From the NCBI RefSeq assembly GCF_000243315.1, contig NZ_JH597768.1, positions 265,467 through 329,466 on the forward strand: a stretch of DNA of 64,000 bases. The letters run 5' to 3'. Shown here one piece after another: positions 1-64,000 of the stretch. The stretch is from Metallosphaera yellowstonensis MK1 (GTDB lineage Archaea > Thermoproteota > Thermoprotei_A > Sulfolobales > Sulfolobaceae). Within the stretch, counting starts at the first letter, position 1. Every line of letters starts with the position of its first letter. A model generated the notes under the pieces. That model made no database searches. It was given only the letters and a program-made list of their open reading frames with translations, and had not been told where the DNA came from. Position numbers and translations under genes: made by a program.

Positions 1-447
1 TACGAAAGTAGGAGTGCTATAATTTTGGAGGACTTGTCAAAGAGGGCTCCGGAACACGTGGTTGAGGACGTGAAGGATGAACAGCTCAGGTCGAGGATTT
101 ATAGATCTGCATTTTCCTCAATGAGGAGAGCTATCGTTGAGAAGGCTAGGGAGTTCGGTGTCCCCGTGATCTTGGTTGATCCTTCTCACACTTCTACTGT
201 CTGTCCAGTCCACGGGACGAAGATCATTTACCAACCCGATGGGGGCGATGCCCCAAGGGTTGGTGTTTGTGAGAGGGGGGAGAGGTGGCATAGGGACGTA
301 GTTGCCCTCTATAATTTGAGGAAAAGGGTTGGAGATGTGAGCCCCGTGCCCTTCATGTCGAAGGAGTCCCATGACCCACCTACCGTAAGTAGGTGGTTGA
401 GGGTTAAGTCCCTACACTTGATCGTGATTGAAGACAAAATGAAATGA
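1..447 (+). pseudogene. C-terminal part of IS200/605-type TnpB (OrfB), cut by window edge
   Basis: The frame is open from base 1, so the upstream part lies outside the window and only about 148 residues are visible. The end carries the TnpB zinc-finger and third RuvC region: a CPVHG knuckle, a later C-E-R-G segment, then WHRD followed by VALYNLRKR. TnpB is the RNA-guided RuvC-like nuclease encoded by IS200/605 elements. The second knuckle is not the usual CxxCG; C/H variants occur in some archaeal OrfB proteins, so it may still be functional. Hairpins typical of an element right end follow. Whether the full gene is intact cannot be judged here. Confidence 0.8.
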
Positions 448-490
448 AAGTGTAGGGACAAACGGCAGGAAGCTCCATCCGTGAAGTCAG
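376..490 (+). repeat. IS right-end hairpins, possible omega-RNA scaffold
   Basis: Two perfect inverted repeats overlap the 3' end of the tnpB reading frame. The first is CCACCTAC at 376-383 with GTAGGTGG at 389-396, an 8-bp stem with a 5-nt loop. The second is GTCCCTACACTT at 408-419 with its complement at 448-459, a 12-bp stem. Right-end hairpins of IS200/605 elements are recognised by TnpA, and this zone also encodes the guide (omega/reRNA) of TnpB. The element end at about 490 is an estimate from where the structured sequence stops before the next gene. Confidence 0.55.
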
Positions 491-498
491 GGTCGCTC

Positions 499-1608
499 TT
501 AAAGGTCTATCCTAGAGTCACATAGTGTCAAAACGTCGTCGTCATGAGTTGCCATTATTATTCCTCTCTTCTCTTCCTTAAGTATAGAGATCATTTCGGC
601 AAGAGACTGTATGCCGTAACCGTCCATGGCCGCTGTTGGCTCATCAAGGCCTATTACCCTAAAGCCTGAGGAGAAGGCCGACGCTATGAGAACCCTCATC
701 TTCTCACCCATGCTGAGAGCAAAGGGACTTCTGTCCCTTAACTCCTTCAAATTGAAGAGTTCCATAACATCATCTCTTTTGACTTCACCCCAGACAGTAT
801 CCTCAAATAGTTGAAGGTCTGGATTTTGGAAGATTACGTAAACTTTTCCCGAAAGCTTCTTCAACAATGATGTCTTCCCAGACCCGTTAGGCCCCGTGAG
901 ACAGAGCACCTCTCCTTCCCTGACCTTAACTCTGAGGCTCCCTACACCCACGTCCAGAAGTGTGTTACCGTGTTCGACTCTTTCCACTTTAAGTTTAAAC
1001 CCCCTCAGACCGTGATTCCTTAAGAAACTCTCGTCCCACAGAGTTTCCTTGCTCAGCTCCAGTATTCCGTCTCTGGAGAGTAGATAAGCCCTGTCCACCA
1101 TATCCCTAACCTCCCTAGTCCTGTGTTCGGCTATGAGAGAACCTTGTGGTATGACCTCCTTAACTAACCTTATTGCGTTCTCGTCAAGGTTGGAGAAGGG
1201 CTCATCCAAGAGGACATACCTCGGTTTGGAAGCTAGAACCGAGGTGATAACATATCTCTTCCTGTAGCCGTCGGAGAGCCTAAAGAAATCTGTCTTAAGG
1301 TAGGGTCCCATCAGCTTTCTAGCTAGCTCGAAGTCTACTTCGTGAAACCTTGCCATTATTTTGAGCTCGTCCTCTAAAGTCCTTGCCAAAATTTGGGACG
1401 AGGGTTCCTGAAAGACGGCTGAGATCAGTGAGTAGTCCCTCGTGTCACAGAACTCTCTTCCGTCCACATGGAAATCGAACGGGCCCTCACAGGTCACGGA
1501 GTTTATGAGAGTGCTCTTTCCAGATCCGTTTCTTCCCAAAAGTGCAACCCTCTCCCCTGGGTTCAGCTCAATCCTGCCACGGAGATTGGAAGAAGATATG
1601 ACAAGCAA
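499..1608 (-). CDS. ECF transporter ATPase, two fused ABC domains
   Basis: 369-residue energising subunit of an energy-coupling factor (ECF) vitamin or metal importer, acting on the cytoplasmic face of the membrane. Two ABC domains lie in tandem. The first has Walker A GRNGSGKST (25-33), Q67, signature LSDGY (111-115) and Walker B VLLDEP (132-137). The second has Walker A GPNGSGKTS (239-247), signature LSMGE (298-302) and LDEPT (321-325). Both signatures depart from LSGGQ. The fusion is short, since two separate ECF ATPases total over 500 residues; the helical subdomains are trimmed. The TTG start overlaps the T-component gene by 46 nt. It is the last gene of an S-T-A operon. Confidence 0.88.
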   Translation of the reverse strand: MLVISSSNLRGRIELNPGERVALLGRNGSGKSTLINSVTCEGPFDFHVDGREFCDTRDYSLISAVFQEPSSQILARTLEDELKIMARFHEVDFELARKLMGPYLKTDFFRLSDGYRKRYVITSVLASKPRYVLLDEPFSNLDENAIRLVKEVIPQGSLIAEHRTREVRDMVDRAYLLSRDGILELSKETLWDESFLRNHGLRGFKLKVERVEHGNTLLDVGVGSLRVKVREGEVLCLTGPNGSGKTSLLKKLSGKVYVIFQNPDLQLFEDTVWGEVKRDDVMELFNLKELRDRSPFALSMGEKMRVLIASAFSSGFRVIGLDEPTAAMDGYGIQSLAEMISILKEEKRGIIMATHDDDVLTLCDSRIDL

Positions 1609-2159
1609 AGCGCGACTACCCCCAAAGCCAAGGGCACTAGATCGTCTCGAGAAGGAGTGAGTTTCGCATCCTTCTTGAGATTTCCGTATAATTTCACAGT
1701 ATAGGCCCTATAAAGGTTCTCAGCAACCTTGACTACTTCAACCAATATCGGTCTAGATAACTTTAAGGGACTGAAAGGCTTCCTCCTGGCCCTCCTATAA
1801 AAGAAGACCTGTGCCGCAATCTGATAGAATAGAGGGAAGTAAACCATGGTGACGACTAGGGGGAGTGCCTTCTCTCCTCCTATATCCAGGAGAGATATTA
1901 TGTCTAAGTGTTCAGAGGAGGCGAAAAAGAGGTTCAGAAATGTGAAGGCCCTAACCACGTAAGGGTAGATGTAAAGGTGTTCTGTCCTACTCAGCATAAA
2001 GAAGGACAGAAACACAGCTAAGACCTCTCCCCCCACTATACCTCTCCTTTGCATAATAGGAATTAGGGAGACTAAGAGGCTCCATAGTGGAAATGAAATG
2101 AATGAGGAGTAAATCACCATGACTGAGTACACTAGGATGTAGGGAACCTTCCACTTCAC
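1563..2159 (-). CDS. ECF transporter transmembrane (T) component
   Basis: 198-residue hydrophobic protein with about five predicted membrane segments. It is placed between the S-component gene (4-nt overlap) and the double ATPase gene (46-nt overlap), which is the usual gene order of a group I ECF transporter. The T component couples ATP hydrolysis to toppling of the substrate-binding S component. A basic stretch after the middle of the protein (RRARRKPF) would fit the cytoplasmic coupling region. Sequence conservation is low in this family, so the assignment rests on context and hydrophobicity. Confidence 0.75.
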   Translation of the reverse strand: MKWKVPYILVYSVMVIYSSFISFPLWSLLVSLIPIMQRRGIVGGEVLAVFLSFFMLSRTEHLYIYPYVVRAFTFLNLFFASSEHLDIISLLDIGGEKALPLVVTMVYFPLFYQIAAQVFFYRRARRKPFSPLKLSRPILVEVVKVAENLYRAYTVKLYGNLKKDAKLTPSRDDLVPLALGVVALCLSYLLPISVAGLS

Positions 2160-2683
2160 TTCATGACACCAGATCTTAGGAGGAACTTGCCTAGATAATG
2201 AGAGATTACTCCCATTACGGCACTCTCGGTGAAATAAACTAAACTAAATAAGGCTGTCAGAATAGCCAGGTCCGTAATTCCCTTGGGTAGGCCGAGGAAC
2301 AAGAAGCCGAATACCACGCTCAGAACACCTACCAGCCCTCCAGCCAGAGTAGTGTTGACCATCACGGCCTTCAGGCCTCTATATCCTAGAATCCTAGATA
2401 CCATCTCCACTATAATCCCTGCAATTAGGAAGGATACGGTGAGGAAGAATAGAGAAAAGATTGCATACAACACTGCGCTTATAATCCCAACTAGGAGAGG
2501 TCCGTTTTTCTGATTTATTGCCTGAATTCCCACGGATATTATTATCAGCGGGATAGTTAACGTGAGTATCGGGTCCAAGAAAACACTCAGGGCATAAAGG
2601 GAAAGTGATAGACTCATGGCTGCTGCTACTCCAAAAGAGGCCACAGAGAATACGGCCGCATAAATTACCTCTCTTCTGTTCAT
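2156..2683 (-). CDS. ECF transporter substrate-binding (S) component
   Basis: 175-residue integral membrane protein with about six hydrophobic segments and no charged globular domain, encoded first in the ECF operon with its stop overlapping the T-component start by 4 nt. S components bind the vitamin or metal with high affinity. I cannot tell the substrate from sequence; the thiamine-type gene at 7196 and the B12 genes at 21641-24677 make thiamine or a corrinoid reasonable guesses, nothing more. No clear riboswitch is seen upstream. Confidence 0.65.
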   Translation of the reverse strand: MNRREVIYAAVFSVASFGVAAAMSLSLSLYALSVFLDPILTLTIPLIIISVGIQAINQKNGPLLVGIISAVLYAIFSLFFLTVSFLIAGIIVEMVSRILGYRGLKAVMVNTTLAGGLVGVLSVVFGFLFLGLPKGITDLAILTALFSLVYFTESAVMGVISHYLGKFLLRSGVMK

Positions 2684-3176
2684 AGCATTATTTAAGTAAC
2701 GACTTAGCTAAAGCTTTACCCTTATTAGGAGTTTCAGATAGGGGAGAGTTAGTCAGGGAACCCCTTTGTATCTCCATGCTATATCTCTTCATACTTGAGC
2801 CAACCTTAGCGTGATTAGCGTCCTGGGAGTAAATACGGTTTCTCGATTACCACCACAACGCCAGGTCAGCTCTCTCAACAAGAGCAGTCCTACGTGATTT
2901 CTACGTGGGGTTCTGGGCGTCCCAGGCCGAACTAGATGAGAACCTTTGGCACAAAACCTTTAACCCAGTCCTTAGTCAGTGAACAAGTTGGGCAACAGAA
3001 GTAAGTTGTACCACGTTGGTCTCTATAGGCGAGGTCTTAACTTCAAGGTTAGAAGGAAGCTCGCATTAAAGGTGGCAAGGAAGTGGAGAGAGTATGACCA
3101 AGGTAGGAAGAGGAGTTGGAGTAAAGCTATCCTGAGGCCATTTAGAATATAAGGTGACTGACGTTATACTATTAAC
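2684..3176. other. Poorly coding intergenic stretch, relic-like
   Basis: 493 bases between divergent transcription units. I see no RNA gene. On the minus strand about 45 codons are open and end 4 nt before the ECF S-component start (stop at 2688-2690), preceded by an in-frame stop; this could be a decayed gene tail. On the plus strand a 57-codon basic reading frame occupies 2979-3152 (listed separately). Overall it looks like degraded insertion or gene debris, but I recognise no family. Confidence 0.4.
2979..3152 (+). CDS. Possible small basic protein, 57 residues
   Basis: A GTG-started frame of 57 codons, rich in Arg and Lys (for example RRGLNFKVRRK and GRKRSWSK). Codon use resembles neighbouring real genes (AGG/AGA for Arg, few rare codons). 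It ends 24 nt before the 82-residue hypothetical gene at 3177. It could be a small RNA-binding-like protein or the tail of a decayed gene. I do not recognise the family, and there is no strong ribosome-binding site or TATA box. Confidence 0.3.
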   Translation: MNKLGNRSKLYHVGLYRRGLNFKVRRKLALKVARKWREYDQGRKRSWSKAILRPFRI

Positions 3177-3425
3177 ATGAGGGAAATTCTAGGAGACTAT
3201 GAACCTAGAGGGAGGACTATCCAGGGGGTAGGGAAGTTCATAGCCTTTGGGCTGGATGACCCCTTTCACATCACCACCGTGACTGGGCTCACCTTATATG
3301 GCGTAGGGAAGTTGATGGAGAGCAGAAGCGTGTACGGTCTGAGGAGAGCTAAGGTAGATATAGCTCTTTCCATGATGGAGCTAAGGAATGTGGTTCGGGA
3401 ACTGACGTCGCTTAAAGTGTCCTGA
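3177..3425 (+). CDS. Hypothetical protein, 82 residues
   Basis: Unrecognised. The frame starts with ATG and contains a weakly hydrophobic central part (residues 35-48) and a helical, Leu/Arg-rich end (SMMELRNVVRELTSLK). No zinc, nucleotide-binding or HTH motif is visible. It sits alone in a poorly coding region next to a 57-codon ORF and may be a relic or a lineage-specific small gene. Confidence 0.4.
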   Translation: MREILGDYEPRGRTIQGVGKFIAFGLDDPFHITTVTGLTLYGVGKLMESRSVYGLRRAKVDIALSMMELRNVVRELTSLKVS

Positions 3426-3813
3426 GCCCCACAGGTCTTACTCCGTTGTTCTATAACTTAACTCATGGTGTAAGTTATAGAGAACTTACATCTGACACAC
3501 AAATCGGAATTGAGGAGAGGGCCTCGCATAGGAAAAAGACAGATAGCTACTCGTGTAATACCGTTAGTTTAGAAAATCCCGGTGTACATCGTATTTAGGG
3601 ATAAGAGTAAACATATCCTAGAACCTATTGAACTCCGCTCTAACCGTGAGGTAGGTTAAGTGCAAGGAGTAAGATGTCTTACGACGGAGAGCACACGTCT
3701 CTGCACATTCAAAAACTCCTAAACTGATACCCCCAAGCCCTTTATTCTTTATAAACAACCTTTGGGACGATTAATTAATATTTTTAGATGACGGAATCCG
3801 TTAAACTGCTCAG
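3426..3813. other. Intergenic region with one strong inverted repeat
   Basis: 388 bases without a convincing gene. It holds a perfect 11-bp inverted repeat (3450-3460 and 3471-3481, 10-nt loop) just after the hypothetical gene. The last 40 bases are AT-rich (ATTAATTAATATTTTTAG, 3770-3787) and probably carry the TATA region for the ABC exporter gene at 3814. Nothing else is recognisable. Confidence 0.5.
3450..3481. repeat. Perfect 11-bp inverted repeat (hairpin)
   Basis: TCTATAACTTA (3450-3460) is repeated as its exact complement at 3471-3481 around a 10-nt loop. It lies 25 nt past the stop of the 82-residue ORF. It may be a transcription-terminating or processing hairpin, an operator, or the scar of a mobile element; no run of T follows directly. 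Confidence 0.5.
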
Positions 3814-4524
3814 ATGGAGTGTATTAGGGTAGCTCATGTGAGTAAGAGGTATGGAGAAGTAGTAGTACTAGATAACCTGAGTTTTGATATACCGTGTCAA
3901 GAGAGATATTCCCTACTGGGCCCTAACGGAGCTGGGAAGTCTACGACCATGAAAATCCTGGCAGGTCTAGCCAAACCTGACTCAGGTGAGGTGAAAATCA
4001 TGGGGTGGGACCCTGAGTCCTTAGAAGCCAAGAGGGTGTTGGGTTACCTCCCTGAGGACGCTCTTCCCTATAGGAATCTCAGCGTCAGGGAGAACCTAGA
4101 ATATATAGCGTCACTGAGAGAACTAAGCGACGGCGAGTACATGGTCGAAACTTTACTGGATCGATTAGGCTTGAGACAGTACGAGAGAGTTCAGGCGGGC
4201 AAACTCTCTAGGGGGAATCTCCAAAAGTTAGCCATAGCACTAGCCATAATTCATTCTCCTAAAGTTCTCCTCCTGGATGAGCCCCTAAACTATCTAGACA
4301 TCCCCACCCAGGAGGAAGTTATTTCCCTCTTGAAAGAGATGAACTCTACGTTTTTGATCTCCACGCACATCATGTCCATTGCCCTCAGACTCACGGATAA
4401 CGTTATTCTAATGAGTCACGGGAGGATCATATGGAGAGGTTCCATATCCGAATTGAAGCTGTTAGGCAAGGAGAATGAGCCCATAGAGAGCGTAGTAGCG
4501 AGGATGATGAGGGGTGCTGGGTAA
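3814..4524 (+). CDS. ABC-2 type transporter ATP-binding protein
   Basis: 236-residue ABC ATPase. Walker [10 protein letters not shown] at 36-44, signature LSRGN at 131-135, Walker B LLLDEP at 152-157 and the H-loop in LISTHIMS near 185 are all present. Such ATPases drive ABC-2 exporters of lipids, polysaccharides or drugs. The next gene encodes a polytopic membrane protein and overlaps by 11 nt, so the two form one exporter. The substrate is not evident. Confidence 0.9.
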
Positions 4525-5881
4525 ATTAATCAAGTTTGTCCTCCTCACCAGGTTCACCAAGAGGCTCCTGTTGATAAACCTGGTCTCCCTTCTCTTAGTC
4601 TATTCCCTAGGCGGAGGAGCCAAGGTACTTCCTCAACTTTTCATCTGGTATGCGTCCATAGTGTTTCTTGTCATCACGCTCACCGGAGGATTCGTAGTAC
4701 TCAAGTCAGATGTTGACTTCCTCTTCGTACTTCCCATAAGGAGATCCTACATGGTCTTTTCGTTGTTTCTGTCTATGTTCGTGGCTTATGGTCTTCTTCT
4801 ACTATATCTAGGTATTCTGGAATTAAATCTGATCCCCCTCACATTCTTCGTCTTGAACCTGAGTCTCCTCTCGGTCCTCGCAGCCTCGACCGCAGCCATA
4901 GCATCGTCGTTATCTGGTTGGAAGAGATGGGCCTTCTCGTCCAGTTTAGCCTTACTAAACCTCTCTTCATTGATGGGGTTTCCCTTGTCTCCCCTTGGTG
5001 CATTTCATGGACTCTTAGTGCCAGGTACAGTCTCGCTCTCCTTCCTGACCCTCGTGTTTCTCTTCCTAGCATACAGGACGCTATCTAATGTACACCTACT
5101 CTACGGTAAGAGCGGGAATCTTGTAGTTAAGAGACCCGTCAACTTCAACGGAAAAGATGCGTTCCTAGCGGTTATGTTGAGAGCATTATCATTCATAGAT
5201 ATAGGAGGGAGGATGAATGTTGCTGGGAGTGTTGGATTCAGAGTCCTTAGGGTCAACGTAATCCAGGCCTTGGGATTCTCCACCGCCATCTCTGTAGTGT
5301 ACTTCCTATTGGTGAAAACCCTACATCTGACTTCCTTCCATTCGCTAATCATAATTTACTCGATTGCCGCAGAGTATTCGCTTCTCGTCCTCATGTCTCA
5401 GGCAATGTTCATGCATGAGCCTATCTGGCTGAGTTTTGGGGTGATGGAACCGTGGAGATTCGCCAGATACTATCTGCTAGGTAAGGCTACGTCGGTAGAG
5501 CTCATCCTACTCCCTTTCGCAGTGGTTAACCTGTTGAATCCAGAGACTTGGGGGGTTTCATTGGTAACCCTCATCGTATCACCCTTCGCCCTCATATATC
5601 TGGCCTCAATCACAGCCAGGATAAACCCCGTTCAAATAAGGGATGAATTGAGCGTCCCTGCCCCCTTCAGCTCCAGACAGTACTTCACCGCTATAGCCTC
5701 TTTCCCTGTGATGTTAGTTATGATAATGGGAGCCTATTCCCCCACTCTCTTGGGAGTAAACCAAGTTCAAGTCATACCGTATCTGTTGGTCGCGGACCTC
5801 TTCATGGGCGTCCCCTTTTTGATCTCTAAAAGTTTCTGGAGAGGCGTCCAAGCGGTGATGATAGAGAGGGGTTTCACGTGA
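4514..5881 (+). CDS. ABC-2 type transporter membrane protein
   Basis: 455-residue, strongly hydrophobic protein with around ten to twelve membrane segments and no recognisable soluble domain. The GTG start lies inside the end of the ATPase gene (11-nt overlap), indicating translational coupling. It is about twice the size of a typical ABC-2 permease, so it may act as a monomeric double permease. A glycosyltransferase gene follows with its own promoter. Confidence 0.8.
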
Positions 5882-5906
5882 AGGTATACTAACGAATGAA
5901 CAAAAC

Positions 5907-5914
5907 ATATTAAT
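5907..5914 (+). promoter_or_regulatory. TATA box of the glycosyltransferase gene
   Basis: ATATTAAT centred about 25 nt before the ATG at 5935. This spacing is that of an archaeal TATA box driving a leaderless transcript. Confidence 0.55.
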
Positions 5915-5934
5915 AATTTGGAGAACTTTCTACA

Positions 5935-7128
5935 ATGAACCTGAATGAGCTCCTCATTGTAATAAGCGTTCTAGTGTCCTTATGGAGCGTTTACAATTCC
6001 TCTCTCGCATTGATAGGTCTGTCATGGAGACCTTCCGAGAGGAAGTCCCACACAGGTCCGTCTTTTAGTCTCTTAATTCCAGCTCGAAACGAGGGAAAAG
6101 TCTTGGGAAGACTTTTGGAGAGATTAGTGAACCAAGAATACGACAGATCTAAGTATGAGGTCATTGTAGTTGAGGACGGCTCTACCGATGATACGCTTCA
6201 AGTGTGCCAAAACTTTTCAAAGATGTATACAACGGTGAAGTGCATTCATCTAGAGCCTGCATCTGTTCCAAACGGAAAGAGCAGGGCGTTGAATTACGCC
6301 CTTTCTGAGGCCAAGGGTGACATAATAGGTGTCTTCGATGCCGACAGTGTACCTCGTCTGGACACTTTGGCCTATGTGGCTGGAAAATTTGACGCTAACC
6401 CAAGGATTGGAGCGGTCCAGGGGAGGCTAGTTCCCATCAACGTCCGTGAGAGTATCATAGCTAGGCTTGCCTCGCTGGAAGAACTATTCAATGAATACCT
6501 GATCTCTGGGAGAGCCAAGTTGGGATTCTTCGTTCCCCTAGAGGGGACGTGCAGCTTCGTCAGGAGAGACGTGATCCTTTCCCTAGGGGGTTGGAATGAA
6601 CGTAGCCTCACCGAGGATCTGGACCTGAGTCTGAAGATAGCGTCTATGGATTACTTAATTGCCTACTCACCCTCAGTGATTAGCTGGAGAGAAGTACCTG
6701 TGAGCTTCTGGGGCTTAGTGAAACAACGATTGAGATGGTACAGGGGCCACATAGAGCTGGCCTTCCCCGTAGGTAGAATGAAGATCTCCTGGAGACTCAT
6801 AGATGCTGGTCTCCTGATCGCCACACCAATATTCATGGCTTTAAGTGTTGCAAACTACTCTCTCGTATTCCTCTATCCTTCTCAGCTCCACCTCGTGGTC
6901 GCGGCCTTGGTATCATTGGCATCAATTTTGTCGTTCTTTCTCAGCCTCCTGATATCTAAGAGACACATGATAGAGACCGTTTACGTGATCCTCACTGCCG
7001 GATACATCAACTTGACCATTTTTCTCAACGTCCTGTCCATATTTATGGAGTTAGTAGGAATGCCGAAGACTTGGGTGAAGACGGAAAGGAGCGGAAAGGT
7101 CACTATTGAGTTGGGCAAGGGAGGCTGA
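5935..7128 (+). CDS. Family 2 glycosyltransferase, membrane-bound
   Basis: 397 residues: an N-terminal membrane segment (about 5-28), a GT-A domain opening with SLLIPARNEGKVL (46-58) and VVEDGSTDD (78-86), a metal-binding DAD at 135-137, a catalytic TED region near 224, a QRLRW motif near 264, then three or four C-terminal membrane helices. This layout is that of processive or lipid-linked-sugar GT2 enzymes working at the cytoplasmic membrane. Donor and acceptor are unknown. A TATA box 25 nt upstream implies a leaderless message. Confidence 0.88.
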   Translation: MNLNELLIVISVLVSLWSVYNSSLALIGLSWRPSERKSHTGPSFSLLIPARNEGKVLGRLLERLVNQEYDRSKYEVIVVEDGSTDDTLQVCQNFSKMYTTVKCIHLEPASVPNGKSRALNYALSEAKGDIIGVFDADSVPRLDTLAYVAGKFDANPRIGAVQGRLVPINVRESIIARLASLEELFNEYLISGRAKLGFFVPLEGTCSFVRRDVILSLGGWNERSLTEDLDLSLKIASMDYLIAYSPSVISWREVPVSFWGLVKQRLRWYRGHIELAFPVGRMKISWRLIDAGLLIATPIFMALSVANYSLVFLYPSQLHLVVAALVSLASILSFFLSLLISKRHMIETVYVILTAGYINLTIFLNVLSIFMELVGMPKTWVKTERSGKVTIELGKGG

Positions 7129-7162
7129 TTTCCCAAGAAAATCGTATTATTCTCCTTTTGAG

Positions 7163-7170
7163 TATATAAG
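7163..7170 (+). promoter_or_regulatory. TATA box that fixes the ThiD-fusion start
   Basis: TATATAAG lies 26 nt before the ATG at 7196, the standard spacing for a leaderless archaeal transcript. It would sit inside the coding region if the upstream in-frame start at 7106 were used, so it argues for 7196 (or the GTG at 7193). Confidence 0.6.
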
Positions 7171-7195
7171 CCTCGTGAGAATCAGGCCTGTTGTG

Positions 7196-8389
7196 ATGAC
7201 CATAGCTGGAAGCGACTCCGGTGGAGGGGCAGGATTACAGGCAGACCTAAAGACTTTCACCAGTCTGGGAGTTTTCGGTACAACAGTGATTACAGCTATT
7301 ACAGCTCAAAACACATTTAAGGTATCCAAGGTGATGGAGCTCCCTCAAGACATCATAGAGGCTCAGTTCGACGCCGTCATGGAGGACTTCGATGTAAAGT
7401 TTGCCAAAACGGGGGTTCTCCCATCGCCTAAAGTTATAGAGGTAGTGGAACGGAAGCTTGGGCAGTATAACATAGGGCTTGTCCTTGACCCTGTTATGTT
7501 TTCCAAGTCTGGTTATCCACTGATCGGAGAAGATGCTATGAAAGGCCTATCGAGACTGTTAGGGAGGGCCCTCATAATAACGCCTAACAGGATGGAAGCC
7601 GAGAGGTTATCTGGGATGAAAATTAACTCAAAGGATGACCTCAAGAGATGCGCTTTGCATCTGAACAAGTTGACCTCCACTAACGTAATAGTTAAGGGAG
7701 GAAGGGCCTTGGGTGGCTTCGACGTCGCAGTGATCGACAATCAACTCTTAGAGCTGGAGGGTGAGAGTGTCAATACGGACAACCTTCACGGTAGCGGAGA
7801 TGTCTTCTCTGCAGCCATAACTGCCTACCTATCTAAGGGTCTCAGTCTGAGGAAAGCAGTAATAGAAGCCAAACACTTCGTTACTCAGGCAATAAAGTTC
7901 TCCCTTCCCCTCGGAAAGGGAAAGGGACCAGTAGATCCCTTTGCGTTCCCTGAAAAGGTAATAAGAATGGAGCAGGCTAGGGAGGAGCTCGAGAAACTAG
8001 TAATGTTCTTGGAGAAGAGAATATCTTTGGTGAAAGCCCTCCTCAACCAGGACGAAAAGATGAACATCGGCTTCGTCACAGAGTACGGTGATTCCGCAAC
8101 TTTAGCAGGTGGGATAATGAGATATCTGGACTGGATAAAAGTGGATGGACCCATCGTGGTTAACATGCATGAGAACTTAGTGATAAGAGGCCTCAGGGTC
8201 ACAGGTAAGAGGATAGGAATATCCGCTTCTCTCACCGATGCTCTCTTGAGGGCATCCGAGAAGGGAAAGCTGAAGATATCCGAGAGTGGGATCTATGGTA
8301 ACTTGTTACTAATGGAGGGAAGGGGAATAATAGTGGCTGATTCCCTTGAGGAACTTACTAACTTGCTGGAGGGTATAGAAATTGATTAA
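7196..8389 (+). CDS. thiD: Hydroxymethylpyrimidine (phosphate) kinase with ThiN-like C-terminal region
   Basis: 397 residues. Residues 1-265 are a canonical ThiD ribokinase-fold kinase: it opens with [19 protein letters not shown] and carries the GSGD anion-hole motif near 200. ThiD phosphorylates HMP to HMP-PP for thiamine synthesis. A linker and about 130 C-terminal residues occupy the place of ThiN thiamine-phosphate synthase in archaeal ThiDN fusions, but I do not see the usual RAAMNIRY-like motif, so that domain is divergent or regulatory. The upstream frame is open further, but ThiD similarity and the TATA box at 7163 place the start here. It overlaps the next gene by 8 nt. Confidence 0.85.
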
Positions 8390-9248
8390 CGTTGTTGGGA
8401 GTTATAACGTAGACCTCACCCTTAAGGTGAGTAAGTTCCCAATTCCTGGTGAGACCGTTTTCGTGGACGAGTTCATGACTGGACATGGAGGTAAAGGATC
8501 CAACCAGGCAGTCTCAGCTGCGCGATTAAGAAGTAAAGTCAAGTTTGTGGGGGCCGTGGGGAGAGACCATCATGGCGACAGGGCCATGGAATTCCTGAAA
8601 GAGGAGGGAGTTGATACTAGATGCGTGAAAAGAAAGGATGCCCCAACGGGGACAGCATATATAATCCTTGATGGAAATGGGGAGACCATCATAATGGTCA
8701 ACAGAGGGGCCAATTATCTCTTGGCCCCTAACGACATCGAAGGATGCATGGACGGAGATATTCTGCTAACTCAGATGGAGATCAGAGAAGAAGTGGTGAA
8801 GACGGCCCTCTCTACCTTCCCTGGGCTTAGAATACTCAACCCAGCTCCGGCCGTGATAACCGACCAAAACCTTCTCAGCTACGTGGATATCCTTACCCCC
8901 AACGAAGTGGAGTTCAAGGAGATAAGTAACTCAGATGATTTGAGCCACGGAGCTGAAGTCCTCCTGAAAAGGGTAAAAAAGGCAATCATAGTAACTCTCG
9001 GGGAACACGGAGCCGTGATCTTCACTAAACACAGGAGTGTAAGGATACCAGCCCCCAAAGTTGATGCGATCGACACCACGGGAGCGGGCGACGTGTTTAA
9101 CGCCGCCTTGGCCGTTTTTCTGGAGAAGGGTTACGACATAGAAGAGGCGGTGGAAAAGGCAAACATTATAGCTGCTGCATCTGTGAAAACTTATGGAGCC
9201 CTCGGTCCAAGGTGGGAAGAGGTTGAGGACCTCCTCAAGGAGGACTAA
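8382..9248 (+). CDS. PfkB-family carbohydrate/nucleoside kinase (ribokinase-like)
   Basis: 288 residues with both PfkB signatures: GHGGKGSNQAVSAARL at 34-49 (sugar binding) and DTTGAGDVFNAAL near 229-241, which carries the catalytic Asp and anion hole. The opening [23 protein letters not shown] is closest to ribokinase. It phosphorylates a sugar or nucleoside with ATP; the exact substrate is uncertain, and nucleoside kinases of this family are known in archaea. The TTG start overlaps the thiD stop. Confidence 0.85.
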   Translation: MINVVGSYNVDLTLKVSKFPIPGETVFVDEFMTGHGGKGSNQAVSAARLRSKVKFVGAVGRDHHGDRAMEFLKEEGVDTRCVKRKDAPTGTAYIILDGNGETIIMVNRGANYLLAPNDIEGCMDGDILLTQMEIREEVVKTALSTFPGLRILNPAPAVITDQNLLSYVDILTPNEVEFKEISNSDDLSHGAEVLLKRVKKAIIVTLGEHGAVIFTKHRSVRIPAPKVDAIDTTGAGDVFNAALAVFLEKGYDIEEAVEKANIIAAASVKTYGALGPRWEEVEDLLKED

Positions 9249-9308
9249 GGAAATGAAGGGCTGTCCAGGGCTCTGTGACCTTCAGGACGTTGAGGAAAGG
9301 GGAGACAT

Positions 9309-9998
9309 TTGAGAGTCATTCTACTGGGAACGGGAGCTGGGAGCACGGTTGGGAGCAGCAGGTTCAAATCGGGAGTGTTGGTTGAGAGCGGAGAGGACAA
9401 AGTACTGTTGGATTTCGGCTCTGGGGTAAGTATGCGATTGGAGGACATGAACAAGATTCCACGCGCAGTTTTCATCACTCATCTGCACGTAGATCACTTC
9501 TCTGGGATTTTCGATCATTTAGTACAGAGGGCGATTCAAGGTCTTCCAGATATAAGGGTTTATTCTCCCCCGGGTTTTCTGGAGGTACTCTCAAGCTACA
9601 AGAGAGCTGGAAATCAGATATCGGCAGAGGTTAGAGAGGACGGACTTCCCCAGGGAGGTGAGGGAGAGTTGGAGGTCTACTCCGTGGGAGCTTGTCACAA
9701 AATCTACGCTGTCTCATACATCATCACCGATGGGAGAAAGAGGATCCTATACTCTGGGGACACGTCAGAACCGTGTGAGGATGTGTTGAGGGAGTCTAGA
9801 AAGGTAGACTTGGTAATACACGAAGCTAGCTGTCTGGAGAACTGCAAGCAATGGGGTCACACGTCTTTGAAGGAAGTATTGGAAATGTTCAATAAACCCG
9901 TGATCACTCACATACCTGCACAGCTTTCTAAGAAATTTGAAGAGTTGACTGGAGACAGGGGTATACTAGCGAAGGACGGGTTGGTCATAGATGTGTAG
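9309..9998 (+). CDS. MBL-fold metal-dependent hydrolase (RNase Z-like)
   Basis: 229 residues of the metallo-beta-lactamase fold: LLGTGAGSTVGSSRFKSG at the start, LLDFGSG, the metal site THLHVDHFSG (56-65), and later YSGDTSEPC and VIHEASC with further metal ligands. The arrangement resembles RNase Z/ElaC or phosphodiesterase-like members, but the length (usual RNase Z about 300) and missing exosite make tRNA processing doubtful. A TTG start follows a purine-rich stretch (GGAAAGGGGAG). Its end overlaps the next gene by 8 nt. Confidence 0.8.
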   Translation: MRVILLGTGAGSTVGSSRFKSGVLVESGEDKVLLDFGSGVSMRLEDMNKIPRAVFITHLHVDHFSGIFDHLVQRAIQGLPDIRVYSPPGFLEVLSSYKRAGNQISAEVREDGLPQGGEGELEVYSVGACHKIYAVSYIITDGRKRILYSGDTSEPCEDVLRESRKVDLVIHEASCLENCKQWGHTSLKEVLEMFNKPVITHIPAQLSKKFEELTGDRGILAKDGLVIDV

Positions 9999-10698
9999 GT
10001 TCGTAGCTTTCAGAGCTGAGGGAGAGGTGGATCCAAACGTCCTCGAATCCCTGATTAAGGCCTCTGATAAGGATCCCTATTCCAGTTTCGGATCCCATCC
10101 TGACGGTTGGGGATTCGTGATCTATTTTAGGGACGATGGATGGTCTAAAATTTATTATACTTCTCGGAAACCTATTTTCAAGGACCCCAACGTAAAATTC
10201 CTGAGTTCCATAAGGGGGGACGAGCTAGTAGGAATTATTCACGCCCGGAGAAGCTCTAAAAAGTTCCTGTTGGGTCCGTCCCACGCCCACCCCTATTTCC
10301 TCAGGGCGGGGCCCTATGAACTCTTCCTAGCCCACAACGGATCCATTAGTAGAGTTGGATTCACCGAACCCAATCTCCCATATACCGACAGTTTCGTCAT
10401 GCTTATGGAGGTGGCCAAGAGAGTTCAAGAAGGAATGGATCCAGTCGAGTCATACTCCAGGGTAACCAAGGAGTTAAGACAATGGAGTACCAGCCTCAAC
10501 TCTTCGCTCCTATTTTACGGGGAGGGAGTGGGCCCCAGCCTATATGTTTACTATTACTATAACAAGGAAAAGATGAGGGAGAAGGAGGAGTACTACAGAC
10601 TCTACAGGAGTGGGGGATATATTTTCTCATCCTCAGTTAATTATTACTTAAGAGGTATTGGGAGGGAGTTACCTTACGATGAACTGACCGAATTGTAA
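9991..10698 (+). CDS. Class II glutamine amidotransferase domain protein
   Basis: 235 residues starting MCRFVAF, with Cys2 as the N-terminal nucleophile once Met is removed. HPDGWGFVIY, HARRSS and LAHNGSI match the class II (Ntn) amidotransferase core of the YafJ/GAT-only type. These proteins hydrolyse glutamine or a related amide; no synthetase domain is attached. It ends a chain of four overlapping or close genes (7196-10698), suggesting shared expression, though I cannot name the pathway. Confidence 0.82.
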   Translation: MCRFVAFRAEGEVDPNVLESLIKASDKDPYSSFGSHPDGWGFVIYFRDDGWSKIYYTSRKPIFKDPNVKFLSSIRGDELVGIIHARRSSKKFLLGPSHAHPYFLRAGPYELFLAHNGSISRVGFTEPNLPYTDSFVMLMEVAKRVQEGMDPVESYSRVTKELRQWSTSLNSSLLFYGEGVGPSLYVYYYYNKEKMREKEEYYRLYRSGGYIFSSSVNYYLRGIGRELPYDELTEL

Positions 10699-10985
10699 TA
10701 GAATTTCATTTTTCCCTTTGAGCTAATCTCCTGGTAAGGAAAGTCAGGGGCATTCAGGTCTCCATTGCAATTTCATTTTGTTTCAGTAGCTTAAGCGTAA
10801 TAATTGATCATACGTGGTCGGGGCGACTTCTTCTCTGCCTCATTGACGTGGCAGGTTACATTCAACTAATCCTACATAGAATTAGCCTAATTTAAGAGAG
10901 ATATTAGAATTCGCAATGGAGCCCTGAATGGCCTGGAAGTCACCTCAACCTCCTCTTTTATAAGGTCAGTGGAGAATCATATTAT
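10699..10985. other. Non-coding leader region upstream of the mini TnpB-like gene
   Basis: 287 bases with no open frame of note. Apart from the TATA box at its end I see no classic hairpin of an IS end and no tRNA. It would be the place to look for a separately encoded guide RNA if the following nuclease uses one, since only 37 nt lie downstream of that gene. Confidence 0.4.
10955..10964 (+). promoter_or_regulatory. TATA box of the TnpB-like gene
   Basis: CTTTTATAAG matches the archaeal TATA consensus closely and is centred 26 nt before the ATG at 10986. This predicts a leaderless, independently expressed transcript, which is unlike a passive transposon relic. Confidence 0.65.
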
Positions 10986-11816
10986 ATGAAAGAGCGACTA
11001 ATAGAGGCTAAGATAGTAGACTTCGGAAAACTCAAGGAAATTTACAGTGACATAGTCTATTACATCCAATACACTAAAGCATTAGAGAGAACTGGAGCCA
11101 AGGAGAAGCCCAATCCTCCCCCCTCACTTAGGGGACTCAGTTTACTATATAGTAAGCTTAGGATAGGACCGTTGAAGGTGGTGAACACGGGGAACCTCTT
11201 TAAACTGGAGAAAGTTGACGCCAAAGTCTCCTCAGATCAAGGAGGACAACCGGCCTATGCCATAGTGGACTTCTCCGATGGAATTAAGGTCTATTTGGCT
11301 TACGTGACTGAGGATCCAATAGTAGGAGTTGACCTGGGAATAAGACACCTCTTCACAGTAGTTGCCATACTGGACGGTGGAAAGGTCTTCAGGACCAAAT
11401 ACATAGGGAATGGATCACTGATTGAAACGTTCACGAAATACATGGGGGAGGGGCAGGGATTATCCTATATCGCCGAGATCAGGAGTAAGGTGAGAGGAGC
11501 TGTAAAGGAATTAGCTGACTTCATGGAGGAGGTGAGTCCCAAGGTGGTGGCGCTGGAGGATCTGAGGTATTATGAAGCTAGAATAGGGAAAGGATTGAGA
11601 TTGGTTGAAGACCTCTTGGAAAAGGAGTTCATAGAGAGGGGAATAAGGTTCAAGAGGCTCGACCCACATAACACTTCCAGGATATGTTCCAGATGCGGTT
11701 ACAAGAAGGGTGAAATTTTAGGCTCAATCTTCGTTTGCCCTGCGTGTGGTTATAAGGTGGACAGGGACTTCAACGCTGCATACAACCTCGCCATGAAATG
11801 CTATTACACCTGCTAG
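10986..11816 (+). CDS. Short stand-alone TnpB-like RuvC nuclease
   Basis: 276 residues. The RuvC core looks complete: motif I VGVDLGIR (D116), motif II VALEDLR (E191), a four-Cys zinc ribbon (C234, C237, C251, C254) and motif III DRDFNAAYN (D261). TnpB is normally about 400 residues with some 180 before motif I; here only 112 precede it and the stretch between motif II and the ribbon is also short. No tnpA, no terminal hairpins and no 3' guide-RNA region are seen; the next gene's TATA box begins 5 nt after the stop. It has its own strong TATA box. It may be a domesticated TnpB descendant; activity is unproven. Confidence 0.85.
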   Translation: MKERLIEAKIVDFGKLKEIYSDIVYYIQYTKALERTGAKEKPNPPPSLRGLSLLYSKLRIGPLKVVNTGNLFKLEKVDAKVSSDQGGQPAYAIVDFSDGIKVYLAYVTEDPIVGVDLGIRHLFTVVAILDGGKVFRTKYIGNGSLIETFTKYMGEGQGLSYIAEIRSKVRGAVKELADFMEEVSPKVVALEDLRYYEARIGKGLRLVEDLLEKEFIERGIRFKRLDPHNTSRICSRCGYKKGEILGSIFVCPACGYKVDRDFNAAYNLAMKCYYTC

Positions 11817-11821
11817 CTTAG

Positions 11822-11829
11822 TTTTTTAT
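11822..11829 (+). promoter_or_regulatory. TATA box of the M24 peptidase gene
   Basis: TTTTTTAT lies about 28 nt before the ATG at 11854, directly after the stop of the TnpB-like gene. It indicates a separate promoter with a leaderless message. Confidence 0.55.
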
Positions 11830-11853
11830 GAGAAGTCTGGGAACAGTTTTACT

Positions 11854-12915
11854 ATGAATTATGAAGTGAGGATGAAACGTCTCAAGGAGATGATGTCGCA
11901 GAGGCGTATTGACGCAGTGATCCTGGGGCCCACTAGTAACATGTTCTATCTCACTGGGTTCAGGGAGGAACAGATGGAGAGACCACTCCTACTGGTTGTG
12001 GGTGAAGAGGACTTTGTCTTAGCTCCCAAGATATATGAGGAACAGCTCTCAACCGTGGGGTTGGAGATTCGATCCTACAGGGATGGGGAAGATCCTTACT
12101 CACTCATGAGACTTAAAAAGGGATCGTCCATAGCCATAGATGATCAACTGTGGTCACTATTTCTCGTCGAGATCCTCAATAGATTTCTACCCTCCAACAT
12201 CAGTCCTGCCTCCGTAATAATGAAGGAGTTGAGAGAGGTGAAGGACGAAGAGGAGATAAGGGCCTTGAGGAGCGGGTTGTCAATAGCCGAGAAGTCCTTC
12301 TTGGAGTTCACGGATAAGGTCAAGGAGGGAGAGAACGAGTGCAGATTAGCCAGAGAATTGGAATGGTTGTTCATTGAGAATGGTGCTGAGGGGACTTCGT
12401 TCAGTCCCATCCTGACTTCCGGACCCAACACCTCAATGCCTCACCTGAGATGCACCTCCAGAAAAGTAAAGAGGGGGGATGTTATAATAGCAGATTTTGG
12501 AATAAAATTTAAAGGTTATTCCACAGATACGACGCGTGTGTTGACTTTAGGTCCTCCTTCTGAGGATGTCAAACGCATCTGGTCCATAGTGGTTGAGGCC
12601 ATAGCAGAAGCTGAGAGCTCGACGTTAGGATCAACGGGCAAGGACATAGACTGGAGGGCCCGAAAGGTGATATCTTCCAAGGGATTCGGGGAAAATTTCA
12701 TTCATAGAACCGGTCACGGTATAGGAATAGACGTACATGAGGATCCCTACATAGCTCCTGATAACTTGGTTGAGGTGAAGAGAGGTAGCACGTTCACCAT
12801 AGAGCCTGGAATATACCTTCCTGGAAAGTTTGGAATCAGGGTCGAGGAAATGGCAGTCATGAGGGACAAGGTAGAGATTCTCACCCAGTTGAGCAGGGAG
12901 ATCTTCACAGTTTGA
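11854..12915 (+). CDS. pepQ: M24-family Xaa-Pro peptidase (creatinase fold)
   Basis: 353 residues. An N-terminal creatinase-like domain (LGPTSNMFYLTGF near 28-40) precedes the pita-bread catalytic domain with its five metal ligands: IADFGIKFKGYSTDTTR (two Asp), HRTGHGIGIDVHEDP (His), TIEPGIY (Glu) and GIRVEEMAV (Glu). It cleaves Xaa-Pro bonds in peptides in the cytoplasm. The 3' end overlaps the convergent aminotransferase gene by 11 nt. Confidence 0.9.
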   Translation: MNYEVRMKRLKEMMSQRRIDAVILGPTSNMFYLTGFREEQMERPLLLVVGEEDFVLAPKIYEEQLSTVGLEIRSYRDGEDPYSLMRLKKGSSIAIDDQLWSLFLVEILNRFLPSNISPASVIMKELREVKDEEEIRALRSGLSIAEKSFLEFTDKVKEGENECRLARELEWLFIENGAEGTSFSPILTSGPNTSMPHLRCTSRKVKRGDVIIADFGIKFKGYSTDTTRVLTLGPPSEDVKRIWSIVVEAIAEAESSTLGSTGKDIDWRARKVISSKGFGENFIHRTGHGIGIDVHEDPYIAPDNLVEVKRGSTFTIEPGIYLPGKFGIRVEEMAVMRDKVEILTQLSREIFTV

Positions 12916-14050
12916 CGTCAAGAACCGATCTCTTCAAGATTGTCACACCCTCCTTGATCTCCTCCGCAGTAGGGATAGTAACGCTCAGCCGAGCCATGGT
13001 ATCTCCCCCACGTAGGAAGAAGGCCTTAGCTTTCACAAAGCTCAGCCCGTCCTTTGTGGCTACCTCGAAAACTCTCTCAGCATCGGTTCTTAAGTCCACC
13101 AGTGCAAAGAAGCCGCATTTAGGTGGATTGAACTTGAAGATACCAGCGTCATCCAGGGACTCGGTGAGAATCTTCATCTTCTCTGAATAATGCATCGCGA
13201 GAGTAGTCATCCTTTTTGAAACTAGACCTCTCCTGAGGAGGTTAGCTACTACGTACTGATTTATAGTAGAGGTGGAGAAGTCCAATTGCTCCAATAAGCT
13301 GAGCTTCTCTGCGATTTCACCTTTAGCTACTATGAAACCCACCCTCAGCCCCGGGGCAATTATTTTACTGAAGCTACTAACATATATGACCCTCCCCTCT
13401 CTGTCAAACGATTTTATGGGAGGTGGAACGCAACCTGCTATCGGTCTGTAAGGATCGTCCTCAACTACGTAGAAGTCCCTCGCACTGGCCAGCTCCACGA
13501 GTGCTTTTCTTCTTTCGTATGACATATTTACACCAGCCGGATTGTGACAGTTGGGAATCACATATACCAGCTTGGGCCTCACTATCTTCGTTATCCTCTC
13601 CAGGGAACTAACGTCCATTCCCTCAGAGTCTAGATCTATGGGTAGAGTTACGTTCGACCTCAATTTCATTGCCATGAACGTCTCCACAAAGGTAGGGTTT
13701 TCCACGGCAACGACATCGTTGTCCAGAAAGTACTTAGAAATGAGCTCTATGGCATGCTGGGCCCCGCTGGTTACAACTATCTTATCTTCCTTATCGAGAC
13801 TGAGGTTCAGCGATGGAACGAACCTCCTTATCTCTTCTATTAGCTCCGGTTGACCTCCTGCACCTGGATAGAACAGGGACCTGGGTCCTTTCTCCTGAAG
13901 TACCTCCTCATACGCGTTCTTTATCTCCTCAATTGGTATTACTCTAGGATCTGGAGTTCCGCTGGCCATATTTATCCTCACTTTGCCCCCGACGCGAGAG
14001 CCCAACTCCACGGGGGAAAGGTCTATCTCCCTTCCTATCCTCGATACCAT
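12905..14050 (-). CDS. PLP-dependent aminotransferase, class I (2-aminoadipate/aromatic type)
   Basis: 381 residues of aminotransferase fold type I: TSGAQHAIELISKYF, the YVIPNCHNPAGVNMS loop, VEDDPYRPI and the PLP lysine in SSFSKIIAPGLRVGF. The sequence resembles the MocR/LysN-type subgroup, which includes 2-aminoadipate and multi-substrate aminotransferases of thermophiles. It lies just downstream of, and overlaps by 16 nt, an ornithine-cyclodeaminase-like gene, so both may act on the same amino acid. The exact substrate is open. Confidence 0.85.
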   Translation of the reverse strand: MVSRIGREIDLSPVELGSRVGGKVRINMASGTPDPRVIPIEEIKNAYEEVLQEKGPRSLFYPGAGGQPELIEEIRRFVPSLNLSLDKEDKIVVTSGAQHAIELISKYFLDNDVVAVENPTFVETFMAMKLRSNVTLPIDLDSEGMDVSSLERITKIVRPKLVYVIPNCHNPAGVNMSYERRKALVELASARDFYVVEDDPYRPIAGCVPPPIKSFDREGRVIYVSSFSKIIAPGLRVGFIVAKGEIAEKLSLLEQLDFSTSTINQYVVANLLRRGLVSKRMTTLAMHYSEKMKILTESLDDAGIFKFNPPKCGFFALVDLRTDAERVFEVATKDGLSFVKAKAFFLRGGDTMARLSVTIPTAEEIKEGVTILKRSVLDVKL

Positions 14051-15003
14051 CGACCGCTCACCTTTATCTCCTTCCCAAGGCCTCTCTTCCGGGCCAATTC
14101 ATAGAGTTTGCCCATGACAACAACGTCTTCCAGGCCTATGCCTACTGACTTGAAGACGGTGATCCCTGACCTGGGCCTTGGATTTCTCTTTCCGGTAACC
14201 ACCTCGGAGAACTTCACGACCTTATCCCAATCCAGCATGTTCATCTTGTTAGCCAAGATCAGGTCCCCAGCCTCCTCCTTGGCCTGCTGTATGTCCTCCA
14301 CGGAGATGGTCTGTGATGCCCTCAGGACATCAGGGAAGAGTTCAATCCTCTCAGACAAATTGGAACCCATAGCGTTGACGTGAGAGTCTGGCTTCAAGTA
14401 CTCCAACTTAAGGAAAGGAGTTGTGGAAGTGGTAATGGTAACTACGACGTCCGCCATGGAAGCGAGCTCTTTAACCGATGTGGCCATCTTGATCTGAACC
14501 CCCATGGATCTCAGGATTTCTGATGCCTTAGTCTCCCTCTCCTTAGTTCTCGTGTAACCCCACAGTTTCACTCCCTTCATTGCCCAAAAGGCCTCGGCCT
14601 GAGCTATGCCTTGTTTCCCTAAACCTATGATGCCTACCTCTGAGTAGTTCCTCTTCATTAGGTCTGCAGCCAGAACTGAGAGTGCTCCTGTCCTAAGCAA
14701 GGACATCCTGTCAGCCTCAGTTAGCATGAGGAGCTCCCCCTCGGAAGAGAAGAGCAACGAGATGAAGTTTCCCCTGACGTAAGTCTTGAAGCCTATAAAG
14801 CCTTCATAGGCTCCAGCCTGATAAGTGAGGGTAACTCCCGAGAAGGCAGTTCTCACCCTCTTGGTATTCACAGCCTTCTTGTTATCTTCAAGAATGAAGC
14901 CTTCCCTTAGAGCTTCATATGCGTCTCTGAAGCTCAACAACTCATTTACGTTCTCTTCAGTCAGAAAGAGAGTCAATAGAGCCCTCATTTGATTTAGCCC
15001 CAC
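14035..15003 (-). CDS. Ornithine cyclodeaminase / alanine dehydrogenase family protein
   Basis: About 317-322 residues of the mu-crystallin family: LRTGALSVLAADLMKR, a Rossmann VGIIGLGKQGIAQAEAFWAM, VVVTITTSTTPFLK and the NAMGSNLSERIELFPDVL region. Members are NAD(P)-dependent amino-acid dehydrogenases, cyclodeaminases or imine reductases. The GTG at 15003 is possible, but the ATG five codons on (MRALLTLFLTEENV) fits the family start better. It is followed by an overlapping aminotransferase gene and is divergent from a small HTH gene, a candidate local regulator. Confidence 0.83.
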   Translation of the reverse strand: MGLNQMRALLTLFLTEENVNELLSFRDAYEALREGFILEDNKKAVNTKRVRTAFSGVTLTYQAGAYEGFIGFKTYVRGNFISLLFSSEGELLMLTEADRMSLLRTGALSVLAADLMKRNYSEVGIIGLGKQGIAQAEAFWAMKGVKLWGYTRTKERETKASEILRSMGVQIKMATSVKELASMADVVVTITTSTTPFLKLEYLKPDSHVNAMGSNLSERIELFPDVLRASQTISVEDIQQAKEEAGDLILANKMNMLDWDKVVKFSEVVTGKRNPRPRSGITVFKSVGIGLEDVVVMGKLYELARKRGLGKEIKVSGRWYRG

Positions 15004-15005
15004 GT

Positions 15006-15014
15006 CTTAAAAAT
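15006..15014 (+). promoter_or_regulatory. TATA box of the small HTH gene
   Basis: CTTAAAAAT is centred 29 nt before the ATG at 15039, suggesting a leaderless transcript. It shares the 35-nt divergent space with the start of the cyclodeaminase-like gene. Confidence 0.5.
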
Positions 15015-15038
15015 CCACATGTTCACAAGAGTTCTCTT

Positions 15039-15356
15039 ATGGAGCTTACTCCCAGGTTACAAGACATTTTGAACATGGTGAAAAACAAGGGGGAGATGGA
15101 CTTAAGGGAGATCGCCCTGTTCCTGAAGGTTTCTCCGAAGACAGCCAAGGGATACGTGAGGGAATTGGTACGGCTGGGGTACATGGAAATGGACGAAAAC
15201 GGAATCGTGAGACTAGTGGTGAAGAGTGAAGATCCTGTCCAGAAATTGACCAAACTTATGGAGATTCATGAGAGCGAGATCGCCATGCTTAAGAAAAGTC
15301 TCGAGGAGGTCAGGGAGGAACTGATGAAACTTAAGAGAAAACAGAAAGAGAGATGA
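15039..15356 (+). CDS. Winged-HTH regulator with coiled-coil tail
   Basis: 105 residues. Residues 1-55 form a winged helix-turn-helix (LQDILNMVKNKGEMDLREIALFL, then a recognition helix SPKTAKGYVRELVRLGYM). Residues 65-105 are a charged amphipathic helix likely to form a coiled-coil dimer. It is divergently placed against the cyclodeaminase-aminotransferase pair and could regulate it or itself. No ligand domain is visible. Confidence 0.75.
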   Translation: MELTPRLQDILNMVKNKGEMDLREIALFLKVSPKTAKGYVRELVRLGYMEMDENGIVRLVVKSEDPVQKLTKLMEIHESEIAMLKKSLEEVREELMKLKRKQKER

Positions 15357-15548
15357 TTCGAAGATTTCAACTCGCTATGTTTTGAGTTCCAATGTCTTCC
15401 TTCATGGGAGTGAAACTACATGGAGCTTACTCCTCTGGACTGGGGAACCCGAGGCTTTGGAGGACAAATTTCACGTAACTTGTCGTCCTTAAGGGTAAGG
15501 TGGAGAGTGTTCGTTCCAGGAAACTCCGTTATCTTTGCCGTAGGGATG

Positions 15549-15803
15549 GTTAGAGGGGTTCGGGCTTCATTGAATTTTCATGAATTTGTATCCAATTCTC
15601 AGCCCTTGAGCTTCACCGGGGTCACGGGGAAACCCGTTACCCCTCCGCCCCCTTAACGGGGTAACCCCAACCCACCTACTCCCAGTGGGAGTGAGAAAGA
15701 GGTGGGGAAACCCGCACATCTTGAGGAAGATATTCAAGGATGCGTTCAGTTGCCTGTCCAGGGTGAACCCACACCTCTCATACCTGAAAGTCCTACCTTT
15801 CGG
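15549..15803 (-). pseudogene. 3' end fragment of an IS607-type tnpB
   Basis: This stretch read on the minus strand is roughly 88-90% identical by eye to the 3' part of the TnpB relic at 56375-56630, including the zinc-ribbon end, the GC-rich tail and the AT-rich element end near 15549. It stops exactly at 15803, where the terminal repeat of a DDE element begins. With the TnpA fragment at 16964-17183 on the same strand it appears to be what remains of one tnpA-tnpB element. Confidence 0.75.
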
Positions 15804-16963
15804 CAGCAGTTATGGGAATCTTAGGGAGGTAATACGAAGAAGTCGGTATTAGCGAGAAGTTTTTATTTTTCGACGTCGTCCTGCTGAAAAGGTGCGGAAA
15901 GGGACCGATCGAGTTGGCTAGGGAGAGGCTGGTCAAGGCGGTCAACAGGCTGGGCGTGGTGAGGAGGAAGGGGAGGAGCAGGAAGGTCGGGTTGGCGCTA
16001 GTCCTCATGGTCCTGGTGGGTGGGAGGGCCAGCGTGAGGAACGCGGCCGAGACGTTCGGGTTGGACTACGCAAACCTGCTGGAGACGTTGGGAGAACTCG
16101 ACGACGCGTGGAGGGACTACCTGGAGGTCCTGTCAGACTGGTGAAGGGTCGGGTGGCCGTCATCATAGACGACACCGTGGACCACAACGCTCCAGGGGGA
16201 AGGACGTGAGCCCCTGAGAACTACTGGACCTACTGCCACACCCACGGGAGGTTCGAGAGGGGCGTGCAGCTCCTCACGGTCGCCGTAGTGGACCTAGGGC
16301 AGGACGTTCATGGTGGGGCTTTCCCCTACGCCGTGAGGAAGATGTTGGATTTGGGGATGGTCGCCGAGTTCAAGACCAAGATCGAGGTGGCGAGATGTTG
16401 GACGTGCTCAAGGAGCGCTTCCGGTAGCCAGGGTCGTCTTCGACCCCAGTACTGTCCGAGAAGCTCGTGAGGGACAACGTGGTGTCTGAGCCAAGTCCAA
16501 CCGAGCTCAGGGTCGAGTCGGTCCAGGGGACCCTCGAGGAGGTGGAGGGACACCTCCGAGTGGGAGACCCTCGGAGTCTACTACGCCGACCTGACCCTGG
16601 GAGGCCGACCCATTACGGTAAAGTTGCTAGTCCGGGAATATAAACGTGACTCTGGGACACAGGCCAGGTGCCTCTACACCACCGACCTCTCGCTCAGCGA
16701 GGAAGTCGAGGAGGCCTGGAGGATGAGGTGGGAGATCGAGGACCTCCAAGGGACGTCAAGGCCCTGGGACTCCTCGTTCTGGAGGAGGGAGAGGCTTCAG
16801 GGGTACCTCACGATCTTCACCATCAGCAACGTCGTCAGGGAGCTGGTGGGGGAGCTGAACCTTAGGAGCGTGGAGGCGTTCCTCAGGTTCGTTGAACGTC
16901 ATTTAGGCGGACCGCCGGGGCTGATGAAAATCTTTAAGTTACGTTAACGTCCCATAACTGCTG
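15804..16963. mobile_element. DDE-type insertion sequence with 14-bp terminal inverted repeats
   Basis: The left end CAGCAGTTATGGGA (15804-15817) and its exact complement (16950-16963) bracket about 1,160 bp of sequence richer in G+C than its surroundings. Inside is a broken transposase. The element sits between the tnpB end (15803) and the tnpA start (16964) of an IS607-type element, so it inserted into that element and the middle was lost. No target duplication can be recognised, as expected if flanks were deleted. The same terminal repeat recurs in two 60-bp elements at 50855-51018. Confidence 0.85.
15842..16947 (+). pseudogene. Decayed DDE transposase
   Basis: Fragments in different frames line up as one transposase: ERLVKAVNRLGVVRRKGRSRKVGLALVLM... 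up to a stop at about 16144; then VAVIIDDTVDHNAPGG (a likely first catalytic Asp region) after a frame change and another stop near 16207; then ERGVQLLTVAVVDL; finally EEVEEAWRMRWEIEDLQG ending at 16947 close to the right terminal repeat. At least three frame disruptions make it non-functional. The DDE fold is inferred from these fragments; I cannot name the IS family with confidence. Confidence 0.7.
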
Positions 16964-17183
16964 TAACTTGGTTCACTAAGTCGTCCTTTCGCTTGTTCGA
17001 TACCCTAGCGTATAATGCCACTTTCCTCCTCTTGACAATACCCATCAATCTCTCTACGTCCTCCCTGAACCTCCACTTCCCGCTCTGCACCACTGGTTTA
17101 ATGTAACCCTCCTTAACGTAGCTCTGCAACGTGCGGTAGGATATTCCCAGTTTTTGGCACACTTCCTTAGGTTTCAGCATCAT
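16964..17183 (-). pseudogene. N-terminal fragment of IS607 TnpA serine recombinase
   Basis: About 73 residues. It starts MLKPKEVCQKLGISYRTLQSYVKEGY (MerR-like HTH of IS607 TnpA), continues with GKWRFREDVERLMGI and the beginning of the serine resolvase domain KVALYARVSNKRKDDLVNQV. The frame then runs into the DDE element's terminal repeat and ends after five foreign codons. The catalytic Ser is present, but most of the recombinase domain is gone. Confidence 0.85.
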
Positions 17184-17409
17184 AATTAAACTCACATACA
17201 AAGTATATAAACTTCACAGTTTATCTGAAACTGTTGACAACGGCTAGAAGTTATCCTGAAGTGATCACGTTCCATCATGATGCTCGCATCCTCCGTCTTA
17301 ACCTAACGACGGAAATGATGTCTCGAAGATGAAAACACCTTCTCACGGGCTATTTAGGGCAGGGCACCTTTCAATCCCTTAAAACTCATGCAGAGTTGAA
17401 GTCTAATCT

Positions 17410-17874
17410 TCACCGCTTACTACACATTTTCCAGATTTCGTCCCCTATCCAGTGTATGCTAGTTGATACCTTCCCTTTTTTATTGGATAAAGCTTCTTGA
17501 ACTTCCTGGGAGGCCCTCATAATAGCCACAGGAATCTCAGTTTTGGTTAGGACCAACAATAGCGTACCTGGAGTTATCTCACCAGAAGTCTCTACTACTC
17601 CAGGGGCGAAGAGATCTGCCCCTCTAGCCAGGGCCTTCACTGCCCCCTCGTCTACCTTCACCGTGGGAAGGGTCACCCTGTGCTCCTGTAGGAAACATAG
17701 TGTGGGTATCAAGTCTTCAGTGAAGAAAGAAAGTTTTCCGTCTAAATAGTAATAAATTAACTTCTTTTCTTTTCCTATTTCGACGTTCTCTGAGGACAGA
17801 TCTACGCCGTATAGGGCCTTAATCCTTGAAAGGAACTCTTTCCTCTCCTTCTGGGAGAGGAGGTGCTTTTGCAC
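17410..17874 (-). CDS. PUA-domain RNA-binding protein (MCT-1/Tma20-like)
   Basis: 154 residues. An N-terminal alpha/beta part (1-75) resembles the pre-PUA region of archaeal MCT-1/Tma20 homologues, and 76-150 is a PUA domain (VDEGAVKALARGADLFAPGVVETSGEITPG). PUA domains bind RNA; the eukaryotic relatives act in translation re-initiation and ribosome recycling. It follows the molybdopterin dehydrogenase gene after only 2 nt, so the two are probably co-transcribed, although no functional link is obvious. Confidence 0.8.
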   Translation of the reverse strand: MQKHLLSQKERKEFLSRIKALYGVDLSSENVEIGKEKKLIYYYLDGKLSFFTEDLIPTLCFLQEHRVTLPTVKVDEGAVKALARGADLFAPGVVETSGEITPGTLLLVLTKTEIPVAIMRASQEVQEALSNKKGKVSTSIHWIGDEIWKMCSKR

Positions 17875-17876
17875 TT

Positions 17877-20012
17877 TTACTTCACCAAATCCTCTGGGCT
17901 TACTGGCATCCTGTTTATGAACTTCTTAGTGCATTGTTGAAGTGCGCTGAGAATTGTAGGGGATCCCACTACGGCTCCAGCTTCGCCTATACCTTTGGAT
18001 CCCAGAGGGTGGGGTGATAAGCCCAGCTGGAAATTCTTCCACTCCATCTTGGGTGACTCCACTGCTGTGGGAACTACATAGTCTCCCAGGGACGAGTTTT
18101 GCATTATGCCGTCAGCTATCACCACCTGCTCATACAGGGCCTGCCCTAGAGCCTGAACTACACCTCCGTGTATCTGACCTTCCGCTAAGAGGGGATTGAT
18201 CACTTTGCCCACGTCATCTACGGCCAAATATTTCCTGACCTTTATCATTCCGGTCTCCCTGTCAATCTCAACCACGGCGAAGTGTATACCGTAGGGCGTA
18301 GTAGGTTTCCTCACTGGATACACTGAAGTCACGTCCAAGGAGATTCCGAACTTATACGCATTCTTGACGACCTCGTCAAACGATAGAGACTTACCCGTCT
18401 TCTTATGGACTACCTTACCCTCGAGGTATTCCACCTCCTCTACATCTGCCTCAAGGGCCTTAGCCCCAGCCTCGGTTAGCCTCTTCCTCAACTCTTGTGA
18501 GGCCAAAAGTACTGCTGATCCGCCTACAGTTAGGGTTCTACTCCCCCACGTACCTATCCCGTCCTCTATTACGTCCGTATCACCCCACTTCACTTCAACC
18601 TTCTCCATGGGTACCTCCAATGCCTCCGATGCTATCTGCGCGAAGGCCGTAGCATCCCCTTGGCCGTGAGGACCTGTTCCCGTAACTATTACCACTCTCC
18701 CGTCATACTTCACGTAGACTCTCGCGGTTTCCCAAGGTCCGAAACCTGTTATCTCCACGTACATAGAAAGCCCTAAACAGAGATTTTCCTTCTGAGCCTC
18801 AGCTTTCAGCTGTTGATAGTAGGGCTCTGCCGACTTAATGAGCCCTATATAATTACCAGAATCGTAGGTTATACCAAAGGCGTTCTGATAGGGCATCTCC
18901 TCGGGTCTTATGAGGTTTCTAGACCTAACTTCGAGTGGGTCTATTCCCAACTCTTGCGAAATCTGATCCATTATCCTCTCTATGAAGAAGGTAGCCTCTG
19001 GTCTCCCAGCTCCCCTGTACGAGGTAGTGGGAGTTAGATTGGTGTTGACAGCATAAGCTACAACCTGGGCATGCTTAATCCTATATGGTCCAGGGAGCAT
19101 CCTGGCAGCGCTTATTACGTTGCCGCCGTCATCTTCGTTGGCCTCAGAATAGGGGGCACCGATATTCCCAACTATAGTGCCAACGAGCGACATTATTGTC
19201 CCGTCCCTCTTGACCCCGACTTTATACCTGAGTGCCTTGTCTCTACCGTGACCAGCACTCATCATCTCTTCGCTCCTAGTGGGGATCCACTTTAGAGGTA
19301 CTCCCAGCTTAACTGAAAGAAAGCTCACAGCGTACTCCTCAGGTTGGAGAATAATCTTACTACCAAAGGCACCACCGACGTCTGGTTGGATGACCCTTAT
19401 GTTAGTTAGGCCGAGATATTTGACTAAATTTCTCCTTAGATAATGGGCAGACTGGGTCGAGGACCAAACAGTGAGTTTCTGTCCGTCAAAGAAGCTGACT
19501 ACCCCCCTAGTCTCCATGGGGACTGCCACAACCCTCTGGTTGTAAAGAGTTCCCTCCAATTGAACCTGGGACTCCTCTAAAACCTTATGAGGTTCTCCGG
19601 AGAGAAACTCTTTCTTGGAATAAACGTTGCTCTGTAATCCAGAGTAAACTTTGACTTCGTCCTTCAGGGCCTCCTCTGGGTCAAACACTGGAGATAAGGG
19701 TTCGTATTCGACCTCGACACTCTCTAGGAGATCATAGGCCTCGTATCTGTCCTTGGCTACTACAGCCGCTATCGGTTGACCTGCATACGTGACTTCAGTG
19801 GAGGGTATTGGAAAGTCCTTCCCAGGGTTAAAGTCCTTTCCTGTATAAACTTGAGGACCCCCCTTGACCTTTATCCTTGCGTGAGGATACTTAGACCTCA
19901 AGAAAGCCACGAACAACATCCCAGGAAGCTGAACGTCATCGACGTAAGTTCCCCTGCCTGTTATGAGGCGGGGATCCTCTATTCTCCTCACGGGTTGACC
20001 TATGTATTTCAT
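17877..20012 (-). CDS. Molybdopterin dehydrogenase large subunit (aldehyde oxidase/CutA family)
   Basis: 711 residues of the xanthine dehydrogenase family large subunit: the N-terminal IGQPVRRIEDPRLITGRGTYVDD motif, PDVGGAFGSK, YRGAGRPEATFFIERIMD, GPHGQGDATAFAQ and the C-terminal GSKGIGEAGAVVGSPT with the catalytic Glu. In Sulfolobales close relatives form glyceraldehyde:acceptor oxidoreductase with a FAD and a 2Fe-2S subunit, used in sugar breakdown. Neither partner subunit is adjacent, so it must pair with subunits encoded elsewhere or have another role. Confidence 0.87.
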   Translation of the reverse strand: MKYIGQPVRRIEDPRLITGRGTYVDDVQLPGMLFVAFLRSKYPHARIKVKGGPQVYTGKDFNPGKDFPIPSTEVTYAGQPIAAVVAKDRYEAYDLLESVEVEYEPLSPVFDPEEALKDEVKVYSGLQSNVYSKKEFLSGEPHKVLEESQVQLEGTLYNQRVVAVPMETRGVVSFFDGQKLTVWSSTQSAHYLRRNLVKYLGLTNIRVIQPDVGGAFGSKIILQPEEYAVSFLSVKLGVPLKWIPTRSEEMMSAGHGRDKALRYKVGVKRDGTIMSLVGTIVGNIGAPYSEANEDDGGNVISAARMLPGPYRIKHAQVVAYAVNTNLTPTTSYRGAGRPEATFFIERIMDQISQELGIDPLEVRSRNLIRPEEMPYQNAFGITYDSGNYIGLIKSAEPYYQQLKAEAQKENLCLGLSMYVEITGFGPWETARVYVKYDGRVVIVTGTGPHGQGDATAFAQIASEALEVPMEKVEVKWGDTDVIEDGIGTWGSRTLTVGGSAVLLASQELRKRLTEAGAKALEADVEEVEYLEGKVVHKKTGKSLSFDEVVKNAYKFGISLDVTSVYPVRKPTTPYGIHFAVVEIDRETGMIKVRKYLAVDDVGKVINPLLAEGQIHGGVVQALGQALYEQVVIADGIMQNSSLGDYVVPTAVESPKMEWKNFQLGLSPHPLGSKGIGEAGAVVGSPTILSALQQCTKKFINRMPVSPEDLVK

Positions 20013-20040
20013 GAACCTATCTATACGATCCTAATGAGAT

Positions 20041-20610
20041 TTAAATTTTCTTAAGCCTCTCCCAAACGGTTGGATGGGTTGAGAGGATCGACCTCCCCTC
20101 GCCAGAACTCTCGTACTTCATGAGGAGATTAGAATAGGATTCCCTTCCTACTAGAGTAGTGGCATAGGAGTCTGCCTCGAACTCAAATCTCCTCGAAAGA
20201 AATCTCTGAAACAGGAAGGAGAAAAGGATGAGAAAGGCTCCAGCTAAATATCCCAAATACCCCAACGCCAATATAGCTGAGGAGATTAGCATTCCAGTTA
20301 CGATGAAACCCTTGAGATGATGTTTTCTAGATATGTGACCCAACTCGTGAGCCACGGCAGCTAAAATCTCATCGTTGCTCTGGGCTAAGAGAGCTGAGGT
20401 AACTAAAATAGTCCCGCCAGGCAGGGAGAACGCGTTGACCGAAGAGCTCTCCTTCATCTTTATTTCAACCCTTCGGGCTGTCCCCTCTAGAATGGAATCG
20501 AGTCCCTCGACGTGAACTGTTCTATATCTTTTAACCCATCTGGGTACTATTACCCAGTACATAACGGCTATAATAACCAGGGACAGTAGAGCGAAAATAA
20601 TGGTTTGCAC
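20041..20610 (-). CDS. M48-family membrane metalloprotease (HtpX-like), short
   Basis: 189 residues: an N-terminal membrane helix (4-23), the zinc site HELGH (H88, E89, H92), hydrophobic stretches at 102-135 and the third ligand Glu in FEFEAD (near 145). HtpX proteases degrade misfolded membrane proteins. It is shorter than the usual 280-320 residues, lacking the second N-terminal helix and the C-terminal extension, but the catalytic core is complete. Confidence 0.83.
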   Translation of the reverse strand: MQTIIFALLSLVIIAVMYWVIVPRWVKRYRTVHVEGLDSILEGTARRVEIKMKESSSVNAFSLPGGTILVTSALLAQSNDEILAAVAHELGHISRKHHLKGFIVTGMLISSAILALGYLGYLAGAFLILFSFLFQRFLSRRFEFEADSYATTLVGRESYSNLLMKYESSGEGRSILSTHPTVWERLKKI

Positions 20611-20695
20611 AAACTGTATTATGCGGGTAGTACTATATTAACTTCTTGAAATTACCACTTCACTTTAAATCGTGCTGAGACAACATGTTGGTGAA

Positions 20696-21712
20696 ATGAA
20701 GGCGATAGTTCTTGAGAACGGTAAACCTACGCTGAAAGAGGTTCCTATACCTAGACTAGCGGAAGGGGACGTCTTAGTCAAAATGAAGGCCTGTGGTCTA
20801 TGCGGAACCGATATCGAGAAGATATGTGGACAATACACCGCATCGCAACCCATTTTGGGTCACGAGCCTGCAGGTGTAGTGGAGGAATCACTGTTTGAGG
20901 GAATAAGGCCTGGGGATAGGGTCTTTGCCCACCATCACGTCCCCTGCTATGAGTGTTATTATTGTAAGAACGGTAGTCCGACCATGTGTCCCTACTACAG
21001 GAAGACCAACCTTGATCCAGGAGGTTTCGCTGAGTACTTTAGGGTCCCAGCCTGGAACGTCAAGAGAGAAGGAATACTGAAGTTACCGGATCACGTTACC
21101 TTTGAGGAGGGATCCTTCATTGAACCCCTGGCCACTGTGGTGAGGGCTCAGAGGAGAGTACAGCTCAAGGCTGCCGAGTCCGTTCTCGTTGTGGGTGCAG
21201 GGCCCATGGGCTTACTCCATGTACTTAACGCTAAGTCCTTAGGGGTAGGGCAAGTGATGATATCTGACGTCTCCGAGTATAGGCTCTCCTTTGCGGAAAA
21301 GCTAGGTGTGACTGCAGCGTTAAACCCAACTAGACACAACGTAACAGAGGAGGTTAAGAGGCTAACTGACGGAAGGGGAGTGGACGTATCCATCATAGCC
21401 TCGGGTTCGCCCCAGGCAATACTTTCCGGTCTCTACTCCGTCAGGAGGGGAGGGAAGGTTTTGCTTTTCGGCGTGCCGTTTAAGGGAACTATTCTCCAAT
21501 ACGATGTTAGCGAGTTGCTCAACAACGAGATCTCCTTAATAAGTAGCAACGCTGCCGTTGAGGAGGACACAACTGAGGCCCTGAGGTTAATCTCCGAGGG
21601 TAGGATAAGGGTGAAGGAATTAGTATCGCACGTGTATGGCTTAGAACAGTTCCAGGAGGCCGTAAGGGTAGCCAAAGAGGGAAAGGCCATAAAGATAGTA
21701 ATAACAGACTAG
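20696..21712 (+). CDS. Zinc-dependent alcohol/sorbitol-type dehydrogenase (MDR family)
   Basis: 338 residues from ATG at 20696. The catalytic zinc site includes CGLCGTD and GHEPAG; the structural zinc lobe is C-YEC-YYC-KNGSPTMC; the NAD-binding fold carries VLVVGAGPMGLLHV. It oxidises a secondary alcohol, polyol or threonine-like substrate with NAD(P). A TTG/CTG-type extension upstream is open, but MKAIVLENGKPTLKEVPIP is the family's normal start. Its last 72 nt overlap the convergent cbiB gene. Confidence 0.88.
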   Translation: MKAIVLENGKPTLKEVPIPRLAEGDVLVKMKACGLCGTDIEKICGQYTASQPILGHEPAGVVEESLFEGIRPGDRVFAHHHVPCYECYYCKNGSPTMCPYYRKTNLDPGGFAEYFRVPAWNVKREGILKLPDHVTFEEGSFIEPLATVVRAQRRVQLKAAESVLVVGAGPMGLLHVLNAKSLGVGQVMISDVSEYRLSFAEKLGVTAALNPTRHNVTEEVKRLTDGRGVDVSIIASGSPQAILSGLYSVRRGGKVLLFGVPFKGTILQYDVSELLNNEISLISSNAAVEEDTTEALRLISEGRIRVKELVSHVYGLEQFQEAVRVAKEGKAIKIVITD

Positions 21713-22552
21713 GATGAAGACGATGTATAGAACCAAAGTCATTTTGAAGAGAACGAGGGCTCTCTCCACGTCCATGGAAGTAGGAAGATTTCCTTCTCCC
21801 ACAGAGTAGCTACCTTGTTTCTCAAGCCTCACTCCCAATATTCCCGCTGCTGCCCCTATCGGATATCTAGCGTTTACGCTCTCCACGGGGGATTCTTTCA
21901 CGTACCTGAAAGCACCTGTGAAGTTCCCCCAGAGTAGGAACCCTGCAATTCCCATTAAGAGAACCGTGAGCCTCGCTGGAACATAATTAAGCAAAGTGTC
22001 GACCTTGGCGCTGAAATAACCCTCCTCCTTGAGTTCAGGAACCTTGTAGCCCACCATACTGTCCATCGTGTTGGCGAACCTCTGGATCAGGGCACCAGGC
22101 AGACCCAGTAACAAAAACCAGAAAATGGGTGAGGTTATTCCGTCCACTAAACTCTCAAAGAGGGACTCTATAGCTGCTGAAGCTATATGACCTTGGTCAC
22201 TCTTACTGAGATCTCTCCTCACTATCTGTTGCACTAAACTCCTTGATCTCTCGTCCAAGGGCAATGATTCCCTCACTATTTTATAGAGCATTTTAATGGA
22301 GAAGGTGGTCTTGAGAACCAGTGTTAGGAGAAGGAACTTGACTATGACGTTAGGTACGAGGAGGGGGAGAAGACAAAGGGTGAAAACGGGGATCACAGAC
22401 ACGAACCACAATATAACCCCATGGAGTTTCCCCGCATAGGGTCTCACAAAGATGGAGGAGAGTCTCCCTACAGCGACTACTGGGTGGATGAAAGTTGGAG
22501 GTTCACCTATAGCTAAGTCAAGCGCTAGAGATGCAAGGAACACAAGAAACAT
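21641..22552 (-). CDS. cbiB: Adenosylcobinamide-phosphate synthase
   Basis: 303 residues, membrane protein with the family opening LALDLAIGEPPTFIHPVVAVGRL, DGITSPIFWFLLLGLPGALIQRFANTMDSMVGY and NARYPIGAAAGILG. CbiB/CobD attaches aminopropanol phosphate to adenosylcobyrate. Its start overlaps cobS by 28 nt. The reading frame runs 72 nt into the convergent alcohol dehydrogenase gene, giving a C-terminus of aromatic residues (CYYYLYGLSLFGYPYG) that may be a recent extension. Confidence 0.9.
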   Translation of the reverse strand: MFLVFLASLALDLAIGEPPTFIHPVVAVGRLSSIFVRPYAGKLHGVILWFVSVIPVFTLCLLPLLVPNVIVKFLLLTLVLKTTFSIKMLYKIVRESLPLDERSRSLVQQIVRRDLSKSDQGHIASAAIESLFESLVDGITSPIFWFLLLGLPGALIQRFANTMDSMVGYKVPELKEEGYFSAKVDTLLNYVPARLTVLLMGIAGFLLWGNFTGAFRYVKESPVESVNARYPIGAAAGILGVRLEKQGSYSVGEGNLPTSMDVERALVLFKMTLVLYIVFILVCYYYLYGLSLFGYPYGLLELF

Positions 22553-23259
22553 GGGGCCTCAGTCATCAAGAGTATGGGGAAGCTTAAAGTGATCGCAGCT
22601 CCCGTTAGATCCCCAGAGGACCCACCGAGGAATCTCTTGCCCACGTAAAGGAATAGAGCGAGGATCACGGGAAAGATTAAGACGGATTGAATGCCAAAGA
22701 ATGGAACTGACTGGAGGAGTAGAAAGGGCCAATTTCTCCTAAGCTTCTTATGAAACATGTTGCCCAACCTGCTTTCCTTCATGGGACTCATTAGTCCTAA
22801 CACCAGTAGACCTAAAGATCTAGAGAGAACCTCTGCACTCATCAGGGAGAACAGTGTCATAAGGTTAAGACCACCTACACCATTCAGGGCAACAAACATG
22901 AGCGCTAAGTAGCACACCAGGAGTCCAATACCACCAGTCCCCACGGCCACGTCCCTGAGAGCCCTAAGTCTGTCCTCATGAGTCCCCCTGATCATGAGGG
23001 CGTCCCCCAAATCCAGCAATCCGTCTAAGTGATTGAAACCCCTTAACACCTCTATGAAGGGGAGGAGTAGGATTGGGTAAATTCGTCCCAGTGCCTCCTT
23101 GATCAGGAATAAGAACCCGAAGTCGAGAACACCGGAAGTGATCCCCACTACCACCGGAGCCAAGAAGGAGAACTCGGCTATCAACTCCAAGTCCGCCTGA
23201 ACCGTGGGGATTATAGTGAAAAATGAGAGTTGTGCTAGAATCCCTTTTAATGCCCTCAC
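22525..23259 (-). CDS. cobS: Adenosylcobinamide-GDP ribazoletransferase
   Basis: 244 residues, multispanning membrane protein. FNHLDGLLDLGDALMIRG (near 76-93) is the metal-binding signature of CobS, followed by RLRALRDVAVGTGGIGLLV. CobS joins alpha-ribazole to adenosylcobinamide-GDP, the last membrane step of B12 synthesis. It is transcribed with cbiB and is divergent from cobQ with only 17 nt between the starts. Confidence 0.9.
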   Translation of the reverse strand: MRALKGILAQLSFFTIIPTVQADLELIAEFSFLAPVVVGITSGVLDFGFLFLIKEALGRIYPILLLPFIEVLRGFNHLDGLLDLGDALMIRGTHEDRLRALRDVAVGTGGIGLLVCYLALMFVALNGVGGLNLMTLFSLMSAEVLSRSLGLLVLGLMSPMKESRLGNMFHKKLRRNWPFLLLQSVPFFGIQSVLIFPVILALFLYVGKRFLGGSSGDLTGAAITLSFPILLMTEAPCFLCSLHL

Positions 23260-23276
23260 AATGAACTTTCAGAGAC

Positions 23277-24677
23277 ATGGCAATAATAATATCTTCTAGC
23301 ATGAGCGACTCTGGGAAATCGATCGTCACAGCTGCTCTAGTTAAGTTGTTGGGAGGGGTTCCCTTCAAGGCCCAGAACATGTCCCTCAACAGCTTTCCTT
23401 CCCATGATGGAGGTGAGATGGCGTTCATTCAGGCATTCCAAGCCATGGGGAGCGAGATTAGACCCGAGAGGTGGATGAATCCAGTCCTGCTCAAACCTTC
23501 AGGTAATGGGATAGAGGTTATCTTCATGGGAGAGTCCCTGGGCAATATGGACTCGAGAGAATACTATTCCACAGTTGAGCGTCTCTGGCCTAAGGTAAAG
23601 GAACGTATAACCGAGGACATGGTCATAGAGGCTGCAGGGGGTCTCGGGGAGCCCAATTTCTTAGAGCGAGACATTTCAGGGTACAAACTCATGGAGCTAG
23701 GGGTCCCCTCCATAATGGTCCTTGATATAGATAGGGGAGGAGCTTTCGCCTCCGCGTTTGGAATATATAACATGTTTCCAACCTCCCTAAGACCTCTGCT
23801 CAGGGGTTTCATTATAAACAAGTTCAGAGGTGATGAGAAGTTCTTGGAGCCAGCAGTAAGGTGGTTAGAGCAGAGGACAGGTATGAAATTCTTGGGAACT
23901 ATCCCTTACGACGATAGGATTTCCAACATAGCGGAAGACTCCATGAACGTGAGAGACCTAGGGGAAGGAGAGATGGAAGTGGACGTAATAGCGGTACCTT
24001 ACATGAGTAACTTCAATGAGTTCCAAGCCTTCCAGAAGTCTAACGCTCACGTTAGGTTCGTCAGGAGACCCTCCCAACTTAGTAAGGCAGACTTAGTTAT
24101 ACTCCCTGGAACTAGGAACACTAAGGCTGCCCTGTCCTGGCTAGTTGAGTCCGGTTTTGTGGGCATCCTTAAGAATAAGAGGGTCCTCGGCATCTGCGGT
24201 GGTTTCCAGATCATGGGTAGAAGACTCATTGATCCTTACGGACTAGAGGCGGGAGTTCCCAGTGACTACCAAGGTCTAGGGATCCTGCCCATAGAAGTCA
24301 AATTCAGGAAGACAAAGGTGGTAGCGAACAGCAAGGCGGTGTCCGACCTTGGAACATTTGAGGGTTATGAAATCAGGAGAGGGGAGATAATCTACTCAGA
24401 GGGAAGGCCACTCTTGACGATCACAGAAAGGAATGGAAATCTTGTCAGTGTGCCTGATGGAGCCGAGGACGGAGACTTCTTTGGTCTCAGCCTACACGGT
24501 TCCCTGTACTCCCAGGGAGGCCGGAAACTTTTGGAGGAAATCGGTTTGAAATTTTATGGCAAATCACTGGAAGAAGAGGTGAGGGAACAAGTGAACCTAA
24601 TCGCGGAGATAGTTAGATCTAAGATTGATACGGAGACCATATGGAATATTTATACAGAAAGCAGGATAAGGGAGTAG
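23277..24677 (+). CDS. cobQ: Cobyric acid synthase
   Basis: 466 residues. An N-terminal dethiobiotin-synthetase-like ATPase (IISSSMSDSGKSIVTAALVK, FKAQNMSLNS, EAAGGLGEPN) is followed by a glutaminase domain of the CobQ/CobB type with LGICGGFQIMGR (Cys near 306) and SLHGSLYS (His). It amidates four side chains of the corrin ring using glutamine and ATP. It is divergent from cobS and lies 7 nt before guaA. Confidence 0.92.
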   Translation: MAIIISSSMSDSGKSIVTAALVKLLGGVPFKAQNMSLNSFPSHDGGEMAFIQAFQAMGSEIRPERWMNPVLLKPSGNGIEVIFMGESLGNMDSREYYSTVERLWPKVKERITEDMVIEAAGGLGEPNFLERDISGYKLMELGVPSIMVLDIDRGGAFASAFGIYNMFPTSLRPLLRGFIINKFRGDEKFLEPAVRWLEQRTGMKFLGTIPYDDRISNIAEDSMNVRDLGEGEMEVDVIAVPYMSNFNEFQAFQKSNAHVRFVRRPSQLSKADLVILPGTRNTKAALSWLVESGFVGILKNKRVLGICGGFQIMGRRLIDPYGLEAGVPSDYQGLGILPIEVKFRKTKVVANSKAVSDLGTFEGYEIRRGEIIYSEGRPLLTITERNGNLVSVPDGAEDGDFFGLSLHGSLYSQGGRKLLEEIGLKFYGKSLEEEVREQVNLIAEIVRSKIDTETIWNIYTESRIRE

Positions 24678-24684
24678 AACAATA

Positions 24685-25794
24685 ATGTTCTCTCCAGAAG
24701 CCTTCATTAGGGAGATGGAACCCCAAATAAGGCAAATAGTGGGTCAAGAAAAAGTTGTAGCAGCTGTCAGCGGAGGGGTCGACAGCACCACTGCAGCTGC
24801 GTTGATGTACAAGGTGCTGGGAGACAGAGTAGTACCAGTAATGATAGATACTGGGTTCCTGAGGGAAAGAGAGTCCGCGAGGGTTCAAGAAATGCTCAGG
24901 GACTTAATGCCCCTGAGGGTAGAGGATAGAAGCGAAGAGTTCATAGGTTCCTTAGAGGGCCTCTCTGACGCCGAGGAGAAGAGGAAGAAGTTCAGAGATC
25001 TCTTCTACACTACCATCTCCTCCATACTCAAGAGGGAGGGAGCCAAATTCTTAGTTCAAGGAACCATAGCTGCCGACTGGGTGGAGACGCAGGGCGGAAT
25101 AAAGACACAGCACAATGTCCTAGTCCAGCTGGGCATAAACACGGAGAGCTTATGGGGATTCACTGTTGTGGAACCCTTAGCTGACCTCTATAAGAATGAA
25201 GTGAGGGAGTTGGCCCGATACCTAGGACTCCCTGAGGAGATCTCAGAGAGGCAACCATTTCCAGGTCCAGGACTCCTGGTCAGGGTTGTGGGAAGGGTAT
25301 CTAGGGAGAAGCTGTTGGTGTGTAGGAGAGCTAACGAGATCGTGGAGAGAATGCTAAGACCGCTGAGACCATCCCAATACTTCGCGGCGGTATTCGAGAA
25401 ACAAGGGGACGTGGAGGAAGGACTCTCGAGATCACTGGGGGATAGAATATTTGTCTACACGAATAGGGCTACCGGAGTTAAAGGTGACGTCAGGAGTTAC
25501 GGAAGAATGGCATCGTTCAGTTTTGCAAGGGATTATGTAGTAGCCAGGGAGATGGCCAAGAAGATCACGAGCGGGGACTTCACGAGAGCCCTGATGAGAG
25601 TTGCGGAGGGTCAGGGAAAGTATACCATCGCAGTGAGGTCAGTACAGACTGAGGACTTCATGACTGCAGACATAACTGAGATGGATCCCAAGCTCCTTAC
25701 AGAGGTAGCGAAGCTACTGATGAACATAGACGGTGTAGGGGAAGTGGTGTATGACGTCACAACGAAACCCCCAGCTACTATAGAGTTCGAGTGA
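24685..25794 (+). CDS. guaAb: GMP synthase, ATP-pyrophosphatase subunit
   Basis: 369 residues: PP-loop VVAAVSGGVDSTTAAALMY near 27-45, then the dimerisation domain with RQPFPGPGLLVRVVGR and the C-terminal TADITEMDPKLL and GVGEVVYDVTTKPPATIEFE. In archaea the glutaminase part is a separate protein, which is not in this window. The enzyme makes GMP from XMP. It follows cobQ closely, perhaps in one transcript. Confidence 0.93.
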   Translation: MFSPEAFIREMEPQIRQIVGQEKVVAAVSGGVDSTTAAALMYKVLGDRVVPVMIDTGFLRERESARVQEMLRDLMPLRVEDRSEEFIGSLEGLSDAEEKRKKFRDLFYTTISSILKREGAKFLVQGTIAADWVETQGGIKTQHNVLVQLGINTESLWGFTVVEPLADLYKNEVRELARYLGLPEEISERQPFPGPGLLVRVVGRVSREKLLVCRRANEIVERMLRPLRPSQYFAAVFEKQGDVEEGLSRSLGDRIFVYTNRATGVKGDVRSYGRMASFSFARDYVVAREMAKKITSGDFTRALMRVAEGQGKYTIAVRSVQTEDFMTADITEMDPKLLTEVAKLLMNIDGVGEVVYDVTTKPPATIEFE

Positions 25795-25838
25795 AAGTTT
25801 AAACTCCCCTGGAGTACCAACGTCAACTTAAGAAAGTA

Positions 25839-27461
25839 TTACGCCTTCATCAGTACGATAGATTCGAACTCAGGATCTATCTTCACATTAACTATCTTTG
25901 CCCCCTTGTTCTCCTCAGCCATGATGTCTTTCAATTGACCGTAAGTCTCAACGGTTATAGCCCCTAAGGAGTCTTCAAGTTGCTTATCTATTTCCACATA
26001 CCTTCCTGACTTACCCAACGTAGGTATGTCAGCCTTGCTCGTGTCCAGATAGGTCGCTCCACCGTCGTTAAGGATTAGGAGGGTTCCCCTTAATGATCTC
26101 CCGGAGAGAAACAGGCTGAGGTTCTTCTGTACCCCTGCCAGATCTGTTATCCCCAAGGCCCTCTCGTCTCCTGACACCGCTATTCCCGCCACTCCCAATC
26201 CCTTCTCTAATATACTCTCACTCGTGTGCCAGACTGGGGCTTCAATAGGTAGCCTAATTATATCGAAGGTTGCCGAGGAAAGGTCAACGAAGTATTTAGA
26301 AAACTGGAATTGTTGTAGTAACCTGGTCACATCGTAAGGCCATAAACCTGTGTGAGGTTTCATGGTGAACACTCTCCTGGACGCACTTACGGTAGACCTT
26401 ATTCCCCTGTCCTGTTTCTCTTTTATCTTCTGTTTCAACGCGTTAAGGAGTTCCTTCAGGAACAGCCCAGTGTCTGCCACTATGGGAACCTGAGGCATGA
26501 CTACCTTCCCTATATCCTCGCCATCTACGTTGTTTTGCATCACGAAACCCTTGAACTTCATGGACCAGCCAGCCGTAGATAACTGAGGGAGTCTTGAACC
26601 TAATACTAGTATGGAGTCGGCCTCCAGGAATAATTTCGAGGCGACGTCCGTAGCGAAGGCTCCAAGTCCCTCTCCAGCGAAGAGGGGATGTGAGGCAGGG
26701 AAGACGCCCTTTCCTCTTATCGTGGTTATCACTGGCGCATCCAGCAGCTCAGCCAATTCTAATAGATCCTTGTGAGCATTGGCTGCCTTCACGCCATATC
26801 CCGCAACTATCACTGGAAGCTTGGAGCTAACCAAAACCTCAGCCACTTTGGCAACTGTATTCTTATCTGGAGTCTTCCTCTCTGGTTTCTGTTCAGCCGT
26901 AGATAGAGGATACGCCTTTAGCTTGAAGAGGTCTTCCGCAATCTCTACTAGTGCGGGTCTAGCTCTATTACTAAGGGCCTCTTTATATCCCTTCTCCACA
27001 GTGACCGTAATCTCTTCAATGCTCACGGCTCTCTCCCTGAACTTAGTGACGGGAAGAAGTGATTGGGATACATCGTCAGGTGTTCTCAGTTCCCCAACTC
27101 TAGCCCTCCCCACGTCCTTATGGGATCTAACCGTAGAGATTATGAGAAGGGGAACTGAGTCAGCGTAGGATTGGGCGACTACGCTCATCCCCTCCAGAGC
27201 CAGAGTTCCGGGGACTAAAAGTACTACACCTGCGTCCCCAACGTCCCTGGCGTAAGAGTCTGCTAGAATGAGGGCGTCCCTTCCGTTTAACGTGAGGTCG
27301 ACCTGAACTTCGTATTGCTTTAATCTCTCTCGCAATACATCTGGAAGAGAGTGAGTGGAGAATATCCTCTTGACGCCTAACTCTTTCAGAACGTATGCTA
27401 CTGCTTCATCCCCGCTCATCTCCCTGCCCACAGTCTCTTCCTTCCTCTTAGGCTGGCTCAA
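25839..27461 (-). CDS. Divergent ThDP-dependent enzyme family protein (acetolactate synthase-like)
   Basis: 540 residues with the three-domain layout of acetolactate synthase/pyruvate oxidase relatives: an N-terminal Pyr domain, a central Rossmann-like domain ([14 protein letters not shown] near 215) and a C-terminal PP domain. The Pyr domain aligns at [20 protein letters not shown], but the activating Glu position appears to be Gly60. The ThDP motif is GDE...LND instead of GDG...NN. It may be an enzyme with altered chemistry, as glyoxylate carboligase also lacks this Glu, or a non-catalytic paralogue. TTG start; a TATA-like TTATATAA lies about 30 nt upstream. Confidence 0.75.
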
Positions 27462-27505
27462 GACACATCCGTGATCATAACCTTTCGGAATTATATAAAC
27501 TTACG

Positions 27506-27619
<114 letters not shown>

Positions 27620-27677
27620 ATAAGATCATCATCATAAAAAATTATAAAGTAATTGCAGTTGTTCACTTGTGAGCTAG

Positions 27678-28241
27678 TTGATCTCTTTTGAAAAGATAGG
27701 AGATATATTAAGACAAATACAGGAACTAACGGACTTCGTGGTGATAGGGGACACAGTAGTGGAGCTGTCTCTAAATCGAAAGTCAACCGATAGTGACGTC
27801 GACTTGTTCCCGCTCGGTTTCAGCGTAATTGCTGAATACGATAGACTAACCCAGTTCGTGGAGAGACAGGGCTGGGACTTGGGATCCACTCCCATAGACA
27901 CCCCAAGGTTGGTGATACCATTGAATGACGAACAGCTACAGGTGGACCTCTATGAGAACATCCAGGACTTCTTCGTGCCTACTAAGATACTAGAAGAGGC
28001 AGAAACAAGGAAGATAGGTAAATGGGAGTTTAAGGTTGTGAAGCTTGAGGACTACATATTGCTCAAGGCTAACGCCTTCAGAGAGGAGGACGAGGAGGAG
28101 CTGAAGAGAATAGTTCAGCTAGTAGGGGAAAGAAAATTGAAAATAGACCTCGATACCCTCAACAGAAATGCAGAACTCTTTGAAGAAAACTCCAAGAGCG
28201 TGAGGGAGAGGTTGGCTTCCATAGGTTTTAAGCTTTCTTAG
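27678..28241 (+). CDS. Predicted nucleotidyltransferase-fold protein
   Basis: 187 residues. The sequence [24 protein letters not shown] (21-44) matches the G-x-x-x...D-x-D core of small nucleotidyltransferase-fold proteins, with a third acidic residue in LQVDLYENI near 94. [17 protein letters not shown] (113-130) is the following conserved helix region. Related proteins are often toxin or antitoxin NTases, but no HEPN partner gene is adjacent. Function unknown. The end overlaps the convergent L40e gene by 14 nt. Confidence 0.65.
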
Positions 28242-28398
28242 TCGGTAGCTCCTTCTTCTTCGGTCTCAGGTTAGTGCTGTGACATCTCCTGCACTTTGTG
28301 GCCCTGATGGGGTTCAAAGCCCCACAGTTCCTACATACCTTCTTTATGAATACTCTCTGTTGAACTATTTGTAATTTTACAGGATCTGTTAGAGGCAT
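28228..28398 (-). CDS. rpl40e: 50S ribosomal protein L40e
   Basis: 56 residues. The protein begins [20 protein letters not shown] and has a four-Cys zinc ribbon (C-x2-C in VCRNCG, then CRRC) and a basic tail ending [10 protein letters not shown]. This matches archaeal/eukaryotic L40e, a zinc-binding protein of the large ribosomal subunit. In eukaryotes it is fused to ubiquitin; archaeal versions are free, as here. It is too short for a length-filtered gene search but is unmistakable. Confidence 0.93.
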
Positions 28399-28467
28399 CT
28401 ATCTACCCAGTACTTATATATTGGACTAGATTCAAAAGTATTGCGGTAAAGGGAGTGTGGACTTGAT

Positions 28468-28974
28468 ATGAAAATTCCCCTTGATTATCTTTGTGTTCGG
28501 AGCGGTCTTCTTTGCGATCGTTGTCAGGGCCTAGTCGACTCTGGACAAGTGGAGCAATACGAAATTAAGGTCATGGAGGCTCTCTTGGATCTGGAGGAAG
28601 GTCAGTTCAAGGAACTGAAGGACGCAACTTATTACAAGGCCATTAGGTCTGGTAACTTGTTAATTTTACTAGTGGAAAGTCCTCCGTCCATCGATTCTTC
28701 CAAGTGGATTAAGATAGCTAAGGCCCTGCAGGATAAGCTCAGGGTTAAGGTGAGGATAGTAGAGAAGAGCAGTAGTATAAAGAACAGTGCAGTTCAGCTT
28801 CTGTCCCCAGCGAGAGTCCTTGGTGTGAACACGGTGTGGCTTCCAGATGGCTCCGTTCAATATGTGATAAGGGTAGCTAAGAACGAGAAAAGGCTCCTGC
28901 CAGCCGGAGCGGATGAGTTAGAGAACGCTCTATCAAAGATTCATGACACTAAAGTTAAGATAAGGGTTGAATGA
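28468..28974 (+). CDS. NusA-like KH-domain RNA-binding protein
   Basis: 168 residues. The N-terminus holds a zinc-knuckle-like C-x6-CDRC (residues 9-19), and the remainder resembles the KH-type RNA-binding fold of archaeal NusA-like proteins ([19 protein letters not shown] near 111-129). These are annotated as transcription elongation factors, but their role in archaea is unsettled. The gene overlaps aspS by 4 nt, a linkage that suits a translation or transcription role. Confidence 0.72.
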
Positions 28975-30263
28975 TGCTGAGGACACACTTCGTGGTACAA
29001 CTCTCCCCAGAATTGGAAGGCAAGGAAGTGACTTTGGCAGGATGGGTTCACAACCTGAGGGATCTGGGGGGAAAGAAGTTCATTCTCTTGAGGGATAAGA
29101 GCGGAATAGGCCAAATCGTAGTGGACAAGAACTCGCCCTCCTTCGAAATAACAAAGAGCCTGAGCCTAGAGTCGGTAATCCAAGTAAAGGGCAGAGTGAG
29201 GGCAGACAAGAGGGCCCCTAGAGGGGTAGAGGTAGCCTCAGAGGAGATAAAGGTATTAAGTTATGCAAAGGCACCTCTGCCTCTGGACGTAGCTGACAAA
29301 GTGAAGGCAGACATTGAGGTCAGGCTGAAGGAGAGGCTCCTGGACTTGAGAAGACAGGAGATGCAAGCAGTGATCAAGATCCAGTCCTCCGCTGTAAAGG
29401 TGTTCAGGGAAACCCTCTATAAGAACGACTTTCTCGAGGTATTCACCCCTAAGATAATAGCTACAGGTACGGAAGGGGGCGCACAGCTCTTTCCAGTTCT
29501 TTATTTTGGAAAAGAGGCTTTCTTAGCCCAGAGCCCACAGCTTTACAAGGAACTCCTGGCAGGTGCAGTAGAGAGGGTATTTGAGGTAGCTCCAGCTTGG
29601 AGAGCGGAGGAGTCAGACACGCCATATCACTTGGCTGAGTTCGTGAGCATGGATGTCGAAATGGCGTTTGCTGACTATAATGACGTCATGAAAATAGTGG
29701 AGGAAATTGTTGTCAACGTACTGGACTACGTGGCAAAGAATCACCAAGTTGAATTAGAAATCCTGAACCACAGGCTACCCTCGGTCATTAGGCCCATTAA
29801 GAGAGTCACTTACTCTGAGGCAATAGAAATACTTAAATCTCAAGGGATACAAATCAAATTCGGTGACGATATAGGTACTCCTGAGTCCAGGGTACTTAAC
29901 AAGGTCTTAGAGCAGGATCTGTATTTCATAACCGACTGGCCCGCCGCAGCTAGGCCCTTCTATACCAAGAGGAGAGAAGACAACCCAGAGCTTAGCGAGA
30001 GCTTCGACTTAGTGTACAGGTGGTTGGAGTTGGTGTCTGGAAGTAGTAGGAACAATACAAGGGATGTGCTAGAGCGGGAGCTATCCTCAAGAGGTCTTAA
30101 TCCCAAGAGCTTTGAGTTCTTCCTCAAGTGGTTTGACTACGGTATGCCTCCTCACGCTGGGTTCGGAATGGGACTTCAGAGGTTCATGTTAATGCTAACA
30201 GGTCAACAAAGCGTCAAAGAAGTGTCCCTGTTCCCAAGAGATAAGAAGAGACTCGTGCCCTAA
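28971..30263 (+). CDS. aspS: Aspartyl-tRNA synthetase, archaeal type
   Basis: 430 residues: an OB-fold anticodon-binding domain ([23 protein letters not shown]), then a class II catalytic core with [44 protein letters not shown] (motif 2) and [16 protein letters not shown] (motif 3). It lacks the bacterial GAD insertion. Archaeal enzymes of this type can be non-discriminating and charge tRNA-Asn too; that cannot be decided here. It overlaps the KH gene. Confidence 0.94.
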
Positions 30264-30333
30264 AGGAAATCGTTTTTAGCAAATTATTCATGTTGCTTTT
30301 AGTTCTGAACTAATCACTCACTTGGAGTTCGCC

Positions 30334-31422
30334 TCACGTATAATTTCTTGCGTCTCCCCCCAAGATCTCTGACAGCAGGATAGTGGCATACATCCCCCTA
30401 TCTAGCGAAAAGACTAAGGTGTTTTCCCTCAAGCTCAGTCCTCTAACTCTCATATATGCCTCTCTAGTGAGGTCTTTGAGGTTTAGGCCAAGTTGAGGAA
30501 CAGAGAGCGTCTCAACACCTTCCTCGTCGAAGAGTTCCCTACAATCCTTGTCGCACCTCTCCCTCCTTACGGTGACGGTCAATTTGTCTCCGTAGTTTAC
30601 GGAACCTTCCAGTAACTTCTTGGACAGTAACCTATTGAAGAGGTAACTTTGGTAAGACTCAACGAAGAACTTCAGAGGTACAAGTGATGCCTTGAGAGCT
30701 CGTACACAACTACCGCTCTTCCGTAGCTCCAGTAGCACTCGCCTCTCCTGCATGGGAATGTGACACGGTCCGTTCCCCTCATCCATGAAGTGAGCTCTGA
30801 ATCGTCTTATGTTCTCGTTTTCCCATATATAGGGAAAGCCCAGAATGAAGTATACCGCATTGCACCACTCTCCCTTGACAAGCATCTTCCCCACCACGTG
30901 AGTAGTTGGTCTCCTAGTTCCAAATCGTTGGTAACCTATGTACGCTGGTAGTACACCTTCCCTCACGATTGTCTCAACCCTCTTCCTGAGTTCTTCCTGG
31001 TTAGCTCCAATGAGATCTATCTCGAACATATTCCCTGTATGGTTAAGTTTACCCTGTGTATAGCCCAGGAACCTCAGGGAGAAGTTGTCCTCCTGGTACT
31101 CATCCAGGGATTTCTTTCTAGTGTAGATCAACTGTGAAGTGACCGCATTTGCGTCCTTTATGCCTAAATGAGAAGGCCTTTCCCCAAGTATTGAGGTCAG
31201 TTTGCGGATCATGGAAAAAAAGTCTAATCCAATCTTACGGAGCAAGTAAACAGCTAACTTTCCTGATGTATCTCCTCTCCACTCTGTGCAGGGTTTTCCG
31301 TCAACTTCCTCAATGACCCTGAAGCCGTGAGGCCTTGGGACGTTCACATCTAGCGGACTCCAATTATGAAATCTAACTTCTATACCTAACGCGACGTCCA
31401 AAAGGTTCTGGGCTCGGTACAA
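30334..31422 (-). CDS. truD: tRNA pseudouridine synthase D
   Basis: 362 residues of the TruD family: the catalytic Asp in LGIKDANAVTSQLIYTRK, IGYQRFGTRRPTTHVVGKMLV, FFVESYQSYLFNRLLSKKL and a divergent insertion domain. TruD isomerises U13 (U35 in some archaeal and eukaryal tRNAs). It lies 10 nt after pth2 on the same strand, so the two translation genes probably form an operon. Confidence 0.88.
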   Translation of the reverse strand: MYRAQNLLDVALGIEVRFHNWSPLDVNVPRPHGFRVIEEVDGKPCTEWRGDTSGKLAVYLLRKIGLDFFSMIRKLTSILGERPSHLGIKDANAVTSQLIYTRKKSLDEYQEDNFSLRFLGYTQGKLNHTGNMFEIDLIGANQEELRKRVETIVREGVLPAYIGYQRFGTRRPTTHVVGKMLVKGEWCNAVYFILGFPYIWENENIRRFRAHFMDEGNGPCHIPMQERRVLLELRKSGSCVRALKASLVPLKFFVESYQSYLFNRLLSKKLLEGSVNYGDKLTVTVRRERCDKDCRELFDEEGVETLSVPQLGLNLKDLTREAYMRVRGLSLRENTLVFSLDRGMYATILLSEILGGDARNYT

Positions 31423-31432
31423 CTTGTTCAGC

Positions 31433-31789
31433 CTACAGTAACTTCAGATCCCCAGTTATCCTATCTATGAGTTCGGAAGGAGCGGGACCTATGCCCCCAC
31501 AAGTTATCGTCCCTGGTTCGATCTGTGTTTTTCCAGCGTCCTGTATCACGTGTGTAGGGAGTCCCTCAATCCTGGCCTTCTCTATCCTAGCCAGGAGGTC
31601 ATCTAGGGAATTGGTCTTGACCACAACTTTAGGTTGACCAACTTCTAACCATCGTTCTAGCCATTCCCTCCAAGTCCTCCCGTCATTTAAGGAATCGAGG
31701 ACCAGAGATACGGCAGCGTGAGCGACCTGTGCTGCTATCTTACCCTTCCCCATCTCTAGATCGTTCCTCACAATAATGACCATCTTCAC
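31433..31789 (-). CDS. pth2: Peptidyl-tRNA hydrolase, archaeal/eukaryal type
   Basis: 118 residues, the full length for Pth2: KMVIIVRNDLEMGKGKIAAQVAHAAV, PKVVVKTNSLDDL, GLPTHVIQDAGKTQIEPGTITCGGIGPAP and a C-terminal GDLKLL. It releases peptides from stalled peptidyl-tRNA. The neighbouring truD and the opposite translation genes give a consistent context. Confidence 0.94.
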   Translation of the reverse strand: MKMVIIVRNDLEMGKGKIAAQVAHAAVSLVLDSLNDGRTWREWLERWLEVGQPKVVVKTNSLDDLLARIEKARIEGLPTHVIQDAGKTQIEPGTITCGGIGPAPSELIDRITGDLKLL

Positions 31790-32076
31790 AGTGGTCTCGG
31801 AGACATCTCACACGTCTTAAATTTATTTTAATTGGGGTTCAAGGAGGGCTTTAGATCTCCTCCGTGGGAAGTGAACGATACTCTCTTACAGAAGAGACCT
31901 TGCCATGTTAGGAGCATAGGCTGATGACTTAATCCCATGATGTAATCATACTGAGTCCACATGAAGGTGTAGAACATCTGAGATAACACCTGCCTCCTCC
32001 AGGGAAAATCACTCATTGAGGTAACTAATCAGATTTAATATTGCCCAATTCGCCGTTTACATCGGGTAGAATATTA
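31790..32076. other. Divergent intergenic region between pth2 and zinc-ribbon gene
   Basis: 287 bases with no believable protein gene. An AT-rich block (TTAAATTTATTTTAATT, 31816-31832) may be the pth2 promoter. A weak candidate for a C/D-box-like RNA is discussed among rejected items. AATCAGATTTAATATTGC (32026-32043) may carry the TATA of the downstream zinc-ribbon gene. Confidence 0.4.
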
Positions 32077-32274
32077 ATGTCCATGAGGCTGAGCTTAAGG
32101 GAGGAAGTAGAGCCCCCTCTATGCTCTAGTTGCGGGAAAATTATGCATCCCAGAGAGAAGGGGGCAATCTTCAACTGTCCCAACTGTGGTGAGGTTACCA
32201 TATACAGAGACATGTACTGCAGATTGCAGGGCGTTGAGTACGTGTGCCCCAAGTGTGGTTTCGTAGGTCCTTAG
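32077..32274 (+). CDS. Small zinc-ribbon protein (HVO_2753 type)
   Basis: 65 residues from ATG 32077 (or 63 from ATG 32083) with four Cys knuckles: CSSCGK, CPNCG, then YRDMYCRLQG and CPKCGFVGP. This is the compact double zinc-finger protein found upstream of the elongation factor 1-beta gene across archaea. It is presumed to bind RNA. Eight bases separate it from the aEF1B gene, consistent with an operon. The frame is open upstream to a TTG at 32041, which is unlikely as start. Confidence 0.82.
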   Translation: MSMRLSLREEVEPPLCSSCGKIMHPREKGAIFNCPNCGEVTIYRDMYCRLQGVEYVCPKCGFVGP

Positions 32275-32282
32275 GTGGGAAA

Positions 32283-32558
32283 ATGGCAGACGTGATGGTT
32301 GTACTTAAAGTGTTTCCCGAGGGAGACGAGACAGATCTAGACGTCGTATCAAAGAAGCTCCTAGATAAGTTGCCCGAGGGGTATAAGTTAGTGAGAAAGG
32401 AAACGGAGCCCATAGCCTTCGGTCTTAATGCGTTGGTGCTTTACATCTCAATGCCTGAAAGGACTGAAGGTGGTACTGACACTTTAGAAGAGTTAGCATC
32501 CTCAATAGAGGGAGTGAGCCACGCCGAGGTTGTAGGCATAACGAGGCTCGGGTTTTAA
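32283..32558 (+). CDS. ef1b: Elongation factor 1-beta (nucleotide exchange factor)
   Basis: 91 residues from ATG 32283: MADVMVVLKVFPEGDETDL, PIAFGLNALVLYISMPE and IEGVSHAEVVGITRLGF are diagnostic for aEF1B. It reloads EF-1alpha with GTP in the cytoplasm. The frame starts further upstream, but the family length and the conserved MADV start favour 32283. Confidence 0.93.
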   Translation: MADVMVVLKVFPEGDETDLDVVSKKLLDKLPEGYKLVRKETEPIAFGLNALVLYISMPERTEGGTDTLEELASSIEGVSHAEVVGITRLGF

Positions 32559-32599
32559 ATGAGTGTATAAGTTAATCTCTTTTATCTAGAGGTTCCTAA

Positions 32600-34924
<2,325 letters not shown>

Positions 34925-34930
34925 GAGCTG

Positions 34931-35161
34931 ATGTGGAGAGATGTACCGCTCTCTTTCTTAATACTTGAGAAACTACGTAAAGTTAACGGAAGCATCAGGG
35001 ACGAGGATCTCTATAAGGAAATAGGAAAGAGCACCAAGTACGAAATACCGTATGGTGATTTCCTCAGGGCTTTGATGTCGCTGGAGATACGGGGATACAT
35101 CAGCGTATCTTTAATAAGGGAAAACACAAGAATGATAACGTACCTGGGTGAAAAGGAATAG
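34931..35161 (+). CDS. Small winged-helix-like protein upstream of fen1
   Basis: 76 residues. Secondary structure reads as three helices then a beta wing (LRKVNGSIRDEDLYKEIGKSTKYEIPYGDFLRALMSLEIRGYISVS), typical of a small winged helix-turn-helix. It lies between cdc48 (6-nt gap) and fen1; its TAG stop overlaps the fen1 start as ATAG, so translation is probably coupled. Function unknown. Confidence 0.68.
   Translation: MWRDVPLSFLILEKLRKVNGSIRDEDLYKEIGKSTKYEIPYGDFLRALMSLEIRGYISVSLIRENTRMITYLGEKE
35147..35151 (+). promoter_or_regulatory. Ribosome-binding site supporting the fen1 ATA start
   Basis: GGTGA, complementary to the archaeal 16S rRNA tail (AUCACCUCC), lies 6 nt before the ATA at 35158. 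This spacing is normal and helps place the unusual start. Confidence 0.5.
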
Positions 35162-36210
35162 GAGTAGACCTCTCTGACTTAACGTCGGAGGTTAAGAGGG
35201 AGGTTAATCCCTCTGAACTAAGAGGAAAGAAGATAAGTATTGACGCATACAATGCCCTCTACCAGTTCCTTGCTGCCATAAGACAACCTGATGGAACTCC
35301 TCTCATGGACAGAAAGGGAAGAGTTACCAGTCACCTCAATGGAGTTTTCTATAGGACTGTGAACCTGATTGAGGAGGGTGTGATCCCTGTATATGTTTTT
35401 GACGGAAAACCCCCAGAGCTCAAAATGGAGGAATTAGAGAACAGGAGGAGATTAAAGGAGGAGGCTGAAAGGAAGTTAGTCAAGGCCAAGGAGCTGGGTA
35501 AGCTCGAGGAGATGAGAAAGTACTCCCAGATGTCGTCCAGATTAACAAAGGGGATGGCTGAGGAGAGCAAAGAGCTCCTGAGTAGGATGGGGGTTCCCAT
35601 AGTTAACGCCCCATCGGAGGGCGAAGCTGAGGCAGCTTACCTTAATTACAAGAATATTACCTTCGCAGCAGCGAGCCAAGATTACGATTCGCTCCTCTTT
35701 GGAGCCAAGAGACTAATCAGGAACCTGACTATCACGGGGAAAAGGAAACTGCCTAATAAAGACGTTTATGTAGAGATCAAGCCTGAAATGATAGAATTAG
35801 ACGAATTGCTCCGGAAACTAGGCCTGACAAGGGAACAGTTAATTGACGTGGCAATACTAATAGGGACTGACTACAACCCAGATGGAATAAAGGGAATAGG
35901 ACCTAAGACTGCCTATAAACTAATAAGGACTTACAAGTCGATAGAGGCGATAGACAGGAGAGAGCTCAATCCAGAACTAATCTACTTCGACTACAAAAAA
36001 ATAAGGGAAATCTTCCTTAAGCCTGAGGTCGTGGAGCCTAGCGAGAGTTTGGAGCTCAGAGATCCTGACAAAGAGAAGGTAACGGACATGTTGGTTGGGG
36101 AGTATGATTTCAATGAGGAGAGAGTTAAGAACGCCCTAGCGAGATTGGAGAAAGCTATCAGGGAGGTTAAGTCTCTCGGTAGGCAAACAGGGTTGGATCA
36201 GTGGTTTTGA
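35158..36210 (+). CDS. fen: Flap endonuclease 1, apparent ATA start codon
   Basis: 350 residues if started at ATA 35158, which reads (M)GVDLSDLTSEVKREVNPSELRGKKISIDAYNALYQ, exactly the conserved FEN1 N-terminus. No ATG, GTG or TTG occurs between the in-frame stop at 35149-35151 and the ATG at 35305, which would remove 49 residues including the essential N-terminal Gly and catalytic Asp of SIDAYNA. The nuclease core continues with SEGEAEAAY, ASQDYDSLLFG and IGTDYNPDGIKGIGPKTAYKLI (helix-hairpin-helix). A PCNA-binding box QTGLDQWF ends the protein. FEN1 removes 5' flaps in replication and repair. Confidence 0.9.
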   Translation: MGVDLSDLTSEVKREVNPSELRGKKISIDAYNALYQFLAAIRQPDGTPLMDRKGRVTSHLNGVFYRTVNLIEEGVIPVYVFDGKPPELKMEELENRRRLKEEAERKLVKAKELGKLEEMRKYSQMSSRLTKGMAEESKELLSRMGVPIVNAPSEGEAEAAYLNYKNITFAAASQDYDSLLFGAKRLIRNLTITGKRKLPNKDVYVEIKPEMIELDELLRKLGLTREQLIDVAILIGTDYNPDGIKGIGPKTAYKLIRTYKSIEAIDRRELNPELIYFDYKKIREIFLKPEVVEPSESLELRDPDKEKVTDMLVGEYDFNEERVKNALARLEKAIREVKSLGRQTGLDQWF

Positions 36211-36244
36211 ACGATTCATAAGGAGTGTTTAAATTCACTGTCAC

Positions 36245-36907
36245 GTGACTTTTACTGTGACGCTTTCCTCTAGGTACTTCCCCATCTTTCTTGATCTGAG
36301 CAACTTCAGGGTTCTAGTGATTGGAGGAGGTAAGGTAGGTACTAAGAGGGCTCTAAGATTCAAGGATTACGGGGCGAAGGTGACAGTAGTAACCCTACAG
36401 GTTTCCGAGGAACTTCAAAGGTCTGGGATAGAGCTAATCATAAATGACGCCAGGAGCCTCGTTGATGATATCTCTAAGTACGACATCATTGTAACTGCCA
36501 CTAACGATAGGGAACTGAACTCGATGATTTGTAGGAGAGCTATTGAGATGCGGAAATTATGCAATAATCCGACCAACCCGAAGGACTCCAACTTCATTGT
36601 GCCCATCTTCTATGAAGATGGGGACATAGCCATCGCAGTGAGTACCATGGGGAAGTCTAGCATAGTGTCAAAACTGATCCTCGATCAGGCGTTGAATATG
36701 TTGAGGAGTAATGAAAGCATAATGTTGTCACTCAAGGCCATGGCAAAAGTGAAGGAGATACTCAAGGCTAGGGTTTCTGATCCTTCTTTGAGATATACCC
36801 TCTATCATAAGATCTTTGAGGATGAAGAGTTTGAACGGCATATTAATAACGGCGAGATTGATAGTGCAATAAGGAGGGCGGAGGAGATAATGAATGAGGT
36901 CAGTTAG
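36245..36907 (+). CDS. Precorrin-2 dehydrogenase / sirohydrochlorin-type (CysG N-terminal, Met8p-like)
   Basis: 220 residues: [29 protein letters not shown] is the NAD-binding opening of the Met8p/CysG(B) family, followed by [17 protein letters not shown] and [33 protein letters not shown]. It oxidises precorrin-2 to sirohydrochlorin, leading to siroheme. It heads the hem cluster and overlaps hemA by some 14 nt if hemA starts early. The uroporphyrinogen methyltransferase is not in this window. Confidence 0.9.
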
Positions 36908-36914
36908 CGACCTA

Positions 36915-38174
36915 ATGGACAACTACGCAGCAGTGGTGTATACGTACAAGACTATTGGTACAGACAAGTTGGCATCCCACTACTTGGGCGAACATGAAAT
37001 CCTGGAACTGGCTAAATATTTTTCAGGGGAGATGGCAGTTCTCCAGACATGCAATAGGATTGAAATCTACCTCTACTCCGACGATAGGCCAAAACTAGAC
37101 ACCTTTCTGGATTACCTCAATAGTGTGCACGGAAGGGACATTTCCACAGATGCCACGATCTTGAGGGGGGTAGATGTAGTTCGTCACATATTCGAAGTTG
37201 CAGCTGGGATAGACTCCCTCTCCGTTGGCGAGTACGAGATTTTGAGTCAGATAAAGGAGGCAATGATGAGTTCAATAAAGCTAGGGATAGGATCCAGGCA
37301 CATGAGGATATTACTTGAGAGAGCACTCAAGGTCGGAAGGAGAGTTAGGATCGAGACATCCATCTCAAGGGGGAAAGTAGGTGTTTACTCCCTCGGTGTA
37401 GAGTTCGCTAAAGGGAAAGTTCCTGACCTCAAGGACAAGATGATAGCCATAGTTGGGGCAGGAGAGGTAGCTGAGAAACTCGCATTGATCCTCTACAACG
37501 AAGGTATACGTAATGTAACAATATTCAACAGAACCTTCGAGAGGGGAAGGAAATTGGCAATAAAATATGGATTCAGCTACTTTCCCTTGGACTTTAAGAG
37601 GTTGGAACACTACGACGTGATATTCTCCGCCATCTTTTACCCTGAGAAGATTAGAGCCCCGCAGAAAAGCCTCGTAATAGATCTAGGATCGCCTCAAGTA
37701 TTTGAGGGAGATAACGTGTATTCGCTGAGAGACCTGGAGTCCATATCACTTCAGCAACTCGAGGAGAGGCAGAGGGAAATCACGAAGGCTAGGAGCATTG
37801 TGGAAGAGGGCATCACGGAATTCGAGAGAGACCTCTCTAACCTTATATACGACGAGCTAGTTTCCTCCTTCTCGTCCAGATTTGAGGAGATCAGAAAAGC
37901 AGAGGTAGAGAGAGCGTTAAAGGTCCTCAAGAAGGAGAATGATCCTAAAGTGAAGGAAGTCCTTGACGCCATGACTAGGTCTATGCTCAAGAAGATGCTC
38001 TCTCCGGTCTTTGAAAACCTGAAGGGGGCCCTCGAGAGGAACGAGACAAATTACATTAACTTCACTATCAGACTATTTAACCATGGAGGAATTCCCGAGA
38101 ACGAGGCCGAGGAGGCTAAGGCGAAACAAGATCATAAGGGATACAGTGGCGGAGACTCAGCTGAGGGTCACTAA
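36915..38174 (+). CDS. hemA: Glutamyl-tRNA reductase
   Basis: 419 residues from ATG 36915. The catalytic Cys46 lies in [38 protein letters not shown] and [17 protein letters not shown] (NADPH site) follow, then the long dimerisation helix. It makes glutamate-1-semialdehyde from Glu-tRNA. The frame is open seven codons further upstream. Its 3' end overlaps hemB by 92 nt, so the last 30 residues ([14 protein letters not shown]-type charged tail) are coded in two frames. Confidence 0.92.
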
Positions 38175-39093
38175 TCTCGTCCTGCCTATATTCGTGAAGG
38201 AAGGTATCTCCGAACCAGAAGAGATATCCTCAATGCCTGAGGTCTTCCGATACCCTATAGGTGACAAACTAATCAAATTCGTCGAAAGTAACGTAGAATT
38301 GGGAATAAGGAACGTCATACTGTTTGGGATACCTAGTTTTAAGGACAATATAGCCAGTTCCGCCTATCAGTCTGACGGAGTCGCCCAGAGGGCAATAAGG
38401 TTACTGAAAGAAGTCTTCGGAGAAAAACTAGTAGTCATGGCTGATGAGTGCACTGATGAGTATGCCAGCCACGGGCATTGTGGTATCGTCAAGACGTCAG
38501 GAAGCAGTTATTACGTCGATAACGACGAGAGCCTAAAGGTTCACGCTAGGATAGCCCTCTCACAAGCAGAGGCCGGGGCAGACGTCGTTGCTCCCTCGAG
38601 CATGATGGATGGAGTTGTTGGAGCCATAAGGGAAGAGTTGGACAAGAATGGATATAAGGACACTCTGATCATGTCTTATAGTGTAAAGTACGCTTCGGTC
38701 TTTTATTCTCCATTTAGGGAAGCGGCGTCGTCAGCGCCTGCCTTCGGGGATAGGAGAGGCTATCAGATGGATCCCAGAAACTCGTCCGAGGCGATAAAGG
38801 AGGCGAGAATGGACATCCAGGAAGGAGCAGACATCCTCATGGTCAAGCCAGCCCACACTTACCTTGACGTCATAAGGCTAATCAAGACAACTTTCCCAGA
38901 ATACCCATTAGCTGCCTATCACGTCAGCGGGGAGTACTCAATGATAAAGGCGGCAGTACAAAGAGGATGGCTGAACGAGAGGATGGCGGTAATGGAAATA
39001 ACCTATGCTATTAGAAGAGCAGGAGCCAACTTAATTCTAACTTATTTTGCACCAAAAATAGCTGAATGGCTTAGGGAGGAGGATCCGTTTTGA
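38083..39093 (+). CDS. hemB: Delta-aminolevulinic acid dehydratase (porphobilinogen synthase)
   Basis: 336 residues: [13 protein letters not shown] (N-terminal arm), [13 protein letters not shown], the metal-site loop [14 protein letters not shown] (121-134), and the two active-site lysines K202 in [15 protein letters not shown] and K255 in [11 protein letters not shown]. It condenses two 5-aminolevulinates to porphobilinogen. The arm motif supports the ATG at 38083 despite the 92-nt overlap with hemA. Confidence 0.94.
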
Positions 39094-40343
39094 GCCAGGA
39101 TTTGTGGAGGGAGGCACAGAATTACTTCGCGGGAGGAGTGAACAGCCCAGTTAGGGCAGCGGTGAGACCATATCCGTTTTACGTCAAGGGAGGACGTGGT
39201 GCCTACCTAATAACCGAAGACTCTGAGGAACTCATAGATTACGTCCTAGGATATGGTCCCCTGATCCTAGGTCATGCCCACCAGAACGTGGTGAGACGGG
39301 TTAAAGAGCAGTTGGAAAGAGGGTGGTTATACGGTACACCCAGTAGGGCAGAAGTGGAGCTGGCCAGGAAGATAGTAAGGCATGTGCCCTCTGCACAGAA
39401 AGTGAGATTCGTTAATAGCGGGACTGAAGCTACGATGACCGCAATAAGGTTGGCCAGAGGCTTTACTGGGAGGAAAAGGATATTGAAATTTGATGGGAAC
39501 TACCACGGAGCCCATGACTGGCTCTTGGTGGACGCAGGGAGTGCCGCCAGTGAGTTTGGGGTAGCCACTTCAAAGGGTATACCTGAGGAAGTGTCCAATT
39601 TAGTCTCGGTGTGTTCCTATAACGATCTCACATGTCCAGAGAAGGTCCTCTCTAAGGAAGACGTAGCTGCAGTAATCCTTGAACCTGTTATGGGGAACAT
39701 GGGGGTGATACCTCCTGAGGATGGATTCCTTAGCGGACTGAGAGAACTGACCAGAACTTATGGGTCCGTTCTGATATTCGATGAAGTGATAACTGGATTC
39801 AGGTTAGGGTTGAGCGGAGCTCAAGGTCATTACCGAGTGGTTCCAGACCTCACGACTCTCGGGAAAATAATAGGTGGTGGTTTCCCCATAGGTGCTGTCT
39901 GCGGAAAGAGGGAGATCATGGACCAACTGACACCGTCTGGCAAGGTATTCAACGCAGGCACATTCAACGCAAACCCAATATCCATGGTAGGAGGATTGGC
40001 TACCATTGAAGAACTAGAGAAGGGTAAGGCATATACCACATCCGAGAGAGCTGCTAAGGAGTTATCGGAGGAGATCGACGAATCAATTAGGATACCCCAC
40101 GTAGTAAACAGGGTATATAATTTCTTCCAATTTTTCTTAGGAGTTACATCAGTGAGCACTGCGAAGGAGGCCAGGGAATCAAGGAGAGAGCTATACGTCA
40201 AGATTCACGAGAGATTACTCAAGGAAAAGGTCTTCATACCTCCAAGTCAATTCGAGACTCTCTTTACGTCTGAGGCACATGACTCGGAAGTTGTCAGTCG
40301 GTCCATTGAAGCCTTCAAGAGAGTTCTGGTGGATATAAATTGA
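39090..40343 (+). CDS. hemL: Glutamate-1-semialdehyde 2,1-aminomutase
   Basis: 417 residues: [71 protein letters not shown] and the PLP lysine in [14 protein letters not shown] near 258. It converts glutamate-1-semialdehyde to 5-aminolevulinate. The TTG start overlaps the hemB stop (TTGA) and follows a purine-rich GGGAGGAGG site. Confidence 0.94.
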
Positions 40344-41221
40344 AGATCAGAGTTGCGGCGAGAGGAAGCAAACTGAGCCTCGCCCAAGTTAAGGTTGTAA
40401 CTGATTACCTCAATTCACAAGGTATAGAGACTCAGTTAGTTGAGGTGAAGACCAGGGCTGACCTCTTCAGCACCGCCCCCTTACATAAGCTAGGGAAGGG
40501 GGTATTTGAAAAGGAGGTCAATGAAGTAGTGTTGAGGGGAGGGGCTGACTTGGCGGTGCATAGTATGAAGGACCTCTCCTCAGAGATGGCGAACGAGTTG
40601 GAGATCCTCGCGATGCCTAAGAGAGAGGTACCCTTAGACTCCCTCGTGGGCAAGTATGAACTTGAAAGGTTGGAACCAGGTTCTAAGGTCGGTACTGGTA
40701 GCATAAGGAGAAAGAACCTACTTAAGTTCCTGAGGCCAGACCTCAACGTCGTGGACATAAGAGGAAACGTAGACACTAGGCTGAGCAAACTGAACTCCGG
40801 ACAATATGACGCACTGATCCTGGCTGAAGCTGGGCTCAGGAGGTTGGGCATAACCGCGAGTAGGTTCACCTTGAGCCCGTTGGACTTCACTCCAGAACCC
40901 AATCAAGGTATAATCGCAATAGTTGGTCACAAGGATAATACTCGATTAAGAGAAATATTGAAGGAGTTAAACCATAAGGAGACGATGGAAGAAGCTAGGG
41001 CTGAAAGAGCTGTAGTAAAACTTGTGGGGGGTGGGTGTCATTCACCTCTAGGAGTCCTTTTCAAGAAGGAAGGATCGAAGTTGGAAGGGATAGCCACGTA
41101 CTCAGATGGCTCTAAGAAAGTCACTGTGACACACTCGGACTCTGGGGTTCCGGAGGTTGTGGGCGAGGCACTTGCCAGAAAGTTATTGAAGGAGATGAAA
41201 AATGAAGGTATTATACCTTAG
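40340..41221 (+). CDS. hemC: Porphobilinogen deaminase (hydroxymethylbilane synthase)
   Basis: 293 residues: [62 protein letters not shown] and the dipyrromethane-cofactor Cys in [11 protein letters not shown] near 233. It polymerises four porphobilinogens. TTG start in a TTGA overlap with the hemL stop; the end overlaps hemD by 20 nt. Confidence 0.94.
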
Positions 41222-41867
41222 ACCTGAGGGTAGTAACGTACCTAAACTGGAAGGAGTTGAGGTAATCAACATAAGCCTCTTCTCCCCTCGGTGTCTACAA
41301 TACGACGACTCCTGGAGAGATGCTGAAGGAATAGCGTTCACTAGCATTAACGCTGTACGTTGCTTCAGACACTTCCCTGAGCTTAGGGACAAGAAAGTCT
41401 TCGCCGTAGGTCCCACCACCGCTAGGGAGCTGGAGAAGCAAGGAATCCGCGCGATCTATCCCAAGAAGTACACTACCGTCAATCTGGCATACCTGATGGC
41501 AGAGACCGGTCTTCACAAGCTGGCCTCATTCAGAAGTACTGAAGCAAGTGAGAAAATGAGGGAAATACTACAAAATTTCAATTATATTGAAATCTATAAT
41601 TATACGCTAGAGCTCAACGAATCGTCCCTGATTGAGGCTCGGTCGATCCTTAAAGAGTGTAAGGTCGACGCAGTGGTTCTCACGAGCTCGTCCATAGCCA
41701 GAGCCATAGCTAATTTCTTAAGGGATTGTCACACAATAATTACCATAGGCCCGATGACTTCGGCTTCTCTATCCTCACTAAGGCCAGACCTTGAATTCGT
41801 CGAGAGCGAAGAGTCAGACATCGAGGGAACGGTTAAGGTTATCGTGAAGTTAAGGAGAGGCGAGTAA
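41202..41867 (+). CDS. hemD: Uroporphyrinogen-III synthase
   Basis: 221 residues. Similarity in this family is low, but position directly after hemC and typical pieces such as GIAFTSINAVRCF, KVFAVGPTTARELEKQGI and VVLTSSSIARAIANF support HemD. It closes and inverts ring D of hydroxymethylbilane to give uroporphyrinogen III, the branch point to siroheme and B12. Confidence 0.88.
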   Translation: MKVLYLRPEGSNVPKLEGVEVINISLFSPRCLQYDDSWRDAEGIAFTSINAVRCFRHFPELRDKKVFAVGPTTARELEKQGIRAIYPKKYTTVNLAYLMAETGLHKLASFRSTEASEKMREILQNFNYIEIYNYTLELNESSLIEARSILKECKVDAVVLTSSSIARAIANFLRDCHTIITIGPMTSASLSSLRPDLEFVESEESDIEGTVKVIVKLRRGE

Positions 41868-41868
41868 G

Positions 41869-42132
41869 ATGGATGACATAAGGGAAACACTCATCAAGGT
41901 TTTGAAGAAGCTGGATCCCACGATCCGAGAAGATAGCGTAACCATAAAGTACGTCCAGAACTTCAAAGACAGATACGATGTATTTGGACAATTCGCAAAC
42001 GGGATAGGTTTGTACGAATTTGCCGTTAGTTTTGATGAGAAGGGTAACATAAAGAGGGACCACGTTAATATGATAGCTCCGCATAAAATAAGGGAAGAAT
42101 TAGAGAAGAAACTATACGATAAAGGTGATTAA
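41869..42132 (+). CDS. Hypothetical protein downstream of hemD
   Basis: 87 residues, charged and probably alpha/beta (IRETLIKVLKKLDPTIREDSVTIKYVQNF, then FDEKGNIKRDHVNMIAPHKIREELEKKLYDKGD). It begins 1 nt after hemD and abuts the next gene, so it is part of the hem transcript. I recognise no family; it may be a conserved Sulfolobales small protein. Confidence 0.65.
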   Translation: MDDIRETLIKVLKKLDPTIREDSVTIKYVQNFKDRYDVFGQFANGIGLYEFAVSFDEKGNIKRDHVNMIAPHKIREELEKKLYDKGD

Positions 42133-43737
42133 TTGAAATTATTGTTAATAGTTATTGACGGGTTAGCTTACCATCTGACTGAAAGATTCCTCTACACCCT
42201 CCCTACGTTACAAAAAATAGCTGAAAAAGGCGCTTATGGATCGCTGGAGAGCTCATACCCGTCAATAACCCCCATAGCGCTGGCCTCTCTCTTCACCGGA
42301 GTTAGTCCGAAGGTTCACGGAGTCGTTGCTCCCAAAGTGTTCGTTAAAGGAAGAAAAATACAGTCCAGCCTCTCGGCGTTCTCAAGTTCCTCATTGTTAG
42401 CTGACCCCCTTTGGGCAATCTTGGGAAAGAGGGGGTTTAAGACTTTGGTGACCTCAGCCCCTCAATCCCTCCCAGATATCTGGAAACTAGATAATACTAT
42501 TCTCTTCGATCCCTACAAAGCGAAGCCCAAGAAGTGCTCTGAGGGAACTGTAATAAAGGAAGGAGAAAATGAGGGGTGGGGGAAAAAGTGGATTGTGAAG
42601 AAAGGGGAGAGCGGTTACGAGATAGATCTGGAAGGCCAGAGTCTATGGCTAGATGTGGGAAGGTGGTCAGGACCAGTGATTTCGGAGCTCGAATGTGGAG
42701 AGGATAAATCAGAGGCAGTATTTTTCCTCCACGCCAGGGAAGACGGAGTGTACATAAGTCCTCCCAGCTTCTTAAACTATAAGTGGGGGAATCGGGAGGG
42801 TTTAATAAAGGATGTATGGGAGAACGTAGTCAAGAAGACTGGAATGATGCTAGATGGCGATTACAAGTCCTTAAATAAGGGCATTATCTCCTTTGACGAG
42901 TACGTGAAGACGGCCGAACTCTCATTTAACTTCTTCTCAGAGTACTCCCTTTATCTCCTCAAAAAAGGGGACTGGGATGTAGGAATAACCTATCTTCCCT
43001 TGGTGGATAACTTTCAACACCTACTCTACGGAATAGATGACGAAAAGTCCTATGACTACATCCATTACGCTTACAGATTGGCCGACAAATTCGTCAGCCT
43101 CCATGAGGGGTTAGCCGAAACTCTGATAGTCTGTTCTGATCATGGAATAACTAAGATCAAGAAGAGAGTTTACATCAACAAAATCCTTGAGAGGATTAAC
43201 GTGCTAAAGATGGACGATAAAAATAGGGTAGATTGGAGGAGAACCAAGGCATATTATGGAGGTGGAGGTATCATCAGGGTGAACTTGAGGGATAGGGAGG
43301 AGGCGGGGATAGTTAGCAAGAGGGAATACCCTAAATTAGTGAGATACATAGTAAAACATTTGGAAGGATTAACGGACGAGAGGGGAGAGGTGGTGTTCAC
43401 GGGGATTCATATGAGGGATGAGCCAGCTGGTGACAGACAGGGGGACATTGAGCTCAGTGTGAGAGAGTACTACTCCATGAGCAGTAGTACGGATCATATC
43501 GCTGAAATAGAGGACGTTAAACCTTACGTGACTGCCACTGCAGATCACGGCTACTATAGAAAGGAGGATATGTACGGCGTAATATTAATGGATGGTCCCA
43601 CCATAGCTAAGGGAAAGAAGGTAAAGGCGAGGATCATAGACGTTGCCCCAACAGTACTTAAGATTCTAGGAATATCTGGGTGGAAAATGGAGGGAAGGAT
43701 CTTAACAGAGGTCCTCAACCTTGGAGGTAAGGAGTAA
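42133..43737 (+). CDS. Alkaline phosphatase-superfamily phosphodiesterase
   Basis: 534 residues. VIDGLAYHLTERFLYTLPTLQKIAEKGAYGSLESSYPSITPIALASLFTG (7-57) is the type I phosphodiesterase/nucleotide pyrophosphatase opening with the metal Asp and Thr/Ser nucleophile region; VTYLPLVDNFQHLL and ICSDHGI supply further metal ligands, and a late TADHGYY motif follows. Likely hydrolyses a phosphodiester or phosphonate; the substrate is unknown. TTG start directly follows the previous stop codon. Confidence 0.82.
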   Translation: MKLLLIVIDGLAYHLTERFLYTLPTLQKIAEKGAYGSLESSYPSITPIALASLFTGVSPKVHGVVAPKVFVKGRKIQSSLSAFSSSSLLADPLWAILGKRGFKTLVTSAPQSLPDIWKLDNTILFDPYKAKPKKCSEGTVIKEGENEGWGKKWIVKKGESGYEIDLEGQSLWLDVGRWSGPVISELECGEDKSEAVFFLHAREDGVYISPPSFLNYKWGNREGLIKDVWENVVKKTGMMLDGDYKSLNKGIISFDEYVKTAELSFNFFSEYSLYLLKKGDWDVGITYLPLVDNFQHLLYGIDDEKSYDYIHYAYRLADKFVSLHEGLAETLIVCSDHGITKIKKRVYINKILERINVLKMDDKNRVDWRRTKAYYGGGGIIRVNLRDREEAGIVSKREYPKLVRYIVKHLEGLTDERGEVVFTGIHMRDEPAGDRQGDIELSVREYYSMSSSTDHIAEIEDVKPYVTATADHGYYRKEDMYGVILMDGPTIAKGKKVKARIIDVAPTVLKILGISGWKMEGRILTEVLNLGGKE

Positions 43738-45103
43738 AAGGCACGGGAGGGTGAGGGTTCCCTTTGACTGTGAGAAGGGAATGCCTCACACGGAAGCCAT
43801 CGTAAAAGGCATAAGGGTCGATATGTGTGGTGAGGATTGGCCCAGACCAAAGGATACAGGGCTTAAGATAAGCGGTCTCCTTCTTCATAAGTTAAAATTA
43901 GTCAGATACACACCTTGGCTTCTGCAGGAAATTTCCACGAGGTTGAACATCCCCTCCTCATACACTGCGGAGGACTACACTCTAGACAAGATGAATGTAG
44001 ACACCCTCATTGTGGGTGGGGGAACCTCAGGCATCTTTGCGTTAAGGAGAACAAAGGGTTTGCTCATAGCCAATGACCTTGAGACGGATGTCCTATTGGA
44101 CCCGATGACTGAGACTTCAGATCTGGCCAACACCGTAAAACAAACTCTCAAGTCTGAAAGCTCAAGGATTCTGAAAGGTGACTTCCTTGGAAAGTTCTCT
44201 GAGGGCTACTTACTAAGGGTAGAAAGGAGACTGATACTAGTAAATCCGTCTAAGATCATTTTCGCTACCGGTGGCAGATATCTCCCACCCATATTCGAAG
44301 GTAACGATCTCCCTCACGTCATTTCAAGAAGACTCTATCTGAGGAGGAGGAAAAGATACAACAAGGTTCTCGTCCTAGGTTCATCCGACGACGCTGTGAG
44401 GACCGCTATTGTGGCTAAAGGCAAAGTCCTGACACCTGAGGGAGTTAAGCTATTCTCAAGACGTGGACTAGAGCTGATAGAGGAACATGGAGTGGAGGTA
44501 GAGGAAGTTAAGTGGCTTAGGGTGAAGGCTAAGAGTGAGTCTCTTGAGGCTACATGGGATAAAGGACAAGGGAAGTTCGATGCCATAGTCTTCAGTCCTG
44601 TGAAGCAACCGAGGGTTGAACCAATTGCCAATTCAGGTTGTGCCTACAAGTTCTATCCGAATATGGGGATCTATCTGCCAGAACACGACATGGACGGGTA
44701 CATGAAGGAGTGCAACCACTATGTTACGGGAGGCGGTAGAGGAATATGGTGGGAGGAACTCTCGGCCTTGAGCGGAACGACTCCGTTCGATCCTGAAGCC
44801 GTACAGCAATTAAAGGAAGGCCTTAAGGAGACGACGCTCAGGCAGTACTATACGAATGACTTCATTACGGTGAAGAGTCCATATCTATACGGAGAGGGGG
44901 GTTACATGTGCCTCTGTGAAGACGTGACTTATGAGGACATAATGGAAGTGGTGAGGAAAGGTTATGTAGACGTTGAGGCCATAAAGAGAACAACTGGATT
45001 GGCTACAGGAATGTGTCAAGGAAAAGCCTGCTCTTACATAGCAGGAAGTGTGACTCGAAGCAATAGCCTAATCACCTTCAGGTCTCCTCTACTCACAATG
45101 TAA
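43721..45103 (+). CDS. FAD/2Fe-2S amine (amino acid) dehydrogenase, alpha-like subunit
   Basis: 460 residues. A short N-terminal extension (1-85) is followed by a dinucleotide-binding fold with VDTLIVGGGTSGIFALRR (near 92-108) and a second nucleotide site VLVLGSSDDAVRTAI. The C-terminus holds CLC...C-Q-G-K-A-C, the C-x-C-x33-C-x4-C pattern of a BFD-like 2Fe-2S site. This is the architecture of the alpha subunit of sarcosine/proline/opine-type dehydrogenases. The next gene supplies the DAO-type beta subunit. The TTG start overlaps the phosphodiesterase by 17 nt; a GTG at about 43750 is an alternative. Confidence 0.8.
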   Translation: MEVRSKRHGRVRVPFDCEKGMPHTEAIVKGIRVDMCGEDWPRPKDTGLKISGLLLHKLKLVRYTPWLLQEISTRLNIPSSYTAEDYTLDKMNVDTLIVGGGTSGIFALRRTKGLLIANDLETDVLLDPMTETSDLANTVKQTLKSESSRILKGDFLGKFSEGYLLRVERRLILVNPSKIIFATGGRYLPPIFEGNDLPHVISRRLYLRRRKRYNKVLVLGSSDDAVRTAIVAKGKVLTPEGVKLFSRRGLELIEEHGVEVEEVKWLRVKAKSESLEATWDKGQGKFDAIVFSPVKQPRVEPIANSGCAYKFYPNMGIYLPEHDMDGYMKECNHYVTGGGRGIWWEELSALSGTTPFDPEAVQQLKEGLKETTLRQYYTNDFITVKSPYLYGEGGYMCLCEDVTYEDIMEVVRKGYVDVEAIKRTTGLATGMCQGKACSYIAGSVTRSNSLITFRSPLLTM

Positions 45104-46216
45104 GTGATCAAGTTGAGAGTGGTTATATTAGGTGCGGGAGGTCACGGGCTAAGCTTAGCCTATCACTTAGTTAAAAAAGGAATCAATGATATAAGCATGG
45201 TAGAGGCTAAGAGAATAAACTATGGGTCCAGCGGAAGAAACGCCGGGAGATACAGGTATCATTTCTACACAAAAGAGAACGTAGAGTTTGCTAAAGAGGG
45301 GATCCCGTACCTCTTGAAGTTATGTAAGGACCTTCCCCTCAACCCATTATGCATGAAGACTGGCTACTTGTGGATTTTAGATGACGAGAAATCCAAGGAC
45401 GTGATCTCGAGAGCCCACTCCCTGTGGAGTTCTGAGGGAGTAGGCGGAAAGTTTCTCCCTTGTAATGACTTCGACTTCCTGAAAATAGAGGAAGAATGCT
45501 ATTTGGCCCCTCAAGATGGGTCTTTTCATCACGACTACCTCTCCCTTGGGATGTATGAGGCGATTAAAGATCACGTAAAGGTAATAATTGGCGAGGCCAT
45601 GAGACTGAAGGTTTCTGGAGGCAAGATCGTGGGTGTTGAGGTTAACGGGAGTATAATACCAGCTGACGTCGTAGCCGTGACTTTAGGGGCTTGGACTGGC
45701 CATTTCATGAAGAGAAATGGAATAGAAGTTCCAGTAGAACCTGAGAAAAAGGAAATATTTGTAACAGAAGACTTAAAATTTAGGGTCAAGCCCCTCACCA
45801 TTAGTAAGAGAATCTATTTCTCTCATACCTTGAAGGGTGAAATAATAGGTGGAGTGGAAGATGAAGTTCCTCGTGGATTCGGTGAACTAGACATTTCAGT
45901 GGAAAGATCTCTCTCATTTACCAGAACATTGAGATCCCTGGTTAAGGGGGCTGAGGGGATAAGGATCCTGAGAGGGTGGAGTGGTTATTACGAGATGACT
46001 CCAGATCACTCACATATTATGGGCTTTAGCGACTCTTGGCCTGATGGACTTTACGTAGATGCCGGATATAGTGGACACGGAATGATGTTCTCTCCCTATT
46101 CTGGAAAGATAATGGCTGATCTAATAGCTGACGGAGTCAAGAACAAATTTACCAAGATTTTCAGTCCGCAAAGGTTCGAGGAGAATAAACTCATAGATGA
46201 GAGGATGGTCATTTAG
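45104..46216 (+). CDS. FAD-dependent amino-acid oxidase-family protein (DAO), beta-like subunit
   Basis: 370 residues. RVVILGAGGHGLSLAYHLVKKG (FAD fold) and INYGSSGRNAGRYRYHF opening are those of DAO-family enzymes such as sarcosine oxidase beta; RGWSGYYEMTPDHSHIMG and DAGYSGHGMMFSPYSGK form the C-terminal flavin-binding part. It probably oxidises a secondary amine or imino acid (sarcosine, proline or similar), passing electrons to the 2Fe-2S alpha subunit encoded immediately upstream. GTG start. Convergent with an MBL gene, 8-nt overlap. Confidence 0.85.
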   Translation: MIKLRVVILGAGGHGLSLAYHLVKKGINDISMVEAKRINYGSSGRNAGRYRYHFYTKENVEFAKEGIPYLLKLCKDLPLNPLCMKTGYLWILDDEKSKDVISRAHSLWSSEGVGGKFLPCNDFDFLKIEEECYLAPQDGSFHHDYLSLGMYEAIKDHVKVIIGEAMRLKVSGGKIVGVEVNGSIIPADVVAVTLGAWTGHFMKRNGIEVPVEPEKKEIFVTEDLKFRVKPLTISKRIYFSHTLKGEIIGGVEDEVPRGFGELDISVERSLSFTRTLRSLVKGAEGIRILRGWSGYYEMTPDHSHIMGFSDSWPDGLYVDAGYSGHGMMFSPYSGKIMADLIADGVKNKFTKIFSPQRFEENKLIDERMVI

Positions 46217-47198
46217 AAGGTAAGCTTATGGATCTTCTTTTCAATACTTCAGAGACGTAGGAGGCCAATTCCTTTGAGTATCCTCTCCTACCTCCCTCGG
46301 CAACTATTAAGCCTGCCCTGGAGTTATCGATATAGTAAATGAGATCCTCAAAATCAGCGTGATCACTGAAGGCCACAGAGAAGGAATTCTTGTCGACCTT
46401 CTTTATAGGTTCTACGAATTCCCAACCAGATAATAGGAAGTTGAAGTGCGATCCGTCCCTCTTCCAGAACTCATTGAAATGCTTGAACTCGACGTACCAG
46501 CCAGTCCTGATTATTCCTTGATCCTTGGCCTCCTGAATGCTAAATACGTCTTTGAGCTTCATCCCGTGCTTCATCGCCACCTCGGTAATCTGCCTCACTT
46601 TTCCGTCAGCTACGAATGGAGCTATCACGCCAGATGACCTTAAAACCCTCATTGCCTCTTGAACCTTTCCATGATAGGCAAAGACCCTGACGGGCCCTTT
46701 CGTGACAGCGTCATTTACGTAATCAGCGAACAGTTGAGGAACATCGTCCTTGAACGGTCTCACAAAGTCCGGCCTCCCGTAAGTTGACTCAATTATCAAT
46801 ACATCTGCATCAAGTATGGGGGTTCCCGTCCCTGGGCTCTTGAAGTCCCCAGTATACACAACCTTAGTTCCCTTTGAGGTTAGGATCTCAACCTGCGCCG
46901 AGCCAAACACGTGATCGGAAGGATGTAGTGTAATGAACTCGTTATCTATATCTGCTCTCATTCCATAGTTCAATCGAAATTCCTTCCTCAGTGGAACCTT
47001 ATAACCTAAAACCTTCAGAACATCGTGAGTGGCCGGCGTAGATATTATCCCATAGCAGACTTCAACGCTCCTCTCCAGCTGTAATGTGTGATCCGAGTGG
47101 AAATGGGTCACCACTCTAAAGTTCTTCTTCCAATGACCGTCTATGGTGAAGTTCTCTCCTACTAGGATAGCACCCCTGCTATCGATGTGAACCTCCAT
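46209..47198 (-). CDS. MBL-fold nuclease (SNM1/Artemis-like), ligase-linked
   Basis: 329 residues: VVTHFHSDHTLQL supplies the HxHxDH metal site (about 31-43), VVYTGDFKSPGTGTPILDADVLIIESTYG the next ligands, and AFSDHADFEDL a late His. This is the beta-CASP-like arrangement of DNA/RNA exonucleases. The gene follows the DNA ligase gene by 23 nt on the same strand, suggesting a role in end processing before ligation. Confidence 0.82.
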   Translation of the reverse strand: MEVHIDSRGAILVGENFTIDGHWKKNFRVVTHFHSDHTLQLERSVEVCYGIISTPATHDVLKVLGYKVPLRKEFRLNYGMRADIDNEFITLHPSDHVFGSAQVEILTSKGTKVVYTGDFKSPGTGTPILDADVLIIESTYGRPDFVRPFKDDVPQLFADYVNDAVTKGPVRVFAYHGKVQEAMRVLRSSGVIAPFVADGKVRQITEVAMKHGMKLKDVFSIQEAKDQGIIRTGWYVEFKHFNEFWKRDGSHFNFLLSGWEFVEPIKKVDKNSFSVAFSDHADFEDLIYYIDNSRAGLIVAEGGRRGYSKELASYVSEVLKRRSISLPSK

Positions 47199-47221
47199 TA
47201 GATTTAGGGTTTGTCGCTACA

Positions 47222-49021
47222 CTAGATATTTTCATCTATCTGTTTTTCCTCAACCTTCTTGTACTGCTTGGAGTACATTTCCATTATCTCCTTAGTGGTA
47301 GTTGCGTCCTCCGGGCTCTTATCCGGTCTCCATCTTATGAACCTTGGGAACCTTATAGAGAGCCCGCCCTTACCTGTCTCCCTGCAACACGTGTGGAGAG
47401 GAGATATAGTTATCTCCGCACCTATTATTTCTGCAACTAAAGCTGGAGTAACCCACACATCAGGCACCATCTCAGACACTACCCTGGGATGCCTCTCCGA
47501 CCTCTTTAGCTCACTTATTTTACTCTGCATCTCGTCCAGTTCTTGGTCACTGAAACCTGACGCAACCTTGCATACGGTTTCAAATACGTCCTTGTCTGGA
47601 TTGTAAGCTGCCATGAGGAGGGAACTGAACTTTCCTCCTCTCTTGCCCTTACCGTAGAATGCACCAACTATGACTAAGTCCACTGTATCCGCCATCTCAC
47701 TCTGATAGTCCTTCTTTAGCTTGATCCATAGCCATCCTCTGGAGCCAGCTTGATATACAGAATTAGGTCCCACCGACTTTACCATGACTCCCTCGGCTCC
47801 CTCGGAGATTGCCTGGTGGAAATATTCAGTTAATTTGTCTACACTATCGGTGAGCATATGTTCCGCTATTTTCACCTTATCGTTCTCAGCAATTATCTCC
47901 TCGAGCTTCTGCCTCCTAGCTGGCAGAGGTTCCACAGTGTAGTCCTTACCGCCGTAGTATATTAGATCAAAGAGATACAAATTGACCGGGTATTCCCTTA
48001 TAGCCTCGTGGATGTCGTTCTTCCTCCTCCTATGCATGAGCTCCTGGAAGGGTCTCATCTCACCGCTCTCTGGATCTACAGGAACTATTTCCCCCTCCAC
48101 GATGAAATCGTCTCCTTTCAGGTAACGAGTTACGTACTCTACCACGTCCACGTACTGATCGGTTATGTTTTCCATCCTCCTTGAGAAAATGAATACCTTA
48201 TCTTTGTTCCTGTGAATCTGGGCCCTCTCCCCATCATACTTGTAGTCGACTAGAGCCTTACCTCCAACCTTATCTAGAATCTCTGCTGGATCGGATAATC
48301 TCTCGGCCAGCATGGGTCTGATGGGGATGCCTGGCGTGGGAATCACACTCTTGAGTTTCTCTATACCTTCCTTGGCTATTACCCTGGCTATCTCGCCCAA
48401 GTCAGCCCTGAGGTTGTAGGCCCTTTCCACTATTGGCCTATAATCGGATGAACCTCCAAAGGTTAACGCCAAGGCGTCTAGAACTGTCGCGTCTCCAATC
48501 CCTAGTCTTAACCTGCCCTCCACAAACCTTACCAAGTATTTAGCTTCAAGGGGAGAGGCCTTCTTGAGGAGTCCAGCGAAGATCCTAATCTTTATGTCTC
48601 TACTTCCCTCCCCAGAGCTCTCAGCTATCTTTACCAATTCATTATATACCTCCAGAACGTCCAGTGAGCCGAAAGTCTGTGAGCCGCCTAAAAATGTAAG
48701 TATACTTGAGGTTTTACTGCTCGACTTAAGTCTCATGGCTACCTCTCCCAAGTCACCCACGCTCTTGTAGGTTTTCTCTACCTCCTCCTCCTTCACTCCT
48801 GAGGCCATGCTTATGGCCTTGATCAGGAACTTCTCACCTAAACCGAGCTCAGGCATTCCAGTGAAGTCGGGCCATAGCCTACCTTGGATTAAGTACACTA
48901 CCTTATCCATGAGGGAGGGGTCGGTCTTATGAAAGAGGTCTGAAAGGAGAGAAGTTAGCTGAAGCCTTGACGATATCTTCTCCAGCCTATCAAAATATTC
49001 CGCAATAAGTTTAAACTCCAT
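47222..49021 (-). CDS. lig: ATP-dependent DNA ligase
   Basis: 599 residues, the normal archaeal length: an N-terminal DNA-binding domain (1-240), the adenylated Lys in [13 protein letters not shown] (near 260), [16 protein letters not shown] and WIKLKKDY, then an OB fold ending with the DxDG-region [21 protein letters not shown]. It joins Okazaki fragments and repairs nicks. The same strand carries the MBL nuclease downstream. Confidence 0.95.
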
Positions 49022-49195
49022 AACATTAGTTACACTTCAGAGCTAAATAGGCTTGATGATGAGAGAGTTGATTCCGAGCAGTGACGTATCAGAGTTACGC
49101 TGAGAAGTTATCTGACCGACTTAACCCCTACTACTTTACCTCCCATGTGCCCTATGACTTTTGAACGCTCCAGTATAAGAGTCCAACGAGATACA

Positions 49196-49714
49196 ATGAT
49201 CCTAGGTGATAGGGATCTTAAGTATTACCTGGAGAAGGGTTGGATAGTCATAGACCCACTCACGGAGGACAGCATAAGGGAGAACGGGGTTGACATGAGG
49301 GTGGGAGGAGAGATAGCCAGGTTCAAGAGAACAGAAGAGCTATTCGAGGAGGGAAAGGATCTCTCAGAGTTCTTCCAGAAGGAGATAGGGGAAGAGTTCG
49401 TGATAAAGCCCAATGAACATGTGCTCCTGGTCACTGAGGAATATCTACGACTTCCTAGTGACATAATGGCGTTCGTCAACCTGAGGTCGTCTTTCGCGAG
49501 GTTGGGCCTGTTCGTGCCACCTACAATAGTGGACGCTGGGTTCGAGGGGCAATTGACCATAGAGGTCATGGGTTCGGCTTTTCCGGTCAAGATAAAGAGG
49601 GGCACGAGGTTCCTCCACCTTATCTTTGCCAAGACCTTAAGCCCAGTTGAGAAGCCCTATCAAGGCAAATACCAGGGACAGAGAGGGGTCACATTACCCA
49701 AGTTTAGGGTGTGA
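49196..49714 (+). CDS. dcd: dCTP deaminase
   Basis: 172 residues from ATG 49196: [64 protein letters not shown] and the C-terminal [16 protein letters not shown], all diagnostic for Dcd. It turns dCTP into dUTP for dTMP synthesis. The frame extends to 49145, but the conserved start is MILGDRDL. Divergent from the ligase gene. Confidence 0.92.
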
Positions 49715-49743
49715 AGATTCGGGGAAACTTCAACCCACGACTT

Positions 49744-50023
49744 CGAGTTTCCAATGCTTACTCTCGTTATCGAAGTATATGCTCCCTGACTTCCTTAGCT
49801 TAACGAAGAGTTCGTGTTCCTGCTTACTCAGGTATTTCTGGGCTTCGGCGTCGTCGGAGGTGTGTATCTGAGCTAGTCTGTTACGAGTTTCCAATGCTTA
49901 CTCTCGTTATCGAAGTATATGCTCCCTGACTTCCTTAGCTTAACGAAGAGTTCGTGTTCCTGCTTACTCAGGTATTTCTGGGCTTCGGCGTCGTCGGAGG
50001 TGTGTATCTGAGCTAGTCTGTTA
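49744..50023. repeat. Perfect 140-bp tandem duplication
   Basis: The 140 bases 49744-49883 are repeated without a difference at 49884-50023. The unit covers the last 46 codons of the RHH/coiled-coil gene read on the minus strand. As 140 is not a multiple of three, the second unit is out of frame and the gene ends five codons after the junction. No terminal homology is obvious at the breakpoints. Confidence 0.95.
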
Positions 50024-50541
50024 ACAAAGTTCTGAAAGAATGTGGGATCTACTGCTATTCTCTCCTCTGCTATCCAGAATATTTTAGCTCCTTGAGACTC
50101 CAACTTCTCGAAAAAGGCGTCAGGATTCTTTAGGTTTGTCAACTTACTCTCGAATATGACTCCCTGTTCCCTGAGGTAATCTATTGCGCCTTTTCTTTGT
50201 TCCTGTTGCGTTACTCTCCTCTCCTCTTTCCTCTCATCTCTCCTGATATCTTGCCTCTCTTGTTGAAGGGCTCCTGAGGGCTTCGTGGTGACGACCGATT
50301 CAAGAGCCTCAACCTTTTCTGCCAATTCCCCCAATTTCCTTTTAACATTTAGGAGTTCTACCGTTAGAGGGTTGATGAGTTCCTGTACGTTTTGACCTTC
50401 CCCTGGACTTCTTTGAGGAGAGGAGTTGGTCAAAAGCCTGAACTTAATGTAGTCGGAGAGGAGCACAAACCCTTGACTTCTAGCATCCTCTTCGATTTTC
50501 CTGTACTCTTCGTCCGTAAGCTTGATTACAATGTTCCTCAT
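49873..50541 (-). CDS. Ribbon-helix-helix-like coiled-coil protein, C-terminus changed by duplication
   Basis: 222 residues from ATG 50541: a CopG-like start (RNIVIKLTDEEYRKIEEDARSQGFVLLSDYIKFRLL), a Ser/Pro/Gln linker, a coiled coil (VELLNVKRKLGELAEKVEALESVV), a very charged QERQDIRRDERKEERRVTQQEQRK segment and an alpha/beta C-terminal domain. It resembles a DNA-binding architectural protein or regulator; I cannot name it. The 140-bp duplication makes the end KLVTD; without it the frame would read KLEVVG. The start is supported by a TATA-like box (50568-50576) about 31 nt upstream; an open frame continues upstream to 50631. Confidence 0.75.
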   Translation of the reverse strand: MRNIVIKLTDEEYRKIEEDARSQGFVLLSDYIKFRLLTNSSPQRSPGEGQNVQELINPLTVELLNVKRKLGELAEKVEALESVVTTKPSGALQQERQDIRRDERKEERRVTQQEQRKGAIDYLREQGVIFESKLTNLKNPDAFFEKLESQGAKIFWIAEERIAVDPTFFQNFVNRLAQIHTSDDAEAQKYLSKQEHELFVKLRKSGSIYFDNESKHWKLVTD

Positions 50542-50854
50542 ATTTAAGATATGGAATGTCCTTTCGTGAATAAAAACCTGTTTCTGATCTCCTTGCCAGT
50601 CTAGAAAGTTCGCAGCGTCGTTCCACGTCATATAATTTCGAGTTTTCGTTAGGGATTACATCTACCACCCAGCAATAGGGTAGCATATATTTCTCTCAAA
50701 TACGAAGGCGATGGATCAAAAACTCGTTCGTCAATCTTTGATTTCTGTGGGGGGATCAACGGTTATCTCTTCAGGAATTTTGAAATATTTAACAAGGTAC
50801 TAGCGGATCTGCTCTTAAACTAAAGGAAAATCTACCCTATACTAATAAAAATTT

Positions 50855-50916
50855 GCAGTTATTAGATTTCCCTTGAAAACAGGGCGGTAATTAAGGGAAA
50901 GTCGCTAAACTGCTGT
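50855..50916. mobile_element. MITE-like mini-element A
   Basis: About 62 bp. It begins GCAGTTATTAGATTTC and ends AAACTGCTGT, imperfect inverted ends. It matches the reverse complement of element B over most of its length, including the central AGGGCGGTA and the AAGGGA segments. The ends are related to the terminal repeats of the DDE element at 15804-16963. It carries no gene. Confidence 0.6.
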
Positions 50917-50954
50917 AAAAAAAGGTCCAGGAAGCGTTACTTTAGACCAAGAAG

Positions 50955-51018
50955 CAGCAGTTATGGGATTCTCCCTTAGGTACCGCCCTGTAATCTAGGT
51001 GAAATCTAATAACTGCTG
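50955..51018. mobile_element. MITE-like mini-element B
   Basis: 64 bp. The left end CAGCAGTTATGGGA is identical, over 14 bases, to the left terminal repeat of the DDE element at 15804, and the right end ATAACTGCTG is its inverted complement over 10 bp. It has no coding capacity and lies 38 bp from element A in opposite orientation. It is best explained as a non-autonomous derivative mobilised by the same transposase family. Confidence 0.7.
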
Positions 51019-51103
51019 TAAGAAGGAACAGAAAAGAAGTATTTAAATCAACACTAGCAATAAAATGACGAGGTACTCTTTCTAAAGGAGATTTTCCCTT
51101 CAC

Positions 51104-51793
51104 TTAACTCTGCTTTTCAATTAGGGAGTTAACGAAATTCTCCTCCTGGGGTACACCTATGAACTCCACGGACTCATTTACGGCCAGTGTAGGCACAGAC
51201 ATGACCTGATACTTCTCGGCAATGTCCGGATTCTCATAGGACTCCACCACGTCCGATAACACATTGCATTTCTCCGCTTTACAGGCCTCGAATGCAACCA
51301 TATGTGAGAGCAGTGCAGCATATGGGCAATATGGACAGGACGGGGTAACCATAACTTCAACCTTTACCTTTCCATTTAATTTATCCTTTATTGCGTTTAT
51401 GGTCTCAGGACTCAGTCCACTCTCTCCTTGAGAGAGTCTAACTATGGTCTCGACTAGAGCCCTAATCTCCTCTCCCAGAGGTGCACCAGTCCACCTTATC
51501 TTTCCCTTTAAGAATGCAACCGTTGGAACTCTACTGACCTCGAAGCTCTGAAACTCTGCTATATCTTTACTTTTATCCAATACCTTTACCTTCAAGAGGC
51601 TCTGTCCATTAGACTTAGGAGCTGCATCACTCACAAACTTCATGAATTTCACAGTTACGTCGCAGTACTGACAATTGGGATTAGAAGTGTCGGTGAATAC
51701 GTACCCCTCCACGGGGTCCCTCATGTCCTTCAGAGCTTCCACGAGTGCATTTCGCACGTCGTCCGTGAATAACTCAGCATACTCTTCTTCCAT
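51104..51793 (-). CDS. pdo: Protein disulfide oxidoreductase (two thioredoxin folds)
   Basis: 229 residues. Two CxxC sites, C41-Q-Y-C44 in the N-terminal unit and C153-P-Y-C156 in the C-terminal unit (TPSCPYCPYAALLSHM), are the mark of archaeal PDO. Each unit has the cis-Pro loop (RVPTVAF; SVPTLAV). PDO forms and exchanges disulfides in cytoplasmic proteins, which are common in hyperthermophilic crenarchaea. The gene is divergent from accC. Confidence 0.92.
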   Translation of the reverse strand: MEEEYAELFTDDVRNALVEALKDMRDPVEGYVFTDTSNPNCQYCDVTVKFMKFVSDAAPKSNGQSLLKVKVLDKSKDIAEFQSFEVSRVPTVAFLKGKIRWTGAPLGEEIRALVETIVRLSQGESGLSPETINAIKDKLNGKVKVEVMVTPSCPYCPYAALLSHMVAFEACKAEKCNVLSDVVESYENPDIAEKYQVMSVPTLAVNESVEFIGVPQEENFVNSLIEKQS

Positions 51794-52001
51794 GGTCTCA
51801 CTCTTTATACCTCGTTAAAGGGGAAATAAAAGTTTATCAGAGACTTTTGAAATACTCTAGACCAGAAACCTTCACGACAGTTAAGATACCAACTATCATC
51901 GAATTTGAGAACTCCTTACTACTCCCCTCTACAAAATCTCAGTCAGCATGACTATAGAGGTTATTAGTATAAACTAAAGTGAATATTTTCAAATGTAAAA
52001 A

Positions 52002-52010
52002 CTTTTTAAA
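52002..52010 (+). promoter_or_regulatory. TATA box of the accCB operon
   Basis: CTTTTTAAA is centred about 33 nt before the ATG at 52040, with an A-rich BRE-like stretch (TGTAAAAA) in front. It implies a transcript with a leader of only a few bases. Confidence 0.55.
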
Positions 52011-52039
52011 CCCAACAAGTAAGATATACTCGATCTTTT

Positions 52040-53578
52040 ATGCCACCTTTTGGCAAGGTACTAGTTGCTAACAGAGGGGAAATAGCTGTTAGGGTGATGA
52101 AGGCCGTAAAGGAGATGGGAATGAAGGCGGTTGCAGTCTACTCCGAGGCCGATAAATATGCCCTTCACGTAAGGTACGCCGATGAAGCTTATTATATAGG
52201 AGCTTCTCCTGCGCTTGAAAGTTATCTTAACATTTCCCACATAATAGACGCTGCAGAGAAGGCCCATGCAGATGCGGTACATCCGGGCTATGGGTTTTTA
52301 TCCGAGAATGCGGACTTTGCCGAGGCCGTTGAGAAGGCCGGAATGACGTATATAGGGCCTTCAGCGGAAGTGATGAGGAAAATTAAGGATAAGTTAGACG
52401 GCAAGAGGTACGCCCAACTATCAGGAGTTCCCATAGCTCCAGGTTCTGACGGACCCGTAGGAACCATAGATGAGGCCCTAAAGATAGCCGAGAAAATCGG
52501 CTATCCCATAATGGTGAAGGCCGCCAGCGGAGGAGGGGGAGTGGGAATAACAAAGGTAGACACGCCGGATCAACTGATAGACGTCTGGGAGAGGAACAAG
52601 AGAATGGCCCTTCAAGCTTTCGGAAAGTCAGATCTGTATATAGAGAAGGCAGCGGTCAACCCTAGGCATATCGAGTTCCAGCTCATAGGAGACAAATACG
52701 GGAGCTATGTGGTCGCTTGGGAGAGGGAGTGTACGATACAGAGAAGGAACCAGAAGCTGATAGAAGAGGCGCCCTCCCCAGCCATAACCATGGAGGAGAG
52801 ATCCAGGATGTTCGAACCCATAATGAAGTTCGGCAAACTGATAGACTACTTCACCCTGGGTACCTTTGAAACCGTCTTCTCCGATACATCCCGTGAGTTC
52901 TATTTCCTTGAGCTCAACAAGAGGCTCCAGGTCGAACACCCTGTGACCGAAATGATATTCAGGCTGGATCTTGTAAAATTGCAGATAAGACTCGCTGCGG
53001 GGGAACACCTACCCTTCACCCAAGAGGAGCTCAACAGAAGGGCTAAGGGATCGGCAATAGAGTTCAGGATAAATTCTGAGGATCCGCTCAATAACTTCAC
53101 TGGGAGTTCCGGTTTCATCACATACTATCGAGAACCCACGGGACCCGGAGTTAGGGTAGATAGCGGCGTGGAAGCAGGTAGTTGGGTACCGCCATTTTAC
53201 GACTCCTTGATCTCAAAGCTAATAGTCTACGGAGAGGACAGACAAACCGCCGTAACTACGGCTATGAGGGCCTTAGACGACTACAAGATAGGAGGAGTGA
53301 AGACCACAATACCGTTGTATAAACTGATCATGAGGGATCCAGACTTCATGGAAGGGAAATTCAGCACTGCATATATCTCTCAAAAGTTTGATTCCATGAA
53401 GGAGGCTTTGAAAAAGAGGGAGGAAATGCTCGCCTCGCTGGCCACAGTCGTTCACGCTAGGGGTTTAATGAGAAAGAAGGGGATTCCCTCAACTCCTCAA
53501 GAGAGACAAGGAAGATCCTCTAACTGGAAGAACTACGGAATAGTGCTTCAATCCTCTCCCAGGGTGATGTGGGGATGA
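52040..53578 (+). CDS. accC: Acetyl/propionyl-CoA carboxylase, biotin carboxylase subunit
   Basis: 512 residues, ATP-grasp biotin carboxylase: KVLVANRGEIAVRVMKAVKEMG, HPGYGFLSENADFA, the Gly-rich loop KAASGGGGVGI, EYI-like HIEFQLIGD, ERECTIQRRNQKLIEEAPS and FLELNKRLQVEHPVTE. It carboxylates biotin on AccB with ATP and bicarbonate. In Sulfolobales the complex with PccB feeds the 3-hydroxypropionate/4-hydroxybutyrate CO2 fixation cycle; no pccB is seen here. Confidence 0.95.
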   Translation: MPPFGKVLVANRGEIAVRVMKAVKEMGMKAVAVYSEADKYALHVRYADEAYYIGASPALESYLNISHIIDAAEKAHADAVHPGYGFLSENADFAEAVEKAGMTYIGPSAEVMRKIKDKLDGKRYAQLSGVPIAPGSDGPVGTIDEALKIAEKIGYPIMVKAASGGGGVGITKVDTPDQLIDVWERNKRMALQAFGKSDLYIEKAAVNPRHIEFQLIGDKYGSYVVAWERECTIQRRNQKLIEEAPSPAITMEERSRMFEPIMKFGKLIDYFTLGTFETVFSDTSREFYFLELNKRLQVEHPVTEMIFRLDLVKLQIRLAAGEHLPFTQEELNRRAKGSAIEFRINSEDPLNNFTGSSGFITYYREPTGPGVRVDSGVEAGSWVPPFYDSLISKLIVYGEDRQTAVTTAMRALDDYKIGGVKTTIPLYKLIMRDPDFMEGKFSTAYISQKFDSMKEALKKREEMLASLATVVHARGLMRKKGIPSTPQERQGRSSNWKNYGIVLQSSPRVMWG

Positions 53579-54078
53579 AGCTCTACAGGGTTCACTCAGA
53601 GACCGGCGATCCCTTTGTAATAGTCCACGATCAGAAGGGGAATAAGGATATCCTCAAGACCGAGAATGCGGAGTTCGAGATCGAATACCTGGGGCAGGGC
53701 TGGAGAGAAGGAGAATATCTGGTAAAGATAAACGGTGAGGAGCATAGGGTTTACGTGGATAACGGCTGGATAGTCCTGGACAACGCAGAGCTCTTTAGGG
53801 CGGAGAGGATAACTGAGCTTCCTACTCAGGAGGGACAATCCATTGAGGAGATGATAAGAGGAAAGGAGGGTGAAGTTATATCGCCACTCCAGGGAAGGGT
53901 TGTCCAGATCAGGGTGAAAGAGGGAGATGCGGTAAATAAGGGCCAACCCCTACTTTCCGTGGAGGCTATGAAATCCGAGACCATAATATCTGCCCCCATC
54001 AGCGGAATAGTTGAGAAGATCCTGGTAAAGCAAGGGCAGGGGGTAAAGAAGGGAGACGTTCTCATTGTGATAAAGTAG
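53575..54078 (+). CDS. accB: Biotin carboxyl carrier protein
   Basis: 167 residues from ATG 53575, whose start overlaps the accC stop (ATGA). The biotinyl domain fills the C-terminal third: SPLQGRVVQIRVKEGDAVNKGQ, the biotin Lys133 in VEAMKSET and IVEKILVKQGQGVKKGDVL. It carries CO2 on biotin between AccC and the carboxyltransferase. Co-expression with accC is expected from the overlap. Confidence 0.94.
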   Translation: MKLYRVHSETGDPFVIVHDQKGNKDILKTENAEFEIEYLGQGWREGEYLVKINGEEHRVYVDNGWIVLDNAELFRAERITELPTQEGQSIEEMIRGKEGEVISPLQGRVVQIRVKEGDAVNKGQPLLSVEAMKSETIISAPISGIVEKILVKQGQGVKKGDVLIVIK

Positions 54079-54117
54079 TCCACGGGTAACGGACTGGATC
54101 TAAAGACGGACGCAGGT

Positions 54118-54126
54118 TTTTATTAT
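54118..54126 (+). promoter_or_regulatory. TATA box of the phosphoglucosamine mutase gene
   Basis: TTTTATTAT lies about 23-25 nt before the ATG at 54145, suiting a leaderless transcript separate from accCB. Confidence 0.5.
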
Positions 54127-54144
54127 ATCAAGAAATTTTAGATT

Positions 54145-55506
54145 ATGGGAAAACTTTTCGGAACGGATGGAGTTAGGGGTATAGTAAACCAGGAATTGAC
54201 GGTTGAATTAGCATTAAACCTCGGGAGAGCCATAGGGACTTTCTTCGGTGAGGGAAGGACGATCCTCATAGGAAGAGATGCTAGGGCGGGAGGAGATATG
54301 TTAATGAGGGCTGTGGAGAGCGGGATGTTGAGTGCTGGAGTCAGGGTGTTCGAGGGAGGATTCGCCCCAACCCCTGCCCTTCAGTATGCCGTGAGACAGT
54401 TGGGATACGATGGAGGAGTTATAATTACGGCGAGCCACAACCCTAGGGAACATAACGGCGTAAAGGTCTTGGACAGCGACGGCGTAGAGGTGCCTAGGGA
54501 GAAGGAGGACGTAATAGAGGAGATCTACTTTTCAAAAAGGTATAACACAGTTCCCTGGAACAGGTTAGTTAACGATGTGAAGAGGGAGGACAGAGTTATT
54601 GATACCTACGTTAAGGGAGTACTCTCGCATGTCGATGTGGAGAAGATAAGGAAGATGAGCTACAAAGTCCTGATAGACGGTGCCAACAGCGTTGGGTCTA
54701 TATCATCGCCGTTGGTAGCCAGGGAGCTAAACTGCAGGATCTTCACAGTCAACGCCAACCTGGATCCCACATTCCCTGCTAGAAACCCTGAGCCAACTCT
54801 GGAGACCCTTCAGGAGACTGCTTCGATTGCGTCCTCACTGAAGGTTGACCTGGGAGTAGCCCACGACGGTGATGCTGATAGGGCTATATTCGTGGACTCT
54901 GAGGGAAGGATACAGTGGGGAGATAGGAGCGGTACATTGCTAAGCTATTGGGCTTGGAGGAAGAACCCAAGCTTACCCAGAAGAGTGTACACCGCGGTCT
55001 CCAGCTCCTCTCTAGTTCAGGAGTTCCTATCTCAATTTGGCATTGAGGTAGTATGGACTAAGGTGGGAAGTGTAGACATAGCCAGGAGGCTGTCCTCAGA
55101 GAAGGGTCTAGCCGGTTTCGAGGAGAACGGTGGGTTCATCTATCCCCCGCATCAGGTGGTCAGAGACGGTGCCATGAGTTTAGCTTTGATGTTGGAGATG
55201 ATGGCCGAGGAGAGGGTCAGCTCCGCTGAACTCTTCGACGGATTACCTAAGTATTACCTCGTGAAGACTAAGGTAGAGTTGAAAGCAGGGATGGACATTC
55301 CAAGGATCTACTCTAGGGTGGAGGAGGAGTTCGGAAAGGAGAGGCAAGTAGTGAAGATAGATGGTGTGAAGATCATAGATAGAGATTTCTGGTTGTTAGT
55401 GAGAAAGAGTGGGACCGAGCCGATAATAAGGGTCATGGTAGAGGCTAAGGACAAGGAGGTTGCTCTGAAGCTTGCAGATGACGTTAAAAGGCTGATCTCA
55501 GGGTAG
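54145..55506 (+). CDS. glmM: Phosphoglucosamine/phosphomannomutase
   Basis: 453 residues of the alpha-D-phosphohexomutase family: [16 protein letters not shown], the phospho-Ser in [15 protein letters not shown] (near 97), the metal loop [16 protein letters not shown] and the C-terminal [16 protein letters not shown]. It interconverts the 6- and 1-phosphates of glucosamine, glucose or mannose, feeding glycan and S-layer glycosylation. Substrate preference cannot be read from the sequence. Confidence 0.92.
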
Positions 55507-55512
55507 ATAAAG

Positions 55513-55902
55513 GTGAAGTATCGACTACTTGACATTCTAGCTTGTCCCATGTGCAAACACTTCCCGTTAGACTTGATTACCTTCGCCGAGACAGAGTATC
55601 CAGGGAGAGAAATTTCAGGAAATCCTCCCCTGTGTGAGCTGTATTGTGGATTTAAGAAAAGCGAGATAAAGTCACTCCAGGAAACACCACCTTGTAAGGA
55701 CTGTATCAAGAGGGAGGTCACTGAGGGAGTCCTCCTCTGTCCCTCCTGTAATCGATGGTATCCCATTATAGACGAAATCCCCAGGATGCTTCCAGATAAG
55801 CTCAGGAAGAAGAACGATGAACTGAGGTTCTTAGAGAAGTATAAAGACAGGATCCCCAAGAAGGTACTAGAATCCGGTCTCCCTTTCAACCTTAAAGAAT
55901 GA
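55513..55902 (+). CDS. Trm112-family zinc-binding protein
   Basis: 129 residues. The ends match Trm112: YRLLDILACPMCKHFPLDLITF and GVLLCPSCNRWYPIIDEIPRMLP. A central insertion (about 30-70) contains further Cys residues (CELYCGF, CKDC), more than the usual bacterial version. Trm112 is the activating partner of several RNA and protein methyltransferases in archaea and eukaryotes. GTG start 7 nt after glmM. Confidence 0.83.
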   Translation: MKYRLLDILACPMCKHFPLDLITFAETEYPGREISGNPPLCELYCGFKKSEIKSLQETPPCKDCIKREVTEGVLLCPSCNRWYPIIDEIPRMLPDKLRKKNDELRFLEKYKDRIPKKVLESGLPFNLKE

Positions 55903-55985
55903 GGTTTAACTTTCCTCTGATCTCAGTGAAGGAGTCCTGAGCTCCTCCGAGAACTAGATTGTCATAAGAGTTCATCACTTTCTCC

Positions 55986-56630
55986 TTGAAGGAGTTGTAC
56001 AGCCTCAAGTTTGGGATGGAGTTGAAGAGGGGTAGAATCAAGTCCTTCGCTTCCAAGCACGGTAGGAAAGGGGAGTTGTTGATGAGGAAGTACTCACACC
56101 GTGAAAGGGACCGCGTGCTGAATTACGTTCACAAGTTCGTCAACAAGTTGCTGGAGATGTACCCACTCACTACGTTCGCTATAGAGAAGTTGAACAAACA
56201 AAAGATGTTCCAAGACGCTAACGACAAGTTGTGTAAGAAGATTTCAAGGACTGTATGGAGGAGTATTCATCGTGTGTTGAAGTACAAGGCCCCACTTTAC
56301 GGCTCCCTAGTTAAGGAGGTGAACCCGCATTTAACTTCCAAGTCCTGCCCCAGATGTGGACGGATTTCCCGAAAGGTAGGACTTTCAGGTGTGAGAGGTG
56401 TGGTTTCACTCTAGATAGGCAGTTGAACGCATCCCTCAACATCTTCCTCAAGATGTGCGGGTTTCCCCACCTCTTTCTCACTCCCTCTGGGAGTAGGTGG
56501 GTTGGGGTTACCCCGCTAAGGGGGCGGAGGAGTAAGGGTTTCCCCGCGACTCCTGTGAAGCCCAAGGGCTGAGAATTGGTTACAAATTCATGAAAATTCA
56601 ATGAAGCCCTAACCCCCTCTTCATCATGAG
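55986..56630 (+). pseudogene. Decayed IS607-type tnpB, 5' truncated and frameshifted
   Basis: A TnpB with no N-terminal half and no first RuvC motif. The visible frame has KGELLMRKYSHRERDRVLNYVHKFVNKLLEMYP, the second RuvC motif TFAIEKLNKQ and KSCPRCGRISRK. A frame shift around 56375 moves the rest to another frame: GRTFRCERCGFTLDRQLNASLNIF (second zinc knuckle and third RuvC motif) and a Pro/Gly-rich tail. The end (56575-56630) is shared with the inverted fragment at 15549-15803. Not functional. Confidence 0.85.
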
Positions 56631-56714
56631 TGAAGAAATTAGAGATTGCCCTGGAATCGGTGCTTAAAATGAGCTTATTAATGTGCAAACCTTACATTTA
56701 CTCGGTGTAAACAA

Positions 56715-57134
56715 GTGGAGAACTCATTTATCAGTAATCTAGATGAATGGATAAAGATGCAGAAGAACTTACTGATGACTATAAAGGACATGGAGAAGAA
56801 GGAGGAAGAAGTGGACATGGATAGGCTAGACCTGATCCTGGCGTCAAGGGTTGCGTTCCAACACATGATGAGGACACTGAAGGCTTTCGATCAATGGCTC
56901 CAAGACCCCATGATAATAAAACACATGCCGAAGGAGATGCTGGAGGATGTCAAGAGGACAAGCTGGGCCATACTGGAGCAACTACTGGAGCTTGACGTAA
57001 GACACACGAGCCAAGCTAGAGACCTGATAACTAAGCTGGGTAAAGAAGGTAAGTTGGACCCACTGATCTGGAGCAGACCCCCAGTAGAGGATCAACAGAC
57101 ACAGGGTAGGAGAAGCACGTTCACTACCATGTAA
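56715..57134 (+). CDS. DUF2153-like helical protein
   Basis: 139 residues, almost wholly alpha-helical and charged ([64 protein letters not shown]). The sequence looks like the Sulfolobales-specific DUF2153 proteins, whose function is unknown. The GTG start lies 85 nt after the tnpB relic. No membrane or nucleotide-binding motif. Confidence 0.65.
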
Positions 57135-57173
57135 TATTTTAAAGTTATTTGAATTATGAAACTATTTAAATAT

Positions 57174-57656
57174 TTATCTTCTTTTCCTCCTCTCTGACCT
57201 CAGTTTCATGGAATATTCCTGGTCAATTGAGACTATCTTGGACTTCAGTTCAGATATGGCTTGATTCACGGAGCTGATGAAACTCTCCTCAAGAGAGGAC
57301 TTGTTGGCTTGAAAGGCCTCCTCTCCATCGTTAGTTAGTTTCAACTTCTTTGTTACTGGATCATTCTCCAAGTAGCCCAGGTAGAGGAGAGACGTTAAGT
57401 CTTCTTTGACCGCTGGGCTAAACACGTTATTACCGATCACATTGAATTGATAACCCATATCTAGTCCCTTTTGGACTCCCTCGTAAAGGAGAGTTATCAG
57501 TGCCCTCTCCGTGACACCGTCCAATGTCTTTATTATATAGAGAAGCTGAAGCTTCCTCTTATCCTCCTTAAGAACACTAGGAGAGATAACCTGTTTCGAA
57601 GTAGTCTTCAACTCCTTAGACTTTCCCGACTGTCCTCCTTGACTAGACTGAGACAT
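57174..57656 (-). CDS. Hypothetical protein, probable winged helix
   Basis: 160 residues: a Ser/Gln/Lys-rich disordered start (1-30), then helices and a wing-like pattern (LLYIIKTLDGVTERALITLLYEG ... LTSLLYLGYLENDPVTKKLKLTNDGEEAF) typical of a wHTH, and a basic C-terminus (MKLRSERRKRR). It starts directly after the HPS stop (TAAATG), so it is co-transcribed with that gene. Function unknown. Confidence 0.65.
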   Translation of the reverse strand: MSQSSQGGQSGKSKELKTTSKQVISPSVLKEDKRKLQLLYIIKTLDGVTERALITLLYEGVQKGLDMGYQFNVIGNNVFSPAVKEDLTSLLYLGYLENDPVTKKLKLTNDGEEAFQANKSSLEESFISSVNQAISELKSKIVSIDQEYSMKLRSERRKRR

Positions 57657-58355
57657 TTAATCACCGCTTGCAAGTATAGTACTTCTCCCTAAGATATTAA
57701 CTATTTCCTCTGCCACTTTCCTCGGTTCCTGACTCCTAGTTATTGCTCCGCCCACAACGAATATGGAAACTGGGAGATCCATGAGTTCTGCTATGCTCTT
57801 TGGATTCAAGCCCCCAGCCACGGATAGGATGGTCTTCTTCCCGATGTATCTTATCTCTTCCCTCATGTCGGCCACGGTAACTCCTCGCTTCCTTTGAACG
57901 TCGAGTCCTATGTGAAGCCCCACTATGTCTACACCTAGACTTAACAATTCCTCTGCCCTTCTGACCACGTCTTTGACACCAATCAGATCTACTTGAACAA
58001 CTATGCCCAGCTCCCTGGCCCTCCTCACCGCGCTCTCGACCGTGGAATCATCCATAGCCCCTAACACTGTCATTATGTTGGCCTTCCCCCTCCAAGCTAT
58101 TTCTGCCTCGACGTCTCCCGCATCAGCCGTCTTAGTGTCCGCCACCACTATGTTGTCTCCAAGACTCCGCAAGGCCAAGAGACCCTGTATTCCCTCTGCC
58201 TTTACTAAAGGAGTTCCGGCCTCTAGTATTACACCGAGATCCGCCACTTGCCTTGCTACACCTAAAGCGTCTCGAATTTCCAGGAAATCCAGAGCCACTT
58301 GAAGGTGTTTTCCAGACCTCAGCCTCTCTAATATCTCATTTCTCATGAGGCTCAT
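57657..58355 (-). CDS. hps: 3-Hexulose-6-phosphate synthase
   Basis: 232 residues of the orotidine-phosphate decarboxylase superfamily: LQVALDFLEIRDALGVARQ, the DxKxxD motif in VADTKTADAGDVEAE and IFVVGGAITRS. Spacing fits HPS (KGPDC/OMPDC relatives). In archaea HPS with PHI makes ribose phosphate from fructose-6-phosphate by the reverse ribulose-monophosphate route, replacing the missing pentose phosphate path. No hexulose-phosphate isomerase gene is adjacent. Confidence 0.83.
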   Translation of the reverse strand: MSLMRNEILERLRSGKHLQVALDFLEIRDALGVARQVADLGVILEAGTPLVKAEGIQGLLALRSLGDNIVVADTKTADAGDVEAEIAWRGKANIMTVLGAMDDSTVESAVRRARELGIVVQVDLIGVKDVVRRAEELLSLGVDIVGLHIGLDVQRKRGVTVADMREEIRYIGKKTILSVAGGLNPKSIAELMDLPVSIFVVGGAITRSQEPRKVAEEIVNILGRSTILASGD

Positions 58356-58434
58356 TGGGAATGAGGTAATAATTAAGCTAACTCCAATGCATTTTTAACC
58401 CCACAATGAGAAACATCACTACTGTGATTACTTA

Positions 58435-60036
58435 GTGCTGAAGTACATTGTAGTTACTGGAGGAGTACTCTCCAGTGTGGGAAAGGGAACAGTATCAGCT
58501 TCCCTCGGTCTCCTACTAAAGAATAGAGGATACAAAGTAAGTGTAGTCAAGGTAGATCCCTACATAAACGTTGACGCTGGAACCATGAACCCCTATATGC
58601 ACGGGGAGGTCTTCGTTACTGATGATGGAGCAGAGACTGACCTTGACCTGGGTCATTACGAGAGGTTTCTAGATATCAACACTGGAAAACACAATAACAT
58701 TACGGCTGGGAGGGTCTACTTTGAGGTCATCAGGAAGGAAAGAGAAGGGAAGTTCATGGGACAGACAGTCCAGATAATTCCTCACGTAACTGACGAGATA
58801 AAGTCCATGATAAGGAGGGCCGGAAACATAGATGGTGCACAGATCATAATAGTTGAAGTGGGGGGTACGGTGGGAGACATAGAGAGCTTACCTTTCCTAG
58901 AAGCCATGAGGCAATTGAAGCTTGAAGAGGAGGAGCACAACGTCCTATTCGTACATGTTGCATTGGTTGAATACCTCTCCGTGACTGGGGAACTGAAGAC
59001 CAAGCCTTTACAACACAGCGTCCAGGAGCTCAGGAGAATAGGAATTCAACCGGACATAATTGTGGCTAGGTCCATAGTGCCTCTAGATAATGAGACTCGC
59101 AAAAAGATAGCCATGTTCACCAACGTTAGACCTGAATACATCTTCTCCAGTTATGATGTGGAGACCTCCTATGAGGTTCCGGTAATACTAGAACATCAAG
59201 GAATCGCAGCCAAAATACTGGAACGACTCAAGTTGCAGGACAGGAACCCTGAGCTGACCGACTGGATGAGCTTCGTCAAGGCAATTAAGAGCAAGGACGG
59301 AAAGAGGGTAAGAATAGCACTGGTAGGCAAGTACACAAAGCTGAAGGACAGTTATCTGAGCATAAAGGAGGCGATTTATCACGCAGCTGCCCACCTGGGA
59401 GTCGTACCAGAGCTCATGTGGATTGAGTCAACAGATCTAGAAAAAGATGAGAATCTTATAAAAGAATTAGGAGAATCGCAAGGGATCGTTGTGCTACCTG
59501 GGTTCGGCTCAAGGGGAGCTGAGGGGAAAATAAAGGCGATAAACTTCTCGAGACTCAACAAAATACCGTATCTGGGTATATGTTTCGGCCTTCAGCTAGC
59601 CATAGTTGAATTCTCGCGAAACGTAATTGGTCTGAAGGAGGCCAATTCCACTGAGGTAAACCCTGATACGCCTTATCCTGTCGTGACGCTCCTTGACGAT
59701 CAAAAGAAGGTAACTCAGTTCGGTGGAACCATGAGACTGGGGGCACAGAGGATACTCATCAAGAAGGGAACTCTCGCATACAAGCTCTACAATGCGGAGA
59801 CGGTCTTCGAGAGGCACAGACATAGATATGAGGTCAATCCCTCCTATGTCGATGAACTTGAAAGAAACGGCATGGTAGTATCTGGGGTGAGCGACAACGG
59901 GTTGGTGGAAATAATAGAGCTCCGGGATCACCCGTTCTTTGTGGCTACCCAAGCACATCCTGAGTTCAAGAGTAGACCTCTGAGACCTGCTCCGCTGTTC
60001 CTTGGATTCCTAAAGGCTGTGAGCGGTCTACAGTGA
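58435..60036 (+). CDS. pyrG: CTP synthase
   Basis: 533 residues: [23 protein letters not shown] (P-loop), [39 protein letters not shown], and a glutaminase domain with [14 protein letters not shown] (Cys), [10 protein letters not shown] and [14 protein letters not shown] (His, Glu). It aminates UTP to CTP. GTG start. Its end overlaps the convergent ArsR-like gene by 9 nt. Confidence 0.95.
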
Positions 60037-60357
60037 AATTGTAATCTTGTCGTACTTAGACTTCACCAGTTTCTTCAAACCCTTTACCCCCTCAGTGTAA
60101 GTTACCTCAAGGAGACCTGCACCTTCCAAGAGCGATATTTGAGAACTTACGTTTCCCTTAGTCATTCTGAGCTCCTCGCTCAGCTCAGTGACACTCTTTG
60201 CCTCCCTGGAGGTCAGCTTAAGTATGTTGACCCTGGTGACTGACGAGAGGGCCTCGGCTACTCTCAATATCTCCTCCACATCACTCAGAACTAGCTCCAC
60301 AGATACAAAGTTGGTTCGAAATCTCAAAAAGCGTTTTGCTCGATTCAGACACGTCAT
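60028..60357 (-). CDS. ArsR-like winged-HTH regulator
   Basis: 109 residues. [72 protein letters not shown] is an ArsR-type winged helix. There are no Cys pairs for metal sensing. The gene is divergent from the SmAP gene and might regulate it or itself. The true start could be the GTG/ATG inside the first 20 residues (near SVELVLSD). Confidence 0.78.
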
Positions 60358-60391
60358 TCTTTTATAGGAGTTGCAGAGACATGTATGAAGA

Positions 60392-60397
60392 GGAGGT
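60392..60397 (+). promoter_or_regulatory. Shine-Dalgarno site for the Sm-like protein's TTG start
   Basis: GGAGGT lies 6 nt before TTG 60404. It decides in favour of the TTG over the ATG at 60443, which would remove part of the N-terminal helix of the Sm fold. Confidence 0.6.
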
Positions 60398-60403
60398 TAA
60401 ATT

Positions 60404-60664
60404 TTGCAGGCGAAGGTAGAAAATCCTTTGAAAAGCCTGAGGATGGCCACAAACAAGGTTGTGTTGGTGAAACTGAAGGACGGGTCGGAATACATAGGGA
60501 GGCTGGAACAATCTGATGGAACCATGAACTTGGTTCTGAGGGATTGCACAGAGCTCAAAGAAGGAACTGTAGATCCCATAGCCAAATACGGTAGAGTTCT
60601 AATACGGGGTAGCAATATACTGTTCATTAGTGTGGACTACGAGAACATAATGAACGAGAAATAA
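60404..60664 (+). CDS. Sm-like archaeal protein (SmAP/Lsm)
   Basis: 86 residues: an N-terminal helix ([12 protein letters not shown]), the Sm1 motif [29 protein letters not shown] and the Sm2 motif [13 protein letters not shown]. SmAPs form heptameric rings that bind U-rich RNA. TTG start with a strong Shine-Dalgarno site. It lies just before metK. Confidence 0.92.
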
Positions 60665-60665
60665 C

Positions 60666-60675
60666 CTTTTAAAAT
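60666..60675 (+). promoter_or_regulatory. TATA box of metK
   Basis: CTTTTAAAAT is centred 26 nt before the ATG at 60696, indicating a leaderless metK message and supporting that start over the TTG at 60687. Confidence 0.55.
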
Positions 60676-60695
60676 ATCTCGAAAGTGTGTTAACG

Positions 60696-61913
60696 ATGAA
60701 AAATATCAACGTGGAGTCATTTAGGGTCGTAGATCCAGATTCGCTTCCAGTAGAGCTCGTCGAGAGGAAAGGTGTAGGGCATCCGGACTACGTTGCTGAC
60801 TCTGCCTCTGAGGAGGCAAGCAGGAAGCTATCTTTATACTATCTTAAAGCGTACGGCTCCATCCTTCATCATAATCTCGATAAGACTTTGCTGGTAGGAG
60901 GGCAGGCAGCACCGAAATTCAAGGGAGGGGAAGTAATACACCCGATCTATATAGTGGTGGCAGGGAGGGCTACTACTGAAGTGAAGACGGAGTCTGGTGT
61001 GGAACACGTACCAGTGGGCACCATTATAGTGGAGAGCGTGAAGGAATGGATAAAGAACAATTTCAGATACTTGGATCCGGAGAAGCACGTAATAGTTGAT
61101 TACAAGATAGGCAAGGGATCAGCTGATCTGGTGGGCATATTTGATAAGGGAAAGAGAACAATTCCCCTATCTAATGACACTAGCTTTGGGGTGGGCTTCG
61201 CACCCTATTCCAAGTTGGAGGAGCTGGTGTTTCAGACCGAGAGGCTATTGAACTCCAAACAACTAAAGCTGGAACTACCTGAAGTGGGGGAAGATATCAA
61301 GGTGATGGGGTTAAGGAGAGGGAAAGAGGTAACACTTACAATAGCCATGGCGGCCATAAGCCCCTTAATAGAGAATAGGGAGCACTACGTCTCGGTTAAG
61401 GAACAGGTAAGGGAGAAGGTGTTGAACATGGCCTCTAAAATCGCTCCAGAGCTGAACGTAAAGGTAAACGTTAACACTGGAGACAGGGAGGATCAGGGAA
61501 TACTGTACCTCACAGTCACAGGGACTTCAGCTGAACACGGCGACGATGGGATGACAGGGAGAGGTAATAGAAGTGTAGGGCTCATAACTCCCATGAGACC
61601 CATGTCCTTAGAGGCCACAGCAGGCAAGAACCCAGTGAACCATGTGGGGAAGCTTTACAACGTGGTGGCCAATCTGATTGCCAAAAAGGCTGCGGATCAA
61701 GTCAAGGACGTGAAGAGTGTCCAAATAGAAGTTCTAGGACAGATTGGAAGGCCCATTAACGATCCATTGATCGTTAACGTGGAGGTGGCTACTCACTCAG
61801 GTAACATCTCCCCAGACACCAAGAACGAGATATCAGGTATAGCAGAAGAGTACCTGGATTCGTTTGACAAACTCACACAGATGATCTTGGAAGGAAAGGT
61901 CATGCTCTTTTAG
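60696..61913 (+). CDS. metK: S-adenosylmethionine synthetase, archaeal type
   Basis: 405 residues: [94 protein letters not shown] and [21 protein letters not shown] are archaeal MAT motifs, very unlike bacterial MetK. It makes SAM from Met and ATP. Its stop overlaps the end of the convergent DUF460 gene by 4 nt. Confidence 0.95.
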
Positions 61914-63736
61914 GGAGCTCTTCCTCTCGAGATCCTGTATTCTTCTATTATCTTTTTGATTTTCTCTTCGTCAAGCTGTTTGGCCCTTATATTCTCATCT
62001 TCCCTCCACAACATCTTCAGATCTTTCTCTAGATCTCTGTCTACAACAGCAAAGTTCTTACCTACGTAAAGTGCCATATCTTCTCTGATCTCCCAATCCC
62101 TATAGTAAAGCCTCCCCTCCCTCACCTCGAAACCCTCTCCACACCCGTTGATGACCAAGGGATTTCCCGTTACGAGGGCGTGTATGACTCCTTGGAGTCT
62201 TGAGATTTCTCCCGACAATTTAGCCAAGTCCTCCCTGAGCTTTAGGATTTCCTTCCCCCTCTGCTCTAAGACTGCCTTCAATCCCTCTATCCTCCTGTCC
62301 TTGTCTACCTCAGCGTTATAGGTGACTTTGATCTCCTGTATTCGTCTCTCCAGAGCTTCCTTCTCGTTCACGAGTCTACCCACTAGCCTCCTGAGTCTCA
62401 ATAACTCGTATTTGAGGGCCTGATTCTCCTCCCTTATCTTTTCGACCTCCTGGTTCTGAGGTATCGCACTCTTGGGCTCCTGGACAACCTCTGTCCTCTG
62501 CTTCCAAATTTTTCTATCTATTTCCTTTTCAATGCACTCAGCAATCGTGTTACCCTCTATGACGCACCTGAACACCACATTCCTGTCCATCTCTATGCCG
62601 AACCTTTCTATCATACCCTCAGCTTGTCTGAGTTTCTTCTCCACGTCTCTATACGCTACTATGGCAGCAGCTAAGGAATCCCTAACGTGAGGATCACTCA
62701 CGTTGAGACCGTACTTGGCAGAGTACTCATTCAATAAGTTCTGCTTCTCGTCAACTGATAAGACCCTCTCTGGGACATGTAGTTTGGCCTTGAGCACGGC
62801 AGCCAACTTCTTAACGCTGTCAGGAACTGGGTTTACGTCAGTAGCTATCAGAGCTGGAATACCCTTCTCCTGGAGTATCTCTATGACGGTTTCCCTGTCT
62901 ATCCCCCTCTTAGTCTCCAGGAGTACCGGATTGCCATACATGTCCAGCGCTGATAGACCGACTTCAAGACCCGGGTCTATCCCGACTATCAAAGGTCTCT
63001 GTGAGGACGTCTTTCTGTCCATGAACTCTATCCTGTCCCTGTAAATTGCCCTTATCTCAACGTTGACGTCATGACCGCTCATCTTCTTTACAATGCCGTA
63101 GAGGCTCTCCCTAGGAGCGTATACTATGAACACCGCGCTCTCCAAACCAGCTTTAGTTCGCCTCATCAATACATCGTAGTCGAAGTTGTGTTTGTCCAGC
63201 TCCTCCTTTATCCTCCTGAAGACCCTTAAAACCAATCCCCTTAGATGTCTCTTGTACCTGTTGGAACTCATTCCTCCTGGACCTGTTCTCCTTCCCTTGG
63301 AGACGACTATTTTAGTCCTGTTCTCCACGAACCTGATCTTAGTGCCTGCACCCTTCAAGGCCAACAGGGCGACGAGGTAGGCTGTCTTGGAAGGAGTGGG
63401 TTTTCCCTGAACTTCAATTCCATGTTCCTTGGCCACTTCCCTTAAATCCACGAAAGTACCGTCCTTGAAGGTCACTTGAACTACCTCCATGTTGTCAGGC
63501 ATGAGACTTAGGACTCTTATAACGTCCCTGTCGTCGGAACCGAGCTCGTATATGTTATCTGTAGCGAGTTTATTCACACTGTACTCCCAAGATAGTCTCA
63601 CTATCCTGCTGAGCGTCACTCCTTCCGCTTTGTCAATAACGTTGCCTCCTTCGTCGAGGATCACAGCTGAATACTTGGAGGGCTCAGACGAGTTGGGGGA
63701 ACTCCTGGTCTCAATATCTACTCCCATGACCCTCAT
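61910..63736 (-). CDS. DUF460 protein with two RNase H-like units and a coiled coil
   Basis: 608 residues. The first RNase H-like unit has GVDIE (D6) and ATDNIYEL (D60). The second has [10 protein letters not shown] (D254), ATDVNP (D300) and [10 protein letters not shown] (D353), a RuvC/YqgF-like acidic set. Residues 395-540 are a long charged coiled coil, and the C-terminus is a small beta-rich part. This is the archaeal DUF460 (COG2433) family of unknown function, presumed to act on nucleic acid. Its ATG overlaps the stop of the upstream kinase gene (ATGA). Confidence 0.85.
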
Positions 63737-64000
63737 GCTTTCCCCTTTACGTACTCCTCCACCCTATCCATGTCGTAGTCCAGGCCGTACTTCTCCTTGA
63801 AGTGACCCAGGATGTTCTTCAAGTCGTTGATTAAGAGTATATCGTCTCTGGTTGCCTGAGGCCAATCTATCACGAACACGTTCTCTGAGGAGTCTACCAT
63901 GACGTTGTAGGGACTTAAGTCACCGTGCACGAGACCACCACAATAGACGTAGGCTACCCTGAGCGTGCCCAGCACAGAGTCCAGAGCCTTCTGTGGGTCT
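63733..64000 (-). CDS. RIO-like protein kinase, C-terminal part, cut by window edge
   Basis: About 89 residues are visible; the N-terminal part lies beyond base 64000. LVHGDLSPYNVMV is the catalytic loop with Asp and Asn, and VFVIDWPQAT is the metal-binding DFG-equivalent (IDxPQ) typical of RIO1/RIO2 kinases rather than Bud32. RIO kinases act in ribosome maturation. It is the upstream gene of an operon with the DUF460 gene (4-nt overlap). Confidence 0.8.
   Translation of the reverse strand, partial: DPQKALDSVLGTLRVAYVYCGGLVHGDLSPYNVMVDSSENVFVIDWPQATRDDILLINDLKNILGHFKEKYGLDYDMDRVEEYVKGKA

What the first reader, a model, noticed from the sequence alone, without database searches (positions are those of the whole stretch)
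10986..11816. Miniature, apparently active TnpB-like nuclease outside any transposon
Seen: a 276-residue protein with the complete RuvC triad (D116, E191, D261) and a four-Cys ribbon, but only 112 residues before motif I. A near-consensus TATA box (10955-10964) drives it, there is no tnpA, no end hairpins, and the next gene's promoter starts 5 nt after its stop, leaving no room for a 3' omega-RNA. Known: TnpB (IS200/605, IS607) is an RNA-guided nuclease of about 400 residues, and host-captured derivatives exist (for example TldR repressors, which have lost catalysis). Inference: a captured, miniaturised TnpB lineage with intact catalysis, perhaps using a trans-encoded guide or DNA structure.
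Basis: partly seen in the sequence, partly recalled or inferred. Interest (0 to 1): 0.7.

Follow-up and report, generated by a model that had tools for sequence, protein, structure and literature searches.

The report
Captured mini-TnpB nuclease of Sulfolobaceae
A jumping-gene enzyme of the TnpB kind (ancestor of CRISPR Cas12) was captured once by heat- and acid-loving archaea of the Sulfolobus family, shrank to 276 residues, lost its guide-RNA gene but kept its cutting site, and has since been kept as an ordinary single-copy host gene, so it is probably a working nuclease with a new job.

Summary
ORF 10986-11816 (276 aa) has an intact TnpB-type RuvC triad (D116/E191/D261) and Cys4 ribbon. The same full-length protein occurs once in 30 of 31 genomes of the family (the exception is 79% complete) and in none of 198 other genomes of the class, mostly at the same locus, as one clade. 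Triad and Cys4 are invariant; dN/dS is about 0.01-0.1 in most measurable pairs. No virus or plasmid copy was found. The predicted structure keeps the WED barrel and RuvC/TNB core, with REC cut from four helices to one. In 13 of 29 relatives the gene is wedged between neighbours, so there is no cis omega-RNA. One complete relative keeps it with no other TnpB above threshold, arguing against a borrowed transposon guide. Most of the positive charge TnpB uses to bind RNA is gone. The upstream gap in this window is a MITE insertion, not a guide gene. Best reading: a once-captured host nuclease with catalysis retained, probably guide-independent, substrate unknown. Domestication is firmly supported; guide-free action is inferred. 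No published description was found in the open-access library; annotation in named genomes was not checked.

The parts
10986..11816 (+). mini-TnpB gene, 276 aa, single copy, RuvC + TNB core with compact N-terminal domain
10986..11321 (+). N-terminal domain (residues 1-112): WED-like beta barrel; strand b1 2-12, barrel 59-108
   Evidence: AlphaFold2 models; Foldseek ranks TnpB chains 1-4 and 6 but with weak E-values; no sequence match
11022..11159 (+). shrunken REC-equivalent (residues 13-58): one helix 16-36 plus loop, where ISDra2 TnpB has four helices over 104 residues
   Evidence: domain limits from PMC10097598
11331..11333 (+). RuvC motif I Asp (D116), invariant
11556..11558 (+). RuvC motif II Glu (E191), invariant
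11766..11768 (+). RuvC motif III Asp (D261) in DRDFN, invariant
11685..11747 (+). TNB zinc ribbon, C234/C237 and C251/C254, invariant
10955..10964 (+). TATA box about 30 nt before the ATG; leaderless promoter, conserved in orthologues
10744..10934 (.). MITE inserted upstream of the promoter in this genome (inverted repeats 10748-10774 and 10907-10933); explains the long gap, not a guide locus
9991..10698 (+). conserved upstream neighbour, predicted class-II glutamine-amidotransferase-like protein (name inferred from the MCR start; no Pfam hit)
11854..12915 (+). M24 peptidase; direct neighbour in 7 of 29 relatives, one gene further on in 13

Best explanation
A TnpB from an IS200/IS605-type element was immobilised once in or before the ancestor of the Sulfolobaceae and became a host gene. 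It lost the transposon ends, TnpA, the omega-RNA region, most of the REC domain and most of the RNA-binding charge. It kept the WED-like barrel, the RuvC active site and the TNB zinc ribbon. It most likely works as a metal-dependent host endonuclease that recognises structured or single-stranded nucleic acid directly, without a guide, using the RuvC site with the TNB ribbon helping to load the strand. SHOWN: single origin, vertical descent, purifying selection, invariant catalytic residues, absence of a cis guide locus. INFERRED: catalysis, guide independence, substrate.
For: One full-length copy in 30 of 31 family genomes and in 0 of 198 other class genomes; an evenly drawn phylum sample also gave full-length matches only in this family. 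One clade, SH-aLRT 99. Upstream gene order conserved in 25 of 29; identity tracks that of neighbouring genes, rho 0.49-0.80. dN/dS 0.01-0.10 in nearly all measurable pairs. Triad and Cys4 invariant in 30 of 30. hhalign core match to TnpB 99.8%; full-length Foldseek best hits Cas12f/TnpB at E down to 2e-11. No room for a guide in 13 of 29 genomes, no Rfam match, no dip in synonymous change at the 3' end. Retained in G005 without another TnpB above cut-off. Net charge per 100 aa about 2-4 (5.7 in one row truncated by the start chosen) against 8-10.5 in resident TnpBs; motif I-II segment +2.8 against +14.2 and N-terminus +2.6 against +16.7 in 19 TnpBs. The RuvC site of TnpB can cut RNA before any guide is loaded (AmaTnpB, PMC10278001), so guide-free activity has precedent.
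Against: No biochemical, expression or knockout evidence was available. A guide encoded elsewhere and unrelated to a TnpB gene cannot be excluded by genome reading. Guide-free recognition is not demonstrated, in what I read, for any native TnpB relative beyond cutting its own mRNA. Conserved active-site residues could in principle serve binding only. The WED identification of the N-terminus rests on a model and weak Foldseek scores (E 0.25 and above). The tree's deep branches are long and the position relative to particular TnpB clades is unsure.
Confidence: 0.5

Rival explanations
1. A domesticated, still RNA-guided nuclease that uses a guide RNA encoded in trans elsewhere in the genome.
For: RuvC, TNB and a WED-like barrel, the parts that hold omega-RNA in TnpB, are kept. 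The full-length protein is still mildly basic, pI about 9.
Against: No cis guide. Kept in G005 with no other TnpB above cut-off. REC, which with RuvC holds the guide-target duplex and with WED reads the TAM (PMC10097598), is almost gone. Basic residues of the RuvC segment that binds omega-RNA in TnpB are strongly depleted.
Confidence: 0.2
2. A guide-free ribonuclease that processes or degrades host RNA, derived from the mRNA-processing activity of TnpB.
For: The RuvC site of AmaTnpB cuts its own mRNA without a pre-bound guide (PMC10278001). The WED-like OB barrel could bind RNA.
Against: No conserved RNA motif or partner gene was found. Neighbour genes are metabolic.
Confidence: 0.15
3. A non-catalytic binding protein or regulator (TldR-like use) whose active-site residues are kept for fold or metal binding.
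For: Known TnpB domestications include TldR repressors (PMC13418256).
Against: All three catalytic residues are invariant over the whole family, whereas TldRs are defined by RuvC inactivation.
Confidence: 0.12
4. A recent truncated transposon relic.
For: The resident genome is rich in TnpB genes and fragments (70 PF07282 matches), including broken ones in this window.
Against: 30 intact full-length orthologues, purifying selection, conserved locus and promoter.
Confidence: 0.01

Closest known systems
Typical TnpB (IS200/IS605, e.g. ISDra2 TnpB; resident TnpBs of about 382 aa, L002)
   Same: RuvC with D/E/D triad, TNB CCCC zinc ribbon inserted before motif III, DRDxN signature, WED-like N-terminal barrel topology
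   Different: 276 aa not 350-450; REC one helix instead of four; low net charge; no transposon ends, no tnpA, no omega-RNA; single-copy and vertically inherited
TldR (TnpB-like nuclease-dead repressors)
   Same: TnpB exapted for a host-side role outside transposition
   Different: TldRs lost catalysis and kept a neighbouring guide; this protein kept the catalytic residues and lost the guide
Cas12f
   Same: Best full-length structural matches; compact RuvC-TNB effector
   Different: No CRISPR or guide context seen; N-terminal lobe far smaller
Fanzor
   Same: TnpB-derived proteins with intact RuvC
   Different: Fanzors have large REC/WED lobes and omega-RNAs
RuvC-type resolvases
   Same: RNase H fold with acidic catalytic residues; weak Foldseek match to a phage RuvC
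   Different: Sequence and TNB ribbon place it with TnpB, not with resolvases; resolvase activity untested

Membership tests
TnpB superfamily (by descent) | RuvC D/E/D triad with TNB zinc ribbon between motifs II and III | tested here: met
   PF07282 E 1.2e-17; hhalign 99.8% to TnpBs; invariant residues
TnpB superfamily (by descent) | NCBIfam guided_TnpB cut-off score | tested here: not met
   60.3 bits against cut-off 100
Functional transposon TnpB | REC domain of about 100 residues, four helices | tested here: not met
   One helix, about 46 residues in the models
Functional transposon TnpB | omega-RNA overlapping the 3' end and right transposon end | tested here: not met
   Next gene -3 to +7 nt away in 16 genomes, 3' flanks unrelated between genera, no Rfam hit, no synonymous constraint
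Functional transposon TnpB | Mobility: multiple copies, transposon ends, tnpA or IS context | tested here: not met
   Single copy at a conserved locus; none in viral contigs or plasmids
Functional transposon TnpB | RNA-guided DNA cleavage | not testable with these tools
   Needs RNA pull-down and cleavage assay
TldR | Inactivated RuvC | tested here: not met
   Triad invariant in 30 of 30
TldR | Adjacent guide RNA | tested here: not met
Cas12 effector | CRISPR array or cas genes next to it | tested here: inconclusive
   Neighbours in the window and in the relatives read are metabolic genes, no cas-like genes seen; no dedicated CRISPR-array search was run

The most novel reading that the evidence does not exclude
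A TnpB-derived, catalytically conserved host nuclease that has lost both REC and guide RNA and acts directly on nucleic-acid structure, fixed across a whole archaeal family: an evolutionary route from RNA-guided to guide-free nuclease, the reverse of the usual direction.
Probability: 0.5. Interest if true: 0.78.

Novelty: new variant of a known kind. Interest (0 to 1): 0.6.

Why it matters
Known TnpB exaptations either keep the guide and the cut (Cas12, Fanzor) or keep the guide and lose the cut (TldR). Here a family-wide host gene keeps the catalytic residues and appears to have lost the guide. That makes directly testable whether the RuvC-TNB core can be a guide-free enzyme and what host process uses it. 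It is present in genomes whose sizes match those of the genetically tractable S. acidocaldarius DSM 639 and of S. solfataricus P1 (identification from remembered genome sizes, not a tool result). It also marks a natural minimal TnpB scaffold.

Tried and rejected
Relic or recent truncation: rejected by orthology, selection and synteny. Cis guide upstream (10699-10985): rejected; this is a MITE present in several copies in the genome, and half of the relatives have less than 80 nt there. Cis guide downstream: rejected by tight or convergent neighbours. Unrelated new N-terminal fold: not supported; the models give WED-like topology, although sequence profiles find nothing. Obligate partner GATase-like gene: not obligate, since G001, G011, G013 and G021 carry the mini gene away from it. 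Wider spread: class, phylum, viral, plasmid and GTDB-wide pattern searches gave only ordinary TnpBs outside the family. G006, the one family member without a hit, also lacks a close GATase orthologue and is 79% complete, so it is uninformative.

Full report
WHAT IS THERE. The ORF at 10986-11816 (+) encodes 276 aa. D116, E191 and D261 and four ribbon cysteines (C234, C237, C251, C254) are present. Pfam assigns, above its cut-off, only the Cas12f1-like TNB domain (PF07282, E 1.2e-17). NCBIfam's guided_TnpB model matches the C-terminal part below its cut-off. So the C-terminal 160 residues are a TnpB RuvC-TNB core; a profile comparison with 16 TnpBs gives 99.8% probability over that part and nothing over the first 112 residues.

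DISTRIBUTION AND DESCENT. The genome holds one full-length copy; all other hits are ordinary TnpBs of about 380-430 aa, or their fragments, matching the core only. Full-length orthologues (272-282 aa by the ATG starts taken; one divergent row has an uncertain start) occur in 29 other genomes of the same family, one each, at 41-69% identity. A profile search over 229 genomes of the class gives 30 carriers, all in this family of 31 genomes, and none among 198 others. A phylum sample of 398 gives full-length matches only in the family. A pattern scan of GTDB species representatives, viral contigs and plasmids finds only core-level TnpB matches outside it. In a tree with other TnpBs the mini proteins form one clade (SH-aLRT 99), with subgroups that follow genera; branches are long and the sister clade is unsure.

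SELECTION AND LOCUS. The gene lies directly downstream of the same predicted GATase-like gene in 25 of 29 relatives, usually with the same MBL-fold, PfkB and HMP-kinase genes upstream. Identity to the window protein correlates with that of neighbours (rho 0.49-0.80). dN/dS is 0.01-0.10 in the pairs where synonymous change is measurable; one very close pair gives 0.37 from few changes. A TATA-like element 20-40 nt before the ATG is present in 29 of 29 (4.4 expected), so the gene has its own promoter and probably a leaderless mRNA.

ARCHITECTURE. AlphaFold2 with the 30-row alignment gives a usable model (mean pLDDT 86, pTM 0.63). The order is strand 2-12, helix 16-36, loop, barrel strands 59-108, then RNase H fold with TNB and a last helix. 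In ISDra2 TnpB, WED is 1-12 plus 117-176 and REC is four helices at 13-116 inserted after strand 1 (PMC10097598). The mini protein has the same order with REC cut to about 46 residues and one helix. Foldseek with the full model finds Cas12f and TnpB first. With the N-terminal domain alone, TnpB chains are ranks 1-4 and 6 out of 350,542, but with E-values of 0.25-1.8, so this is suggestive only.

GUIDE RNA. In 13 of 29 relatives the gene has 26-41 nt to the upstream gene and -3 to +7 nt to a convergent downstream gene. 3' flanks are unrelated between genera, Rfam finds nothing, and synonymous change is not reduced at the 3' end. The 287-nt gap upstream in this window is mostly a MITE: imperfect 27-nt inverted repeats, five near-full or long copies and dozens of partial ones in the genome. 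G005, a complete genome, keeps the mini gene with no other PF07282 match above cut-off, so the gene does not depend on resident TnpB elements. Net charge is about 2-4 per 100 residues (5.7 in one row truncated by start choice) against 8-10.5 in four resident TnpBs. The loss includes the N-terminus (+2.6 against +16.7) and the RuvC segment between motifs I and II (+2.8 against +14.2), the segment that carries omega-RNA-binding residues in TnpB.

MECHANISM. Strict retention of the triad argues for catalysis, and loss of guide locus, REC and charge argues against RNA guidance. The RuvC site of a TnpB can cut its own mRNA before any guide is loaded (PMC10278001), so a guide-free activity has a precedent. 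I therefore favour a guide-independent host endonuclease acting on structured or single-stranded nucleic acid. The steps 'captured once', 'vertically inherited', 'under selection' and 'no cis guide' are shown; 'active', 'guide-free' and 'substrate' are inferred. A trans-guide remains possible.

NOVELTY. Ten searches of the open-access library gave no description of this family. As a kind it is a variant of known TnpB exaptation, opposite to TldR in what was kept and lost.

Noticed in passing
window 10744-10934: A MITE-like element with imperfect 27-nt inverted repeats; near-full or long copies at G000 C17:32922, C19:773708, C19:798556, C17:30563, and more than 30 partial copies of one end, pointing to a parent IS. 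A possible imperfect target duplication (GGAAAGTCA/GGAAGTCA) flanks it.
   Followed up: partly
window about 112-318, 15729-15800 and 56256-56443: Pieces of ordinary TnpB genes (PF07282 matches; the one at 15729 below cut-off), one split between frames, in the same window, in contrast to the intact mini gene.
   Followed up: no
G000 whole genome: The genome carries 70 PF07282 matches (many of them pieces of one broken gene), far more than the ten relatives checked with the same family search.
   Followed up: no
residues 272-276 of the mini protein (window 11799-11813): A C-terminal CYYxC motif, nearly invariant in the family and not seen in the TnpBs aligned; could be an extra metal or disulfide site.
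   Followed up: no
window 9991-10698: GATase-like gene (MCRFVAF start) conserved next to the mini gene but without any Pfam match at E 0.001.
   Followed up: partly
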